Shown: one piece after another, positions 1 through 49,155 of the stretch | Position numbering within the stretch: position 1 is the stretch's first letter | Layout: every line of letters begins with the position of its first letter | From: Methanocellales archaeon | Lineage (GTDB): Archaea; Halobacteriota; UBA148 | Direction: 5' to 3' | Assembly: GCA_030019435.1 (NCBI GenBank) | Contig: JASEEV010000002.1 | Coordinates: forward strand, 61,147-110,301 | DNA: 49,155 bases | Program-made: the position numbers and the translations under genes | The notes under the pieces: generated by a model | The model's database searches: none | Told to the model about the DNA's origin: nothing | The model's input: the letters and a program-made list of their open reading frames with translations, nothing else

Positions 1-1
1 G

Positions 2-334
2 ATGCTGATGTCAGTGATGGAGAGGACGCATGAGATAGGAATCATGAAGGCGATTGGCGCTACCAATGCAAACATCATGTCTCTGTTCTTGGTGGAGGCA
101 GGGATGATCAGTCTGGTCGGCGGAGTATTAGGATGTATATTGGGAGGCATCTGTGCCAAGGTGATAAGCATGGGTGCTAGCATGTATATCGGAATGGACA
201 TGCCCGCCATCGTAACTCCAGAGGTCGCGATCGGGGGGATGATCATCGCGATCTTGGTAGGGGTCATATCGGGTTTGTACCCAGCCAGAAGAGCAGCAAA
301 AATGAGTCCTGTCGAGGCTGTTAGATATGAATGA
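2..334 (+). CDS. ABC transporter permease, FtsX/MacB type (C-terminal fragment)
   Basis: The gene enters from the left edge, so only about 110 C-terminal residues are visible. They contain the cytoplasmic motif ERTHEIGIMKAIGAT, two long hydrophobic helices, and the closing motif GLYPARRAAKMSPVEAVRYE. That order is typical of the FtsX-like permease domain of MacB/LolCE-type ABC exporters. The protein would sit in the cytoplasmic membrane and pair with an ATPase encoded outside the window. What it exports cannot be told. Its stop codon lies 8 bases inside the next gene, which suggests co-transcription. Confidence 0.88.
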   Translation: MLMSVMERTHEIGIMKAIGATNANIMSLFLVEAGMISLVGGVLGCILGGICAKVISMGASMYIGMDMPAIVTPEVAIGGMIIAILVGVISGLYPARRAAKMSPVEAVRYE

Positions 335-1355
335 TATAGACGAATATACCGAGTTGATCGATCAGAGGTTAAGATCTTACTATGAAGCGATCTCAAAAGA
401 GGCGAGAACCTATCATCCTTTCATCGGAGATGTCTCCGCTCAAGTAGGAGAATTTTTGCTCAGAAGAGGGAAGAGAATAGCATCATGTAGCACTTTGCTG
501 ACCTACAAGGGATATACCGGCAAGATAGATGATATACTCGATGTTTGTGTGGGCATCGAGCTGTATCGCCATGGCATCCTGATCCATGATGATTTGGTGG
601 ACAGAGACAAGCAAAGGAGAGGTGGGAAAGCATTTCATCGACTCTTTGCACATGATGACAGATTTGGTGAAAGTCTGGCTGTCTTCTATGGCAACATCCT
701 TTTCAGCCAAGCCCTGAAGACGTTATTCGAGTCCAATTTTGATGTAAAATGCATTGGTAAAGTGATCGAGCTCTTTCTAGACGATTATAAGGCGGTCAAC
801 GAAAGTCAGACGCTTGACCTGCTTTTTGAATACAAGGAGCCCACTGTGGAGGAATGGTATGTCATGGCATCGAAAAGAGCTGCATCGCTGTTCAGGGTTT
901 GCATGTTAACAGGCGCCATCTTAGGGGGGGCACCTGCACAAGATCTTCAGATATTGGAGGAGGCAGCTATGCACGTTGGCTATTCATTTGATATACAAGA
1001 TGACGTCATCGGCACCTTCGCGTCAGAGGAGCAGTATGGAAGATCCACAGATGGGGACATTCTCCTGGGAAAGAAGCCATTGCACGTGATCTATGCCTAT
1101 CAACTGGCAAATGGAAAGGAGCAAGATGAGCTGAGAAGTATCATCAGAGCTGAGAAAGTAGGGGCAGAGGAGATAGACAGGACAAGGGAGATAATAAAAG
1201 GATGCGGGGCTCTGGCTAAGGCAAAAGAGACATCGAGAGATCATGCTAGGAAAGCCATTGAGCTGATAAACAAGACGTCCATGAGCGACGAATCTAAAAA
1301 CTTTTTCAAAGATTTCATAAACTTCGTGGCAGAGAGCTTGGATTGGTACAAATGA
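327..1355 (+). CDS. Polyprenyl (geranylgeranyl/farnesyl-type) diphosphate synthase
   Basis: This 342-aa protein has the length and both aspartate-rich motifs of trans-isoprenyl diphosphate synthases. The first is HDDLVD at residues 87-92, and the second is QDDVIG at about 224-229, where the final Asp is replaced by Gly as in many archaeal members. Such enzymes condense isopentenyl diphosphate with allylic diphosphates to give C15-C25 chains for archaeal lipids or quinones. Product length cannot be read with confidence. The ATG at 327 overlaps the upstream permease and has GAGG about 9 bases upstream. The overlap suggests a shared transcript but no obvious functional link. Confidence 0.88.
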   Translation: MNDIDEYTELIDQRLRSYYEAISKEARTYHPFIGDVSAQVGEFLLRRGKRIASCSTLLTYKGYTGKIDDILDVCVGIELYRHGILIHDDLVDRDKQRRGGKAFHRLFAHDDRFGESLAVFYGNILFSQALKTLFESNFDVKCIGKVIELFLDDYKAVNESQTLDLLFEYKEPTVEEWYVMASKRAASLFRVCMLTGAILGGAPAQDLQILEEAAMHVGYSFDIQDDVIGTFASEEQYGRSTDGDILLGKKPLHVIYAYQLANGKEQDELRSIIRAEKVGAEEIDRTREIIKGCGALAKAKETSRDHARKAIELINKTSMSDESKNFFKDFINFVAESLDWYK

Positions 1356-1427
1356 GATCGATCTATATACCTCCATCAAAAGTTATAAGGGCAATGAGAG
1401 CCAAGTGTAAGAAGGGATGGATAAGTG

Positions 1428-1541
1428 ATGTTTTATAGATGCAGGGTGTGCGGATATGCACATAACATGCGTGCAACCCCATTGCATTGTACAATTTGCG
1501 GGAACGAAGAATCACTATTCATGAGTAGGGGCGATACATGA
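1428..1541 (+). CDS. 37-aa rubredoxin-like zinc-ribbon protein
   Basis: A short reading frame encodes 37 residues with two knuckles, C5-x2-C8-G-Y and C21-x2-C24-G. This is the pattern of a minimal rubredoxin-like or zinc-ribbon fold binding one Zn or Fe. It starts at ATG 1428 with GAAGGGATGG a few bases upstream, and its stop overlaps the next ATG in an ATGA arrangement, which supports translation. Its role is unknown. It could be a small electron carrier or a metal-binding accessory to the membrane protein that follows. Confidence 0.62.
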   Translation: MFYRCRVCGYAHNMRATPLHCTICGNEESLFMSRGDT

Positions 1542-1789
1542 TGAACTTCCCAGAAAGAAGAGATGAATTGGCCCATGGGAGCGAAAATGCCCAGATAGGC
1601 GCCTCGTTAATCATAGCAATAGGAATCTTAATTGAGCTCTTTGGGGCTGGAGCACTGCTCGGAGTGCTCGGGGCAGCAGCCAAAAACGCATCCTCCCTGA
1701 TACTATTCTGGGGGATGTTCGTTTGCTTGGTTGGAGTGATCGCACGTATATATTCACGCTATGGTGGTAGTAGAGATCATGGGATGTGA
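1538..1789 (+). CDS. Small two-helix membrane protein, unknown function
   Basis: The protein has 83 aa (82 if the second of two consecutive ATGs is used). It has a charged N-terminus of about 20 residues, a hydrophobic segment at roughly 23-48, a short linker, a second hydrophobic segment at about 52-70, and a basic tail. I recognise no family. It overlaps the upstream rubredoxin-like gene by 4 bases, so the two are probably translated together. It converges on the NMD3 gene, with only two bases between the stop codons. Confidence 0.6.
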   Translation: MMNFPERRDELAHGSENAQIGASLIIAIGILIELFGAGALLGVLGAAAKNASSLILFWGMFVCLVGVIARIYSRYGGSRDHGM

Positions 1790-1791
1790 CA

Positions 1792-2817
1792 TCAGTTTTC
1801 TGGCAGGACAAACATCCCCTTGCGAGTTTTGACGACCGATATCTCAGCTCCACTTTCTGCCTTCAAAAATGCTGGTCGTGGGAGGGTTCTTGGCTCATAT
1901 GAATCTGGATCGAGCACTTGGATCTCATCATCTTGCACCATCGTCAAGACAGTAGTCTGGGCATCACTTCGATGGCACAACAGCTCCGCACCTCCCAGAT
2001 CGTCCACGTCTGAGGTAAATTGTGCACCCGTCTTTAAGTTCCTCCCAACAACCCTTTTCCCCATCCTCGCAATATCGATGACATGATCTCCGAGGGAAAT
2101 GATGTCGCCAACCAGGAATTGGGGTAGTCGAACGGCAAATGATACTCGATAGAACTCTCTTCCGTCTCTTCGCCCAGCCAATTTTGCTGCCTCGGAAAGC
2201 TTACCACCAAATTCCTCTGTGATCGCCTTAGATATCTGCTTGCCAGCGTGGATGGGCGCAACATATATGTCGATGCCCTCCTTCAACTCTCGTATATCCA
2301 AGATGAAAGCCATCCTATCACTTTTTTGATTGATGATAGCAGCTGCGATCTCTTTGCACCTTGATCTTTCCTCTGATGTGGGAAATCGATTTTCCGCCCT
2401 GACCTGAACTATGCCCTCATAATATCCTCCAGCAATCCGCCTACATCTATCGCACGATTCCCTCTCAATCCGAACGTCCACATCAACATCTTTGGATGCA
2501 GCCATGCCCTTTACCACAGCATCCACATGAACATGTACCCTCATGATCTCACCCAATGTTTCGGGCTCGAACGCAACATGGACGTCCTCAGCTGCTGGAT
2601 TGATGTTCAGCTGAGATCTCACGGTCGATATTGCTAGACCATGGGGATCACATTCAACCCACTTCCTGTCCTGAAAAAACGATCCGCATGTCGTGCAGAT
2701 CTTCGCTCCCAAGATGGAAGAACATTTCACCAGATCAAACCGCTCCAAGAAACATTGTGCGCAGAGCCCTCCTTCTGATCTTCGACCGCAATTTGGGCAG
2801 AAAAGAGATGATGTCAT
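1792..2817 (-). CDS. NMD3-family protein
   Basis: This 341-aa protein begins with a zinc ribbon (CPNC, then CAQC) and continues with CTTCG. At about residues 125-135 it carries the NMD3 hallmark: a cysteine pair followed by RIAGGYYEGIVQVR. Eukaryotic NMD3 is the 60S export adaptor. Archaeal homologues keep the zinc and eIF5A-like parts and probably act in large-subunit maturation, which here is inference. The ATG overlaps the stop of the DUF424 gene (TAATG), so it belongs to the MCM-DUF424-NMD3 operon. Confidence 0.85.
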   Translation of the reverse strand: MTSSLFCPNCGRRSEGGLCAQCFLERFDLVKCSSILGAKICTTCGSFFQDRKWVECDPHGLAISTVRSQLNINPAAEDVHVAFEPETLGEIMRVHVHVDAVVKGMAASKDVDVDVRIERESCDRCRRIAGGYYEGIVQVRAENRFPTSEERSRCKEIAAAIINQKSDRMAFILDIRELKEGIDIYVAPIHAGKQISKAITEEFGGKLSEAAKLAGRRDGREFYRVSFAVRLPQFLVGDIISLGDHVIDIARMGKRVVGRNLKTGAQFTSDVDDLGGAELLCHRSDAQTTVLTMVQDDEIQVLDPDSYEPRTLPRPAFLKAESGAEISVVKTRKGMFVLPEN

Positions 2818-3113
2818 TATTGCATCCGCACCATTTGAGCGTGTGGCACTCCACCTATGGTGATCACGTTGTCTTGATCGATAACTCCGCTTTTAATCGC
2901 ACAGGCTACCGCCCTTTCTCCTAGTAGATTAGCGATGGTGGCTTTTTGGAGTGCCTCTATCACTTCCGCATCAGTAGCAGACTTGCCCTTATAGAATTCC
3001 TTTGACACATGAATCCTCAGCTCACCCTCACTGAACGTTTTTCCTATGAGCTCTCGGTCGCATGCTGCAACCATGATCTCTGATCCCATGTTATGGATTT
3101 TGAGATACATCAT
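2817..3113 (-). CDS. DUF424 family protein
   Basis: A 98-aa protein matching the archaeal DUF424 family. It opens with a short beta-rich region (MYLKIHNMGSEIMVAACDRELIGKTF) and ends in the conserved GGVPHAQMVRM-type tail. Function is not known. In archaea this family is often found beside translation or replication genes. It overlaps the MCM gene by 4 bases (ATGA) and the NMD3 gene by 1 base, so the three are almost certainly one transcript. Confidence 0.82.
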   Translation of the reverse strand: MMYLKIHNMGSEIMVAACDRELIGKTFSEGELRIHVSKEFYKGKSATDAEVIEALQKATIANLLGERAVACAIKSGVIDQDNVITIGGVPHAQMVRMQ

Positions 3114-5173
3114 GCTAGTCTAATAAATCCTGGCTTAGGCTCGAAAACATCACCCTGTTGCTTTAACTTGGCTAGCAATTCCTCTGCTTTACTCCTCTCA
3201 ATCCCACTCTCCTCTGCCTTATCATAGACATCTTCTTTTGGAGGAGCACCCCCATGCTCCTTCTCTAGTTCTCGTATTATATCCCTAAGCACCTTGATCT
3301 TATCTCGCTGACTTTTAGTGATGCCAACAGCTATGACGTCTACATCAAGCAACCCTGTCTCGCGATCGATGCCAACTTGTCTGAGGCAGGACTCGGTGAT
3401 GCGTATGACCCGATCTGCGTCTTCTTCGAAGACCTTATCACTCAGTCTTATTCTTGCAGAAGCCTCCGCCAATCGCACTAACGCCTCCAATGAGCGTGCT
3501 GTCACTGGAACCGGTGCATTCTCCCCCCCTTGTTTTCGCATCCCAAGATAGAAGTCCATCAGTCTCTTCATAGCTTCATCGCTCATTATCGGGTATATTC
3601 GCTTGGCATAGGCGATGTATTTGCGCAGTAGTTCTGGTTCGATCGCTGGTCGGACCGTCTTCATGGCAGATTCTACATCTTCTTTCGTTATTTTTCCAGA
3701 GGGAAAGTACTTGGCATGTGCCGATAACTCTCCAGCGTAGTGTGCTCTTAAGATGTGCTCCGCAACCTTCGCATCTAATTCTACGTTTGGCTCATCTACG
3801 ATCGGAAAAATCAGATCGAATCTAGATAAAAGCGTAGGAGGCATATTGATCTGGTTTGCTATTGGTTCGTATTTATCAAATCTACCGTATTTTGGGTTTG
3901 CGGCGCCGAGCAACGCGCACCTTGACCGTAATGATGCCACAACGCCTGCTTTGGCTATGCTGATCGTCTGCTGTTCCATCGCCTCGTGCAACGCACTCCG
4001 GTCCTCGGTCCTCATCTTGTCTATTTCGTCGACGGCGGCAATTCCCTTGTCTGCTAGCACAAGTGCACCTGCTTCGAGAGTCCATCTACCTTCGCCGAAC
4101 TCATCTTTTACTGCGGTAGCCGTCAAGCCAGCTGCGCTCGTACCTTTCCCGCTGGTATAGATCCCCCTTGGCGCCAACTTAGCCACGTATCTGAGCAATT
4201 GCGATTTAGCTGTCCCAGGATCTCCTACGAGCAGCAGATGAATGTCTCCCCTTATGCGAGTGCCGTCCGGCAACGATTTCGGGATGCCAGAAAATAACTG
4301 AAGCACCATCGCTTCCTTGATGTCCTCATAGCCAAATATGGATGATGCGATCGAGTTGACCACGGTTTCATAGATGTCTGGATCTTCCGACAACTTCAGA
4401 ATGGCTTTTTCATCCTCTCTGGAGATTTCCAGAGTCTCAAACTCTTGCTCTATCATCTCAATGGAGATGCACTCTAAATAGACGTCAAAAAACGTGCTCT
4501 TGCCTGTTGGAAAGGTTCGCTGGTATGAATGAAGGACGCCAGTCACGACCACCCTGTCTCCAGGAACTACTTGCCCAGTCAGGTCATCCTCTACGTTCAC
4601 ATCTATTGTCTGTGGTTGTGCCCCTCCTCTCAACTCCTCTGGCGATTCTTGGATCTGCAGTTTTTGTGCATCTATGAAAGAGGACTCGTTGAATACGAGT
4701 TTGAATGGACCTTTTCTCTTGCAGTCATCGCATTCGTACGGTTCTTTAAATTTACCTCCACTTTGTGGGACAAGGGTCACATGGTCACAGCGCATGCACT
4801 GAAATGCAGCTTCCGTCACTTTGGGACGCACAGTGGTGGCTTTACGCACGAGACCCTCTATCGCGATCAATTTTGAGATATGATCGCTTCTCAGATCGCG
4901 AATGTATATCCTTTCTGGAGCCTTAGTTATTCTCACATGTACATTATCGAGCGATACATCGATGGGAAGATCGATAGTTCGTAAAGCCTCTTCTGCAACT
5001 TGCAACACATCATGAGGTCTCTCTAATAAGGAATCCGCCAAATCGACATCATATCTCTCGATATCTGGGAACTCGACGACCAAGCTACGTTCATCTGGGT
5101 AGGAGTTCGCTAACTGAAGGATCTGCTGCTTGTAATATTGCTTGAAGAATTCCTCCCATTTCGAAACTGGCAT
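3110..5173 (-). CDS. mcm: Replicative DNA helicase MCM
   Basis: This 687-aa protein has the full archaeal MCM layout. An N-terminal OB region carries a zinc motif with C126, C129, C148 and C151. The AAA+ domain has Walker A GDPGTAKS at 317-324, Walker B AAVDEIDKM near 375, and the arginine-finger segment LLSRFDLIF near 430. A C-terminal winged helix follows. It forms the hexamer that unwinds DNA at the fork. No intein is present. A GINS subunit, both primase subunits and PCNA are encoded elsewhere in the window. It leads the mcm-DUF424-NMD3 operon. Confidence 0.97.
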   Translation of the reverse strand: MPVSKWEEFFKQYYKQQILQLANSYPDERSLVVEFPDIERYDVDLADSLLERPHDVLQVAEEALRTIDLPIDVSLDNVHVRITKAPERIYIRDLRSDHISKLIAIEGLVRKATTVRPKVTEAAFQCMRCDHVTLVPQSGGKFKEPYECDDCKRKGPFKLVFNESSFIDAQKLQIQESPEELRGGAQPQTIDVNVEDDLTGQVVPGDRVVVTGVLHSYQRTFPTGKSTFFDVYLECISIEMIEQEFETLEISREDEKAILKLSEDPDIYETVVNSIASSIFGYEDIKEAMVLQLFSGIPKSLPDGTRIRGDIHLLLVGDPGTAKSQLLRYVAKLAPRGIYTSGKGTSAAGLTATAVKDEFGEGRWTLEAGALVLADKGIAAVDEIDKMRTEDRSALHEAMEQQTISIAKAGVVASLRSRCALLGAANPKYGRFDKYEPIANQINMPPTLLSRFDLIFPIVDEPNVELDAKVAEHILRAHYAGELSAHAKYFPSGKITKEDVESAMKTVRPAIEPELLRKYIAYAKRIYPIMSDEAMKRLMDFYLGMRKQGGENAPVPVTARSLEALVRLAEASARIRLSDKVFEEDADRVIRITESCLRQVGIDRETGLLDVDVIAVGITKSQRDKIKVLRDIIRELEKEHGGAPPKEDVYDKAEESGIERSKAEELLAKLKQQGDVFEPKPGFIRLA

Positions 5174-5214
5174 ACTGAATTATATGACTCAAAAGCATAA
5201 GAAGTTTGCTTTGG

Positions 5215-5763
5215 TCATAGCAAACCAAGCCCTCTCAGCTCTTTGGCGATCTTTTCCACCGCGACCTCGGCATCTGCTGGTTTCTTTCCACCCGTGACGA
5301 CCAACTTGCCAGACCCAAATAGCAATACGACCACCTTGGGCTCTGATAGTCTGTACACCAACCCAGGAAACTGCTCTGGCTCATATTCGATGTTCTCCAA
5401 GCCGAGTCCGATGGCTATCGCGTTCAAGTTAAGCTCTGATCCCAGATCGGCAGACGCAACGATGTTCTGTACGGTGACCTGGGGTTTTTCGATGACGTCA
5501 ATGCCAATCTCCCTCATCTTTCTAAAGACTTTTTGCAAACTTTTCTCGACATCCTCGATGCTTTTGGCTCCGGTGCAGACGATCTTTCCAGACCGAAAAA
5601 TCAGCGCAGCTGCCTTAGGATTTTTAGTTCGATATACTAAGCCAGGGAATTGCTCTGGATCATAATTGGCACCCTCTAACACAAGCGCGACCGACCTAAG
5701 GTTTATTTCTTGCCCTATCGCCGTAGATGCCACAACGTTTTCTATTTTAATTAATTTCGCCAA
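5215..5763 (-). CDS. tbp: TATA-box-binding protein (main copy)
   Basis: The 182-aa protein has the two direct repeats of TBP. Each contains a [12 protein letters not shown]- or [12 protein letters not shown]-type strand, followed by the AAALIF/KVVVLLF segment that contacts DNA. It recruits TFB and RNA polymerase to promoters. The start appears to be TTG at 5763, preceded by GGTG about 8 bases upstream. A TATA-like TTTATAAA lies near 5796-5803. The bases around this TTG match those around the cbiO start exactly for 19 nt. A second, divergent TBP lies at 47.1 kb. Confidence 0.96.
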
Positions 5764-5796
5764 TTACAACACCCCACGTATATAGTTGAAAGGAGT

Positions 5797-6267
5797 TTAT
5801 AAAAGTTGGTCATTTTTCCACAACTGTGCATCGATCACGTAACTCCTCCCCCTCCTTCTGATCTGCGGAAAGCGCATGATCTCTTCTACTGTAAATCCAA
5901 CCCCCTCTGCTAGATATCGTTTTTTAAGATCGATCCATTTGATGATGTATGCTCTCCTTGGCTTGCCTTTCCCGTGCTTAAGTTCAACAGCTAAGAGTCC
6001 TTTTCTACCGGATCTACGGAGAAAATTGTCTATGCGCTCGATTTGATCGATGCCAAAATGTTGAGTGAAATAGAGTGCCCCTGTCTTGGTGGACACGCTT
6101 TTGCACTCGATGCCAAGATAATAATCCTCATGCGAGGAATCAACGAGCACATCAAGTATTTGCGAGGAAAATCTATGCTGTTTGATCCGATATGCGATGC
6201 CATCGATCTGGTTTTGCTCAAAAAATTTGTTGAACGACCTCACGATCTCACGTTCAAATTCGGTCAT
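5797..6267 (-). CDS. Predicted PD-(D/E)XK-type nuclease, unassigned family
   Basis: A 156-aa basic protein. Its N-terminal half shows a possible restriction-endonuclease-like core: an early Glu (FEREIVRSF), then ILDVLVDSSHEDYYLGIECKSV at about 38-58, where D...ECK fits the PD-(D/E)XK signature, then LYFTQHFGIDQIERIDNF. This resembles Hjc-like and other small archaeal nucleases, but I cannot name the family. It is divergent from a Cas4-like gene, with about 60 bases between their starts that must hold both promoters. A role in DNA repair is inference. Confidence 0.6.
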   Translation of the reverse strand: MTEFEREIVRSFNKFFEQNQIDGIAYRIKQHRFSSQILDVLVDSSHEDYYLGIECKSVSTKTGALYFTQHFGIDQIERIDNFLRRSGRKGLLAVELKHGKGKPRRAYIIKWIDLKKRYLAEGVGFTVEEIMRFPQIRRRGRSYVIDAQLWKNDQLL

Positions 6268-6326
6268 TTATTTTTACCCAACAAGTGATATATCCGTTCG
6301 TAATAAAATACCTAATTGGTGGAAAT

Positions 6327-7073
6327 TTGATCAGAGTCTGCGATCTAGGGTTATATCTATCGTGCCCGCGCCAAATCTATTTCACTTCTAGAGGACACGA
6401 GTTAAAGATGGACACGGTTGAATATGTAGAGCACTTATTACTCAGAGGACTTGCATTCCAGTTTCCCACGTTAATCAAAGAGGAACGCCTGCGCGAATTA
6501 GAAGCGTGCCTAGATAAAATTGCAGATGAACGTACGCAGCCCAAGGAAAAAATCGATGAAGCAAAATCAAGAATTGATATCGATGAGATTGCTACAGGTC
6601 TATCAAAAGCCTTAGACGATATGGGTAAAGGGTGTTTGCTCGAGAAAATTATGCCATGGAGGGTTGAGTACCACATGTGCTCAAAGCACCTTGGAATGGT
6701 TGGACGTCCGGATAAGTTGATCCTGATCGATGGGGAGATCATTCCCTCGATCATCAAAACTGGTGATAAACCTGGATACGGTATCTGGAAAGACGACAGA
6801 CTACAGCTAACTGCATATGCGATTTTGGTCGAAGAAGAATTTGAAGTTAGCGTGAAACATGGTTTTGTAGAATATGCCCGATATGGGGAGTTTCGCGAGA
6901 CCAAAATCAAACGTGGTGACCGGAGAAGGGTCTTGCGGATCCTAGCAAGGGTGAAGAAAATAATGGATGGCGCACTCCCAGATAAGTCGAGCAGAGCGCC
7001 TTGTGACCATTGTGGATTCATTGATATGTGCAAGACGAGAAAGTCATTGCTTTCCAAATTTTTTGGTGATTAG
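6327..7073 (+). CDS. Stand-alone Cas4-like protein (DUF83, RecB-type fold)
   Basis: From the TTG at 6327 the protein has 248 aa and begins MIRVCDLGLYLSCPRQIYF, as Cas4-like proteins normally do. GGTGG at 6318-6322 supports this start over the upstream in-frame GTG at 6285. One cysteine near the N-terminus (C13) and three near the C-terminus (C226, C229, C235) match the Fe-S cluster ligands. The core has GRPDK at about 127-131 and QLTAY at about 160-164. The usual catalytic ExK is replaced by IIK in PSIIKTG. No CRISPR or other cas gene is nearby, so this is a housekeeping or repair paralogue, possibly without nuclease activity. Confidence 0.78.
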   Translation: MIRVCDLGLYLSCPRQIYFTSRGHELKMDTVEYVEHLLLRGLAFQFPTLIKEERLRELEACLDKIADERTQPKEKIDEAKSRIDIDEIATGLSKALDDMGKGCLLEKIMPWRVEYHMCSKHLGMVGRPDKLILIDGEIIPSIIKTGDKPGYGIWKDDRLQLTAYAILVEEEFEVSVKHGFVEYARYGEFRETKIKRGDRRRVLRILARVKKIMDGALPDKSSRAPCDHCGFIDMCKTRKSLLSKFFGD

Positions 7074-7074
7074 C

Positions 7075-8319
7075 ATGACGCAGATTGAGGATGCTAAATC
7101 AGGCAAGATCACAAGAGAGATGGCATGTGTTGCTCTCGATGAGAGAATCGCACCGGAGATCCTACGCAAGCGCATAGCTAGTGGTGAGATCGTGATCGTG
7201 ACACGTCGTAAATGCAAGCCATTGGGGATAGGCAAAGGACTGCGAACGAAGGTCAATGTAAATCTAGGCACCTCCTCTGTTGTAGTCGATCCTGATGCTG
7301 AGATCAGGAAGGCTATGATTGCTGTTGAGCACGGAGCGGACACCATATCCGATCTATCAATGGGTAGCGATATAGACGAGATTAGGAGGGCGATCTCCTA
7401 TGCAGTCTCCGTCCCATTGACGACCGTGCCGATTTACCAGACCACTGCTGAGAAGGGCTCATTTCATAAAATAGACCAAGACGATCTCATCAGGATCATA
7501 CAAAAGCAAGTTCAAGAAGGCGTGAGTTCAGTAGTCATCCATGCAGGTTTCACCTTGGACACGCTTACCTCATTGAAAAAAGCATCTCGTACCATGGGAA
7601 TGGTATCAAAAGGTGGATCGTTTACGGCGGCATGGATGATTGCGCACAAAAAGGAGAATCCTTTTTTGGAGCGATATGATGAGATCCTAGAAATGCTCCG
7701 GAGAAGAGATGTCGTTCTTTCGTTGGGTAATGCCATGCGAAGTGGATGCGTTCATGACTTGAGCGATAAGCCACAGCTATCAGAGATCCAGAGGAATGCA
7801 GAACTAGCAAGACGTGCCAATGATGTTGGCGTGCAGACGATCATCGAAGGCATGGGAGGTCATGTTCCTGTAAAAGAGATCGTTGCATATGTTAAATATC
7901 ACAAGAAGATCGCTGGCAACAGACCGCTCTTTGTTTCTGGACCATTGCCAACGGACATCGCAGTGGGCTACGATCATATAGCTGCCTGTGTTGGTGCCAG
8001 CATAGCTAGTGGAGCCGGTGCGGACTATCTTTGCGCCATAACTCCGTCTGAGCATCTTGCTCTTCCCAACATAGATCACATTAGGGAGGGCACAATCGCT
8101 TTTCGCATTGCCGCTCATATAGGAGACTCGATGAAATATGGTCTCTCTGATCGAGATCTCAACTTGGCTAGAATGCGACGTCACCGCGATTGGGAGGGGC
8201 AGTTCAAATTTGCACTCGAGGGAGAAAAGGCAAGACAAATTCATTCATCTGGGGACACATGCACGATGTGCGGAGATTTTTGTGCCCTAAAGATCATGGA
8301 GCAGTACCTCGGTCATTGA
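7075..8319 (+). CDS. thiC: Phosphomethylpyrimidine synthase ThiC
   Basis: The 414-aa protein is a ThiC-family radical-SAM enzyme. ThiC converts aminoimidazole ribotide to HMP phosphate in thiamine synthesis. The start is ATG 7075, one base after the previous stop. Motifs include NVNLGTSSVV, SDLSMGSDIDEIR, VPIYQT, EGMGGHVP, and a C-terminal cluster motif with C396, C399 and C403. The spacing is C-x2-C-x3-C, where bacterial ThiC has C-x2-C-x4-C. The closely related 5-hydroxybenzimidazole synthase used for cobamide lower ligands is a possible alternative, but ThiC is more likely. Confidence 0.9.
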   Translation: MTQIEDAKSGKITREMACVALDERIAPEILRKRIASGEIVIVTRRKCKPLGIGKGLRTKVNVNLGTSSVVVDPDAEIRKAMIAVEHGADTISDLSMGSDIDEIRRAISYAVSVPLTTVPIYQTTAEKGSFHKIDQDDLIRIIQKQVQEGVSSVVIHAGFTLDTLTSLKKASRTMGMVSKGGSFTAAWMIAHKKENPFLERYDEILEMLRRRDVVLSLGNAMRSGCVHDLSDKPQLSEIQRNAELARRANDVGVQTIIEGMGGHVPVKEIVAYVKYHKKIAGNRPLFVSGPLPTDIAVGYDHIAACVGASIASGAGADYLCAITPSEHLALPNIDHIREGTIAFRIAAHIGDSMKYGLSDRDLNLARMRRHRDWEGQFKFALEGEKARQIHSSGDTCTMCGDFCALKIMEQYLGH

Positions 8320-8507
8320 GCACCAAGAAACATTACTTGTTATATTATATAACTAGGAACCGTCCTGCCTGCGCTCAAATTTGTCAGATTGGAAAAAATT
8401 TTAAATTAAGTCGGCGTAGAAATGGCATAGTATTAGGCTCGACTGTCGGGAATGTATTTAAAGACCGCTAATCCTCTTTGAGAGAGCTGTGCTTAACTCC
8501 TGATGCT

Positions 8508-8725
8508 TTATTTATATAGTCTTATACGATACCTTCTATGCTTATCCATTGCATAAAGTATCATAGCTATACCTATTACTCCTCCATTAAATAGAACTAA
8601 GAATCTGATAGGTTAAATGTTTCAAAACTTACAAAAAACGCGCCAGCGAATATTATTATGAATATGCCAGCGACAAGGAGACCAAGAAAAACTACAAAAT
8701 TTATTAGATAATCTACGAACGACAT
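8508..8725 (-). pseudogene. Small two-helix membrane protein gene, apparently frameshifted
   Basis: From ATG 8725 a 42-aa frame encodes one strong transmembrane helix (FVVFLGLLVAGIFIIIFAGAF) and ends at 8597. Just downstream another frame with no start codon of its own reads LVLFNGGVIGIAMILYAM followed by a basic tail, and stops at 8508. One added base near 8597 would join them into a protein of about 73 aa with two helices and a cytoplasmic tail. Four bases separate this ATG from the stop of the 57-aa cysteine protein upstream, so they look like one transcript. It may be a real decayed gene, a sequencing slip, or two separate peptides. Confidence 0.4.
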
Positions 8726-8729
8726 AATT

Positions 8730-8903
8730 TTATTTTTTCTCCTTCGACATCTCTTCTCTAAAAATCTCACAACCAAAGAAGTCTCCTTCACAATACTTGG
8801 TAACTCTTATTTCAGGTATGGCTGTTCCCAGAATCATGCATTTCCGCTCTCCTTTCGCGAAAAAGCCTCCTCCCTCGATTTTTAAAAAAGAACACCTTGC
8901 CAC
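8730..8903 (-). CDS. 57-aa four-cysteine protein
   Basis: A short frame begins at GTG 8903 with a good ribosome-binding site (GGAGAGAGG, about 8 bases upstream). The 57-residue product is MARCSFLKIEGGG, then cysteines at 22, 38 and 45, and a charged end. C4, C22, C38 and C45 in a YCEGDFFGCEIF-type context suggest bound zinc or an Fe-S cluster. I recognise no named family. The next gene starts four bases after its stop. It is transcribed away from the gene at 9076, and the 170 bases between hold AT-rich promoter-like sequence. Confidence 0.55.
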   Translation of the reverse strand: MARCSFLKIEGGGFFAKGERKCMILGTAIPEIRVTKYCEGDFFGCEIFREEMSKEKK

Positions 8904-9075
8904 GTTTCTAACCTCTCTCCAACAATATATCTTCTAGCTTATATCAAACTTTTGGTTTGAGTAGACTCTATGGGGCTTCTTGAGAGCGTGAGAACCAGAA
9001 TTAATTAAAGTACTTCAGTATCATCATTAATTTATTATATCACCAAGTCCAACATAGACATCCTGAGGGAAAAGC

Positions 9076-9327
9076 ATGGTATCTAAAATCCCCGGAGCGT
9101 ATGGGAAGGTTTGTTTTGAATGCATACATTATCACGATAAGACATGTATGGGTTGCTTCGCGGAATTTGATAGACATCTTGAGATCAGTTGCATATTCTA
9201 CAACTGCGTCAAGGATAAAAATGTACCACATTGTCTACGATGCCTAGAGTACCCATGCAAGCTGCACAAAAGCATATCTGGCTTGTATTCTCCGCTATAT
9301 CGCCAGATGCTCAGGGAGGTCAAGTGA
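9076..9327 (+). CDS. Cysteine-rich protein, DUF3795-like
   Basis: The 83-aa protein has ten cysteines in paired patterns: CFEC, CMGC, CIFYNC, then CLRC and CKLH. This resembles the small cysteine-rich DUF3795 proteins common in methanogens. Metal binding is likely and the function unknown. ATG 9076 is preceded by GAGGGAAA at a suitable distance. One base separates its stop from the roadblock gene, which suggests they are expressed together. Confidence 0.68.
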   Translation: MVSKIPGAYGKVCFECIHYHDKTCMGCFAEFDRHLEISCIFYNCVKDKNVPHCLRCLEYPCKLHKSISGLYSPLYRQMLREVK

Positions 9328-9328
9328 G

Positions 9329-9700
9329 ATGGTCACGACGGCAGAGATGTTGAAGAAAGTTTTAGCTGATTTAGGAGTTGCGGTGGATGTGGAAGCCTCA
9401 GCGATCATTTCAAGAGACGGGCTGATCATGGCTTCTGACGTTCCCCCTGGGGTACATGCTGAGACCTTTGCGGCTATGAATGCGACGATGTTGGAAGCGG
9501 CGGAGATCGCAACTTCTCAACTGAAAAAGAGCGTTCCGGACACGCTTATCATAGAATATAAGGAAGGCAGACTGATAGCGATCAGTGCAGGTCCCAAAGC
9601 TCTCTTGGTCGTGATGACGGACCCCAAGACCAGACTTGGGCTGGTCTTGGTGAAGATGGGAGAGGCTGCTGAGAAGGTCAAGAGAATAGTGGAGGGATGA
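9329..9700 (+). CDS. Roadblock/LC7-domain protein
   Basis: A single roadblock/LC7 domain fills this 123-aa protein. There is an N-terminal helix (TAEMLKKVLADL), the strand pair EASAIISRDGLIMASDVP, the central helix FAAMNATMLEAAEIA, and the strands LIIEYKEGRLIAISAG and ALLVVMTD. Prokaryotic roadblock proteins often regulate small GTPases or motility. No GTPase gene is adjacent here, so the partner is unknown. It probably shares a transcript with the membrane protein that follows, whose ribosome-binding site overlaps this gene's end. Confidence 0.85.
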   Translation: MVTTAEMLKKVLADLGVAVDVEASAIISRDGLIMASDVPPGVHAETFAAMNATMLEAAEIATSQLKKSVPDTLIIEYKEGRLIAISAGPKALLVVMTDPKTRLGLVLVKMGEAAEKVKRIVEG

Positions 9701-9703
9701 GCT

Positions 9704-10015
9704 CTGATAGTAATTCACACCCTTATCGTGGCGTCTTTAGCAGGCACAACGTACTTCATGTACAAGACTTTCAGCATGGACAAGGATCTTTTGCGAGCAA
9801 CTTTGTTCAACAGACCTCATGCATTTCTGAACGCTGGCAAATGCCTCATGATAATGGTGGTATTGCTATTGCTTTCGAATTTGACGTATCTCCTCTTCTA
9901 TCACCATCTTGCTTTACAAGAGATGGGAATGCTCATCACCGACCTAGCATGGCTGGTCCTCAGCATGGCAATACTGTTCATCTTCTATCGATTTTGGAAG
10001 GAAATTATGCATTGA
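9704..10015 (+). CDS. Small three-helix membrane protein, probable CTG start
   Basis: The first ordinary start codon in frame is GTG 9728, which has no ribosome-binding site and would cut the first helix. A strong site, GGAGGG at 9691-9696, lies 7 bases before an in-frame CTG at 9704. Starting there gives 103 aa with hydrophobic segments near 1-20 (LIVIHTLIVASLAGTTYF), 43-63 and 72-95. The family is not recognised. The short spacing after the roadblock gene suggests the pair act together at the membrane, which is inference. Confidence 0.6.
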   Translation: MIVIHTLIVASLAGTTYFMYKTFSMDKDLLRATLFNRPHAFLNAGKCLMIMVVLLLLSNLTYLLFYHHLALQEMGMLITDLAWLVLSMAILFIFYRFWKEIMH

Positions 10016-10017
10016 TG

Positions 10018-10284
10018 TCATCGGAAAACCTTTGACTTGAACCTGGAGCTGATGCGCTTAATTGCTTCGTCCTTGATATTCTCTTCGATGTCGTCGGATT
10101 TTGCCTCCGGCTTTTGTTCTTGCTGTATAGAAGACCGGATCTCTGATTCAAACTCCTTTTTAGCCCTGTTGAACTCACCAATGGCTTTCCCCATGTCTTT
10201 GGCGATTCCAGGAAGTTTGCTGCTACCAAATAGAAATGCCGCCACAGCTAGGATTATCAGCAATTCAGTCGTCCCTATCATCAC
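10018..10284 (-). CDS. tatA: Twin-arginine translocase subunit TatA/TatE
   Basis: The 88-aa protein has the TatA plan. A short N-terminal transmembrane helix (TTELLIILAVAAFLFG) is followed by the hinge FGSSKLPGIAKDMGKAIGEF, an amphipathic helix, and a charged, mostly polar tail. It would form the protein-conducting part of the Tat system in the membrane together with TatC, which is not in this window. It is convergent with the membrane protein to its left. Confidence 0.92.
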   Translation of the reverse strand: MMIGTTELLIILAVAAFLFGSSKLPGIAKDMGKAIGEFNRAKKEFESEIRSSIQQEQKPEAKSDDIEENIKDEAIKRISSRFKSKVFR

Positions 10285-10312
10285 CCCACCATTAAGAGTT
10301 CACAGTCTCCAT

Positions 10313-10954
10313 CTATTTAAAACAGACGTCACGTCTTTTCAATGCATTCTTAGCAGTCTTCCATGAATGGCGCACAAAAGACGGCAACGAATCGTGCTCT
10401 TTGATCCAATCATCTAGAAAACACCTTGTGCGAATATCGGATGGATAGCCAGATCCGATATTTTTTCCCAAGAGATGCTCTAGTTCTTGCACAGTTTCAT
10501 CCCGCCTTACTTTTGCCAAGATGGAAGCAGCGGAAACGATGGGGTATTTTATGTCCGCATTGTGCTCTGAGACGATCTTGATGCGTTTGCCATATCGGTC
10601 CTGCACGTTCTTTGCAAACCTCTCAACGTTCACATCAGCTGCATCCAAGAATGCTTTATCTGGTGTTAGCTGTTTGAGCACCCTCACGTAGCTTTCTACG
10701 ATGATTTCGTTCATAGTCATCCTTTTACGAAGAGCATCGATTTCTCTAGGAGAGATCTCTAAGATATGACAAATTCCAACTTCTCTGATCTTGCTTGCTA
10801 AAAACCCTCGTTTCTTTGGTGAAATGGCTTTAGAATCCCTCACCCCCATTCTTTCCAACATTGGGAGCATGTCCTCTTGCACCATGACCCCTGCAACGAT
10901 CATGGGTCCTATGACCGGTCCTTTGCCCGCCTCATCAACTCCAGCAATTTTCAT
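10313..10954 (-). CDS. rnhB: Ribonuclease HII
   Basis: The 213-aa protein starts MKIAGVDEAGKGPVIGPMIV and carries the family's acidic residues D7, E8, D104 and D134, with VSAASILAKVRRD after the last. It cleaves RNA in RNA:DNA hybrids and removes misincorporated ribonucleotides. The C-terminus lacks an obvious PCNA-interacting motif. It overlaps the upstream trkA gene by 4 bases, so it is the last gene of a trkA-trkH-trkA-rnhB transcript. Confidence 0.95.
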   Translation of the reverse strand: MKIAGVDEAGKGPVIGPMIVAGVMVQEDMLPMLERMGVRDSKAISPKKRGFLASKIREVGICHILEISPREIDALRKRMTMNEIIVESYVRVLKQLTPDKAFLDAADVNVERFAKNVQDRYGKRIKIVSEHNADIKYPIVSAASILAKVRRDETVQELEHLLGKNIGSGYPSDIRTRCFLDDWIKEHDSLPSFVRHSWKTAKNALKRRDVCFK

Positions 10955-11619
10955 GTCTTTCCTATGGTTATCTTTTTTAACTCGTCAACGTGTTCAGCGG
11001 TGGTGAGAGCCACAATCAGATCACCCACTTCTATCACAGTTCCACCCCTTGGAAAAATCAGGTGCCCATGCCTGATGATTGTGGTAAGGATACAGTCATC
11101 TGGTAGACCAAGGTCTTTTATTGATCTATTGATCGCAGGTGAATCTTCTGGTACGTGAAGCTCCACCAACTCTACATTGCCCTCTTTTAGGGTCAAAAGC
11201 GTTGTTAACTCTCCAGAGGTAACGGCGTTCTTTATGACCATCGATGCCGCTGTTACAGCACTGATCGCGACGTCGATTCCCAGCCCCTCGAAAACGGATT
11301 CATTTTTTGGTTCATTGACCCTCGCTACAGTCCGGGGAACGTCAAAGTTCTTTTTAGCCATTTGACAAGAGACGAGATTCACCTTGTCCTCTCCGGTGAC
11401 AGCGACAAATACATCTGCTTTTCTCACACCAGCATCCTCTAGATATTTTGCATCCGTTCCGTCACCATGGATGATCAAAATGTCGAGTTTTTCAGCTAAG
11501 CTCTGGCAAACATTTCTGTCGGATTCGATCAGTGCAACCTCTTCCCCTTCTTTTGAAAGTGTGCTGGCGAGAAAACTGCCGATTCGTCCTCCGCCGACTA
11601 TCACGATATACATATTCAC
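10951..11619 (-). CDS. trkA: Potassium uptake regulatory protein TrkA (copy 1)
   Basis: A 222-aa TrkA protein: an N-terminal Rossmann RCK domain with IVGGGRIGS near residues 6-14 and the acidic ESD at the end of the second strand, followed by a TrkA-C domain after about 140. It binds NAD(H) or ATP and gates the TrkH channel on its cytoplasmic side. It overlaps trkH and rnhB by 4 bases each. A second copy lies on the other side of trkH, and the two may form mixed rings. Confidence 0.94.
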   Translation of the reverse strand: MNMYIVIVGGGRIGSFLASTLSKEGEEVALIESDRNVCQSLAEKLDILIIHGDGTDAKYLEDAGVRKADVFVAVTGEDKVNLVSCQMAKKNFDVPRTVARVNEPKNESVFEGLGIDVAISAVTAASMVIKNAVTSGELTTLLTLKEGNVELVELHVPEDSPAINRSIKDLGLPDDCILTTIIRHGHLIFPRGGTVIEVGDLIVALTTAEHVDELKKITIGKT

Positions 11620-13076
11620 AGCCTCCGTTCAAATGGGATCGCCATCAATATTAAGATTGCCCATAACTCCAGACGACCGAGGATCATGCCGATGATCTCC
11701 ATGATCTTGCACGATACTGGCATATTTGGCACAGTTATTCCAATCGAGAGTCCGACGGTTCCTTGCGCTGAAGCATACTCAAACAAAGAATCCATAATGG
11801 GATATCCGTTTATCAAGAAGACCGCAACGCCCACTATATAGAGCAGAATATAGGCAAACACGAAAACTGATAGTTCCATAAACAGATCAGAGGTGATCGT
11901 CTCCTTCTCACCCACATGCCATACCGTCCTCCCGATAACAGCGCTCTCTGGCAACAACCTTTTCTTGATCTCCCAAAAAATCGATTTTACCATGACGCCA
12001 ACCCTATACCGCTTCAAACCTCCTGCCGTGGATCCGGTGCTTCCACCCAGGACCATCAATATCACAAATGAGAACAATGCTATGTGCCCAAACCGGCTCA
12101 TGGTTTGCGCAGAGGTGGTCATGTAACCAGTGGTTGTGAGGGCAGAAATTACGCAAAACAGCGCATGCCTGAGCCCAAGTAGTGGAAAGTGATAGAAACT
12201 GTGAACCAGAGCGTATGTTACGATGGGCAAGAATATGATGATGGCTATATACGTGACCTTGAGTTCGATGTCCTTTACGACTTTACTTAGCTTGCCCGAA
12301 AGAAGGAGGTAATGTAATGCAAAGCTCATGCTTCCAAGCAGCATCAGGACCATGGCAACGACCTCTATTTCCACACTTTGATATGCTCCTATGCTTCCAA
12401 CTTGGGTGGAGAAACCCCCTGTAGACAAGGCGCCCATCGAATGATTGATCGAATCGAACAGCGGCATGCCAACAATGTAGAAGAGTATGGCTCCTATCAC
12501 AAAGTATATGAGATATATCTTGACTATCAACCGAGTAGTGCTCCTAATGGCCGGTAGCAATCTCTCTGCCCTAGCCTCTGCCGAATAAATACGAGCCACT
12601 CCGCTTTTAGGGCCTATGATCGCCGTTAGCATGATGACCGCCAAGCCTGCACCTCCAACAAATTGCATGACGCTACGCCATAACAAAAATATGCGTGGAC
12701 ATGCAACTACATCAACCATCGTTAGCCCAGTCGTTGTCCATCCAGAAACGGCTTCAAAAAGACTGTCAAGCGGACCGAGAATTGCGCCAAGGATGAAAGG
12801 AATTGCACCGAATCCACACGCGATAGCCCAGGATATCCCGATGAGGATGAGTGCCTGGCGCCTCTCCAATGGCGCCTCTACTTTAAAAGCTTTCCAAAGC
12901 ACCAATCCAGTGAACAATGCGATCAATCCTGGAATTGCAAAAGATGGGGCATATACGATCTCCTCTGGATACGCCACGATCAGAAGTAATGGTAGGAGTA
13001 ATGCCCCGCCTGTACACATCAATAAAAACCCAGAATCACTTACTATTAAGCGGCTTTGTGGGTCCATCCTCTTCAA
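11616..13076 (-). CDS. trkH: Potassium transporter TrkH/KtrB family
   Basis: The 486-aa integral membrane protein has four filter-containing repeats. Visible glycine-centred loops include SGWTTTGLT, GALSTGGFST, SALTTTGYMTT and ASAQGTVGLSIG, which fit the K+ selectivity filter of the SKT superfamily. It conducts K+ across the cytoplasmic membrane under the control of the two TrkA proteins encoded on either side. All three genes overlap by 4 bases. Confidence 0.95.
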   Translation of the reverse strand: MKRMDPQSRLIVSDSGFLLMCTGGALLLPLLLIVAYPEEIVYAPSFAIPGLIALFTGLVLWKAFKVEAPLERRQALILIGISWAIACGFGAIPFILGAILGPLDSLFEAVSGWTTTGLTMVDVVACPRIFLLWRSVMQFVGGAGLAVIMLTAIIGPKSGVARIYSAEARAERLLPAIRSTTRLIVKIYLIYFVIGAILFYIVGMPLFDSINHSMGALSTGGFSTQVGSIGAYQSVEIEVVAMVLMLLGSMSFALHYLLLSGKLSKVVKDIELKVTYIAIIIFLPIVTYALVHSFYHFPLLGLRHALFCVISALTTTGYMTTSAQTMSRFGHIALFSFVILMVLGGSTGSTAGGLKRYRVGVMVKSIFWEIKKRLLPESAVIGRTVWHVGEKETITSDLFMELSVFVFAYILLYIVGVAVFLINGYPIMDSLFEYASAQGTVGLSIGITVPNMPVSCKIMEIIGMILGRLELWAILILMAIPFERRL

Positions 13077-13732
13077 CTCTCACTTAAAATGTTCCTGACA
13101 TCCTCGGAGACGCCAGCCAGGTTTACCACGACGACCGTATCTCCCTCTTGGATTACCGTATCTTTAGAAGGAATCAACGTCTTTTTCTCTCTGATAATTG
13201 CCGCTATAGTGGATTCTTTTGGCAGATTTAGGTCTTTCAATGCCTTTCCGACAGCTGAACCTTTGACCCGTATTTCACTGATCTCAATATTTCCACCATC
13301 TACTGCTATGATTGTAACCAAACTTGGATGCATAACAGCATTCCTGAAATGAGCTGCTGCAATCGTCGTAGGACAGACGATGGCGTCGATGTTCAGATCC
13401 TTAAAGAGTTCCTCTCGCTTGGGATCGTTCACCCTGGCAATGACTCTGCGCACGTTAAATATTTGCCTTGCGATCTGACAAGCCATCAAATTCGTGTTGT
13501 CGTTCTCTGTCGTTGCGACGAAGACATCGGCTTTGGCTCCTCCCGCCTTTTCTAGAACGTCTTGATCGGTCCCATCCCCTTCGATGGTCGACCCATCAAA
13601 ACTTGAGCCGAGCTCTTCGAATTTCGTCACGTCTTTGTCCACGACGACGACGTTATTTTCATTCGCTGACAATAATTGGGCAAGACGACTGCCGACCCTT
13701 CCACACCCAACTATTATTGCATACATAGCCAA
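13073..13732 (-). CDS. trkA: Potassium uptake regulatory protein TrkA (copy 2)
   Basis: This is a 219-aa RCK protein of the same plan as copy 1. It has IVGCGRVGSRLA near residues 6-17, the second-strand acidic end VVDKD, and a C-terminal TrkA-C domain from about 140. The two copies are clearly diverged paralogues. As first gene of the trk operon it lies 14 bases downstream of the geranylgeranyl reductase gene, so read-through from that operon is possible. Confidence 0.94.
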   Translation of the reverse strand: MAMYAIIVGCGRVGSRLAQLLSANENNVVVVDKDVTKFEELGSSFDGSTIEGDGTDQDVLEKAGGAKADVFVATTENDNTNLMACQIARQIFNVRRVIARVNDPKREELFKDLNIDAIVCPTTIAAAHFRNAVMHPSLVTIIAVDGGNIEISEIRVKGSAVGKALKDLNLPKESTIAAIIREKKTLIPSKDTVIQEGDTVVVVNLAGVSEDVRNILSES

Positions 13733-13746
13733 TTCACCTTAAGCAT

Positions 13747-14910
13747 TTATAATAGGCATCTTAGATCCCAAAGGAGCTTTGGATTGCGCATGATCATCTC
13801 TTTCAACAACCCAAATGCCGTCATCTCCTCAAAGTTAATTCCTCTCAACGAGGAGGCTAGAGAGTCCCATTCAGCATCGCTCAGTTTTAAAAGCCTTTCT
13901 TTGGCCTTGTAGGATTTCTGGAGGGTTGCACCGATGGTTGAGCGCCAGCGCCTTTCATATTCCGCCAAGCGTTCAACGGACGCATCTCCTGATTTTATCG
14001 CCTTCGCTGCAACTTCACCGGCGATCTCTCCAGATTTCATCGCATGAACAATTCCTCCGCCCGTAAGAGGGTCTGCCATCCTGGCAGCATCACCCACGAG
14101 CATTAGTCCGTTTGTAGTAGTCTTGGTGGGGATGCCGACCGGCACTCCGCCCATGATCATTTCGATGATCTGCCCATCTGGATACCTTCTCTCTACGAAA
14201 CGTTTTAGATATTCGATGGGATGCATCTCTGCTCTGCTCCCCAATATTCCAACGCCCACGTTTGCCTCTTTCTTGCCCTTTGGGAAAATCCATGCATATC
14301 CACCTGGTGCAAGTTGGTTACCGATATAGAACTCGCAATAGTCTGGATCAATGTCAACGTCGGTCATCAGAAATTGGGCACAGGTTTCGATGTCCTTTAG
14401 CCTAAGGGTCGTGTTGATGCCAGCCCATCTTCCCACTTTCGATTCGATGCCATCCGCACCAATCACGATGTCCGCCCTCATCGCAAACGAATCTCCCAGA
14501 TGCTCGGCTTTGACGCCTCTGACGAAGCCGTTCTCTTTAATCAAACCGATTGCCCTTGTTTTTACCATTACTTCTGCACCAACTTTTGCCGCCTGCTTTG
14601 CAAGCTCTCGATCGAACATCTTTCGCTCGAGAACATAACCAACCTTTGCAATCTCTGACATCTCGATCTTTATGCCGCTGGGAGAGTATATCCTCGCCCC
14701 TTTGACATCTGCAGCAATCCAACGCTTATCTGGCTTTATGAATTGCTTTACTCCTTCTTTGCCCACCCCTTCTGCACATCTGACTGGATCGCCGATTTCT
14801 GCCCTCTTTTCCATCAAGAGTACGTCTAAATCGTGCTCAGCAGCAGTCTTTGCTGCTATGGATCCTGCTGGACCAGCACCTACAACAATGAGATCATACC
14901 CGTCTCTCAT
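13747..14910 (-). CDS. Geranylgeranyl reductase family (archaeal lipid saturation)
   Basis: A 387-aa flavoprotein with the dinucleotide motif GAGPAG at 11-16, then EKRAEIGDPVRCAEGVG and the second FAD motif LMLVGDAARMADPLTGGGI. This matches digeranylgeranylglycerophospholipid reductase, which saturates the isoprenoid chains of archaeal lipids at the membrane. In Methanosarcina the enzyme needs a ferredoxin encoded next to it. Here a two-cluster ferredoxin lies directly upstream on the same strand. A GGAGG site precedes ATG 14910. The gap between the two genes is filled by an array of hairpins. Confidence 0.93.
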   Translation of the reverse strand: MRDGYDLIVVGAGPAGSIAAKTAAEHDLDVLLMEKRAEIGDPVRCAEGVGKEGVKQFIKPDKRWIAADVKGARIYSPSGIKIEMSEIAKVGYVLERKMFDRELAKQAAKVGAEVMVKTRAIGLIKENGFVRGVKAEHLGDSFAMRADIVIGADGIESKVGRWAGINTTLRLKDIETCAQFLMTDVDIDPDYCEFYIGNQLAPGGYAWIFPKGKKEANVGVGILGSRAEMHPIEYLKRFVERRYPDGQIIEMIMGGVPVGIPTKTTTNGLMLVGDAARMADPLTGGGIVHAMKSGEIAGEVAAKAIKSGDASVERLAEYERRWRSTIGATLQKSYKAKERLLKLSDAEWDSLASSLRGINFEEMTAFGLLKEMIMRNPKLLWDLRCLL

Positions 14911-14925
14911 TTTGCCTCCATTTAC

Positions 14926-15158
14926 AAGGAGAAACTACGTTTCTCCCTTGACCTTCGAGGGACTTCGTCCCCTCGACCCCTAGGGGTTTCGAAAAACCAC
15001 AGATCAAAGATCTGTGGGTGCTCACATTTCGGAGAAATGTGAGTGTTCGCATTCCCTTCGGGGAATGGAACAGCTCGCATTTCTTCAAAATGGAGCAGGA
15101 CAGAAACCTTTAGGTTTCTGGGCACAGGAAATCTTCGATTTCCGTGGGGTGAAGCCCC
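14926..15158. repeat. Array of about ten short hairpins
   Basis: Consecutive inverted repeats, each with a different stem sequence: 14928-14946 (8-bp stem), 14955-14976, 14977-14986, 14985-14998, 14997-15017 (perfect 9-bp stem, AAA loop), 15021-15043 (perfect 10-bp stem, GGA loop), 15050-15067 (CATTCCC-TTCG-GGGAATG), 15073-15096, 15101-15120 (CAGAAACC-TTTA-GGTTTCTG), 15127-15143 (GGAAATC-TTC-GATTTCC) and 15146-15158. From the 15007 to the 15135 centres the spacing is regular, 24-27 bases. The array fills the ferredoxin-reductase gap and runs into the ferredoxin frame. Confidence 0.85.
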
Positions 15159-15315
15159 TTCGGAGTGCGCCAACCGGACATATCTTAGCACAAACGCCGC
15201 AATCATTGCATTCCTCGCTGATCTCAATCCATGCCTCGATCAGCTCTACTGCATCCATGGGACAGACGGCAACACAGGCGCCGCAGTACCCGCATTTGTG
15301 CTTATCGACGATCAC
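15085..15315 (-). CDS. 2x[4Fe-4S] ferredoxin with array-encoded tail
   Basis: The 76-aa frame starts at GTG 15315, the only usable start after an in-frame stop. It has two cluster motifs, CGYCGACVAVCP and CNDCGVCAKICP. The conserved part ends near residue 52 (GALRR). The last 24 residues are read from the hairpin array, and the stop at 15085 lies inside one hairpin. The protein is the likely electron donor to the reductase downstream. The tail is probably a later addition and may be harmless. A mis-assembled or interrupted 3' end is the other explanation. Confidence 0.85.
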   Translation of the reverse strand: MIVDKHKCGYCGACVAVCPMDAVELIEAWIEISEECNDCGVCAKICPVGALRRGFTPRKSKISCAQKPKGFCPAPF

Positions 15316-15361
15316 GTCTCCGAGTACATCACGTCAATATTTAAGTTTTTTGAAGTATGAG

Positions 15362-17017
15362 CTAACGCTTGATCGCACCAATTATAGCAGCATCTAAACC
15401 TGGGAATCGCTCAATATATTCCATCCTTTCTCGTCTCAACTGGCTAACATAGGCATCTATTTGCTTCTGGGAATAAAATTTAGCTAGGTCAAATTTGGTC
15501 ATATCTATTCCTTCCACGTTTTTAGGTACCTTGGTGCCAAAGTAAGGTTCATCTTCCCATTCTATGTCACCTCTGGCTATTCCCCTTATAATCGCAGCCA
15601 TCTCTGGTATCTCCACTCTGGTCACCTTTTGTTTGACCACCTTGATGCCTTCCTCGCTTTCCTCTCTAATTTCTCCTACACCGCCCGTATTTATGAGATA
15701 GCACTGAATTTTGTCACCATGCCTTTTGAGGAACTCATAGAACATGTTACCCTCCTCCGCTTCATCGCCTATGATGAATGGATTGGTACCCACAACTCTG
15801 ACAGATTCGCCTGCCCTGCGCGGGTCGCTGGCCGTTGTTTCTATGGACTCGCCAAGCGTGAATGCAGCAGCCGCCTGTTCATGCGTCAACTTCGATGCGA
15901 TGGGCACGACGGTATCCCTCCTGGTGATGAACAAAATTATCATCCCGTCGAGTTCGTCGATGGGGGGCAAATCAATACTAGGACACACATGCTCATCGCC
16001 CAAATCCGCCCTCTGAATTACGCCCCTTCCATTGCCGGTGAGCGTTTCGTCCAAAAAGTAGACCTTTCCACGATGGTCAACCATAACGTTTTCAAAGACC
16101 GCATCTCTCTTCGTCGCAGCGTTGTGGATCAGCGGGTGGTTGAGTGGGTCAATATCGGTTTTGAGGAAAAATCCCTTTTCAGGACCAAGAGCTGAGCCGT
16201 CTGGCTGCAGAAACACGACATCATCCTGGACGATTTCCACACCTTCTCCTTCGTCATTCAATCCATGATCATGGCATGTGTGCGTTGTCTTGCCTGTGCC
16301 AGAGAGACCAAACAAGAGCGCACCATATCTTCTTATCTTACCAGTCTCATCCCTTGCCCGAAGTATCTTCGTCCCAGCATGAAGACCCAACATTCCTTTT
16401 TGCTTAGCATACCACATCGCCAGCCTGAGAAATGCTTTTTTAGCCTCGCCCAAATAATCCGTACCAAGAACATAAGTGACGCCTATCTCTGGAAAAACGA
16501 GAATTTGTCTATCCTTCTCGTGCCACTCCGGCACATAAATAAGGTAAAAGTCTGGACCTTTACCCTTCTTTGAATCAAAAAGCAACGTGCTCCACATGTA
16601 AGCGATGCGCGTACTATCCTCACGTTGAACCGAGAGGAACATTGTGCAGTTAGGAGTAAAATAAGGATTGGTGCACATCGTCCTCTTCACGCAGATTAAC
16701 GGAGCCTTTCTCAGATATTCGTGCACCGATTCTATCGTCTTTGGGGTGTTCTTGATGATTTCCTTTTGCTTTTCGCTTGGGTTCGGGAGCATGACGTTGG
16801 GGCTACCAATGTACACAGTCAGGCCAGCGCTCCTATTTCTTATCGTGGACATGAAAACATAATTTCCAAACTCAGTCCGTATGCCGTTTCGCTCCGCTGT
16901 TTGACGTAGCTCCTCTGGTGTAGGATGAGACACGTTAGGCTGATGCTCCATCTCTCTAACAAAACCTGCAACTTCCTTGATCATACGTTCCACGGTTGCC
17001 TGTTCCATGGTAACCAT
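15362..17017 (-). CDS. pckA: Phosphoenolpyruvate carboxykinase (ATP)
   Basis: The 551-aa protein has the ATP-type PEPCK core. Its P-loop is GLSGTGKTTH at 237-246, and the metal-binding EIVQDDV at 261-267 is followed by a KTDIDPLNHP-type stretch. The ATP enzyme interconverts oxaloacetate + ATP with phosphoenolpyruvate + CO2 + ADP. Length is within the family range. Many archaea use the GTP enzyme or PEP synthase instead, so this type is notable and may have been acquired from bacteria. It stands alone, about 46 bases upstream of the ferredoxin gene on the same strand. Confidence 0.93.
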   Translation of the reverse strand: MVTMEQATVERMIKEVAGFVREMEHQPNVSHPTPEELRQTAERNGIRTEFGNYVFMSTIRNRSAGLTVYIGSPNVMLPNPSEKQKEIIKNTPKTIESVHEYLRKAPLICVKRTMCTNPYFTPNCTMFLSVQREDSTRIAYMWSTLLFDSKKGKGPDFYLIYVPEWHEKDRQILVFPEIGVTYVLGTDYLGEAKKAFLRLAMWYAKQKGMLGLHAGTKILRARDETGKIRRYGALLFGLSGTGKTTHTCHDHGLNDEGEGVEIVQDDVVFLQPDGSALGPEKGFFLKTDIDPLNHPLIHNAATKRDAVFENVMVDHRGKVYFLDETLTGNGRGVIQRADLGDEHVCPSIDLPPIDELDGMIILFITRRDTVVPIASKLTHEQAAAAFTLGESIETTASDPRRAGESVRVVGTNPFIIGDEAEEGNMFYEFLKRHGDKIQCYLINTGGVGEIREESEEGIKVVKQKVTRVEIPEMAAIIRGIARGDIEWEDEPYFGTKVPKNVEGIDMTKFDLAKFYSQKQIDAYVSQLRRERMEYIERFPGLDAAIIGAIKR

Positions 17018-17075
17018 TTTTGTTGTCGATGTTCCCCTTTCGATACGCTATCACCTGCTATAAAAATATTCGCCT

Positions 17076-18290
17076 TCAGAAGTCAAACAAGGAACTCTGC
17101 GCCGCTATATGTTTTTGGCTCTCTTTCGGTAATTCCACTCGCCCATATTGTCCGCCTCCCCCAGGATGGAGAATTATCTGCCCATTTCTAAAAGCCATGA
17201 TCGCATCACATATACATGGGTCGATCATATCTAGTTGTGTTATGTTGGCGTCGACCAAAACAGTTACTTCGCTGCCGAATTTGGCTATGAGAATATTCCA
17301 CGCATCTCGCACCGCCTTGGTGCTCAAACCAGCATCGAGCGCCATGGCGATTATTTCTGCTAATGGAATCAATCTGAGATATGGCGGCCTATGCGGTGGA
17401 TGCTTTGGCTTCTCGTAATCAGCCAGTTCATTCACCCTGTCGCGAACGCCTTTTTTGATTTTCCCTCCACATGTGCATCTCCATTTTCTGGTGAAGCACT
17501 CATGAAGCGTATAGTGTTTATAGCATCGTATGCATGCGCTCTCGTTATATTTCCCTTCCTCGGGCGGAATACCTATGTTCAATACCGCTCTTCTGCCCTC
17601 TTCACGCAAGATCGCTTTTCTCAGTTCCTCATATGAGATGGCATCCACCTTAAACCTGTTAAACTCCCTTGCGAGACGAATCGGCCACGGACTGTGGGCA
17701 TCCGAATTGGTCAGAAATGTCAGATTGCTTAGCTCAGCTATTCTATCCGCATAGTCGGAGTCGGCACTCAGCCCCAACTCAATGAAAGATATGTGAGAGG
17801 TCATCGAACCATAGCAGTCCTTGATGCTGTCAAAATAAGCATACATCGCAGTCCATGGCGTGAATGCATGGCAAGGGCCGAACAACGCCCCCACTTCTTT
17901 TGCATACTCCGCGATTCGTTCTCCGCCCAAACGTATCTTAGGTCGTCCTTCTGAGGTGATATCGCTGGAGTACTTCGCAAATTTTTCGTGAAGCTCCTCA
18001 GCCTTGGAAATCGATGGTAAAATCAAAAGGTGGTGAACCCTGCTCATGTCTTCCACCTCACCAGTCAAGACAAAATGCGTATCGCCGGCGACAAACGTGC
18101 CCTCATCTATGCGTTCCAAAGCCCTGATTTCATCCAGCCATTTTGGGTGTAAACAATCCCCCGTCCCGATGAGCTCGATGCCCTTCTTGGATGCCCACCT
18201 AGTTAACATGAGAAGATTCATCTGCGTAGATGTGGCTGCAGAGTAGCGAGAGTGTATGTGCAAGTCAGCATTGACTTCCATCGGAATCAT
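17076..18290 (-). CDS. Endonuclease Q-family PHP protein
   Basis: The 404-aa protein starts with a PHP phosphoesterase domain (ADLHIHSRYS, GTGDCLHPKW, then histidine and aspartate motifs such as NSDAHSPWP). A zinc-finger region follows (CIRC and later CTCGG near 255-275), then a helical C-terminus. This is the plan of EndoQ, which nicks DNA 5' of deaminated bases. The last seven residues, QSSLFDF, fit a PCNA-interacting box (QxxLxxF), and PCNA is encoded at 37.2 kb. It overlaps the PAC2 gene by 4 bases. Confidence 0.88.
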   Translation of the reverse strand: MIPMEVNADLHIHSRYSAATSTQMNLLMLTRWASKKGIELIGTGDCLHPKWLDEIRALERIDEGTFVAGDTHFVLTGEVEDMSRVHHLLILPSISKAEELHEKFAKYSSDITSEGRPKIRLGGERIAEYAKEVGALFGPCHAFTPWTAMYAYFDSIKDCYGSMTSHISFIELGLSADSDYADRIAELSNLTFLTNSDAHSPWPIRLAREFNRFKVDAISYEELRKAILREEGRRAVLNIGIPPEEGKYNESACIRCYKHYTLHECFTRKWRCTCGGKIKKGVRDRVNELADYEKPKHPPHRPPYLRLIPLAEIIAMALDAGLSTKAVRDAWNILIAKFGSEVTVLVDANITQLDMIDPCICDAIMAFRNGQIILHPGGGGQYGRVELPKESQKHIAAQSSLFDF

Positions 18291-19045
18291 CCAATATAGC
18301 TTAGGTCTTCCTCACCCGGCGCTCTTACATGGGCTCGCTCTATTTCCCTTAGCCTGGCGATGATCTTCTCCATCTCCTTTGCCCTGTCCTCTAGAGCTCT
18401 CATGTCGATTTCCATGTCGAGAGCTCTGGATAGAACTCTTAGTACGGCTTGCGCGCTTCTTGGATCGACCAGATATCCGGATGTTTCACCCATTAGGCAG
18501 ATGGCATCTATGCCCCTTTGCTTGCCCATTCCAAGCAGTAATCCCGAGGCGCCTATTATGCCGCCGCCAGGCTCGTTTTCCTTAAAGCAGACGCCGTATC
18601 TCCTCATCTCATCCACCAAGCCTATGTCATTTACTGCGCCCAACACCCTTGGTCTCTCGACCAAATGACCGACTCCATAACCTCCCAAAGTGTAAATTCT
18701 CTTCACATCGTACTTTTGAGCGATGTCTAGATATGTTCTAGTTAACTCATAGTGACCGATATTAGTCGTGCTCTGATAATCTCCTACCAGTATAAGGAGA
18801 TCGTATTTGCCACCAGACCATGCATAGATTTCGTTCTTTACCAATTCTACCGTACCGTCACCCATCACTAAAACTTGTGGAGGGAAGTGGGATGAATGTA
18901 TCTCGATGATCTTGTCTGCACCCAGCTCTTCCACCATGTGCTCTGCAACCAACTTTCCCACATGCCCCACACCTGGCAGCCCCTCAATCATGATTGGAGT
19001 TTTTAACGTCACATCTTTAATTTGAACGATGCTGGTTTCCATCAT
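18287..19045 (-). CDS. Proteasome assembly chaperone, PAC2 family
   Basis: The 252-aa protein has the PAC2 fold signature: MIEGLPGVGHVGKLVAEHMV near the N-terminus, LLILVGDYQS, YTLGGYGVG near the middle, and GLLLGMGKQRGI. Archaeal members (PbaA/PbaB type) help assemble the 20S proteasome or act as ATP-independent chaperones. The start is most likely ATG 19045, which overlaps the nop10 stop (TGATG) and has GAGGTG just upstream. It sits in the long translation and replication operon. Confidence 0.88.
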   Translation of the reverse strand: MMETSIVQIKDVTLKTPIMIEGLPGVGHVGKLVAEHMVEELGADKIIEIHSSHFPPQVLVMGDGTVELVKNEIYAWSGGKYDLLILVGDYQSTTNIGHYELTRTYLDIAQKYDVKRIYTLGGYGVGHLVERPRVLGAVNDIGLVDEMRRYGVCFKENEPGGGIIGASGLLLGMGKQRGIDAICLMGETSGYLVDPRSAQAVLRVLSRALDMEIDMRALEDRAKEMEKIIARLREIERAHVRAPGEEDLSYIG

Positions 19046-19203
19046 CACACCTCTTTTTTCTTCATCTGTCTTCTATACTTGCCATACCTATCCGCTGGGG
19101 AGAACCTGGGCGGCAGCGGATTCTTTGTCTCATTCCCACAACTTGGGCAAATTTTTTTGAGCGTATAGATGCCACATGTGCATTTTCGCATTTTCGCTTT
19201 CAT
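19045..19203 (-). CDS. nop10: Nop10, H/ACA RNP component
   Basis: A 52-aa protein with the complete Nop10 signature: KCTCGIYTLKKICPSCG followed by NPLPPRFSPADRYGKYRRQ. It binds a zinc ion and joins Cbf5, Gar1 and L7Ae in guiding pseudouridylation of rRNA. It starts at ATG 19203, overlapping the aIF2-alpha stop by 4 bases, and is too short to be found by length alone. Its neighbours are those usual for archaea (S27e, aIF2-alpha, PAC2). Confidence 0.95.
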   Translation of the reverse strand: MKAKMRKCTCGIYTLKKICPSCGNETKNPLPPRFSPADRYGKYRRQMKKKEV

Positions 19204-19985
19204 GCCCAGTCCCTGTGAAATTCCCCCGTGCCTTCTGACTTTTCCACGATTTGAATAGCCGCTTCTGCTGCTTTTTTAAGTGCGCTCTCAGCTCTTTTGT
19301 AGTCTGGAGCAGTGACTCGAATGCGATAGCGAGGTGCACCGACATAACTGACCTCAAGGTCGACCCCAGGCATGTCAACTTTAGAGGCTGCCTCCAGTGC
19401 CTCCTTGATCACGTCAACGCCGTTAGGTAGTGGACATGTGAGACTAACATAACCAGCGATGTCGACGCTGGGGGGTTTCACGTTCTCTCTTGCAACCTTT
19501 GCAATTATATCAGCGTGCTCCTTGCTTATTTCGATCTCGGTCAATACGCTGGAACCGGCGACGGCTGCCTCCTCGAATGCCGTGTAGATGCTGCCAAACT
19601 TTTTTGTCAACTTATCGCCGACATCGTCATACAGCTGATCAACATCTACACCTGCCGCTGAAGCGACGAAATGTAGCCATTTTTCAGCTTTTTGCTCATT
19701 TTTCCATTCATGTATCTTCTCCCTTCTCTGATATTCATTCACATCTTTCAGCGATAAATCGATATGACCCCTAGTGGGAACGACGTTTAGAACTTTGCAC
19801 ACGATCTTCTGCCCCTCTCTGACATGATCGCGAATATATTTTATCCACCCAGAGGCGACTTCTGAGACGTGAATCAATCCCTCTTTGCCCTCATACTCAT
19901 CTAGTCCGACGAATGCCCCGAAATCAGCCACCTTTTTTACAGTGCAGACGACCAATTCTCCTTGTTCTGGCCACTCTCTACGCAT
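19200..19985 (-). CDS. Translation initiation factor aIF2 subunit alpha
   Basis: This 261-aa protein has the three-domain plan of aIF2-alpha. An S1 domain at about 8-80 (GELVVCTVKKVADFGAFVGL, then EGLIHVSEVASGWIKYI) is followed by a helical domain and a C-terminal alpha/beta domain that contacts aIF2-gamma. ATG 19985 is preferred over the in-frame GTG at 19994, because GGTGATC lies just upstream and the protein then begins with the usual MRREWPE. It forms part of aIF2, which brings initiator tRNA to the ribosome. Confidence 0.95.
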   Translation of the reverse strand: MRREWPEQGELVVCTVKKVADFGAFVGLDEYEGKEGLIHVSEVASGWIKYIRDHVREGQKIVCKVLNVVPTRGHIDLSLKDVNEYQRREKIHEWKNEQKAEKWLHFVASAAGVDVDQLYDDVGDKLTKKFGSIYTAFEEAAVAGSSVLTEIEISKEHADIIAKVARENVKPPSVDIAGYVSLTCPLPNGVDVIKEALEAASKVDMPGVDLEVSYVGAPRYRIRVTAPDYKRAESALKKAAEAAIQIVEKSEGTGEFHRDWA

Positions 19986-19990
19986 GATGA

Positions 19991-20158
19991 TCACCCTAAA
20001 ACTTCCAAGATCTGCGTTTTAATGTTTGCCTTCCCACCTCTTGGCTCCGCCAGCGTGCGACCGCAAATGAGGCATTTTACGATGGAGCTGGCTTTGTTAA
20101 AAATCACTTGCTCATTCTCGCAATCATTGCATTTCACCCTAATAAATTTTGACCCCAT
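19991..20158 (-). CDS. rps27e: Ribosomal protein S27e
   Basis: A 55-aa protein starting [17 protein letters not shown], with the zinc ribbon CNDC and CLICG, and ending in a short basic tail. This is the small-subunit protein S27e. The start is set at ATG 20158, because the longer frame to 20197 runs into the L44e gene and adds residues not seen in the family. It is followed within a few bases by aIF2-alpha, the usual archaeal order. Confidence 0.95.
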
Positions 20159-20160
20159 GG

Positions 20161-20439
20161 TCACTCCACCAATTCGAACCTGGATGCTCTGAAACAAGGT
20201 CTCTGATGTGCTTTATTACACTCAGTACATCGATATCTTAATGCCACTCTTTTCGTAGGCTTGTCTCCACTGGGAACCTTGGAAAACTTCCCCAGATTAC
20301 CTATGCCCTTTGCCCTTTTCTTCTGCCGCGCGATCCAAGTTAACGTCGAAGCTCTTCCTTTCTTGACCTTTTCCACCTCATGCATGGTATGCTTATTGCA
20401 ATAGGGACAATATGTCCTCAACTCTCTAGGCATCTTCAT
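20161..20439 (-). CDS. rpl44e: Ribosomal protein L44e
   Basis: This 92-aa protein starts [18 protein letters not shown] and has the second zinc knuckle CTECN near residue 71. Both are typical of L44e of the large subunit. GGGAG lies about 8 bases before ATG 20439, which favours it over the in-frame TTG at 20454. The start region overlaps the 3' end of the GINS gene by 14 bases, and S27e follows within 3 bases. Confidence 0.95.
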
Positions 20440-21031
20440 GCTCTTTGCTCCCAATTTTGACCGACATAGCTAGGTGACGATCGCATAAGACCTTGGCATT
20501 TGCTTTCGGTAAAACAACCAGATCTTCCTTTGATAGCTGGTAATTGCGACCGTCAGCACCCACAAACATGGGGATATCCTCTAATACCCTCACTATCCTG
20601 AACTCCTTCCTTATATTCACATCCGAAGGGGGCTGAAGTGTTAAAGAACTTTCGCTCTTAGCTAACTTTGGCATGACGATGGGGTCTAGTATGGTTGCTC
20701 TGCTCCCCTCGATTAGGTCGGTCAATTGCTCGAATACCTCCAATTCTTCCGGTGTCGCACCTTTAGGAGAGATTTGCAGTCCACTCGCTCTAGAGGATGC
20801 CATCTTTACGATCTTGCCCATGCGTCGTTCGAATATGCCCTCGATAACGCGACGTGCGCTCCGCAACTCATCATCAATCCTCATCGCCTGAGAGCTTTCC
20901 ACCTTATGTCTCTCCTCCTCTAACGCGCTGATATATGCCCTGACTTGCCCATAAAAATCTCGCTCGAGCTCTTGTAATCCCTCAGAACGGCGTTCATTTG
21001 CCTGAATCAGCCGTAGGTCCTCAAGGTTCAT
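20426..21031 (-). CDS. GINS subunit, Gins51 type
   Basis: The 201-aa protein has an N-terminal helical A domain (residues 1-110, with [16 protein letters not shown]) and a C-terminal beta-rich B domain (about 145-200, with [19 protein letters not shown]). That order, A then B, is the Gins51/Sld5-type archaeal GINS subunit. GINS links MCM with the recJ-like nuclease and primase at the fork. Its 3' end overlaps L44e and its start overlaps priS, a well-known archaeal linkage of replication with ribosomal genes. Confidence 0.88.
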
Positions 21032-22196
21032 ATTCCGCCATACCTCTGCACATCAAAAATATCGCCAGATGCTCAGGAAGATCTTGCTTTCCTTTTTTTA
21101 TCACGTGCCTCTCATCCTTTATCTCAACATCGCTCGCTTTGGTCACATTCACTCTGATCATGTCATCTCCAAAGACGATTGCATCGCTTAATGGATCGAA
21201 CGTCTCCAGTTCCCCCAGCGTCAGTGGGGTTACTCGAAAACCAGATCCACCATGAAGAGATGTAGGCAACCTAATCAGTCGCTTGACGTCTGCGGTGACA
21301 GGCTCGTCTGGCTTGGCTCCGACATCAGCGATGGCTCTCTTGACGAGCTCTCTCCAGAAAGAGACGGGGATCCTCCTAGATGCGCTCAGATTCCCCTTTC
21401 TGACAGATGCGAGATGCGATTTGTTTTTCGCCATTTTTAGTATTTCTAATGCCCTCTCATCACCGATACCTTCGAAGCTTTTAAGGATTTTGATCGCTTC
21501 GTCTTCATCCTTTCTACCCACATCTAGCAAAAAAGATACGATCCAGCTATTGATCCTGCCACCCCATCCTTTGCTCTCTTGAGAGGGGATTCGCACCACT
21601 TTAGCATGCCCAAAGTCTCCACCAACAATTTTTTCTCCAAAAATCCGATCCATTTCAAGTGTCAAGCCAGTCAAATAATCCACAATTTCCCTGCGTTCTG
21701 GACTCTCCAACTCGATCATCCTTGGCTCCCGCACATGGATATGATAACCCCTCCCCCCTGAAAACACGATCTCGATGTCATCCTCAGCGAGCGCAAAATC
21801 CGCTCTTAGGAAATCTATGAGCTTAAGCGTTTCCTCTTTTGTCCTCTGGAGCATGTCCCCATAGGTGGTCCATTTTATCTGAAGATGATCTGCATCGAGA
21901 TCAAATATCAAGTCTGCACCTCGCCATCCCTTCTCCTTCATAGTAGGAGCGCCAGGATACATGTAATATGCTGCCGAATGAAATGCATGGGCTGGGACCA
22001 TACTCCTGATATAGTCGATCGCCTCCCATGCAGTCATAAATGACTTATGTCTCCTCATCACGATGTCCGGATATGATTCATCGAAGAATATGAAGCCCCA
22101 CTCTCGTTGCTCGAACCTAGGTGGCAGTCGGATGGATGCGGACTGATAATACTCCCTAAATCTATCTTGGATGAATTCTTTGGTTCGCTCGTTCAC
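21021..22196 (-). CDS. priS: DNA primase small (catalytic) subunit
   Basis: The 391-aa protein has the archaeo-eukaryotic primase core. The metal-binding motif LIFDLDADHL lies at 96-105, with D99, D101 and D103. SGGRGYHIHV follows at about 147, then a long C-terminal region. It polymerises RNA/DNA primers and works with PriL, encoded at 36.2 kb in this window rather than adjacent. It overlaps the GINS gene by 11 bases. Confidence 0.94.
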   Translation of the reverse strand: MNERTKEFIQDRFREYYQSASIRLPPRFEQREWGFIFFDESYPDIVMRRHKSFMTAWEAIDYIRSMVPAHAFHSAAYYMYPGAPTMKEKGWRGADLIFDLDADHLQIKWTTYGDMLQRTKEETLKLIDFLRADFALAEDDIEIVFSGGRGYHIHVREPRMIELESPERREIVDYLTGLTLEMDRIFGEKIVGGDFGHAKVVRIPSQESKGWGGRINSWIVSFLLDVGRKDEDEAIKILKSFEGIGDERALEILKMAKNKSHLASVRKGNLSASRRIPVSFWRELVKRAIADVGAKPDEPVTADVKRLIRLPTSLHGGSGFRVTPLTLGELETFDPLSDAIVFGDDMIRVNVTKASDVEIKDERHVIKKGKQDLPEHLAIFLMCRGMAEYEP

Positions 22197-22206
22197 AAGT
22201 TAGTGG

Positions 22207-23007
22207 TTAGATTTTATACCTCTTTTGCCTTTCTATCGCATCATCCAGCCTTAAGGGAATGTCATCCCTATGCATGACTTCTCTGAAGAGTCTAACTAAT
22301 ATGGGCGCCTCCAACCCATGTGACTCCAAGAGCTCAGAGTTGGTTAACACCTCTTCTACATCCCCGTTTGCAGCTATTTTTCCGTCGAACAGCACGATAG
22401 CTCTGTCGCAAGTCTCTGAGACCATCTCTATGTCATGGGTTGCCATTATTTTGGTCACATCGAATCCGTTCAGGAGCTCTATCAGACCTCTTCTAGCATG
22501 TGGGTCGACGTTACTGGTCGGCTCATCCAATACCAGGATTTCCGGCTCCATCGACAATACAGTGGCAATGGAGATCCTTTTCTTTTCCCCAAAACTCAGG
22601 TGATGAGGCGCCCTTCTCTCATAGCCTGACATGCCCACCTGCTTTAACGCCCTTCTGACTTTTTCCTTCACCTCAGAAAAACCCATGTTTATCGGCCCAA
22701 ACGCGACGTCATCAAAGACCGTGGGCATGAACAGCTGGTCATCCGGGTCTTGGAAGACCATGCCAACTTTGCTCCTGATCTCTCTGATGTTCTCCTCCAC
22801 ATTCATCCCCAAAACCTCGACATCTCCCCTATCGCTTTGAAGAATCCCATTCAAATGTAATAGTAGCGTTGACTTTCCCGCCCCATTAGGTCCTATTAGT
22901 GCAACGGATTCTCCCTCAAAAATATCTAAGCTGACTCCTCTCAGCGCCCTCGTGCCATCTGGATATGTATACTCTAAGTCTTTTATCGCAACCACTTTTT
23001 TCGCCAA
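22207..23007 (-). CDS. cbiO: Cobalt transporter ATP-binding protein CbiO
   Basis: A 266-aa ABC ATPase with Walker [10 protein letters not shown] at 39-47, Q-loop [11 protein letters not shown], signature LSFGEKKR, Walker [11 protein letters not shown] and a histidine switch (MATHD). It belongs to the energy-coupling-factor group and powers uptake of Co2+ or Ni2+ through CbiM. It starts at TTG 23007. The bases GGTGTTGTAATTGGCGAAA around this TTG are identical to those around the tbp start at 5.76 kb. It is the last gene of the cobalt operon. Confidence 0.94.
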
Positions 23008-23817
23008 TTACAACACCGCCCAAATCATGGTGAGAAATGTGAGGAAGGAAATCATGAAGCAGAGATCAAGTTTTCTTACGTGTAGATCATCTAGTATCTT
23101 TATCTTGCCACTGAAGCCTCTCGAAACCATCGCAACATAAACTCGCTCACCTCGCTCGTAGGTTCTGACGAACAACGTTCCAATTATGTTCCCAACGGTC
23201 TTTATGTGCCATTTGCTGTTTCCACCAAAACTTCTCGCATCTCTAGCGCATTTCATCCGCATCACCTCGTCCCCTAGAACGAAGACGTAGCGGTACATGA
23301 AGGATACGATCATCACCATCACCCTTGGCATTCCAAGTTTTTCAAAGCCCTTCAAGAGCCTGGGAAACTTCGTTGTGGACGCAAGGGCGAGCATGCTCAA
23401 CACGGAGAGCCATGATTTTGACAGGACGTTGAACAGGGTTTCTAGCCCAGTATATGTGACGTTCAAATGCAAAGAGGCGAAGCTGTATGAACCAGCGATC
23501 TCTCCTTCTTTGAGAAATGGAATGAAAATCGCTATGAGCAAAACGAATGGGATGATCACCAGTGATCTTTTAAACACAAATCTCAGCGGAACTTTCGAGA
23601 CCAGAATGACGCTAAAGATCAACAGAAAGTAAAACAAAAATTTCAGGGAACCCATTAGGACCTCTGATGGTTGAGCAAAGATGATCGAGAATCTTGGTGG
23701 CTGAGTGGAGATCACGAAGAATATGAAAGAAAAGAATGAGATTATCTTGATGCGTGGGTCTAGGCGATGTATTACGCTATCAAGCTCAGCATACTTGTCT
23801 ATGAAGTCGTGTTTCAT
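23008..23817 (-). CDS. cbiQ: Cobalt transporter transmembrane protein CbiQ
   Basis: The 269-aa membrane protein belongs to the EcfT/CbiQ family. It has about five to six hydrophobic helices and the coupling-region motif ARDARSFGG, followed by [27 protein letters not shown]. The arginine-rich A-R-[GS] motifs that contact the ATPase are therefore present. Its stop abuts the cbiO start. Confidence 0.94.
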
Positions 23818-23819
23818 CG

Positions 23820-23909
23820 TTAAATACCTTTTTTGATCTCTCCAAGCGCCTTGCTTAAATGTCTTGTGCCATCTTTCATGCTTGCTAAAATGAGCTCAGT
23901 TTTTATCAT
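23820..23909 (-). CDS. 29-aa ORF in the cobalt operon
   Basis: Between cbiN and cbiQ an ATG at 23909 opens a 29-codon frame (MIKTELILASMKDGTRHLS, then a charged end) that stops two bases before the cbiQ start. It fills the gap tightly, which favours a real gene or a leader that couples translation. A weak GAAAGAG lies close upstream. It has no recognised family. It could simply be spacer sequence that happens to be open. Confidence 0.35.
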   Translation of the reverse strand: MIKTELILASMKDGTRHLSKALGEIKKGI

Positions 23910-23917
23910 CTCTTTCT

Positions 23918-24223
23918 TTAATTTTTGTCTCTCTCCACTGAACTTCCCTTTAACGCTTTCCCTATCCCGTATACAAGCCCAAACATCATCAGAGTTCCTA
24001 TCAAGCCTGCAAGCGAGGTTGCCAAGGTTTCGTTGCTTATGCCTGGCACGACGTAGTCTGGCATCGGTGAATGCATCACCTCATGTCCCTCTCCCAATTC
24101 TATGAAGTCGTGATCTATTGCAACCCTCTCTAGACCATCTGGGAGCGAGGAAGCAAAGGGCGAGATCACTCCGGCAAGAACCAATGCTATGATAAGGCCA
24201 ATGTGCCACCATTTTAGCTCCAT
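23918..24223 (-). CDS. cbiN: Cobalt transport accessory protein CbiN-like (PDGLE domain)
   Basis: A 101-aa protein with an N-terminal helix (HIGLIIALVLAGVISPFAS), then SLPDGLERVA, which gives the PDGLE domain its name, an extracellular loop, and a C-terminal helix (LAGLIGTLMMFGLVYG). It supports metal transport by CbiM. AGGTGA sits a few bases before ATG 24223, which I prefer to the in-frame GTG at 24232. It follows cbiM directly. Confidence 0.9.
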   Translation of the reverse strand: MELKWWHIGLIIALVLAGVISPFASSLPDGLERVAIDHDFIELGEGHEVMHSPMPDYVVPGISNETLATSLAGLIGTLMMFGLVYGIGKALKGSSVERDKN

Positions 24224-24232
24224 TTCTATCAC

Positions 24233-24868
24233 CTAGATTTTTTGCAGTTCCAGCAAATCCGGTCTAGACCTCAACACCATTCCCACGACCACCACTGTGA
24301 TGCCCGCCTCGATAGCTCCAATTAGCACATGTACACCTGCCATCGCCGGCAATGCAACTCCTAACGGAACAACTCCAGAGGCACCAAGCATTATCGCACA
24401 TGCTATTGCTCCAAGCATCAAAGTGATCCATGCCGCAACTCCTGCACCAACCAGCATCCCTTTCTCTCCTCCAATCACCTTCCTTATTCCTTGGTATATG
24501 TAGTATCCTAGAATCGTCCCTATCAGTCCCATGTTGAATATGTTCGCCCCTAAGGTGGTGATTCCACCATCCTGGAAGAAGATGGCTTGGACGGCAAAAA
24601 CGGTTGACATGACTATCGTCGCAGCAAAAGGTCCAAGGAAGACGGCTGCTAGAACGCCACCCATCATGTGTCCTGATGTGCCGCCTGCCACGGGCGTGTT
24701 CAGCATCTGCGCTGCAAAGATGAATGCGGCTAGAACACCCATCATGGGCACGTGCCTCTCTCCAAGTTTTTCATTTGTCCTCTTGACTGCATAGCCAACG
24801 ATCACTATGGCTATGATCCACATCGACATCCATATCGGCGCACTCAAAAATCCATCTGGTATGTGCAT
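24233..24868 (-). CDS. cbiM: Cobalt/nickel transporter substrate-binding membrane protein CbiM
   Basis: The 211-aa protein begins MHIPDGFLSAPIW, the conserved N-terminus whose histidine and backbone bind the metal, and has about six hydrophobic helices. HIPDGFLS is the hallmark of the family. It captures Co2+ (or Ni2+) for the CbiMNQO transporter. It is first in its operon and shares a regulatory region with the divergent surface-protein operon at 25.2 kb. Confidence 0.95.
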   Translation of the reverse strand: MHIPDGFLSAPIWMSMWIIAIVIVGYAVKRTNEKLGERHVPMMGVLAAFIFAAQMLNTPVAGGTSGHMMGGVLAAVFLGPFAATIVMSTVFAVQAIFFQDGGITTLGANIFNMGLIGTILGYYIYQGIRKVIGGEKGMLVGAGVAAWITLMLGAIACAIMLGASGVVPLGVALPAMAGVHVLIGAIEAGITVVVVGMVLRSRPDLLELQKI

Positions 24869-24893
24869 TCCGTCACCCTTTGGTTTTACGCAT

Positions 24894-24959
24894 CATTGGG
24901 AGGGTGAGTGGAACGATATGATAGATAGACTTTGATCCATAACCGTTCCACTTCCAATG
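24894..24959. promoter_or_regulatory. Nested inverted repeat upstream of cbiM
   Basis: AGTGGAACG (24907-24915) and CGTTCCACT (24944-24952) form a perfect 9-bp inverted repeat around 28 bases. CATTGG (24894-24899) and CCAATG (24954-24959) form a second pair outside it. The element lies 25 bases upstream of the cbiM start, so it would be in the 5' leader or be a protein-binding site. No B12-box of a cobalamin riboswitch is visible. A metal-dependent repressor site or leader hairpin are both possible. Confidence 0.5.
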
Positions 24960-24999
24960 CATCAATAGCAGTCATAAGTAATAAATTTTTCCCAAGAAA

Positions 25000-25095
25000 T
25001 AACACGATATTTGATGAATATTTATGTTTGTGTTAAAAATCCCTTGAAAATTGAAAAGTGTTACAAATAATATTTTTGTATGTTTATCGTGTTAC
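25000..25095. promoter_or_regulatory. Repeated GTGTTA motifs in the cbiM/surface-protein divergent region
   Basis: TAACACGAT at 25000-25008 is the exact inverse of ATCGTGTTA at 25086-25094. Two more GTGTTA copies lie at 25030 and 25058, the latter and the 25089 copy followed by C. The surrounding 24.96-25.17 kb is AT-rich, with TATA-like stretches for both divergent operons, and I see no gene in it. Half-sites of this form recall NikR sites reported from Desulfovibrio, but the spacing and orientation here differ. NikR is encoded at 34.96 kb. Confidence 0.45.
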
Positions 25096-25167
25096 TAATC
25101 GAAAGATATTTATTACATGAGGAAATACATCATCAGAACAGGGGGAATAAAAGGAGGGAACAAGAAA

Positions 25168-25869
25168 GTGAAAAAGAAGGCGGCAGTACTCTTGCTGGCG
25201 GCTGTATGTCTTTTTGCATTGGCAACGCCAGTAATGGCAGAAGAAATAAGCGTTACAAGAAGTTTTTCAACGACTTCTCCATCTCCAAATTCAGAGTTCG
25301 ACGTTATGCTGGCTATATACTGTCTTAACATCGGTGGCATCGTGGAAACCCTTCCAGACGGATTCACCTATGTCAGCACAACGCATCCCTCGGATCAGGT
25401 CAGCGTTTCAGGACAGAAGATTGCCTTTGCGGTGATAAATGAAAAGGAGATAAGATATAGGGTGAAAGCGCCATCTTCTGGCAGCGGCATGTTTACTGGA
25501 ATATGGGAGGATTTGTTGAGCGGAACAGATGGAACTATCAAGTACAATTCAGTATCGGTAGTAGAGTCGCCTACAATAGTAGTAGAATTATCGACAGAAT
25601 CGCCGGAAATAACAGTGCCAGTAACAGTAGTGATGCCGACTCCAACGCCTACGCCAACTCCTACACCTACACCAACGCCTACGCCAACACCAACTATAAC
25701 CCCGGTGCCCACACCGACTCCAACCCCAACTCTCACGCCAACCATCGAGTCCATCCTTGGAAGGCCCGGGGCAATGAGAGTGCCAGGATTTGAGGCAGCA
25801 TCTATGATAGGGGCATTATTAGCAGTGTGTCTTCTTGCATTCAGAGGGAAAGGAGGTAATGAAGGATGA
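25168..25869 (+). CDS. PGF-CTERM surface-anchored protein with Thr-Pro linker
   Basis: From GTG 25168 (AAGGAGG 10 bases upstream) the protein has 233 aa. It has a signal peptide (basic KKK, then AAVLLLAAVCLFALATPVMA), an exported domain of about 125 residues, a (Thr-Pro)n stretch of some 40 residues, and the C-terminal sorting signal VPGFEAASMIGALLAV with a basic tail. That is the PGF-CTERM signal cut by archaeosortase A, encoded at 38.8 kb, and replaced by a lipid anchor. It overlaps the gene for a BtuF-like binding protein by 4 bases, so it probably helps capture corrinoid or metal at the cell surface. Confidence 0.85.
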   Translation: MKKKAAVLLLAAVCLFALATPVMAEEISVTRSFSTTSPSPNSEFDVMLAIYCLNIGGIVETLPDGFTYVSTTHPSDQVSVSGQKIAFAVINEKEIRYRVKAPSSGSGMFTGIWEDLLSGTDGTIKYNSVSVVESPTIVVELSTESPEITVPVTVVMPTPTPTPTPTPTPTPTPTPTITPVPTPTPTPTLTPTIESILGRPGAMRVPGFEAASMIGALLAVCLLAFRGKGGNEG

Positions 25870-27098
25870 GGATGAAGGAAATAATCGCTTGCCTATTGGT
25901 GATGATGTTTCTAGTTTCGAGCATGCCGATGATGAGCGTACCAGCGGCTGCACATCCGGATACAGGAGTGCCTTCCAATCCTGATGAAATTAAAGCAGTG
26001 GCGAGGACTGTGCTTGTCGACGAAATCATGCGGTATCTTAGAGCGACATACCTTGGAGAGACGGTGAAACATCTTGGGCGAGACGCATTAAGAGAGGCTG
26101 CATCAAATTATCCACATTATCCGCGCCAGATCACAGATTCAGCAGGAAGAGAGGTTAGAATCTACAAACCCATAAAGAGGATAATTACGCCAAATGGCGA
26201 TTGTATGCCCGTACTGCGAGCGCTCAATGCAACCGATAAGATCGTGGGTGTGAACAAGTATACGATTAAAAATACGCTATTCTACCCGGAGTTCAGCAAC
26301 TATCTGAACATTGGTTCTGTGTGGTCTCCAGACTACGAGGAGATGGTGTGTTGCAGTCCTGATACTGTCATTCTATATGCGACTATCTTTAAGTCTCAGT
26401 GCGAAGCGATCGAGAGCGCACTGAGTGCGATTGACCCAGACATCACATTTATCTGGGTTGACTGCTACAGGCCATCGAGTCAGGTAGAAGAGGCAAGAAA
26501 ATTAGGGTATCTACTTGAAAAGGAAGAGGAGGCAGAGAAGTGGATCGATTTCTACGAAGGATTCCTAAATCCAATTTATGATACAGTGGACGATATGCCT
26601 GAGGAAAACAGAATAAAGGTGTACATTGAGTGCTGGAAACCTTATCACACCGCAGCAGGGAATGCCGGATGGCATAAGAAGATCGAACTTGTTGGCGGCT
26701 ACAACATCTTCCGCGAGCTTACTGTTGACTATCCAGATGTGGATCCAGAAAACGTAACATATCAAAATCCCGAGGTTATAATCAGAATTGCAAAGACTGA
26801 GGGCGGGTATGATACAAGCGATATAACCGAGCTGAGCGGTCTGAGAGGCGAAATCATGAACCGTCCTGAACTGGCTAATGTTACCGCGGTGAAGAACGAA
26901 AGGGTTTATGTGATTAACAGTGATATCCTCAGCGGAACAGGGCACTTTGTGGGCATGGGATATATCGCAAAATGGCTATATCCTGATCTCTTCACCAATT
27001 TAAATCCAGAAGCGGCTCATCGACGGTATCTAACAGAATTTCAGGGATTGAGCGATAGCTTGGTAAACAATGGTGTATTCGTGTATCCGTCAATATAG
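25866..27098 (+). CDS. Periplasmic-type binding protein, BtuF/FecB family
   Basis: The 410-aa protein has a signal peptide (IIACLLVMMFLVSSMPMMSVPAAA) and a class III binding fold. The typical opening, RQITDSAGREVRIYKPIKRIITPNG, begins at about 88 and is preceded by some 60 extra helical residues. VIVGVNKYT- and NPEVIIRIA-like segments follow. There is no lipobox cysteine and no C-terminal anchor, which is odd for an archaeal binding protein. It may rely on an uncleaved helix or on the PGF-CTERM partner encoded just upstream. The likely ligand, from the cobN context, is a corrinoid or metal chelate. Confidence 0.88.
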   Translation: MRMKEIIACLLVMMFLVSSMPMMSVPAAAHPDTGVPSNPDEIKAVARTVLVDEIMRYLRATYLGETVKHLGRDALREAASNYPHYPRQITDSAGREVRIYKPIKRIITPNGDCMPVLRALNATDKIVGVNKYTIKNTLFYPEFSNYLNIGSVWSPDYEEMVCCSPDTVILYATIFKSQCEAIESALSAIDPDITFIWVDCYRPSSQVEEARKLGYLLEKEEEAEKWIDFYEGFLNPIYDTVDDMPEENRIKVYIECWKPYHTAAGNAGWHKKIELVGGYNIFRELTVDYPDVDPENVTYQNPEVIIRIAKTEGGYDTSDITELSGLRGEIMNRPELANVTAVKNERVYVINSDILSGTGHFVGMGYIAKWLYPDLFTNLNPEAAHRRYLTEFQGLSDSLVNNGVFVYPSI

Positions 27099-27236
27099 GG
27101 GGTAACGCCCCTTCCCCTTATTTTTCCTAGATAGTATTAATAATAGGATAAATAGATAGTCTTTTGTAATACTTATATCAAAAAACTTATTAATAACGCC
27201 ACAGAATTTGTATTTACAAAGGAGACGTGTTAAGCT

Positions 27237-28310
27237 GTGGAATCAGAGACCATAATTAGGAAAACAGCATTAAAAGAACAATACGCGAAGTTCACAGGTA
27301 GAAAAATCCTTTTTATTTTTTTTCTTTTAGTGCTTGTACTGCTACTCACAGGATTTTCTGCCACACTTGGCTCTGCACCTATTACCATAGGTGAGGTCTA
27401 TTCTGCCATTCTTCATAGATTCTTTTCAAATCACTTCGAGACAAGCTGGCTTGCAAATGTAGTTGTATGGGAGCTACGACTTCCACGCATCTTACTTGGC
27501 ATCATAGCTGGTACTGGGCTTGCTGTAGCGGGAACGGTGATGCAAGCAATCCTGAGAAATCCATTGGCAAGCCCTTTCACCTTAGGAATTGCATCAGCCG
27601 CTGCTTTTGGTGCATCTCTGGCAATGATCCTTGGTGTCGGCTTCGTTGGAGGAGAATATATCATAATAACGAATGCCTTCGTCTTCGCCATGCTTGCTTC
27701 ATTCCTCATCTATGGCTTGGCAAGATATAAGGGAACAACTCCAGAGACGATGATACTTGCAGGAATCGCGATAATGTATCTTTTCTCTGCATCTACATCG
27801 CTTCTTAAGTATTTTGCTGAGGTAGAGACGTTACAGGAAGTAGTTTTCTGGATGTTCGGAAGCTTGGGAAGGGCATCATGGACTAACATAACTATCATTT
27901 CCCTCGTGCTCATAGCTTGCGTTCCTTACCTTCTCTGGAAGTCATGGGATCTCAATGCCATGGGTGCTGGCGATGAGGCGGCGAAAAGTCTTGGAGTGAA
28001 AGTTGAACAAGTTAGAATCGTGGGCATGCTCCTTGCATCTCTCATAACCGCAAGCATCATATGCTTCACCGGAATCATTGGCTTCATAGGATTGGTCTGC
28101 CCGCACATGACAAGAATGGTCATAGGTGGAGACCATCGCTTTCTTCTTCCTGCATCTTGTGTTTTAGGAGCTGTTGTTCTTCTTGGAGCGGACACTGTAG
28201 CAAGAACGATCATAGCACCTGTGATTATTCCTGTAGGAATAATGACTTCCTTTTTAGGAGTTCCTTTATTCCTCTACCTTTTGATGAGAAGGAAGGGGGA
28301 ATACTGGTGA
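27237..28310 (+). CDS. ABC transporter permease, FecCD/BtuC family
   Basis: A 357-aa permease with about ten hydrophobic helices and typical segments: VVWELRLPRILLGIIAGTGLAVAG, MQAILRNPLASPFTLGI, and FTGIIGFIGLVCPHMTR with the coupling region. It starts at GTG 27237 with AAAGGAGA 10-12 bases upstream. A 138-base gap with AT-rich promoter-like sequence (TTATTAATA near 27189) separates it from the binding-protein gene, so it may have its own promoter. Its stop overlaps the ATPase start (GTGA). Confidence 0.94.
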   Translation: MESETIIRKTALKEQYAKFTGRKILFIFFLLVLVLLLTGFSATLGSAPITIGEVYSAILHRFFSNHFETSWLANVVVWELRLPRILLGIIAGTGLAVAGTVMQAILRNPLASPFTLGIASAAAFGASLAMILGVGFVGGEYIIITNAFVFAMLASFLIYGLARYKGTTPETMILAGIAIMYLFSASTSLLKYFAEVETLQEVVFWMFGSLGRASWTNITIISLVLIACVPYLLWKSWDLNAMGAGDEAAKSLGVKVEQVRIVGMLLASLITASIICFTGIIGFIGLVCPHMTRMVIGGDHRFLLPASCVLGAVVLLGADTVARTIIAPVIIPVGIMTSFLGVPLFLYLLMRRKGEYW

Positions 28311-29080
28311 GACTCGAGATGTTTGGCGTTACCTTCAGCTATGCAAGCACGCCCGTTCTTGAGAACGTGACGATGAAAGTTGATGTCTCGGAGATACTGG
28401 GCATCATAGGGCCCAATGGTGCCGGTAAAACCACATTGCTCAGGTGTATAGACAGGATTCTGAAGCTTGAAAAGGGGAGCATATTGCTAGATGGTAGGGA
28501 AATGGAAGAAATGAGCAGGAGAGAGATCGCTAAACATATCGGATATGTCCCGCAAACCACTTCAGGTGGCTTCCCCACAACGGTCTTCGATGCTGTTCTG
28601 CTTGGTAGGAGACCCTATATAAGCTGGGGTAGCAGTGATAGAGACATAGAAAAAGTCTTAGAGGCGTTGGAATTGCTGGAAATCGAGGATCTTGCGTTGA
28701 GGGACTTCAATGAGCTCAGTGGAGGGGAGAGACAGAAGGTGCTTATAGCCAGGGCCCTTGCACAGGAACCAGATGTCCTTCTGCTCGATGAACCCACAAG
28801 CAATCTTGACATCAGACATCAGCTTGAGGTCATGGAGATAATAAAAAATCTAGTAAGAGAAAGGAGGATTTCAGCGGTAATGGCAATTCATGATCTCAAT
28901 TTAGCAGCAAGATACTCAGATAGGATTATCATGCTGAACGGGGGCAGTATTTTTGATGCGGGCTCCCCTACATCTGTCCTCACGCCTGAAAACATAAAAT
29001 GTGTCTATGGTGTTGAGGCGAAAGTGAACGACGACTCGGGAAGACCCCATATCTTGCCGATAAAACCTACCCAAAGGTGA
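28307..29080 (+). CDS. ABC transporter ATP-binding protein, BtuD/FecE family
   Basis: The 257-aa ATPase has Walker A GPNGAGKTT near residue 36, Q-loop VPQTTSGGFPTTV, signature LSGGERQ, Walker B DVLLLDEPTS and switch HDL. GTG 28307 is chosen because it overlaps the permease stop by 4 bases and has a purine-rich site (AAGGAAGGGGGA) upstream. A longer open frame upstream lies within the permease and is not used. It completes the corrinoid/metal-chelate transporter. Confidence 0.94.
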   Translation: MRLEMFGVTFSYASTPVLENVTMKVDVSEILGIIGPNGAGKTTLLRCIDRILKLEKGSILLDGREMEEMSRREIAKHIGYVPQTTSGGFPTTVFDAVLLGRRPYISWGSSDRDIEKVLEALELLEIEDLALRDFNELSGGERQKVLIARALAQEPDVLLLDEPTSNLDIRHQLEVMEIIKNLVRERRISAVMAIHDLNLAARYSDRIIMLNGGSIFDAGSPTSVLTPENIKCVYGVEAKVNDDSGRPHILPIKPTQR

Positions 29081-29084
29081 TAAA

Positions 29085-32000
29085 ATGAAAATAACATCCA
29101 TAACGTGGGGAAGTGACATTCCGTTGCTCGCGGAGGCAAGCAAGGAGCTGAACATAGAGCTAAACGCATGGTCGATGCATGATTTAGAGGATGAAAAAAA
29201 GAAGGTTGCTTGCATCAAATCGCTGAAGTCACCAGACATCATCCTCTTACGTCCAACAAATGATGAGGTCTGGGATGAGATCGAAGAGAGCCTAAACGAG
29301 AACATCCCAATAATCTCTCTTGGGAGTGATATGTCGTTCTGGTCACTATCGAATGTCTCCGCCGAGGTGGTCGCAACCGTCAATGCCTACTATGTGATTG
29401 GAGGAGCAGAGAACATCAAAAACATGCTTAAATACATCGGAAAAGAGGTTTGGGGGATGGAATATGATGTCGATCCTCCAAAGGATCTGTTATGGGAAGG
29501 AATATATCATCCAGACTCTGAAACGCCTTTTAGAGGGATAGAAGAATACTTGAAATGGTACAAACCAAGGTCAAGGCATAAAATTGGAATTCTTTTCTAT
29601 CGGACGTACTGGGTAAACGGAGACTTAGAGATAATAGACGCATTAATTCGTGAGTTGGAGAGCGAGTTCGATGTGATCCCAGTGTTTTGCTACGGCATAG
29701 GTGACAAGGAACTCGGTGCAAAGTCGAATTCTGAAATAGTTGAGGATTTCTTTATGGAGGATGGGCGTTCCAGGATAGATGCGCTTTTGTACCTCCAATT
29801 CGTGTTTTTGAGTGAGGGGAGTGTTGATAGGGCTGTTGATGTGTTAAAGAGGCTTGATGTCCCGGTATTTCATCCTCTCATGCTATATCATAAGACAGAA
29901 GCTGAATGGAGAAACGACTACCAAGGAATGGGAAGCAGTAGTATCGCTTGGAGTGTTGCGATGCCGGAGTTCGAGGGCATAATCGAGCCGATCGTCGTTG
30001 GAGTATCGAGAATAGATCGCGATAGTGGAATTGAATTCGAGAGGCACACACCAATAGATGAGAGGGTGAAAAAGATCACCAATAGGGTAAAAAAATGGAT
30101 TGAACTAAGAAACAAACCGAAGTCTGAGAGAAGGGTTGCGTTTATTCTTCACAACAGCCCATGTGCAAGCGTTGAGGCAACGGTGGGCGCTGGTGCGCAC
30201 TTGGATACTTTGGAAAGTGTCGCAAGGATATTAAACAGGATGAAAGAGGTTGGATATGATGTCGATGCACCATCAAACGGAAAGGAGCTCATAAACGATA
30301 TAATGGATCGTAAAGCCGTCTCCGAATTCAGATGGACGTCAATTAACGAAATAGTTGAAAAGGGCGGCGCTTTAGCGATGATAAGCAAAGAGGACTATGA
30401 GAAGTGGTTTAGTACACTTGATCAAAAGGTGAGAGAAAGAACGTGTGAAGCCTGGGGAGATCCGCCTGGAGAAGAGATGAATGGGGTTCCTGCTGCGATG
30501 GTGTACGATGGTAAAATCGTAGTAACAGGCGTAAAATATGGAAATGCCGTCGTTTGTGTTCAGCCAAAGAGGGGCTGTGCAGGTCCAAGATGTGATGGCC
30601 AGGTGTGCAAGATATTACATGATCCCGAAGTGCCACCTCCACATCAATACCTTGCAACCTACCATTACTTAGAAAACGCTTTTGGTGCTGATGTGATCGT
30701 TCATGTCGGAACGCATGGAAATCTCGAATTTCTGCCTGGAAAATCCGTTGCACTGTCTGAAGGTTGCTATCCAGACATCAGCATTGGAACGATTCCTCAT
30801 CTGTATATATACAACGCAGATAATCCTCCAGAAGGAACGATCGCAAAAAGAAGGAGTTATGCAACTTTAATCGATCATATGCAGACCGTTATGACCGAGA
30901 GTGGCTTATATGGTGAATTGAAGGAGCTTGAAGAGCACATCTCAGAGTACAACAGGACAAAAGTATCCGATAGGGCGAGGGCACATGAGTTAGAGCATAT
31001 GATAATTGATCTGATAAAGAAGACAAATCTTTCAGAAGAGATAAGACTTGAGGAGAGATTAGAAAATGGGGCCTCGTTTGAAGATATCATCGATCTCGCG
31101 CATGAAGCGATTACGAAGATATACAACACACAGATTCCGGACGGGATGCACATATTTGGTGAAGTTCCAAGGGAGGATAAACGGGTTGAGTTCATCAATT
31201 CGATGCTGCGATACGATTCTGAGATGAGGAAATTGGTATTTGGGTTAATGGGACTTGATATCGAACCTTCAGATGCTAAAAGCGAACTTTTAACAGAGAT
31301 CGATGCAGTCGCAAAGGAGCTTATCACTGCGTTCTTGGATGGCGAAGAACTATCGAGTGCAGCAGAGAGAATTTTGGGTGATCGCCTGAAGGAAAGAGAC
31401 GAAGATAAGCTTTCATTGATTAGAGATAAGGTAATGGAGTTATCCGCGAGGATAGATGCATCTGATGAGATAGGAAGCCTATTTCATGGATTTGATGGCA
31501 GATATATCGAACCTGGACCGTCCGGGCTCATAACGGGAGGGAGACCTGATGTTCTGCCGACTGGAAGGAACTTTTACTCTCTTGATCCATCTAAAATACC
31601 AACAAAAGCTGCATGGAGGATCGGGAAAAAACTCGCATATGGAGTCATAGAGAAATATGAGAAGGAGAACGGAAGAATTCCAGAGAACATCGCGATGTAT
31701 TGGACGTGCTCTGATATTATGTGGGCAGATGGCGAGCAGATGGCACAGATCATGTATTTAATCGGCGTCAAGCCGAAATGGAAAGATGGAAAGGTCAGAG
31801 GATATGACATAATTCCATTGGAAGAGCTTGGAAGACCAAGGATTGATGTTACGATAAGGGTAAGCGGAATTACGAGGGATTGCTTCTTCAACTGCATAGA
31901 ACTCTTAGATGATGCGATAAGAGAGGTTTCGATGCTCGATGAGCCAATCGAGATGAACTATCTGAGAAAACATGCAACTAGCGGTAGCGATGCCCACATC

Positions 32001-32807
32001 TTTTCAAGTAAACCCGGGACATATGGAAATGGCGTAAATCTTGCGGTCTATGCATCCGCCTGGAAAGAGGAAAAGGATCTATCAGACGTATTTGTTTACT
32101 GGAATGGATACGCATATGGAAAAGGTGTGTTCGGAAGCGAATCTCACGATAAACTCATCTCTCAATTGAAGACCGTTGATCTGACATTTAACAAGACAGT
32201 TACAGATGAATACGACCTATTTGGGTGCTGCTGCTACTTTGGAACACATGGTGGACTTACGACCGCAGCACGAGAGATTTCAGGGAATGACGTTGCGGCA
32301 TACTATGGAGACACGAGAGATAGAGATAACATAGAGATCATGGGTCTTTCAGATGAGATTAGACGGGTAGTAAGGACGAAGTTGTTGAATCCAAAATGGA
32401 TCGAAGGGATGAAACATCATGGATACAAAGGGGCGGGGGACATATCAAAGCGAATTGGAAGGGTGTATGGATGGGAGGCGACCACCCAAGAGGTAGATGA
32501 TTGGATATTTGATGATATTGCAAAGACATTTATCTTAGATGAAGAGATGAGGAAGTTCTTTGGGGAGAGCAATCCATGGGCATTGGAAGAAATCGGAAGG
32601 AGATTGTTAGAAGCCTATGAGAGAGGATTGTGGGATGCAGACGAAGAGATGATCGAAGAGATGAAAAGTGCATATCTCGAGATTGAAGGATGGATGGAGG
32701 AAAAAATGGGCGATGTGAGAGGGGATTTCCAAGGTGGTTCCATCGATATACTCACCAAAGATGATGTCGAGGGGTGGAGGGAAAAGATGGTAAAATCATC
32801 GAGGTGA
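29085..32807 (+). CDS. cobN: Cobaltochelatase subunit CobN
   Basis: This 1240-aa protein is full length for CobN/BchH. Landmarks include [20 protein letters not shown] and [21 protein letters not shown] in the middle, and [23 protein letters not shown] and [11 protein letters not shown] in the C-terminal half. It is the large subunit that binds the tetrapyrrole during ATP-dependent metal insertion. It starts four bases after the transporter ATPase. In archaea it is thought to insert cobalt with the ChlI/ChlD protein that follows. A substrate other than a corrinoid precursor cannot be excluded. Confidence 0.95.
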
Positions 32808-32812
32808 GGCAA

Positions 32813-34861
32813 GTGACGCACCATGTCAGAAGGAAAATACTGCCGTTTGCAGCGATCGTTGAGCAGGAGAAGATGAAGCATGCGCTTATACTGAATACCA
32901 TAAATCCCAGCATAGGTGGCGTGCTGATTAGAGGGGAGAAGGGGACTGCTAAGTCCACAGCGGTTAGGGCGTTAGCAGAACTGCTTCCAGAGATCGAGGC
33001 GGTTAGTGGCTGTCCATTTAATTGTAATCCCCTTGATAAAAATGAGATGTGCGATGTTTGTTATGCAAAAAAGGAGAATGGCGAAAAGATGGATGTCATG
33101 AGAAGAAGGGTACGTGTCATAGATCTCCCCCTCGGAGCGACTGAGGACAGGGTGGTCGGCATGCTTGATGTTGAAAAAGCCATAAAAAAAGGCATAAAGG
33201 CATTAGAGCCGGGAATATTGGCTGAAGTAAATAGAGGAATTCTCTACATAGACGAGGTAAATCTATTAGATGACCATGTTGCAGACGTACTCCTAGATGC
33301 CGCTGCAATGGGCATCAATACCGTAGAGAGAGAGGGCATCTCCGTGTCGCACCCCTCGAAGTTTATCCTGATAGGAACGATGAACCCTGAAGAGGGCGAG
33401 CTCAGACCGCAACTATTGGATAGATTTGGCTTGCAGGTAAGCGTTGAAAGTATAGATGATCCTGATAAAAGAGTTGAGATCGTAAAGGTTGTCGACGATT
33501 TTGAATGTGATTCAGAAGGGTTCAAAAAGAAATTTGAGCGGGAACAAAACGCTTTGAGAGAGAGAATCACAAATGCGAAGTTTATTTTGAAAGACGTGAC
33601 GATCGATGATGATTTGCTGAGAGTCGTTGCAGATACTTGCATTAAACTCGGTGTCAAGACTCACAGAGCGGAAATAGTCATCGTCAGAACCGCAAAGACG
33701 ATCGCGGCATTCAATGGAAGAAAGAAGGTGACAAGGGAGGACGTAAAAGAGGCGATGGAACTTGCATTGCCGCATAGAATGCGCAGGAAGCCGTTTGAGC
33801 CGCCACATTTGGATATGGACAGACTCGATGAGGTCATGTCAAATGCGCAGGATAAAAAACAGGGTAGAGAAGAGCGAGAACAAAAGGGCGAGAAGCATGA
33901 GCATCATCATGCTGAAAAAGACGAACGTGATACGAGAGGCAGCGAATATGAAGGTGAGCAGGATTCGTCCACATCCAAGGCAAGAGAATTTGTTTTTGAG
34001 GTCGGTAACCCAATCGACGTCTCCAAATTGAAAACAGCCCAAAAAAAGGACAAAACCTACAGAAGAAAGACTCATGGCAGAAGAATCGATACTCTATCCC
34101 TTCGCAACAGCGGTAGATATGTGCGTGCAACACTCCCAAGGGGGGGCAGGAAAGATATCGCTTTAGATGCCACGATACGAGCTGCTGCACCTTACCAGAA
34201 AGAACGAATTAACAAGAACAGGGCAATCGTCATACATAGCGAGGATATCAGGGAAAAAATCAGAGTTGGAAAAGCTTCAGCTGTTTGCGTATTTGTTGTG
34301 GATGCAAGTGGATCGATGGGCGCTACGGGACGAATGGAAAGCGCAAAGGGTGCGATTCTCTCATTGTTATTGGATTCATATCAACAACGAGATAAAATAG
34401 GGATGGTTGCCTTTAAAGGAGATGGGGCAGATATACTGCTTCCACTGTGCTCAAGCGTTGATTTAGCGTTGGAGAGGCTGAGAGAGCTCCCAACTGGTGG
34501 AAGAACGCCATTATCGGCGGGTCTGGAGAAGGGAATGAATGTTCTGCTAAATGAAAAACGGAAGGATAACGAAGTGATACCCATGATGGTGCTCATATCT
34601 GATGGTAGGGCAAATGTTCCGTTAGGAGGTGGTGGGATTAGAGAAGAGATAATGGGTATCGCTGAGCAGATACGATCCAATAGCATACATACTGTGATAA
34701 TCGACACCGAAGTGGTCGGCAAATCCTTCATGAATCTACAGCTCGGCTACTGCAAGGACATAGCAGATCATTCTGGAGGACGATATTATCCGATTACGCA
34801 TTTAACTCCAGAGAATGTTCATGATATTGCCGCTCGTGAGCGAGAGTTGCTGGTAAATTGA
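32813..34861 (+). CDS. Mg/Co-chelatase ChlI-ChlD fusion (AAA+ and VWA)
   Basis: The 682-aa protein combines an AAA+ ChlI domain (Walker [11 protein letters not shown], a GCPFNCNP cysteine loop, Walker [13 protein letters not shown]), an acidic and basic linker near 340-430, and a C-terminal VWA domain with the MIDAS motif DASGSMG and [10 protein letters not shown]. It would power the CobN subunit. GTG 32813 is preferred, with GAGGTG 5 bases upstream. In-frame GTG 32804 overlaps the cobN stop and is possible. It is the last gene of the chelatase operon. Confidence 0.93.
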
Positions 34862-34959
34862 ATCATGTAAGTTCACGGATCGAGGAAAGATTGTAGGAAC
34901 AACGAGGCAAAGTGTTATTTATCGCTACGAATCATACATGAATGTAGCAAGGTGATGTT

Positions 34960-35382
34960 ATGCAGAAGGAGCTGATGAGGATCGGCGTATCACTTCCAGC
35001 CAATCTGTTGGATAGATTCGATGAGATCATAGCACGGAGAGGATATTCCTCCCGCTCAGAGGGGATCAGGGATGCGATCCGCAACTATATAGTCGATTAT
35101 GAGTGGATGAGCGAGCAAAAAGGAGATCGCGTTGGGACGATCACGCTCATCTTTGATCACAACCAGAGAGGATTGGTCGATGAGCTCACGGACATGGAGC
35201 ATGAATACTCAAGGTTGATAGAATCCTCATTGCATGTGCATTTGGATGAGGACAATTGCCTAGAGGTCATACTGGTGAGGGGTGAGTTGCAAGAGGTCAA
35301 GAATATTGTGGAGAAGATGATGGCGTTGAAGGGCGTGAAGCATGTGAAGCTGACGACCACGAGCCCAGGAGAGGGGCTTTAA
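34960..35382 (+). CDS. nikR: Nickel-responsive regulator NikR
   Basis: The 140-aa protein has an N-terminal ribbon-helix-helix (MRIGVSLPANLLDRFDEII, then a helix with RSEGIRDAIRNYI) and a C-terminal ACT-like metal domain. Ligands expected for the square-planar nickel site, H81, H92, H94 and C100, are all present in the SSLHVHLDEDNC segment and just before it. It likely represses metal-uptake genes when nickel is plentiful. Targets in the window could be cbiM or the surface-protein operon. Confidence 0.95.
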   Translation: MQKELMRIGVSLPANLLDRFDEIIARRGYSSRSEGIRDAIRNYIVDYEWMSEQKGDRVGTITLIFDHNQRGLVDELTDMEHEYSRLIESSLHVHLDEDNCLEVILVRGELQEVKNIVEKMMALKGVKHVKLTTTSPGEGL

Positions 35383-35483
35383 TCTTAATTCTGGACTGCA
35401 CTTTGTGCTGTGTTGTCAGCAGCATAAGGAGTGAAGGCGGAACTGGAAAGTATTAAATAATTTGTATAACATATGTACACACC

Positions 35484-35729
35484 ATGTCATCAGAGACGAT
35501 TCCAGCACGATTTAGCAAGAAGGATGTAAAACTGCTAGATTACTTCGTCGAGGAAGGGTACTTCTCGACCAAGTCCGATCTCATCAGGGAGTCGGTTAGA
35601 CACTACATACATGAGCTTAGCCTGAGGGAGATTCGGATGAGGGTGCCCCAGAAGGAGTGGACAGAAGGAGAGATCCAAGAAGAACTTGGCGAAATTAAGC
35701 GCATCAGAAGGAAACTCTGGAAAGTATGA
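35484..35729 (+). CDS. Ribbon-helix-helix antitoxin (VapB-like)
   Basis: An 81-aa protein with a short beta strand (TIPARFSKKDVKLLDYFVEEG), then a helix containing SKSDLIRESVRHYI-like residues, the RHH plan. The C-terminal part is charged and would wrap the toxin. It overlaps the PIN gene by 4 bases. The region upstream has TATTAAATA near 35451 and a TGTATAACATATGTACA dyad near 35463-35479 that could be its own operator. Confidence 0.8.
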   Translation: MSSETIPARFSKKDVKLLDYFVEEGYFSTKSDLIRESVRHYIHELSLREIRMRVPQKEWTEGEIQEELGEIKRIRRKLWKV

Positions 35730-36178
35730 AGATATTCATCGACTCCAACGTTTTTCTGTTCGCATATAGCTCACGTAACACAAACTCTAGCATGGTGTTG
35801 GCGAACATAGATGGGGATCTTCTCACACCAGTTGTTTCGTATATGGTGCTAGATGAAGTCCAAGCAAGAGCAAAGGAATTATATGGGAAGGATCTCGCTG
35901 GGCTTATTCGTCTAAATGTGATTACATTGCCCAATATAGAGATAGTATCCAAAGAGCGGATAAAAGCATTGTTGTCTCGCTATCAATCCTATGTCGCAGA
36001 TAGGGATGACCTGCCGCACATTTGTGGGTATTTTGCCGCTGATTGCGAATGTTTTGTGACCGTAAACCGACGTCTCACCGAGATGAAGATCAAAGAGCTC
36101 GTGTGCTTTAAGACCCCCAAGGAATTCGTCCGAGATGTACTTAAGTTAAAACCCTTCGACACATCTCTTGGGATCTGA
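35726..36178 (+). CDS. PIN-domain toxin (VapC-like)
   Basis: The 150-aa protein opens MKIFIDSNVFLFAYSS, the PIN core with the first catalytic Asp. It continues with a Glu in VLDEVQARA and the acidic pair YVADRDDLPHICGYFAADC near residues 91-109. These acidic residues fit a ribonuclease active site. The RHH gene upstream overlaps it by 4 bases, making a standard toxin-antitoxin pair. RNA target unknown. Confidence 0.86.
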   Translation: MKIFIDSNVFLFAYSSRNTNSSMVLANIDGDLLTPVVSYMVLDEVQARAKELYGKDLAGLIRLNVITLPNIEIVSKERIKALLSRYQSYVADRDDLPHICGYFAADCECFVTVNRRLTEMKIKELVCFKTPKEFVRDVLKLKPFDTSLGI

Positions 36179-36185
36179 TACCCAT

Positions 36186-37226
36186 CTAAGGGGCATTTGA
36201 GGATTCAGCAGAGCTTCGGTCCTCCTCACCACTATAATACAGCTTCTTCCGATAGAAGCTCAGTGGATGGGAGACCCACTCGCAAATTTGTTCTTTTCCA
36301 AAACAATTTCCATACGTAGCCATCGTGGCACAAGAGGGCGCGGTATAGACCGTCCCAGAGGACCCCATGATATGTTTTACTTGGTACTCAGTCTTCTCCT
36401 CGTCAAAATCTGCTGAAGCCCTATAAACATCTATGATCTCCTCCGCGCTCATCCCGATGTTTGCCAGGAAAGACGTTAGCGCGAAACGTGCAGAATGAGG
36501 CAAATTCTGACCGGCTTGGATGAGAGCAAGCATATGTCTAATACAGGGTGGGAAGCACTCTGAATCGACCTCCTCAAACTCATCCGAGCGGAATTCTGCT
36601 CTCATTTCCTCAAAATGCTCGCTGATCTCCGCCATGTGAGGAGACAACGCCTTCTTCAAGGAGGGCGAGACATCCAGAGGAAGAGAGCTCTGTATCCTGT
36701 CACGTATGGTCTCCTGAAGCAGCCTAGCAAACTCCTCCTTCGTTACAAGCACGCAGCCATCCTCTAGGCAGCGATTCACCAACTTCCACTTCGGATCATG
36801 CATCCCAGATGCAAACTTGAGATAATCTGCGAAATGGATCCTGAAATCACGTCTCTCGAGCGCGCATTGGACGTTGAATTCCCTGCCCAGTTTTTCCAAA
36901 AATCTTGGCTCTTCACCCCTCATGTGGACGTATGCTGCCTTTGCCTCAGCCAAAGCATATCTCCTGATGAGATAGTAGTTCCCTATGCACGACACAAAGA
37001 TCCTGGCAAACGGATAAGAAAACAGCTCCACCTGCGCCAGAATATCATCGGCGCCAAACGCCTTTTTGATCTCGCCCTTGATGGCTTGGATGACCCTCTC
37101 CTTCGCCCTACGAACGACTGCTTTGCCAAACTCTCCATCAAGCAAACTTTCTATCGATCTGCCCGAGCGCTTCACATAATCAGATGCCCGAAGGGTAAAA
37201 GGATAGTACGCATATGCTATGTCCAT
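36186..37226 (-). CDS. priL: DNA primase large subunit
   Basis: The 346-aa protein has the N-terminal helical domain (YYPFTLRASDYVKR) and the C-terminal Fe-S domain with C228, C299, C308 and C315 (CIRHML, SCATM, NCFGKEQIC). These hold the [4Fe-4S] cluster needed for primer initiation. It works with PriS, encoded at 21-22 kb. It is two bases from the PCNA gene, so the two share a transcript. It converges with the PIN toxin gene. Confidence 0.93.
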   Translation of the reverse strand: MDIAYAYYPFTLRASDYVKRSGRSIESLLDGEFGKAVVRRAKERVIQAIKGEIKKAFGADDILAQVELFSYPFARIFVSCIGNYYLIRRYALAEAKAAYVHMRGEEPRFLEKLGREFNVQCALERRDFRIHFADYLKFASGMHDPKWKLVNRCLEDGCVLVTKEEFARLLQETIRDRIQSSLPLDVSPSLKKALSPHMAEISEHFEEMRAEFRSDEFEEVDSECFPPCIRHMLALIQAGQNLPHSARFALTSFLANIGMSAEEIIDVYRASADFDEEKTEYQVKHIMGSSGTVYTAPSCATMATYGNCFGKEQICEWVSHPLSFYRKKLYYSGEEDRSSAESSNAP

Positions 37227-37228
37227 GA

Positions 37229-37972
37229 CTATTCTGATTCTATCCTGGGAGCGAGCAAGTATCCGACTTTGCCCTTCCCATCCGCCATCATGAAATCGAT
37301 CTTAATCGGGTAATCCTTGCCCAAGCAAACCGTGATCTCGTTCACCTTTCCCAGCGCTTTGCTCATATCACTCAGATAGTCAAGTGAGAACAGCGATCTT
37401 GCGGGACCAGATGCCTCCAGATGAATCAGCTCGTCCTTGGCCAGCTCAAGCCTAACTTGATCGGTATCGCCCTTGGCTTCCATGAAGAAGACATCTCCAT
37501 CCACGCCAAGCGCCATATGATCGCTCACCTTCTCTGCTGCTTTGACCGCCCGTCGAAGCTCGTTTCCATTTAACGTCACCCTTGCCGGCAGATCCAGGGA
37601 CGGCACTTTCGGCTCCTTTCTTATGGAAGAAGGGTCGAGCAGTGAAAGCGTGTATGAAAGTCCTCTCATCGTGATCGTCAACTTGTGCGTCGTTTCATTT
37701 AGTTCAAGCCCCACATTATCAGACCTATCAGCCATGCCCAAGACATCGACCAGCTTGAGCAAATCTAGCCCGATCTCACCTTCCGTGGATTCATACGAAT
37801 CAAACGCATCAGAAGTCAACTCAAAGGATACCATCGCAACATTTGCCGGATCTACTGCCTTGAGGCTGATTCCACCTGGGCTCAGCTTGAACGTTGCCTC
37901 GTCCACTAGTGTGGATATCGCCTCGATCGAGTTCTTCAATACATCTGCATCTATAACTGCTCTGAACACCAT
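37229..37972 (-). CDS. pcn: DNA sliding clamp PCNA
   Basis: The 247-aa protein starts MVFRAVIDADVLKNSIEAIS and has the two clamp domains joined near residue 120. The conserved LKAVDPANVAMVSFEL segment and the C-terminal LLAPRIESE tail are visible. ATG 37972 is chosen because the longer frame adds residues not typical of PCNA. It tethers polymerase, EndoQ and other factors to DNA. EndoQ in this window ends in a PIP-box-like QSSLFDF. Confidence 0.95.
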   Translation of the reverse strand: MVFRAVIDADVLKNSIEAISTLVDEATFKLSPGGISLKAVDPANVAMVSFELTSDAFDSYESTEGEIGLDLLKLVDVLGMADRSDNVGLELNETTHKLTITMRGLSYTLSLLDPSSIRKEPKVPSLDLPARVTLNGNELRRAVKAAEKVSDHMALGVDGDVFFMEAKGDTDQVRLELAKDELIHLEASGPARSLFSLDYLSDMSKALGKVNEITVCLGKDYPIKIDFMMADGKGKVGYLLAPRIESE

Positions 37973-38051
37973 TTTTCCACACCCATCTATGGATACCAAC
38001 TTTTAGCTTATAATCATTTTGATAACAAACTCAATAAGCTCAGGACTTTGG

Positions 38052-38354
38052 CTAGACGTACTCCCTCCATGTCTTTTTGCATTTCGTGCACCTGAAGAAT
38101 CGCACCTCGCTCTCGTCTGCAGAGCGTAGCTGGAGAAACCACCAATATGCTGTATCGTTGCCACATTCTGGACAGCGCACGCTTGTGGTGGGTAACCCCA
38201 CTTCCTCTTCCTCGAGCACTGTCATCTCTCGTTCTTGTCTACGCTCCTTTGAGATGAACCTTTCTTCTCTTATCTTGACGCACCCACATTTTCGGCATTT
38301 CAGCATGTCATCAGACGGAAGCATTATGCTTCCGCACTTTGGACAAAAATCCAT
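38052..38354 (-). CDS. tfs: Transcription elongation factor TFS
   Basis: The 100-aa protein has two zinc ribbons, C4/C7/C20/C23 and C61/C64/C89/C92. The acidic hairpin motif RSADESEVRFF contains D80 and E81, which enter the RNA polymerase active site to trigger transcript cleavage. It corresponds to eukaryotic TFIIS. It overlaps the 3' end of the Nudix gene by 44 bases. Confidence 0.95.
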   Translation of the reverse strand: MDFCPKCGSIMLPSDDMLKCRKCGCVKIREERFISKERRQEREMTVLEEEEVGLPTTSVRCPECGNDTAYWWFLQLRSADESEVRFFRCTKCKKTWREYV

Positions 38355-38739
38355 CTATATCCTCCTTTGCATCAGCTATCATCTGCTCATGATCAAAAGC
38401 GAGCTCTGGCAACTCCAAAATGCTAAACAGTGCAGTTTCACCAGCATCCGTGTCTGGGGCGAGTTCGCCCTTCGCCTTTGTCAGATAGCACAACGATACC
38501 ACTCTCCCGCGTGGATCTCTTTTTGGATCGGAATACACGCCCACCAGTTTCATGATTTCTACGTCGAGCCCCGTCTCTTCCTTTGCCTCTCGTATCAAAG
38601 CCTGCTCCACGGTCTCACCTTTTTCAACGAAGCCGCCGGGCAATGCGTAATGATTTTCATAGGGCGGATTTTTTCGCTTGACCAAAACGATCTTTTTTTT
38701 GTGTAGAATTATCGCATCGACCGCTAGATCATAGATCAT
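38311..38739 (-). CDS. Nudix hydrolase
   Basis: A 142-aa protein with a complete Nudix box starting GGFVEKGETVEQALIREAKEETGL, with the REAKEE core that binds Mg2+. It resembles ADP-ribose pyrophosphatases and other nucleotide-diphosphate hydrolases. The substrate cannot be determined. ATG 38739 is preferred over GTG 38751 because GGGTGAT lies just upstream of it. The downstream tfs frame starts inside it, an unusually long 44-base overlap. Confidence 0.9.
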   Translation of the reverse strand: MIYDLAVDAIILHKKKIVLVKRKNPPYENHYALPGGFVEKGETVEQALIREAKEETGLDVEIMKLVGVYSDPKRDPRGRVVSLCYLTKAKGELAPDTDAGETALFSILELPELAFDHEQMIADAKEDIDGFLSKVRKHNASV

Positions 38740-38811
38740 GCTATCACCCACGTTAACGTTTATAAACGCCTACACCATAATTGAGCTCATGACTCATAAC
38801 GGTGTTGCACC

Positions 38812-39552
38812 ATGATAATCCTCTGGATCTCACTTATATTGCTTCTGATAGCAACCATCATGCCCAGACATAAAAACGTTGTCGGTGCCTCCGGATGGAT
38901 GTTTTTTGCAGCGCATTGGGCTCTACAACCGCTACATTATCTCGGAAAAGCGGACGTTTTTAACGCAGTGCTGACGATCTTGGTTTGCATGTTTTGCATG
39001 TCCATGGCATTTTTCAACCTCAAGAACAAATCAGACACATTGCTCACGATAACCTGTGCAGCGGTGATCGGAGGGCTTCTGTATTTTCCATTCGCCGAGA
39101 TGTCTTTGCTGAAGAACTGGTTGATAGGGGCCGTAGCTTCCCAGACGGTCTGGGGATTGAATTTGTTAGGTGCTCCTGCCACACAACTGGGAAACTACAT
39201 CTGGCTCAATGGATATGATATTGAGATCATCCTTGCTTGCACGGGAATCGAAAGCATGGCATTGTTTACTGGGGTGACTTTTGCGGTTGATGCACCCCCT
39301 ATGCGGAGGCTCAGAGCATTCCTTGCATCGGTTCCGTTGATATATGCCCTTAACATAATCAGAAACATGTTCGTCATGGCAGCATACGGATACCAATGGT
39401 TTGGTGAGCACAGCTTTTACATAGCACATCATGTACTTGCGAAGATGGGATCGACGATCGCACTATTTCTGATAGCGTATGTCGTCTTGCTGATCTTACC
39501 AGAAGTTGTGGACATGATAGCAGATCTCGCGCGAATGTTCAGGAGAGGGTAG
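38812..39552 (+). CDS. artA: Archaeosortase A
   Basis: A 246-aa membrane protein with about seven to eight helices. The exosortase/archaeosortase catalytic residues are visible: Cys143 in ILACTGIES, Arg184 in NIIRNMF, and the AHHVLAK segment near 205. It cuts PGF-CTERM proteins and allows a lipid to be attached. A target, the Thr-Pro-rich protein at 25.2 kb, is in the window. It heads an operon with pssD and pssA, which fits the known co-occurrence in haloarchaea, where these lipid enzymes are needed for the anchor. Confidence 0.93.
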   Translation: MIILWISLILLLIATIMPRHKNVVGASGWMFFAAHWALQPLHYLGKADVFNAVLTILVCMFCMSMAFFNLKNKSDTLLTITCAAVIGGLLYFPFAEMSLLKNWLIGAVASQTVWGLNLLGAPATQLGNYIWLNGYDIEIILACTGIESMALFTGVTFAVDAPPMRRLRAFLASVPLIYALNIIRNMFVMAAYGYQWFGEHSFYIAHHVLAKMGSTIALFLIAYVVLLILPEVVDMIADLARMFRRG

Positions 39553-39555
39553 AAG

Positions 39556-40134
39556 ATGCTAGCAAAGGGCTCTACTGGCTGGATAGTGCCCTCTCTAATA
39601 TTAACGATGGGCGCCATGTTGCTTAGGCTATATCCGCTCATGACCGTCGGAGCTGTCCTGGTAATCTTTTTCGCCATATTCTTCAGGGATCCAGATCGAA
39701 TACCAGAGGGAAAGGGGCTCATATCCCCAGCCGATGGAGTGGTGACGCATGCTGGGAGCAAAGTGACCATATTTATGAGGCTTCGCGATGTGCATGTCAA
39801 TAGAGCTCCCTTGCCGGGCATCGTCAAACAAATCAAATATCTGAAGGGGATGCATAGACCTGCATTCCTCGACACGAATCAAAACGAGCAAAACCGTATC
39901 ACGATTGGAACAAAGCACGGTGACGTTAGCGTAATTCAGATCGCAGGCATCTTGGCGAGAAGGATTGCTTGCTATGTGAAAGAGGGGGATGAGCTTGAAA
40001 GGGGACAAAGGATTGGCATGATCCTATTTGGATCTAGGGTAGACGTGACCATTCCCTCTGAATTCAAGCTCATCGTCAAACTCGGTGACAGGGTCAAAGC
40101 AGGAGAGTCGGTGATAGCGAGGCTAAAAACATGA
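39556..40134 (+). CDS. pssD: Archaetidylserine decarboxylase
   Basis: The 192-aa protein has an N-terminal membrane helix pair, then FRDPDRIPEGKGLISPADG and HVNRAPLPG, motifs of the short (Psd-II-like) decarboxylases. Near residue 157 the segment LFGSRVDV holds the Gly-Ser pair that would self-cleave to form the pyruvoyl group. It converts archaetidylserine to archaetidylethanolamine. It starts four bases after artA and overlaps pssA by 4 bases. Confidence 0.93.
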   Translation: MLAKGSTGWIVPSLILTMGAMLLRLYPLMTVGAVLVIFFAIFFRDPDRIPEGKGLISPADGVVTHAGSKVTIFMRLRDVHVNRAPLPGIVKQIKYLKGMHRPAFLDTNQNEQNRITIGTKHGDVSVIQIAGILARRIACYVKEGDELERGQRIGMILFGSRVDVTIPSEFKLIVKLGDRVKAGESVIARLKT

Positions 40135-40793
40135 ACATACTTAAGCTAATTAAGTTACCAGATCTGGTGACAATTATAAATGCGCTGCTCGGATTCGTCG
40201 CCCTGTTGATGGTGACAAGAGGGGAGATACGGAGTGCTGCTGTCCTCATCCTGGTTGCAGCACTCGCAGATGGTCTGGATGGAGTTCTCGCAAGAAAGAT
40301 AGAACATAGCATTTTTGGCGTAAACTTGGACTCGTTTGCGGATTTGATCTCGTTTGGGATCGCGCCTGCCATGGCTGGTTACATGCTGATCAGCGAGATC
40401 AGCCCATATATCGCATCTGGCTTGGCTGCAGCATATCTGGTCTGTGGGATATTGAGACTGGCAAGATTCAACATCAGTGCAAAACGCAAGGAGTTCATAG
40501 GGCTGCCGATTACCGCAAGCGGAATCTGTATAGCACTACTCATCATCACCAGGGCAGACCCGTTGATCTTGGCATGTTCATATCCCGTCCTCTCAGCATT
40601 GATGGTTAGCGCAGTCAGTTATCCAAAAATTCAGGACAGAAAAATTCTGGTCTCCGTTGGAATCATATTCATCTTCATCATCGTCATATATTGCGTCCAG
40701 CGCATCCACTTGGCTAATCTGATCCTCCTTATGATGATTACGTGTTACATCATAAGCCCGCTACTAAGGAGGATGAAATATGCGATCAGATAG
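40131..40793 (+). CDS. pssA: Archaetidylserine synthase (CDP-alcohol phosphatidyltransferase)
   Basis: The 220-aa membrane protein has the CDP-alcohol transferase signature DGVLARKIEHSIFGVNLDSFAD, with the DG..AR...G...D...D residues in order near 44-65, and about six helices. It joins CDP-archaeol with serine. pssA, pssD and artA are consecutive, so they supply the lipid used in or near archaeosortase processing. Its 3' end overlaps the next gene by 14 bases. Confidence 0.93.
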   Translation: MNILKLIKLPDLVTIINALLGFVALLMVTRGEIRSAAVLILVAALADGLDGVLARKIEHSIFGVNLDSFADLISFGIAPAMAGYMLISEISPYIASGLAAAYLVCGILRLARFNISAKRKEFIGLPITASGICIALLIITRADPLILACSYPVLSALMVSAVSYPKIQDRKILVSVGIIFIFIIVIYCVQRIHLANLILLMMITCYIISPLLRRMKYAIR

Positions 40794-41112
40794 AGAGCAT
40801 GCATTATTCGAGCTTGGAATCAAATTGGGAGCGCTGTACCATCAATACATAGGTGCACCCATCAACATGGAGACGTTGAGCAGCTTAGAGCATGCGATCG
40901 AGAGAAGCGTCTCAGCTCAGCCATATGTGTCAAGCGCAAAGGTTTCAATAGACCGCAGTATCGTCGAGGAGAAGCTAAATGAATTTGGCTATTGCGAACT
41001 GGAGGGGAAGATGCTTGACGTTAGGATAGAGGTACAGTATGGCTCTGCCAAGGTCATGGGAAGGATAAGATATGACAAGGAGCGCGATTACCCCATGATG
41101 CTTATAGAGTAG
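40780..41112 (+). CDS. mptD: Archaeal dihydroneopterin aldolase
   Basis: A 110-aa protein matching the archaeal MptD family (formerly DUF381). It begins [23 protein letters not shown], continues with a helix and four strands, and ends [13 protein letters not shown]. It cleaves 7,8-dihydroneopterin in the route to methanopterin. It overlaps pssA by 14 bases at its start and the convergent TIGR00300 gene by 11 bases at its end. Its presence hints at methanopterin use by this organism. Confidence 0.85.
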
Positions 41113-42313
41113 CTAGCTCTTCAACCAACATCGGCAGGAATGTCCCCACATCGGTCACGATTCCCATTGCTTGCGCCGTTCCTCTGTCCATGAGCTTCGT
41201 CACGGTAGCGGGATTAATATCGATGAAGATGGTTTTGACGTATGAAGGAAGACGATTGCCGATCGCTATGGAGTGCAGCATCGTAGCCATCATCAACACC
41301 AGATCGATGTCCTTTATCGCAGCCCTCATCTTGTCTTGCGCAACCATCACATCCGTTATGACATCTGGCAATGGTCCATCATCCCGAATGGAGCCAGCGA
41401 GCACAAATGGTATCTCTTTTTTGATGCACTCATACATGATTCCGCTGGTGATCATGCCCTGGTCTACGGCAGTTTTTATGGAACCGGCTCGCACGACCTC
41501 ACTGATCGCATAGATATGGTGTCTGTGACCCTCTGGCACTAATTCAGCCTTCTCAATGTCCATTCCAAGCGATGTGCCATATAGATTATACTCGATATCG
41601 TGCACTGCCAACGCATTTCCCGCCAACAATACGTCCACATAGCCTCTCTTGATCATCTCCGCCAGTGCACCTGTTGCTCCAGTGTGCACGATTGCTGGTC
41701 CAGCCACCACTGCGATCTTACCGCCTTGATTTTTCACGTCGATGATCTCCTTGGCAATCTGACGAATCAACGTCTCGGATGGTCTCTCAGACGAGGTAGC
41801 GGTGCCCATGAACTCGAAAATCGATCTCTCCCTTGGACGCTCAGGTGGGGTCACGCGCACGCCTCTCTGTCCAATCACGATCAGATCGCCCTTCTGAACG
41901 TGAGCAAGTGGTTTGCATATAGCCCTATTTGCATCTATCGTGATCAGACAATCCATCCCTATGCCCTCGACGGTCAACCATTTGCCCCCATGCCTGACAT
42001 AGGTTGGATGGTTTGTGGTGGAGTAAAAGCCCTTTGGGACGACCTTATCAGCTGGTGCTTTTTCTAGCACGGCGTCTTCCATTTCTGGCAATCGTGCGCC
42101 CAATCGATGCAACTCGCTCAGGATGCTGTCCACATGCTCATCATCCTCGCCGATGATCATGAGGCGGGCATAGCTATGCTCGGTCTTACGTTTTCCGATC
42201 CTGAAATCCAAAATCTCAAACTCGCCGTCCATGTCCATTATCTTATCGAACACCTTTGTCAGTATCAGCGAGTCGATGATGTGACCCTCAAGCTCAATCT
42301 CTCTCATAGCCAT
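41102..42313 (-). CDS. TIGR00300 / LOR-SDH domain protein (ornithine cyclodeaminase-like)
   Basis: This 403-aa protein has the N-terminal LOR/SDH domain ([19 protein letters not shown]) and a C-terminal Rossmann-like half ([22 protein letters not shown], then [16 protein letters not shown]). A Methanococcus member of this family converts ornithine to proline. It lies just downstream of argB, an early gene in arginine synthesis, so a role in ornithine or arginine metabolism fits. That assignment is by family and context only. Confidence 0.83.
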
Positions 42314-42319
42314 AATTTC

Positions 42320-43195
42320 TCACCTATAGATCATGGTTCCTATTCCTTTATCAGTGAAAAGTTCCAACAAAAGCGCATGAGGCAGGCTTCCATCAAGTAT
42401 GTGCGCTTTCTCTACAGAACCCTCGATTGCTCTAATGCACGCCTCTATCTTTGGAATCATTCCTTCTTGGATCGTTCCACTAGAGATCAATTTTCTGAGA
42501 TCATCCACTGAGATCTGTGATATGATGGATCTTGGGTCGGATGGGTCACTTAGAATGCCAGGCACATCCGTCAGCATGATCAGCTTCTTGGATTTTATGG
42601 ACGAGGCCATGTCGCCAGCCACAGTATCTGCATTCACATTTAGGCTGTTTCCGTTTGCATCTACGGCTATGGGCGATATCACGGGTATATACCCCTTCTC
42701 GACCGCTAGCATAAGTACTTCTGGATTGATCTTCTCCGTCTCACCAACCCATCCTAAGTCCACTTCTTGCTCAACGCCCTCTATGAGGACTTTTTGAGGA
42801 GCTTTCTTTCTGGCAACGATCAAGCATCCGTCCTTTCCAGATAACCCCATTCCTTTGGCGCCATGCTTACCGATCAATGAGACGATGCGCGTGTTCACAT
42901 TTCCTACTAGCACCATTCGCACGATTTCCAAGGTCTCCTCATCCGTGATTCTGAGCCCAGCCACGAACTCCGGCTTCTTTCCCATCTTCTCCATCTTTCT
43001 GGTTATCTCAGGTCCGCCCCCATGCACTACTATAGGACGCATCCCAACGTAGCGTAGCAACACGAGGTCTCTGACTATATCATCCATGATCTTTTGATCT
43101 AGCATCGCATGTCCGCCGATCTTGATCACGATGATGGAATCATGAAATTCCCTGATGTACGGAAGCGCCTCAATCAAGACGTTCTCTCGCTTCAT
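42320..43195 (-). CDS. argB: Acetylglutamate kinase
   Basis: The 291-aa protein has the amino-acid-kinase fold: IVIKIGGHAML at the start, VVHGGGPEI near 58, VNADTVAGDMASSI, and LTDVPGILSDPSDP. It phosphorylates N-acetylglutamate in arginine synthesis. Length and motifs match archaeal and bacterial ArgB, and the conserved catalytic lysine lies in the VIKIGG strand. It is seven bases from the ornithine cyclodeaminase-like gene. Confidence 0.95.
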   Translation of the reverse strand: MKRENVLIEALPYIREFHDSIIVIKIGGHAMLDQKIMDDIVRDLVLLRYVGMRPIVVHGGGPEITRKMEKMGKKPEFVAGLRITDEETLEIVRMVLVGNVNTRIVSLIGKHGAKGMGLSGKDGCLIVARKKAPQKVLIEGVEQEVDLGWVGETEKINPEVLMLAVEKGYIPVISPIAVDANGNSLNVNADTVAGDMASSIKSKKLIMLTDVPGILSDPSDPRSIISQISVDDLRKLISSGTIQEGMIPKIEACIRAIEGSVEKAHILDGSLPHALLLELFTDKGIGTMIYR

Positions 43196-43214
43196 ATGTT
43201 CACCTATTATACCT

Positions 43215-43664
43215 TCAACTTAAAAACTCTTCTTGAAACATCGCCCATTTCATCACCTTGAATTTTGCATCTACCTTTCGTACGATGATCGGAATGTCAT
43301 CCGCTTCGGTCAGCATGAGATCAGAATAACACAGTGCAGATGCAGTAATCGGACGATCCGATAGATCATCCAAGCCCTTTTCATGGAGCTCCATTGCCAC
43401 AGAGAAGCTGTCCAAGGTGAAGATGGGATATCTCTTGATCCTATCTGATTCCATAATGCTCTTCACGCCAACGTTGAACCTTTCCTTCGCATCTTTGCCT
43501 TTCAGAACTTTCAAAGCTTTCCCCATCAACTCAAACAATGACAACTCATTTATGACCAAGATGTTATCTGAGCCGAATAATGATTCCAAAAATTCTTGAG
43601 GTATTTCCTCTACTTCAATACCAACGAAGGGCAAAAGATAGGTGGTGTCGAGAAATACCCTCAT
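43215..43664 (-). CDS. PIN-domain toxin (VapC-like)
   Basis: A 149-aa PIN protein starting MRVFLDTTYLLPFVGI. Conserved acidic residues include the first Asp (D5), the glutamates in ELSLFELM and an aspartate in CYSDLMLTEADD. It overlaps the AbrB-type gene by 4 bases. First of several toxin-antitoxin pairs in this 43-47 kb stretch. Confidence 0.82.
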   Translation of the reverse strand: MRVFLDTTYLLPFVGIEVEEIPQEFLESLFGSDNILVINELSLFELMGKALKVLKGKDAKERFNVGVKSIMESDRIKRYPIFTLDSFSVAMELHEKGLDDLSDRPITASALCYSDLMLTEADDIPIIVRKVDAKFKVMKWAMFQEEFLS

Positions 43665-43900
43665 CTTTCCACCAGTTTCTTAGTTAGCTCTTTTCTAGTT
43701 TTCTCGAACTTCTCTATTGTCGTCTTTGCATACTTCGGCATCCTCAGAACAGTCAAAACATCCGGGATCGGCTCGACCATCAGCTTGGAATCATCTACTC
43801 TATACAACACCTTGCATCCGCTCTTAAGACCAATTTTCTCCCTGATACCCTTTGGTGGAAACAGTTCACCCTTTTTCCCAACCGTTCCTATGGCATCCAT
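43661..43900 (-). CDS. AbrB/MazE-type antitoxin
   Basis: The 79-aa protein has an N-terminal SpoVT/AbrB swapped-hairpin motif (IGTVGKKGELFPPKGIREKIGL, then GCKVLYRVDDSKLMVEPIP) and a basic helical tail that would contact the toxin. It overlaps the PIN gene downstream. It most likely binds its own promoter region near 43.92 kb, which is AT-rich. Confidence 0.8.
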   Translation of the reverse strand: MDAIGTVGKKGELFPPKGIREKIGLKSGCKVLYRVDDSKLMVEPIPDVLTVLRMPKYAKTTIEKFEKTRKELTKKLVER

Positions 43901-44034
43901 CGGAATTTCACCTTTCTACCAGAAATATCTTTAAATTCCGTTATTCTTATCTCTTTCGGTTGATGTATCACCCATAACTTCATATATCATGAGAACGATT
44001 GCCTCATACCCCAAGTGGGAAAAAGGAGAAAAAA

Positions 44035-44205
44035 ATGAATAAAGGTGGATACAGCTCCAGGGGATTCGATAGACCGCCAAGAGAGATGCATAAGGTAACA
44101 TGCGCCGATTGTGGTGTGGAAACCGAAGTTCCTTTTAAGCCGGACGGCACGAGACCTGTATATTGCAGGGACTGCTACCAGAAACATAGACCAAAGCGAT
44201 ATTAA
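44035..44205 (+). CDS. Small CxxC zinc-ribbon protein
   Basis: This 56-aa protein is Gly/Arg-rich at the N-terminus and has TCADCG and YCRDCYQKH, a two-knuckle zinc ribbon ending in a basic tail (RPKRY). Such proteins are widespread in methanogens and in many bacteria and have no clear function; nucleic-acid binding is likely. ATG 44035 is chosen for the AAAAGGAG site 7 bases upstream. The longer frame from 43999 has no such site. Confidence 0.75.
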   Translation: MNKGGYSSRGFDRPPREMHKVTCADCGVETEVPFKPDGTRPVYCRDCYQKHRPKRY

Positions 44206-44303
44206 GTGATATTAACATAGTCATTATATCATGCTTAGTTTTTGTTTTCGTTCATAACGAGTATACCTGTTATAAGAAACTAAGATCGGCTCGATACCAA
44301 AGA

Positions 44304-44336
44304 AGAGCTACGGCTCTCTGCCCCTGAAGTGGGGCA
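44304..44336. repeat. Pair of hairpins in a probable element remnant
   Basis: AGAGC-TACG-GCTCT (44304-44317) is followed at once by TGCCCC-TGAAGT-GGGGCA (44319-44336). The stretch CTGAAGTGGGGCATCC at 44324-44339 recurs at 46237-46252 with one mismatch, and AGCTAC lies upstream in both. Paired hairpins of this kind are seen at IS200/IS605 ends, but no transposase gene is present here. The 150 bases around them hold no gene that I can support. Confidence 0.45.
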
Positions 44337-44356
44337 TCCACTAATATGCCCACAAA

Positions 44357-44602
44357 TCATCGAGGTGCTTCTGATCCGAGTAGAGGCAAGAGGATGGCAC
44401 GCCACTCGTTCAGGTTTGCATTCACACCATTGATCTCAAGAGATTCATCGTCAAAGTAAATCTCGACGTTATTATCACAGCATCCACATTTGACGATATA
44501 CCTATCACATATCTTTCCTTTCCCTTTTCTATGCCATACTCGAAGTTTCCATCCACCTCTCCCATCACTCTGTGCTATTTTTCGATTGAATTGATATTCC
44601 AT
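44357..44602 (-). CDS. Hypothetical protein with cysteine triplet
   Basis: An 81-aa protein. Its N-terminal half is basic (KLRVWHRKGKGKICDRYIVKCGCCDNN) and its C-terminal half acidic to neutral (EIYFDDESLEINGVNANLNEW). CGCC near residue 40 and one earlier Cys may bind a metal. I do not recognise the family. ATG 44602 is preferred because GAGGTGTATACC precedes it; a longer frame begins at 44632. It stands alone. Confidence 0.6.
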   Translation of the reverse strand: MEYQFNRKIAQSDGRGGWKLRVWHRKGKGKICDRYIVKCGCCDNNVEIYFDDESLEINGVNANLNEWRAILLPLLGSEAPR

Positions 44603-44735
44603 GGTATACACCTCATTTTGTGAGCATATCACGATTCAAAAGTCATATGCCCCTCGATATACGAAGTTGCCCTCCTCCATAAGTATGGTTTTTCTGTTCA
44701 GATATGTATGATATTAGCTCTTCTACTTCCTCTTC

Positions 44736-45116
44736 TCACACCCTCTCCTCTAATTTGACCCTTTTTAATCCGATCTCATCATACTTTTTATCCGAACTTA
44801 TTATCTCATCCCCATCGCAATATATCGCATGAAGTGCATCAAATGGTGTAACCCCGTATTTTTTCATCACATAACACGCAGATAAGTATCCGTTAACCCC
44901 TATCTTTGGCTCTCTCACCTCTACAAGGTTCGATGCTCCTTCTACCATCTCAAGTGGATCTTTTCCGTCCCTATATGCCAGCAAAATCAGTTCCATCAGG
45001 GTATGCGTCGATGTCCATATCTCGTCCTTGTGCTTCTCATATATTCGCTCTGCATTCTTTTTTAGCCAGTCCCCCTCTTTTAACAGCGCAAGAAAGAAAT
45101 CCGTCTCTGCATACAT
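44736..45116 (-). CDS. PIN-domain toxin (VapC-like)
   Basis: The 126-aa protein begins MYAETDFFLALLKEGDW, a PIN-type core in which Asp6 is the first catalytic acid. It has an acidic patch in TPFDALHAIYCDGDEIISSDKKYDEI, with D95 and the later Asp pair. It follows the AbrB-type gene with no gap. It is a short, plainly recognisable VapC-like protein. Confidence 0.82.
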   Translation of the reverse strand: MYAETDFFLALLKEGDWLKKNAERIYEKHKDEIWTSTHTLMELILLAYRDGKDPLEMVEGASNLVEVREPKIGVNGYLSACYVMKKYGVTPFDALHAIYCDGDEIISSDKKYDEIGLKRVKLEERV

Positions 45117-45359
45117 CTATTCACCAGCCTCTATCAGAGCCTCTTTTAAAATTTCCTCTTTGACTTTGGAAATCGACTTTTTTATCATCCCAATGGACTG
45201 AAACTCTTTTAATGGGATTTCGGACTCCTTTGTTTTGTGTAGAACGATGTCTCCGTCAGGCAAAACTAATACGGTATATTTCGATTTGGCATCCATCTTG
45301 CTTCTAACTGCCTTTGGAAGGTAGATCTTTCCGGTTTTGTCCAGCGCCACATATTCCAT
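45117..45359 (-). CDS. AbrB-type antitoxin
   Basis: The 80-aa protein starts MEYVALDKTGKIYLPKAVRSKM and continues with YTVLVLPDGDIVLHK, an AbrB/MazE hairpin, and then a helical tail (KKSISKVKEEILKEALIEAGE). ATG 45359 is chosen because GGTGG precedes it by about 4 bases. It is directly upstream of its PIN partner. A dyad at 45385-45406 is probably its operator. Confidence 0.8.
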   Translation of the reverse strand: MEYVALDKTGKIYLPKAVRSKMDAKSKYTVLVLPDGDIVLHKTKESEIPLKEFQSIGMIKKSISKVKEEILKEALIEAGE

Positions 45360-45384
45360 TGTACCACCACATCCCATATCAATT

Positions 45385-45406
45385 CCAAAATATATAACAT
45401 TTTTGG
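45385..45406. promoter_or_regulatory. Dyad upstream of the AbrB/PIN pair
   Basis: CCAAAA at 45385-45390 and TTTTGG at 45401-45406 are inverted around TATATAACAT. A further CCAAAATTTTCCC follows near 45415. It lies 26 to 47 bases upstream of the antitoxin start at 45359, so a promoter TATA box sits inside the dyad. A protein bound there would block transcription. The regulator is presumably the AbrB protein itself. Confidence 0.45.
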
Positions 45407-45507
45407 TTAATTATCCAAAATTTTCCCAAAAAATGTTTCGGCAAGTCTGCTGGAAATCGCATGAAGATGCCCGAGAAGAAAGGGTGAGTTAAGCCCTGGG
45501 TCGTGCC

Positions 45508-45915
45508 CTATCCGTCTACCACTTCGATATCATTTATCTTCTTGAAGTCCTTGTCAAAGGTTGCGATCGTCTTTGCTCCAGCATATCGCATGCAGGCGAT
45601 GTTGGACGCATCCACAAAGCTGAGGTTTGCATCCTTTTGCTCCCTGAAAATTTTCCAGCTTTCACTGAACACATCGCTTGCCCTGACCATGGTGAGTTCT
45701 CTGGCGTTTCTCAGTACCTCTCCAACCTCGATGGCGGTTTGTAAATCCTTTCTCAGTGCGAGAACTGTGACCACCTCTGAGAAGACAAGTTCTGATGTCA
45801 TCGCTCTACCAAACTTGTTTTCCCCGATTTTTTCATAGATTTTAACCGCTCTTTTATGATTGAAGTCGTCTGCATTTTTATATGCCACTATCACGCTGGC
45901 ATCCAGAAATATCAT
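45508..45915 (-). CDS. PIN-domain toxin (VapC-like)
   Basis: This 135-aa PIN protein starts MIFLDASVIVAYKNADD, with D5 as first catalytic acid. It continues with ELVFSEVVTVLA (Glu) and NLSFVDASNIACMRYAGAKTIATFDKDF, which contains two more conserved aspartates. It lies two bases from the antitoxin gene upstream. Third PIN protein in this 2.7-kb stretch and clearly different in sequence from the other two. Confidence 0.85.
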   Translation of the reverse strand: MIFLDASVIVAYKNADDFNHKRAVKIYEKIGENKFGRAMTSELVFSEVVTVLALRKDLQTAIEVGEVLRNARELTMVRASDVFSESWKIFREQKDANLSFVDASNIACMRYAGAKTIATFDKDFKKINDIEVVDG

Positions 45916-45917
45916 CG

Positions 45918-46160
45918 CTATTCCTCTGAACCACAGGCGTAAAGAATCTCATCGATCTCCTCGCTGAGGCGTGCATTCTCCTTTCCAAAGGATACGGGCT
46001 TCATGTCTAACAGGCTTACATCAGAAGCTCTCTTCTCTCTCTCCAGCCAGACCTTTATGGCCTGGGTGATCGCTGCACCTATCGGTATGCCCTCTAATGC
46101 TGCCATTGCCTTCAAACGGCGGTATAATCTTTCATCGATGTTTCTGATCGTTATGTCCAT
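45918..46160 (-). CDS. RHH antitoxin (VapB/FitA-like)
   Basis: An 80-aa protein with a beta strand (MDITIRNIDERLYRRLKAMAALEG) and helices typical of a ribbon-helix-helix fold (IGAAITQAIKVWLEREKR), then an acidic tail (LSEEIDEILYACGSEE). GGTGA precedes ATG 46160. The partner PIN gene starts two bases after its stop. It is transcribed on the opposite strand to a small open frame that overlaps its start. Confidence 0.8.
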   Translation of the reverse strand: MDITIRNIDERLYRRLKAMAALEGIPIGAAITQAIKVWLEREKRASDVSLLDMKPVSFGKENARLSEEIDEILYACGSEE

Positions 46161-46308
46161 CAAATCACCAAAGTGTGATATATGTTACAAAGCATATAAG
46201 CTTTACGCTGATAAAAGATTCAGCTACATCACCGCACTGAAGTGGAGCATCCGTTTGGTGTGTGTGCTCTCCTTGTTAGTGGCGGGCATTTTGGCAATGT
46301 ATATCTAA
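46153..46308 (+). other. 51-codon open frame ending in a membrane helix, doubtful
   Basis: Starting at ATG 46153, a frame of 51 codons begins MSIKSPKCDICYKAYKL and ends with a hydrophobic stretch (RLVCVLSLLVAGILAMYI). It lies across the start of the antitoxin gene on the opposite strand, which argues against it. Its hydrophobic end is nearly the same as the ending of a small frame at 46994-47077. Its middle contains a copy of the 44324-44339 sequence. It is most likely remnant sequence. Confidence 0.25.
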
Positions 46309-46367
46309 GAAATAGATGAAAAAGTTAAGTTCCTAACATGGTGGGAGATTTGACTTCAGAAACTTTA

Positions 46368-46391
46368 AGTATTATTAATACTATTAGTATT
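46368..46391. promoter_or_regulatory. Triple alternating half-site operator before the DUF4258 gene
   Basis: AGTATT, AATACT and AGTATT occur in turn at 46368-46373, 46377-46382 and 46386-46391, each separated by ATT, so every adjacent pair forms a perfect dyad with a 9-base period. The start codon GTG 46394 lies two bases after it, so any bound protein would block initiation. The half-site ATACT/AGTAT also occurs before the ATPase gene at 47.8 kb. Confidence 0.55.
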
Positions 46392-46393
46392 AC

Positions 46394-46597
46394 GTGTTAA
46401 AAATCAGGTATGGTAAGCACGCCAGATTTAGAATGGTTGAACGTGGCATATCAGATAAGGAAATAAGAACTGCCATAATCAAAGGTACAAAACGCATTCA
46501 AAATGGCAAGATCGTTTCGTCATACTTGTACTTCGAAGTCGTCTACAAGAAAATTAAGGATGAGATTTACGTGATCACGGTAAAACCGAGGTGGTGA
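46394..46597 (+). CDS. DUF4258-type toxin-like protein
   Basis: The 67-aa protein (MLKIRYGKHARFRMVERGIS, then EIYVITVKPRW) has the short RelE/MqsR-like DUF4258 plan. It starts at GTG 46394 with no ribosome-binding site, so a leaderless transcript is likely. The gene downstream encodes a zinc-finger antitoxin that begins at 46600, three bases after this stop. Such pairs are ribonuclease toxin-antitoxin modules. Confidence 0.72.
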   Translation: MLKIRYGKHARFRMVERGISDKEIRTAIIKGTKRIQNGKIVSSYLYFEVVYKKIKDEIYVITVKPRW

Positions 46598-46599
46598 GC

Positions 46600-46932
46600 A
46601 TGAAAAAATGTCCAGTCTGTGAAAAGGGAAATCTGAAAGAAGGAAAGGTTGAGGAGGAGATGTTTGGAACGTCTCTTGGTAGATACAGAGCAGAGATATG
46701 CGATAGGTGTGGGGAGTCTTTTGTCGATGAAGAGACCATGAGGGCTATAGAACAAAAGGCAAGGCAGCTAGGCATATGGGGTCTTGCCAAGAAAATAAAA
46801 ATCGTGCGTTCAGGAAACTCATTGGCTATCAGGATTCCCGCAGACATTGCCAGATTCTTGAAGCTAGAGGAAGGCAAAGAGATGTTTTTACATCCAGAAG
46901 GAACCACAAAACTCGCGATCGAGATAATTTGA
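46600..46932 (+). CDS. YgiT-type zinc finger fused to AbrB domain (antitoxin)
   Basis: The 110-aa protein has CPVCEKGNL and ICDRCGESFVDEETM, a YgiT/MqsA-type zinc finger at residues 4-50. An AbrB hairpin follows (KKIKIVRSGNSLAIRIPADIARFLKL, about 66-91). ATG 46600 has GAGGTG at 46589-46594. MqsA-type antitoxins normally carry an HTH domain; here AbrB takes that place. It is the likely repressor that binds the 46368-46391 half-sites. Confidence 0.78.
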   Translation: MKKCPVCEKGNLKEGKVEEEMFGTSLGRYRAEICDRCGESFVDEETMRAIEQKARQLGIWGLAKKIKIVRSGNSLAIRIPADIARFLKLEEGKEMFLHPEGTTKLAIEII

Positions 46933-46993
46933 GAACTGGGCGTCTCTCTGGAAAAACCCATCATAAAATGCTAACTCAGACGTAAAAGAGCTG

Positions 46994-47077
46994 GTGCTTC
47001 CGTTGTTTGTGATAGGATTCTCCTTACTAGTAGCGGGCAATTTGGCAATGTATATTAAGAGGGTTGAGGGTGAATAG
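46994..47077 (+). other. Possible 27-codon transmembrane peptide before the second TBP
   Basis: From GTG 46994 the frame reads VLPLFVIGFSLLVAGNLAMYI, then KRVEGE, and its stop abuts the next ATG at 47078. The last part shares SLLVAGxLAMYI with the end of the 46153-46308 frame, and the DNA is similar too. It may be a real coupled leader peptide or remnant repeat sequence. No strong ribosome-binding site is seen. Confidence 0.3.
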
Positions 47078-47668
47078 ATGAATGTTGGTATGCAAGACTC
47101 CGAATTATCATCAAATACCATCGACAAAGACTTTAAAGCAGATATTGTGAATGTAGTTGCAACCTTCTCACTAGATACAACTTTGGATCTTGAAGAAGTT
47201 CATAGGCAATTTGAAAATGAATCTTCGTTTGACGAGGCAATTTTTAACTATGGAGTTGTCATCTTACAGGTGAAAAAGCCCAAGATGTCGTTTTTGATAT
47301 ATCGTACTGGGAATATCGTTTGTGTTGGTGCAAAAAGTGTAGAGGATGCAAAACAAAGTGGCGAGTATTTAATCAATCGTTTTAGAGATGTGGGCATCAA
47401 TGCCCAGCTTTCGAGAGAGGTAGAAATTAGTAATATTGTTGTAGCAGCAGATTTAGGGTCAGAATTAAATTTAGATGCGATTGCAACTAATTCTGGTTTA
47501 GAAAATGTGGAGTACGAGCCAGAGCAATTTCCAGGATTAATTTATCGCCTAAATGAGGACAACATCAAGTGCACTATCCTGCTATTTCACTCTGGGAAAA
47601 TGATAATTGCTGGTCTTAAAGATGTAAATAAAATACATAAAGTGATGGAGAGGCTAATTTCAGATTAA
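47078..47668 (+). CDS. Second, divergent TATA-box-binding protein
   Basis: The 196-aa protein has the TBP fold with two repeats: MSFLIYRTGNIVCVGAKSVEDA in the first and [15 protein letters not shown] and TILLFHSGKMIIAG in the second. In the first repeat the [11 protein letters not shown]-like segment is replaced by FDEAIFNYGVVILQV, so DNA contacts in that half probably differ. A 20-residue N-terminal extension precedes the fold. GAGGGTGA is just before ATG 47078. It probably serves a subset of promoters, or the adjacent ATPase operon only. The main TBP is at 5.2 kb. Confidence 0.88.
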   Translation: MNVGMQDSELSSNTIDKDFKADIVNVVATFSLDTTLDLEEVHRQFENESSFDEAIFNYGVVILQVKKPKMSFLIYRTGNIVCVGAKSVEDAKQSGEYLINRFRDVGINAQLSREVEISNIVVAADLGSELNLDAIATNSGLENVEYEPEQFPGLIYRLNEDNIKCTILLFHSGKMIIAGLKDVNKIHKVMERLISD

Positions 47669-47708
47669 GAAATCGTTTGAATGTGTATTATATTGTGGCA
47701 TTTATCAA

Positions 47709-47735
47709 ACATTTTGGCAATGTATATTTAAGAGA
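47709..47735. repeat. Third copy of the short LAMYI-type repeat
   Basis: ATTTTGGCAATGTATATTTAAG at 47711-47732 repeats the core seen at 46289-46308 and 47040-47058 (TTTGGCAATGTATAT). In this copy only the last few codons of the peptide (NILAMYI) remain before the stop. The three copies lie within 1.5 kb, beside the toxin genes and the second TBP. Confidence 0.4.
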
Positions 47736-47790
47736 CATGAAGCAACTTCAATCTGAAAAATCGATATAAAACCTTTGTGATAGGAGGAAA

Positions 47791-47828
47791 ATATTAAATA
47801 CTCTAAAGTATGATACTCTAAAGTATGA
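47791..47828 (+). promoter_or_regulatory. Promoter with tandem 15-bp repeat overlapping the ATPase start
   Basis: TACTCTAAAGTATGA occurs twice back to back, at 47799-47813 and 47814-47828. Each contains the dyad ATACT-CTAA-AGTAT, and the second includes the ATG at 47825. ATATTAAATA just upstream (47791-47800) is a likely TATA box, with GGAAA before it as BRE. The distance of about 28 bases to the ATG suggests a leaderless message. Repression by a dyad-binding protein is inference. Confidence 0.55.
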
Positions 47829-49155
47829 ATAAAAAATTCGTGGATAGAGAAAGCGAATTGAGAACCTTAGACGACGTGTTCACCTCTGAGAATGCAGAAC
47901 TCATCATCATCTATGGGAGAAGAAGGGTTGGGAAGACAGAGTTGATAAAGAAATTTTTTGAAAATAAACGGCACCTGTATTTCTTAGCGGATTTGCAAAA
48001 AGAGGAGCAGTTGCTCAAGATGTTTTCAGAAATTGCCAGGTTAGCTGTGAAGAAGGAATACCTCAGGTTTGAGGATTGGGATGGTTTGTTCAGTTTTTTG
48101 ACCGACGTTGCAAAAAAGGAGAGGGTCGTTGTTGCCTTTGATGAAGTCGGTTATGTAAACGAAGCAAATCCAGCGTTTTACTCCATCCTGCAGAGGTTTT
48201 GGGATGAACACTTGCAACATGCAAAGATTTTCTTGATACTGTGTGGGTCGAGCGTTTCGATGATGGAAAGGGACGTTCTGGGCTACAGAAGTCCCTTGTA
48301 TGGTAGAAGGACTGGGCAAATTGAGCTAAAACCTTTGACATATAAAGATTCCAGACGATTTTTCCCTGGGTTAGGTGAGGAGGAGATGATTGAATTTTAC
48401 TCCGTCTTGGGCGGTGTACCAGCATATCTCAAGCAATTTGATGAGGATAAAGACGTTTTTGAGAACATAGAAGAGGAGATACTTGATCCAGATAAATTTC
48501 TTTACAGGGAGCCGAGATTCATCCTTTTAGAGGAGCTTAGAGATCCCACCACATATCTCTCGATCTTGACTGCCATATCGCAGGGAGCATGCAAGTTCAA
48601 TGAGATATCTCAGAGCAGTTATGTTGAGCCCACCAAGCTATCAAAATATCTTTCGGTTTTGTTGGACCTGCGGCTGATAAACAAGATAAGGCCGGTTACT
48701 GAGAGGAAGGAGTTCAGGAGAAACACCTTATACAGCATCGGTGATAATCTGTTTGATTTCTGGTTTAGGTTCGTTCACCCGCATCACCCTCTGATCGAGG
48801 GTGGTGAGATCGGGGTGGTGATGGACCTCATCAGATCTGATTTTGATCGGTTTGTTTCCTTTGCCTTTGAGGATGTTTGCAGGCAAACGCTCTGGGAGTT
48901 GAACACAGAGAGGAGGTTGCCCTTCACTTTTATGAAGATCGGTAAATGGTGGCATAAGGAGGATGAAATAGACATCGTAGCCCTAAATGACAAAACGAGA
49001 GAAATTTTGTTTGTAGAGTGCAAGTGGCAGGACAAGAAAGTCGGAAAAGACGTTGCAGAAGACCTGCTCAGAAAGAAGACGCTCGTGGAATGGAACAAAG
49101 ATAGAAGAAAGGAACACTGCGCCATATTCTCCAAGTCCGGCTTCCAGAAGTCCTG
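47825..49155 (+). CDS. Archaeal ATPase with DUF234 nuclease-like C-terminus (partial)
   Basis: The frame runs from ATG 47825 to the right edge with no stop, so at least 443 codons are present. The N-terminal part is an ATPase of the archaeal STAND-like family: FVDRESELRTLDDVF, Walker A YGRRRVGKTEL, Walker B VVVAFDEVGYV, and LCGSSVSMMERD. A winged-helix region follows (GACKFNEISQSSYVEPTKLSKYLSVL). The C-terminal part has a PD-(D/E)XK-like core, EIDIVALND followed by ILFVECKWQDK. Members often occur on mobile DNA and their role is uncertain. Confidence 0.88.
   Translation, partial: MNKKFVDRESELRTLDDVFTSENAELIIIYGRRRVGKTELIKKFFENKRHLYFLADLQKEEQLLKMFSEIARLAVKKEYLRFEDWDGLFSFLTDVAKKERVVVAFDEVGYVNEANPAFYSILQRFWDEHLQHAKIFLILCGSSVSMMERDVLGYRSPLYGRRTGQIELKPLTYKDSRRFFPGLGEEEMIEFYSVLGGVPAYLKQFDEDKDVFENIEEEILDPDKFLYREPRFILLEELRDPTTYLSILTAISQGACKFNEISQSSYVEPTKLSKYLSVLLDLRLINKIRPVTERKEFRRNTLYSIGDNLFDFWFRFVHPHHPLIEGGEIGVVMDLIRSDFDRFVSFAFEDVCRQTLWELNTERRLPFTFMKIGKWWHKEDEIDIVALNDKTREILFVECKWQDKKVGKDVAEDLLRKKTLVEWNKDRRKEHCAIFSKSGFQKS

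Follow-up and report, generated by a model that had tools for sequence, protein, structure and literature searches.

Why should an array of about ten distinct hairpins lie between a ferredoxin gene and a geranylgeranyl reductase gene? This question was raised by positions 14926–15158 of the window, that is, of the whole 49,155-nucleotide stretch of a Methanocellales archaeon that was analysed. When 14900–15200 was folded, its energy was −134.3 kcal/mol on the plus strand (z = −9.5) and −132.2 kcal/mol on the minus strand (z = −7.0), and none of the 100 dinucleotide shuffles was as stable on either strand. The array was also the most stable 233-nt window of the 49 kb on both strands, at 50% GC (all windows, step 50). 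The segment contained eight perfect stems of 5 bp or longer, with centres at 14937, 14965.5, 15007, 15032, 15058.5, 15085, 15110.5, and 15135, compared to a mean of 1.56 and a maximum of 5 in shuffles. Two weaker hairpins, CCCCTAGGGG at about 14977–14986 and GGGGTGAAGCCCC at 15146–15158, bring the total to about ten. The hairpins announced in the original prediction are thus real, and the spacing of 24–27 bases between centres from 15007 to 15135 is exactly as described there. The statement that no two stems share sequence was not quite right, as the segment 15019–15097 matches its own reverse complement at 80%; several hairpins are thus nested in one larger palindrome, which is the form used in the lowest-energy folds.

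Alignment of this gap with related genomes showed that the array has been inserted. The ferredoxin/reductase junction was empty in six relatives' sequences (L009, L010, L011, L074, L078, and L081), which represent at least four genomes, since some are one genome taken from two collections. The reductase is 80–82% identical to those of the closest relatives (Methanocellaceae archaeon UBA148 and Methanocellales archaeon). In relatives, the ferredoxin ends, for example, in ...GGTGCACTGGGGGCAAAATGAGAGA, and its stop codon overlaps the ATG of the reductase. In the window, 244 nt (14919–15162, a wider segment than the one first delimited) sit between GGCGCACTC and GAGGCAAAATGAGAGA, three codons ahead of the ferredoxin stop. 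Reading through the insert adds to the ferredoxin a tail of 25 residues, RRGFTPRKSKISCAQKPKGFCPAPF, followed by a stop, so that the predicted entry into the ferredoxin frame was correct and the tail of about 24 residues was one short. The insert also separates the ferredoxin stop from the reductase start, and the overlap is lost. Its removal in silico restores the frame GGC GCA CTC GAG GCA AAA TGA. An assembly error at this site is unlikely, because the two flanking genes adjoin each other in the relatives. The parts of the element and the neighbouring genes are as follows:

14919–15162, minus strand: inserted hairpin-array element of 244 nt, reading CGAAGGGG...CTCCTTGTAAATG in the sense direction, between ferredoxin codon 51 (Leu) and GAGGCAAAATGA; defined by the empty junction in relatives.
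14928–14946, minus strand: terminal hairpin unit U1, GGAGAAAC-GTA-GTTTCTCC, the unit with the widest spread; supported by covariation.
14955–14976, minus strand: hairpin CGAGGGGACGAAGTCCCTCG, also present in the MBF1 (L049) and L048 copies.
14977–14986, minus strand: short palindrome CCCCTAGGGG, recognised from its sequence.
14997–15017, minus strand: hairpin CCACAGATC-TTT-GATCTGTGG; in copies L041 and L036, additional hairpins are nested within its loop.
15019–15097, no strand: larger palindrome holding the hairpins centred at 15032, 15058.5, and 15085; supported by the inverted self-match and the minimum-energy folds.
15101–15120, minus strand: hairpin CAGAAACCTAAAGGTTTCTG, part, with the hairpin that follows, of a 65-nt block that recurs at 93–98%, mostly in tRNA introns.
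15127–15143, minus strand: hairpin GGAAATCGAAGATTTCC.
15146–15158, minus strand: terminal hairpin unit U2, GGGGCTTCACCCC, lying at the element's 5′ end in the sense direction; equivalents occur in tRNA introns.
15085–15315, minus strand: ferredoxin ORF with a GTG start (2x4Fe-4S), the final 25 residues being encoded by the insert.
13747–14910, minus strand: geranylgeranyl reductase family gene, whose ATG overlaps the ferredoxin stop in relatives and stands apart here.

Pieces of the array matched 34 places in the organism's own genome, including blocks of 130–206 nt at 91–96% identity, and a 70-nt basic form gave 41 matches. Of the two origins first proposed, inserted or expanded, insertion stands, and local expansion does not fit a dispersed repeat family. 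The core palindrome of U1, GAAACNNNGTTTC, had 22 exact sites in the genome versus one for a reversed control pattern. From a reading of their surroundings, ten of these sites lie in tRNA introns (for one, only the 3′ half of the tRNA was detected), four in spacers of tRNA clusters, three in intergenic regions, one in the 23S rRNA gene, and four inside or at the end of protein genes, encoding the ferredoxin, a DUF7411 ATPase, an ABC ATPase, and an MJ1316 protein. tRNA genes make up well under 1% of the genome, yet their introns hold 10 of the 22 U1 sites. The long copies mostly split tRNA genes (Lys, Met, Gly, Gln, Thr, Asn, Cys, Ser, and several Leu, the insert being in the D-loop region in the split tRNA-Leu genes), and blocks of 65–206 nt at 91–98% identity are common to different, non-homologous tRNA genes. 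Further arrays, for which a search of the genome and its relatives had been proposed, were thus recovered by sequence, and their main location, tRNA introns, had been missed by the first reading. The orientation of copies is uninformative, because U1 is a near-perfect palindrome and is flipped in some tRNA copies. As the catalogue of copies rests on BLAST and pattern matches together with fetched stretches, diverged copies may be missed. Several of the 87 contigs of this draft genome end inside the repeat, and array lengths and some tRNA neighbourhoods may thus be mis-assembled.

Individual copies differ in their architecture. At L041 3200–3330 and L036 4890–5080, growth is nested, with more hairpins inside the loop of the CCACAGATC/GATCTGTGG hairpin, and at L048 2750–3030, tandem copies with a 20-nt flank, TGCGATAAGTTTATTGCTCC, lie upstream of a gene, the middle of the stretch being masked as N. 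At L036 3680–4250 (G000:C11:125.7–126.3 kb), two tRNAs, one of them Asn-like, are represented by their 3′ halves only, which are joined to element arrays; for comparison, an identical tRNA-Met and spacer lie beside an intact tRNA-Asn on contig C18 (L071). The two half-tRNAs may be genuinely split genes or the product of chimeric assembly at the repeat. Elsewhere in the genome, the Transcription factor B gene (L039 3861–6431, minus strand) apparently carries an intein of several hundred residues.

The tRNA genes were scanned for the bulge-helix-bulge (BHB) motif, defined as an outer helix, a 3-nt bulge, a 4-bp helix, a 3-nt bulge, and an inner helix. In tRNA-Lys, Met, Gln, Asn, and Cys, a canonical BHB encloses the element at position 37/38, and joining of the exons restores the anticodon arm. 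The ends of the element, CRAAGG...CCTTYG, can pair to form the inner helix of this splice motif, and in tRNA-Lys the inner helix, CCAAAGG/CCTTTGG, consists of the element's own ends. For Gly, Lys-TTT, and several other tRNAs, the scan gave no clean canonical motif, and splicing at these genes is presumed because the tRNA must be functional. An EndA splicing endonuclease of 373 aa with two fused PF01974 domains is encoded in the genome. It is thus probable, judging from sequence motifs, that the element-bearing tRNA introns are spliced out by EndA. In the fetched stretches, which were partly chosen for the element, 19 of 38 tRNA genes contained introns, some in the D-loop. One tRNA-Ser gene (L055 2960–3330) apparently has two introns, in the D-loop and in the anticodon loop, which is unusual for a euryarchaeon. 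Introns in the D-loop region of tRNA-Leu (L037, L047, and L051, and L176 and L178 in G005, a genome of another family) are common to families of the order.

Copies outside tRNA genes are of a different kind. Compared with G001, in which the site is empty and the flanks are 98% and 95% identical, the 23S rRNA gene carries a clean insertion of about 75 nt. Copies that remain in frame and lack stop codons interrupt MBF1, the MJ1316-domain protein (the MJ1316 Pfam profile of 75 positions spans 100 residues in the interrupted protein), and the linker of the ABC ATPase; this is what would be expected if these mid-gene copies are translated. The ABC-ATPase and 23S copies are antisense to their host genes. 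A CBS-domain protein (L040 2990–3110) and the ferredoxin (window 15085–15162), two unrelated proteins, have near-identical C-termini encoded by the element, RRGFTPRKSKIS(W/C)AQKPKGFCP.

This distribution bears on whether the array in the ferredoxin gene could be an archaeal mRNA intron, spliced by EndA to restore the ancestral end ...GAL-EAK. The same blocks occur in BHB introns of tRNA genes, EndA is present, and removal of the insert restores the frame, all of which agree with such an intron. However, the scan detected no BHB at the junctions of the ferredoxin, ABC, MBF1, MJ1316, and 23S copies, and those of the CBS and DUF7411 gene ends had weak motifs only, matched by 10% and 2.5% of shuffles, respectively. 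Splicing, moreover, would not require the mid-gene protein copies to be in frame and free of stops. We thus consider an mRNA intron very unlikely, and the ferredoxin copy, lacking a BHB at its junctions, is probably not spliced. A regulatory RNA specific to this operon, controlling the reductase through translation coupling or mRNA stability, would account for an array placed exactly between two genes, where it replaces the stop/start overlap. The relatives' operons nevertheless lack the array, its blocks recur in unrelated tRNA genes, and the Rfam search returned no family at gathering score, the only hit being a miRNA family far below it, so that no known structured RNA was recognised. Recurrence of the blocks elsewhere led us to reject a single-locus regulatory RNA, and we regard control of this operon as extremely improbable.

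Conservation of pairing was analysed in 17 distinct copies of the terminal hairpin. Paired bases occupied 92.8% of cells, double changes were found in 18 cells versus 6.6 in shuffles (0 of 500 had as many), and the covariation score was above those of all 500 shuffles and of all slid versions. The claim that pairing is kept while sequence varies is thus upheld by matched changes in the stems between copies. The suggestion that structure matters in the mRNA shared by ferredoxin and reductase found no support, as relatives lack the array and its blocks are also present in tRNA introns; the structure seems to belong to the element rather than to the operon. The paired changes may reflect selection on RNA, selection on DNA structure, or templated repair of palindromes.

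Related genomes were also inspected. The in-frame copy in the ABC ATPase is also present in two genomes of another family, and in G006 a tRNA-Ser intron contains a hairpin closely related to the terminal one. In other genera, the introns of the corresponding tRNAs hold different content. G005, a single contig, contains a different hairpin family with nine matches, all located in tRNA introns according to our reading, two of them in Leu tRNA genes without an ARAGORN call. In a third family of the order, hisD of G006 carries a related copy in frame, and the Histidinol_dh profile matches the protein in two stretches. From these copies, hairpin-rich content shared between tRNA introns seems to be recurrent in the order, with occasional escape of the intron hairpins into other genes.

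Taken together, these results make it quite probable that the array, at 244 nt, is a long member of a family of short hairpin elements, dispersed and modular, that resides in tRNA introns and spills into other genes. More tentatively, the hairpin cores of tRNA introns in this order may be mobile elements that encode no protein, are modular and sheltered by splicing, move into rRNA and in frame into proteins, and belong to independent hairpin families in different taxonomic families; we hold this broader proposal to be possible, with doubts slightly outweighing our confidence. Inside tRNA genes, the element would be removed along with the intron by EndA, which would make it nearly harmless and allow it to accumulate there. 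Copies would occasionally be pasted elsewhere and kept only where tolerated, whether at the end of a gene, in a linker, in a variable loop of rRNA, or at a position that preserves the reading frame. The copy in the window would have landed three codons before the ferredoxin stop, giving rise to the 25-residue tail and replacing the stop/start overlap with structured RNA. Growth would proceed by the addition or nesting of hairpins and by the copying of whole blocks between loci. The likeliest route, and the one we prefer, is copying at the DNA level, either by template switching mediated by the hairpins or by gene conversion among copies.

Neither a transposase nor a reverse transcriptase could be tied to the element, and no clear target-site duplication was seen by eye at the 23S and ferredoxin copies. 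Movement of REP/BIME- or PATE-like elements by an IS200/IS605-type (Y1) transposase acting on single-stranded hairpins would be in line with a mosaic of palindromes, with the Y1 genes of this genome (one intact, one interrupted by masked sequence), and with the CCTNNAGG core that the IS end hairpins share with the array unit CAGAAACCTTTAGGTTTCTG. The IS ends otherwise differ, though, and REPs, being extragenic, do not share the placement in tRNA introns and inside genes. Y1 was not found in most relatives nor in G005, which is near-complete and has nine matches of its own family; it was on this ground that we rejected IS200 Y1 as a general driver, and this route is, overall, unlikely. Mobility at the RNA level, in which excised intron RNA, possibly circular, would be reverse-spliced, copied to DNA, and recombined, could explain why, in two families, copies lie mainly in tRNA introns and why the ends of the element form a BHB inner helix. 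It is given very little likelihood, since no reverse transcriptase was found in this 94%-complete genome, the non-tRNA targets have no BHB, and the ABC and 23S copies are antisense. A viral origin was likewise discarded: the only matches to the U1 pattern on viral contigs were two, by chance, without the element.

For the question of how archaeal introns arise and spread, this genome is of interest, many of its tRNA introns being filled by a shared hairpin element. Related genomes with empty sites offer a natural system for catching the transfer and for asking if splicing protects selfish DNA.

Several known systems resemble this family in part. Rickettsia palindromic elements (RPE) are short repeats of palindromic form that occur within protein genes, where they keep the frame, and at other sites. 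In-frame insertion is shared (ABC ATPase, MBF1, MJ1316, and hisD in G006), a likeness by description, whereas the present elements are archaeal, form a mosaic of many distinct hairpins, and are found mainly in tRNA introns. Mitochondrial double-hairpin elements and yeast GC clusters are proliferating GC-rich hairpins that enter RNA and protein genes; those described here differ in occupying an archaeal chromosome and in being linked to tRNA introns. REP, BIME, and REPIN sequences, associated with RAYT, are also dispersed mosaics of short palindromes, but they consist of one or two types of extragenic palindrome, while here many stems occur inside tRNA, rRNA, and protein genes and are not mainly extragenic. 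A Y1 transposase is present here, and none was found in G005, a genome with a hairpin family of its own; no dedicated RAYT was seen. When compared to MITEs, the element has short ends, CRAAGG/CCTTYG, with no duplication by eye and no parent transposase found.

The closest parallels are archaeal. With BHB introns of tRNA, rRNA, and cbf5 mRNA, the tRNA copies share the cut site in five tRNAs, but the rRNA and protein copies have no BHB, and the element contains no homing endonuclease. Transposition of tRNA introns is known from Thermoproteales (a 2010 study, as cited in PMC4090602), its mechanism was called unknown in that 2014 review, and a mobile-element origin has been proposed for a tRNA intron (PMC3293823). 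As far as the review relates the Thermoproteales case, near-identical introns in non-homologous tRNA genes are shared with it, and sites at 37/38 and in the D-loop were seen here. In contrast, the host here is a euryarchaeon, the introns contain modular hairpin arrays and exceed 200 nt, and copies without a BHB lie outside tRNA genes (ferredoxin, 23S, ABC, MBF1, and MJ1316), contrary to the rule that copies settle only where a splice motif can form. Euryarchaeota were described as having introns in fewer than 10% of tRNA genes, single and at the canonical site (PMC4090602), a picture that fails for this genome. No description of such an element was found in the literature searched, most subscription journals lying outside it. 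Transposition of tRNA introns is itself known; the hairpin-array form, the spread beyond tRNA genes, and the euryarchaeal host appear to be new.
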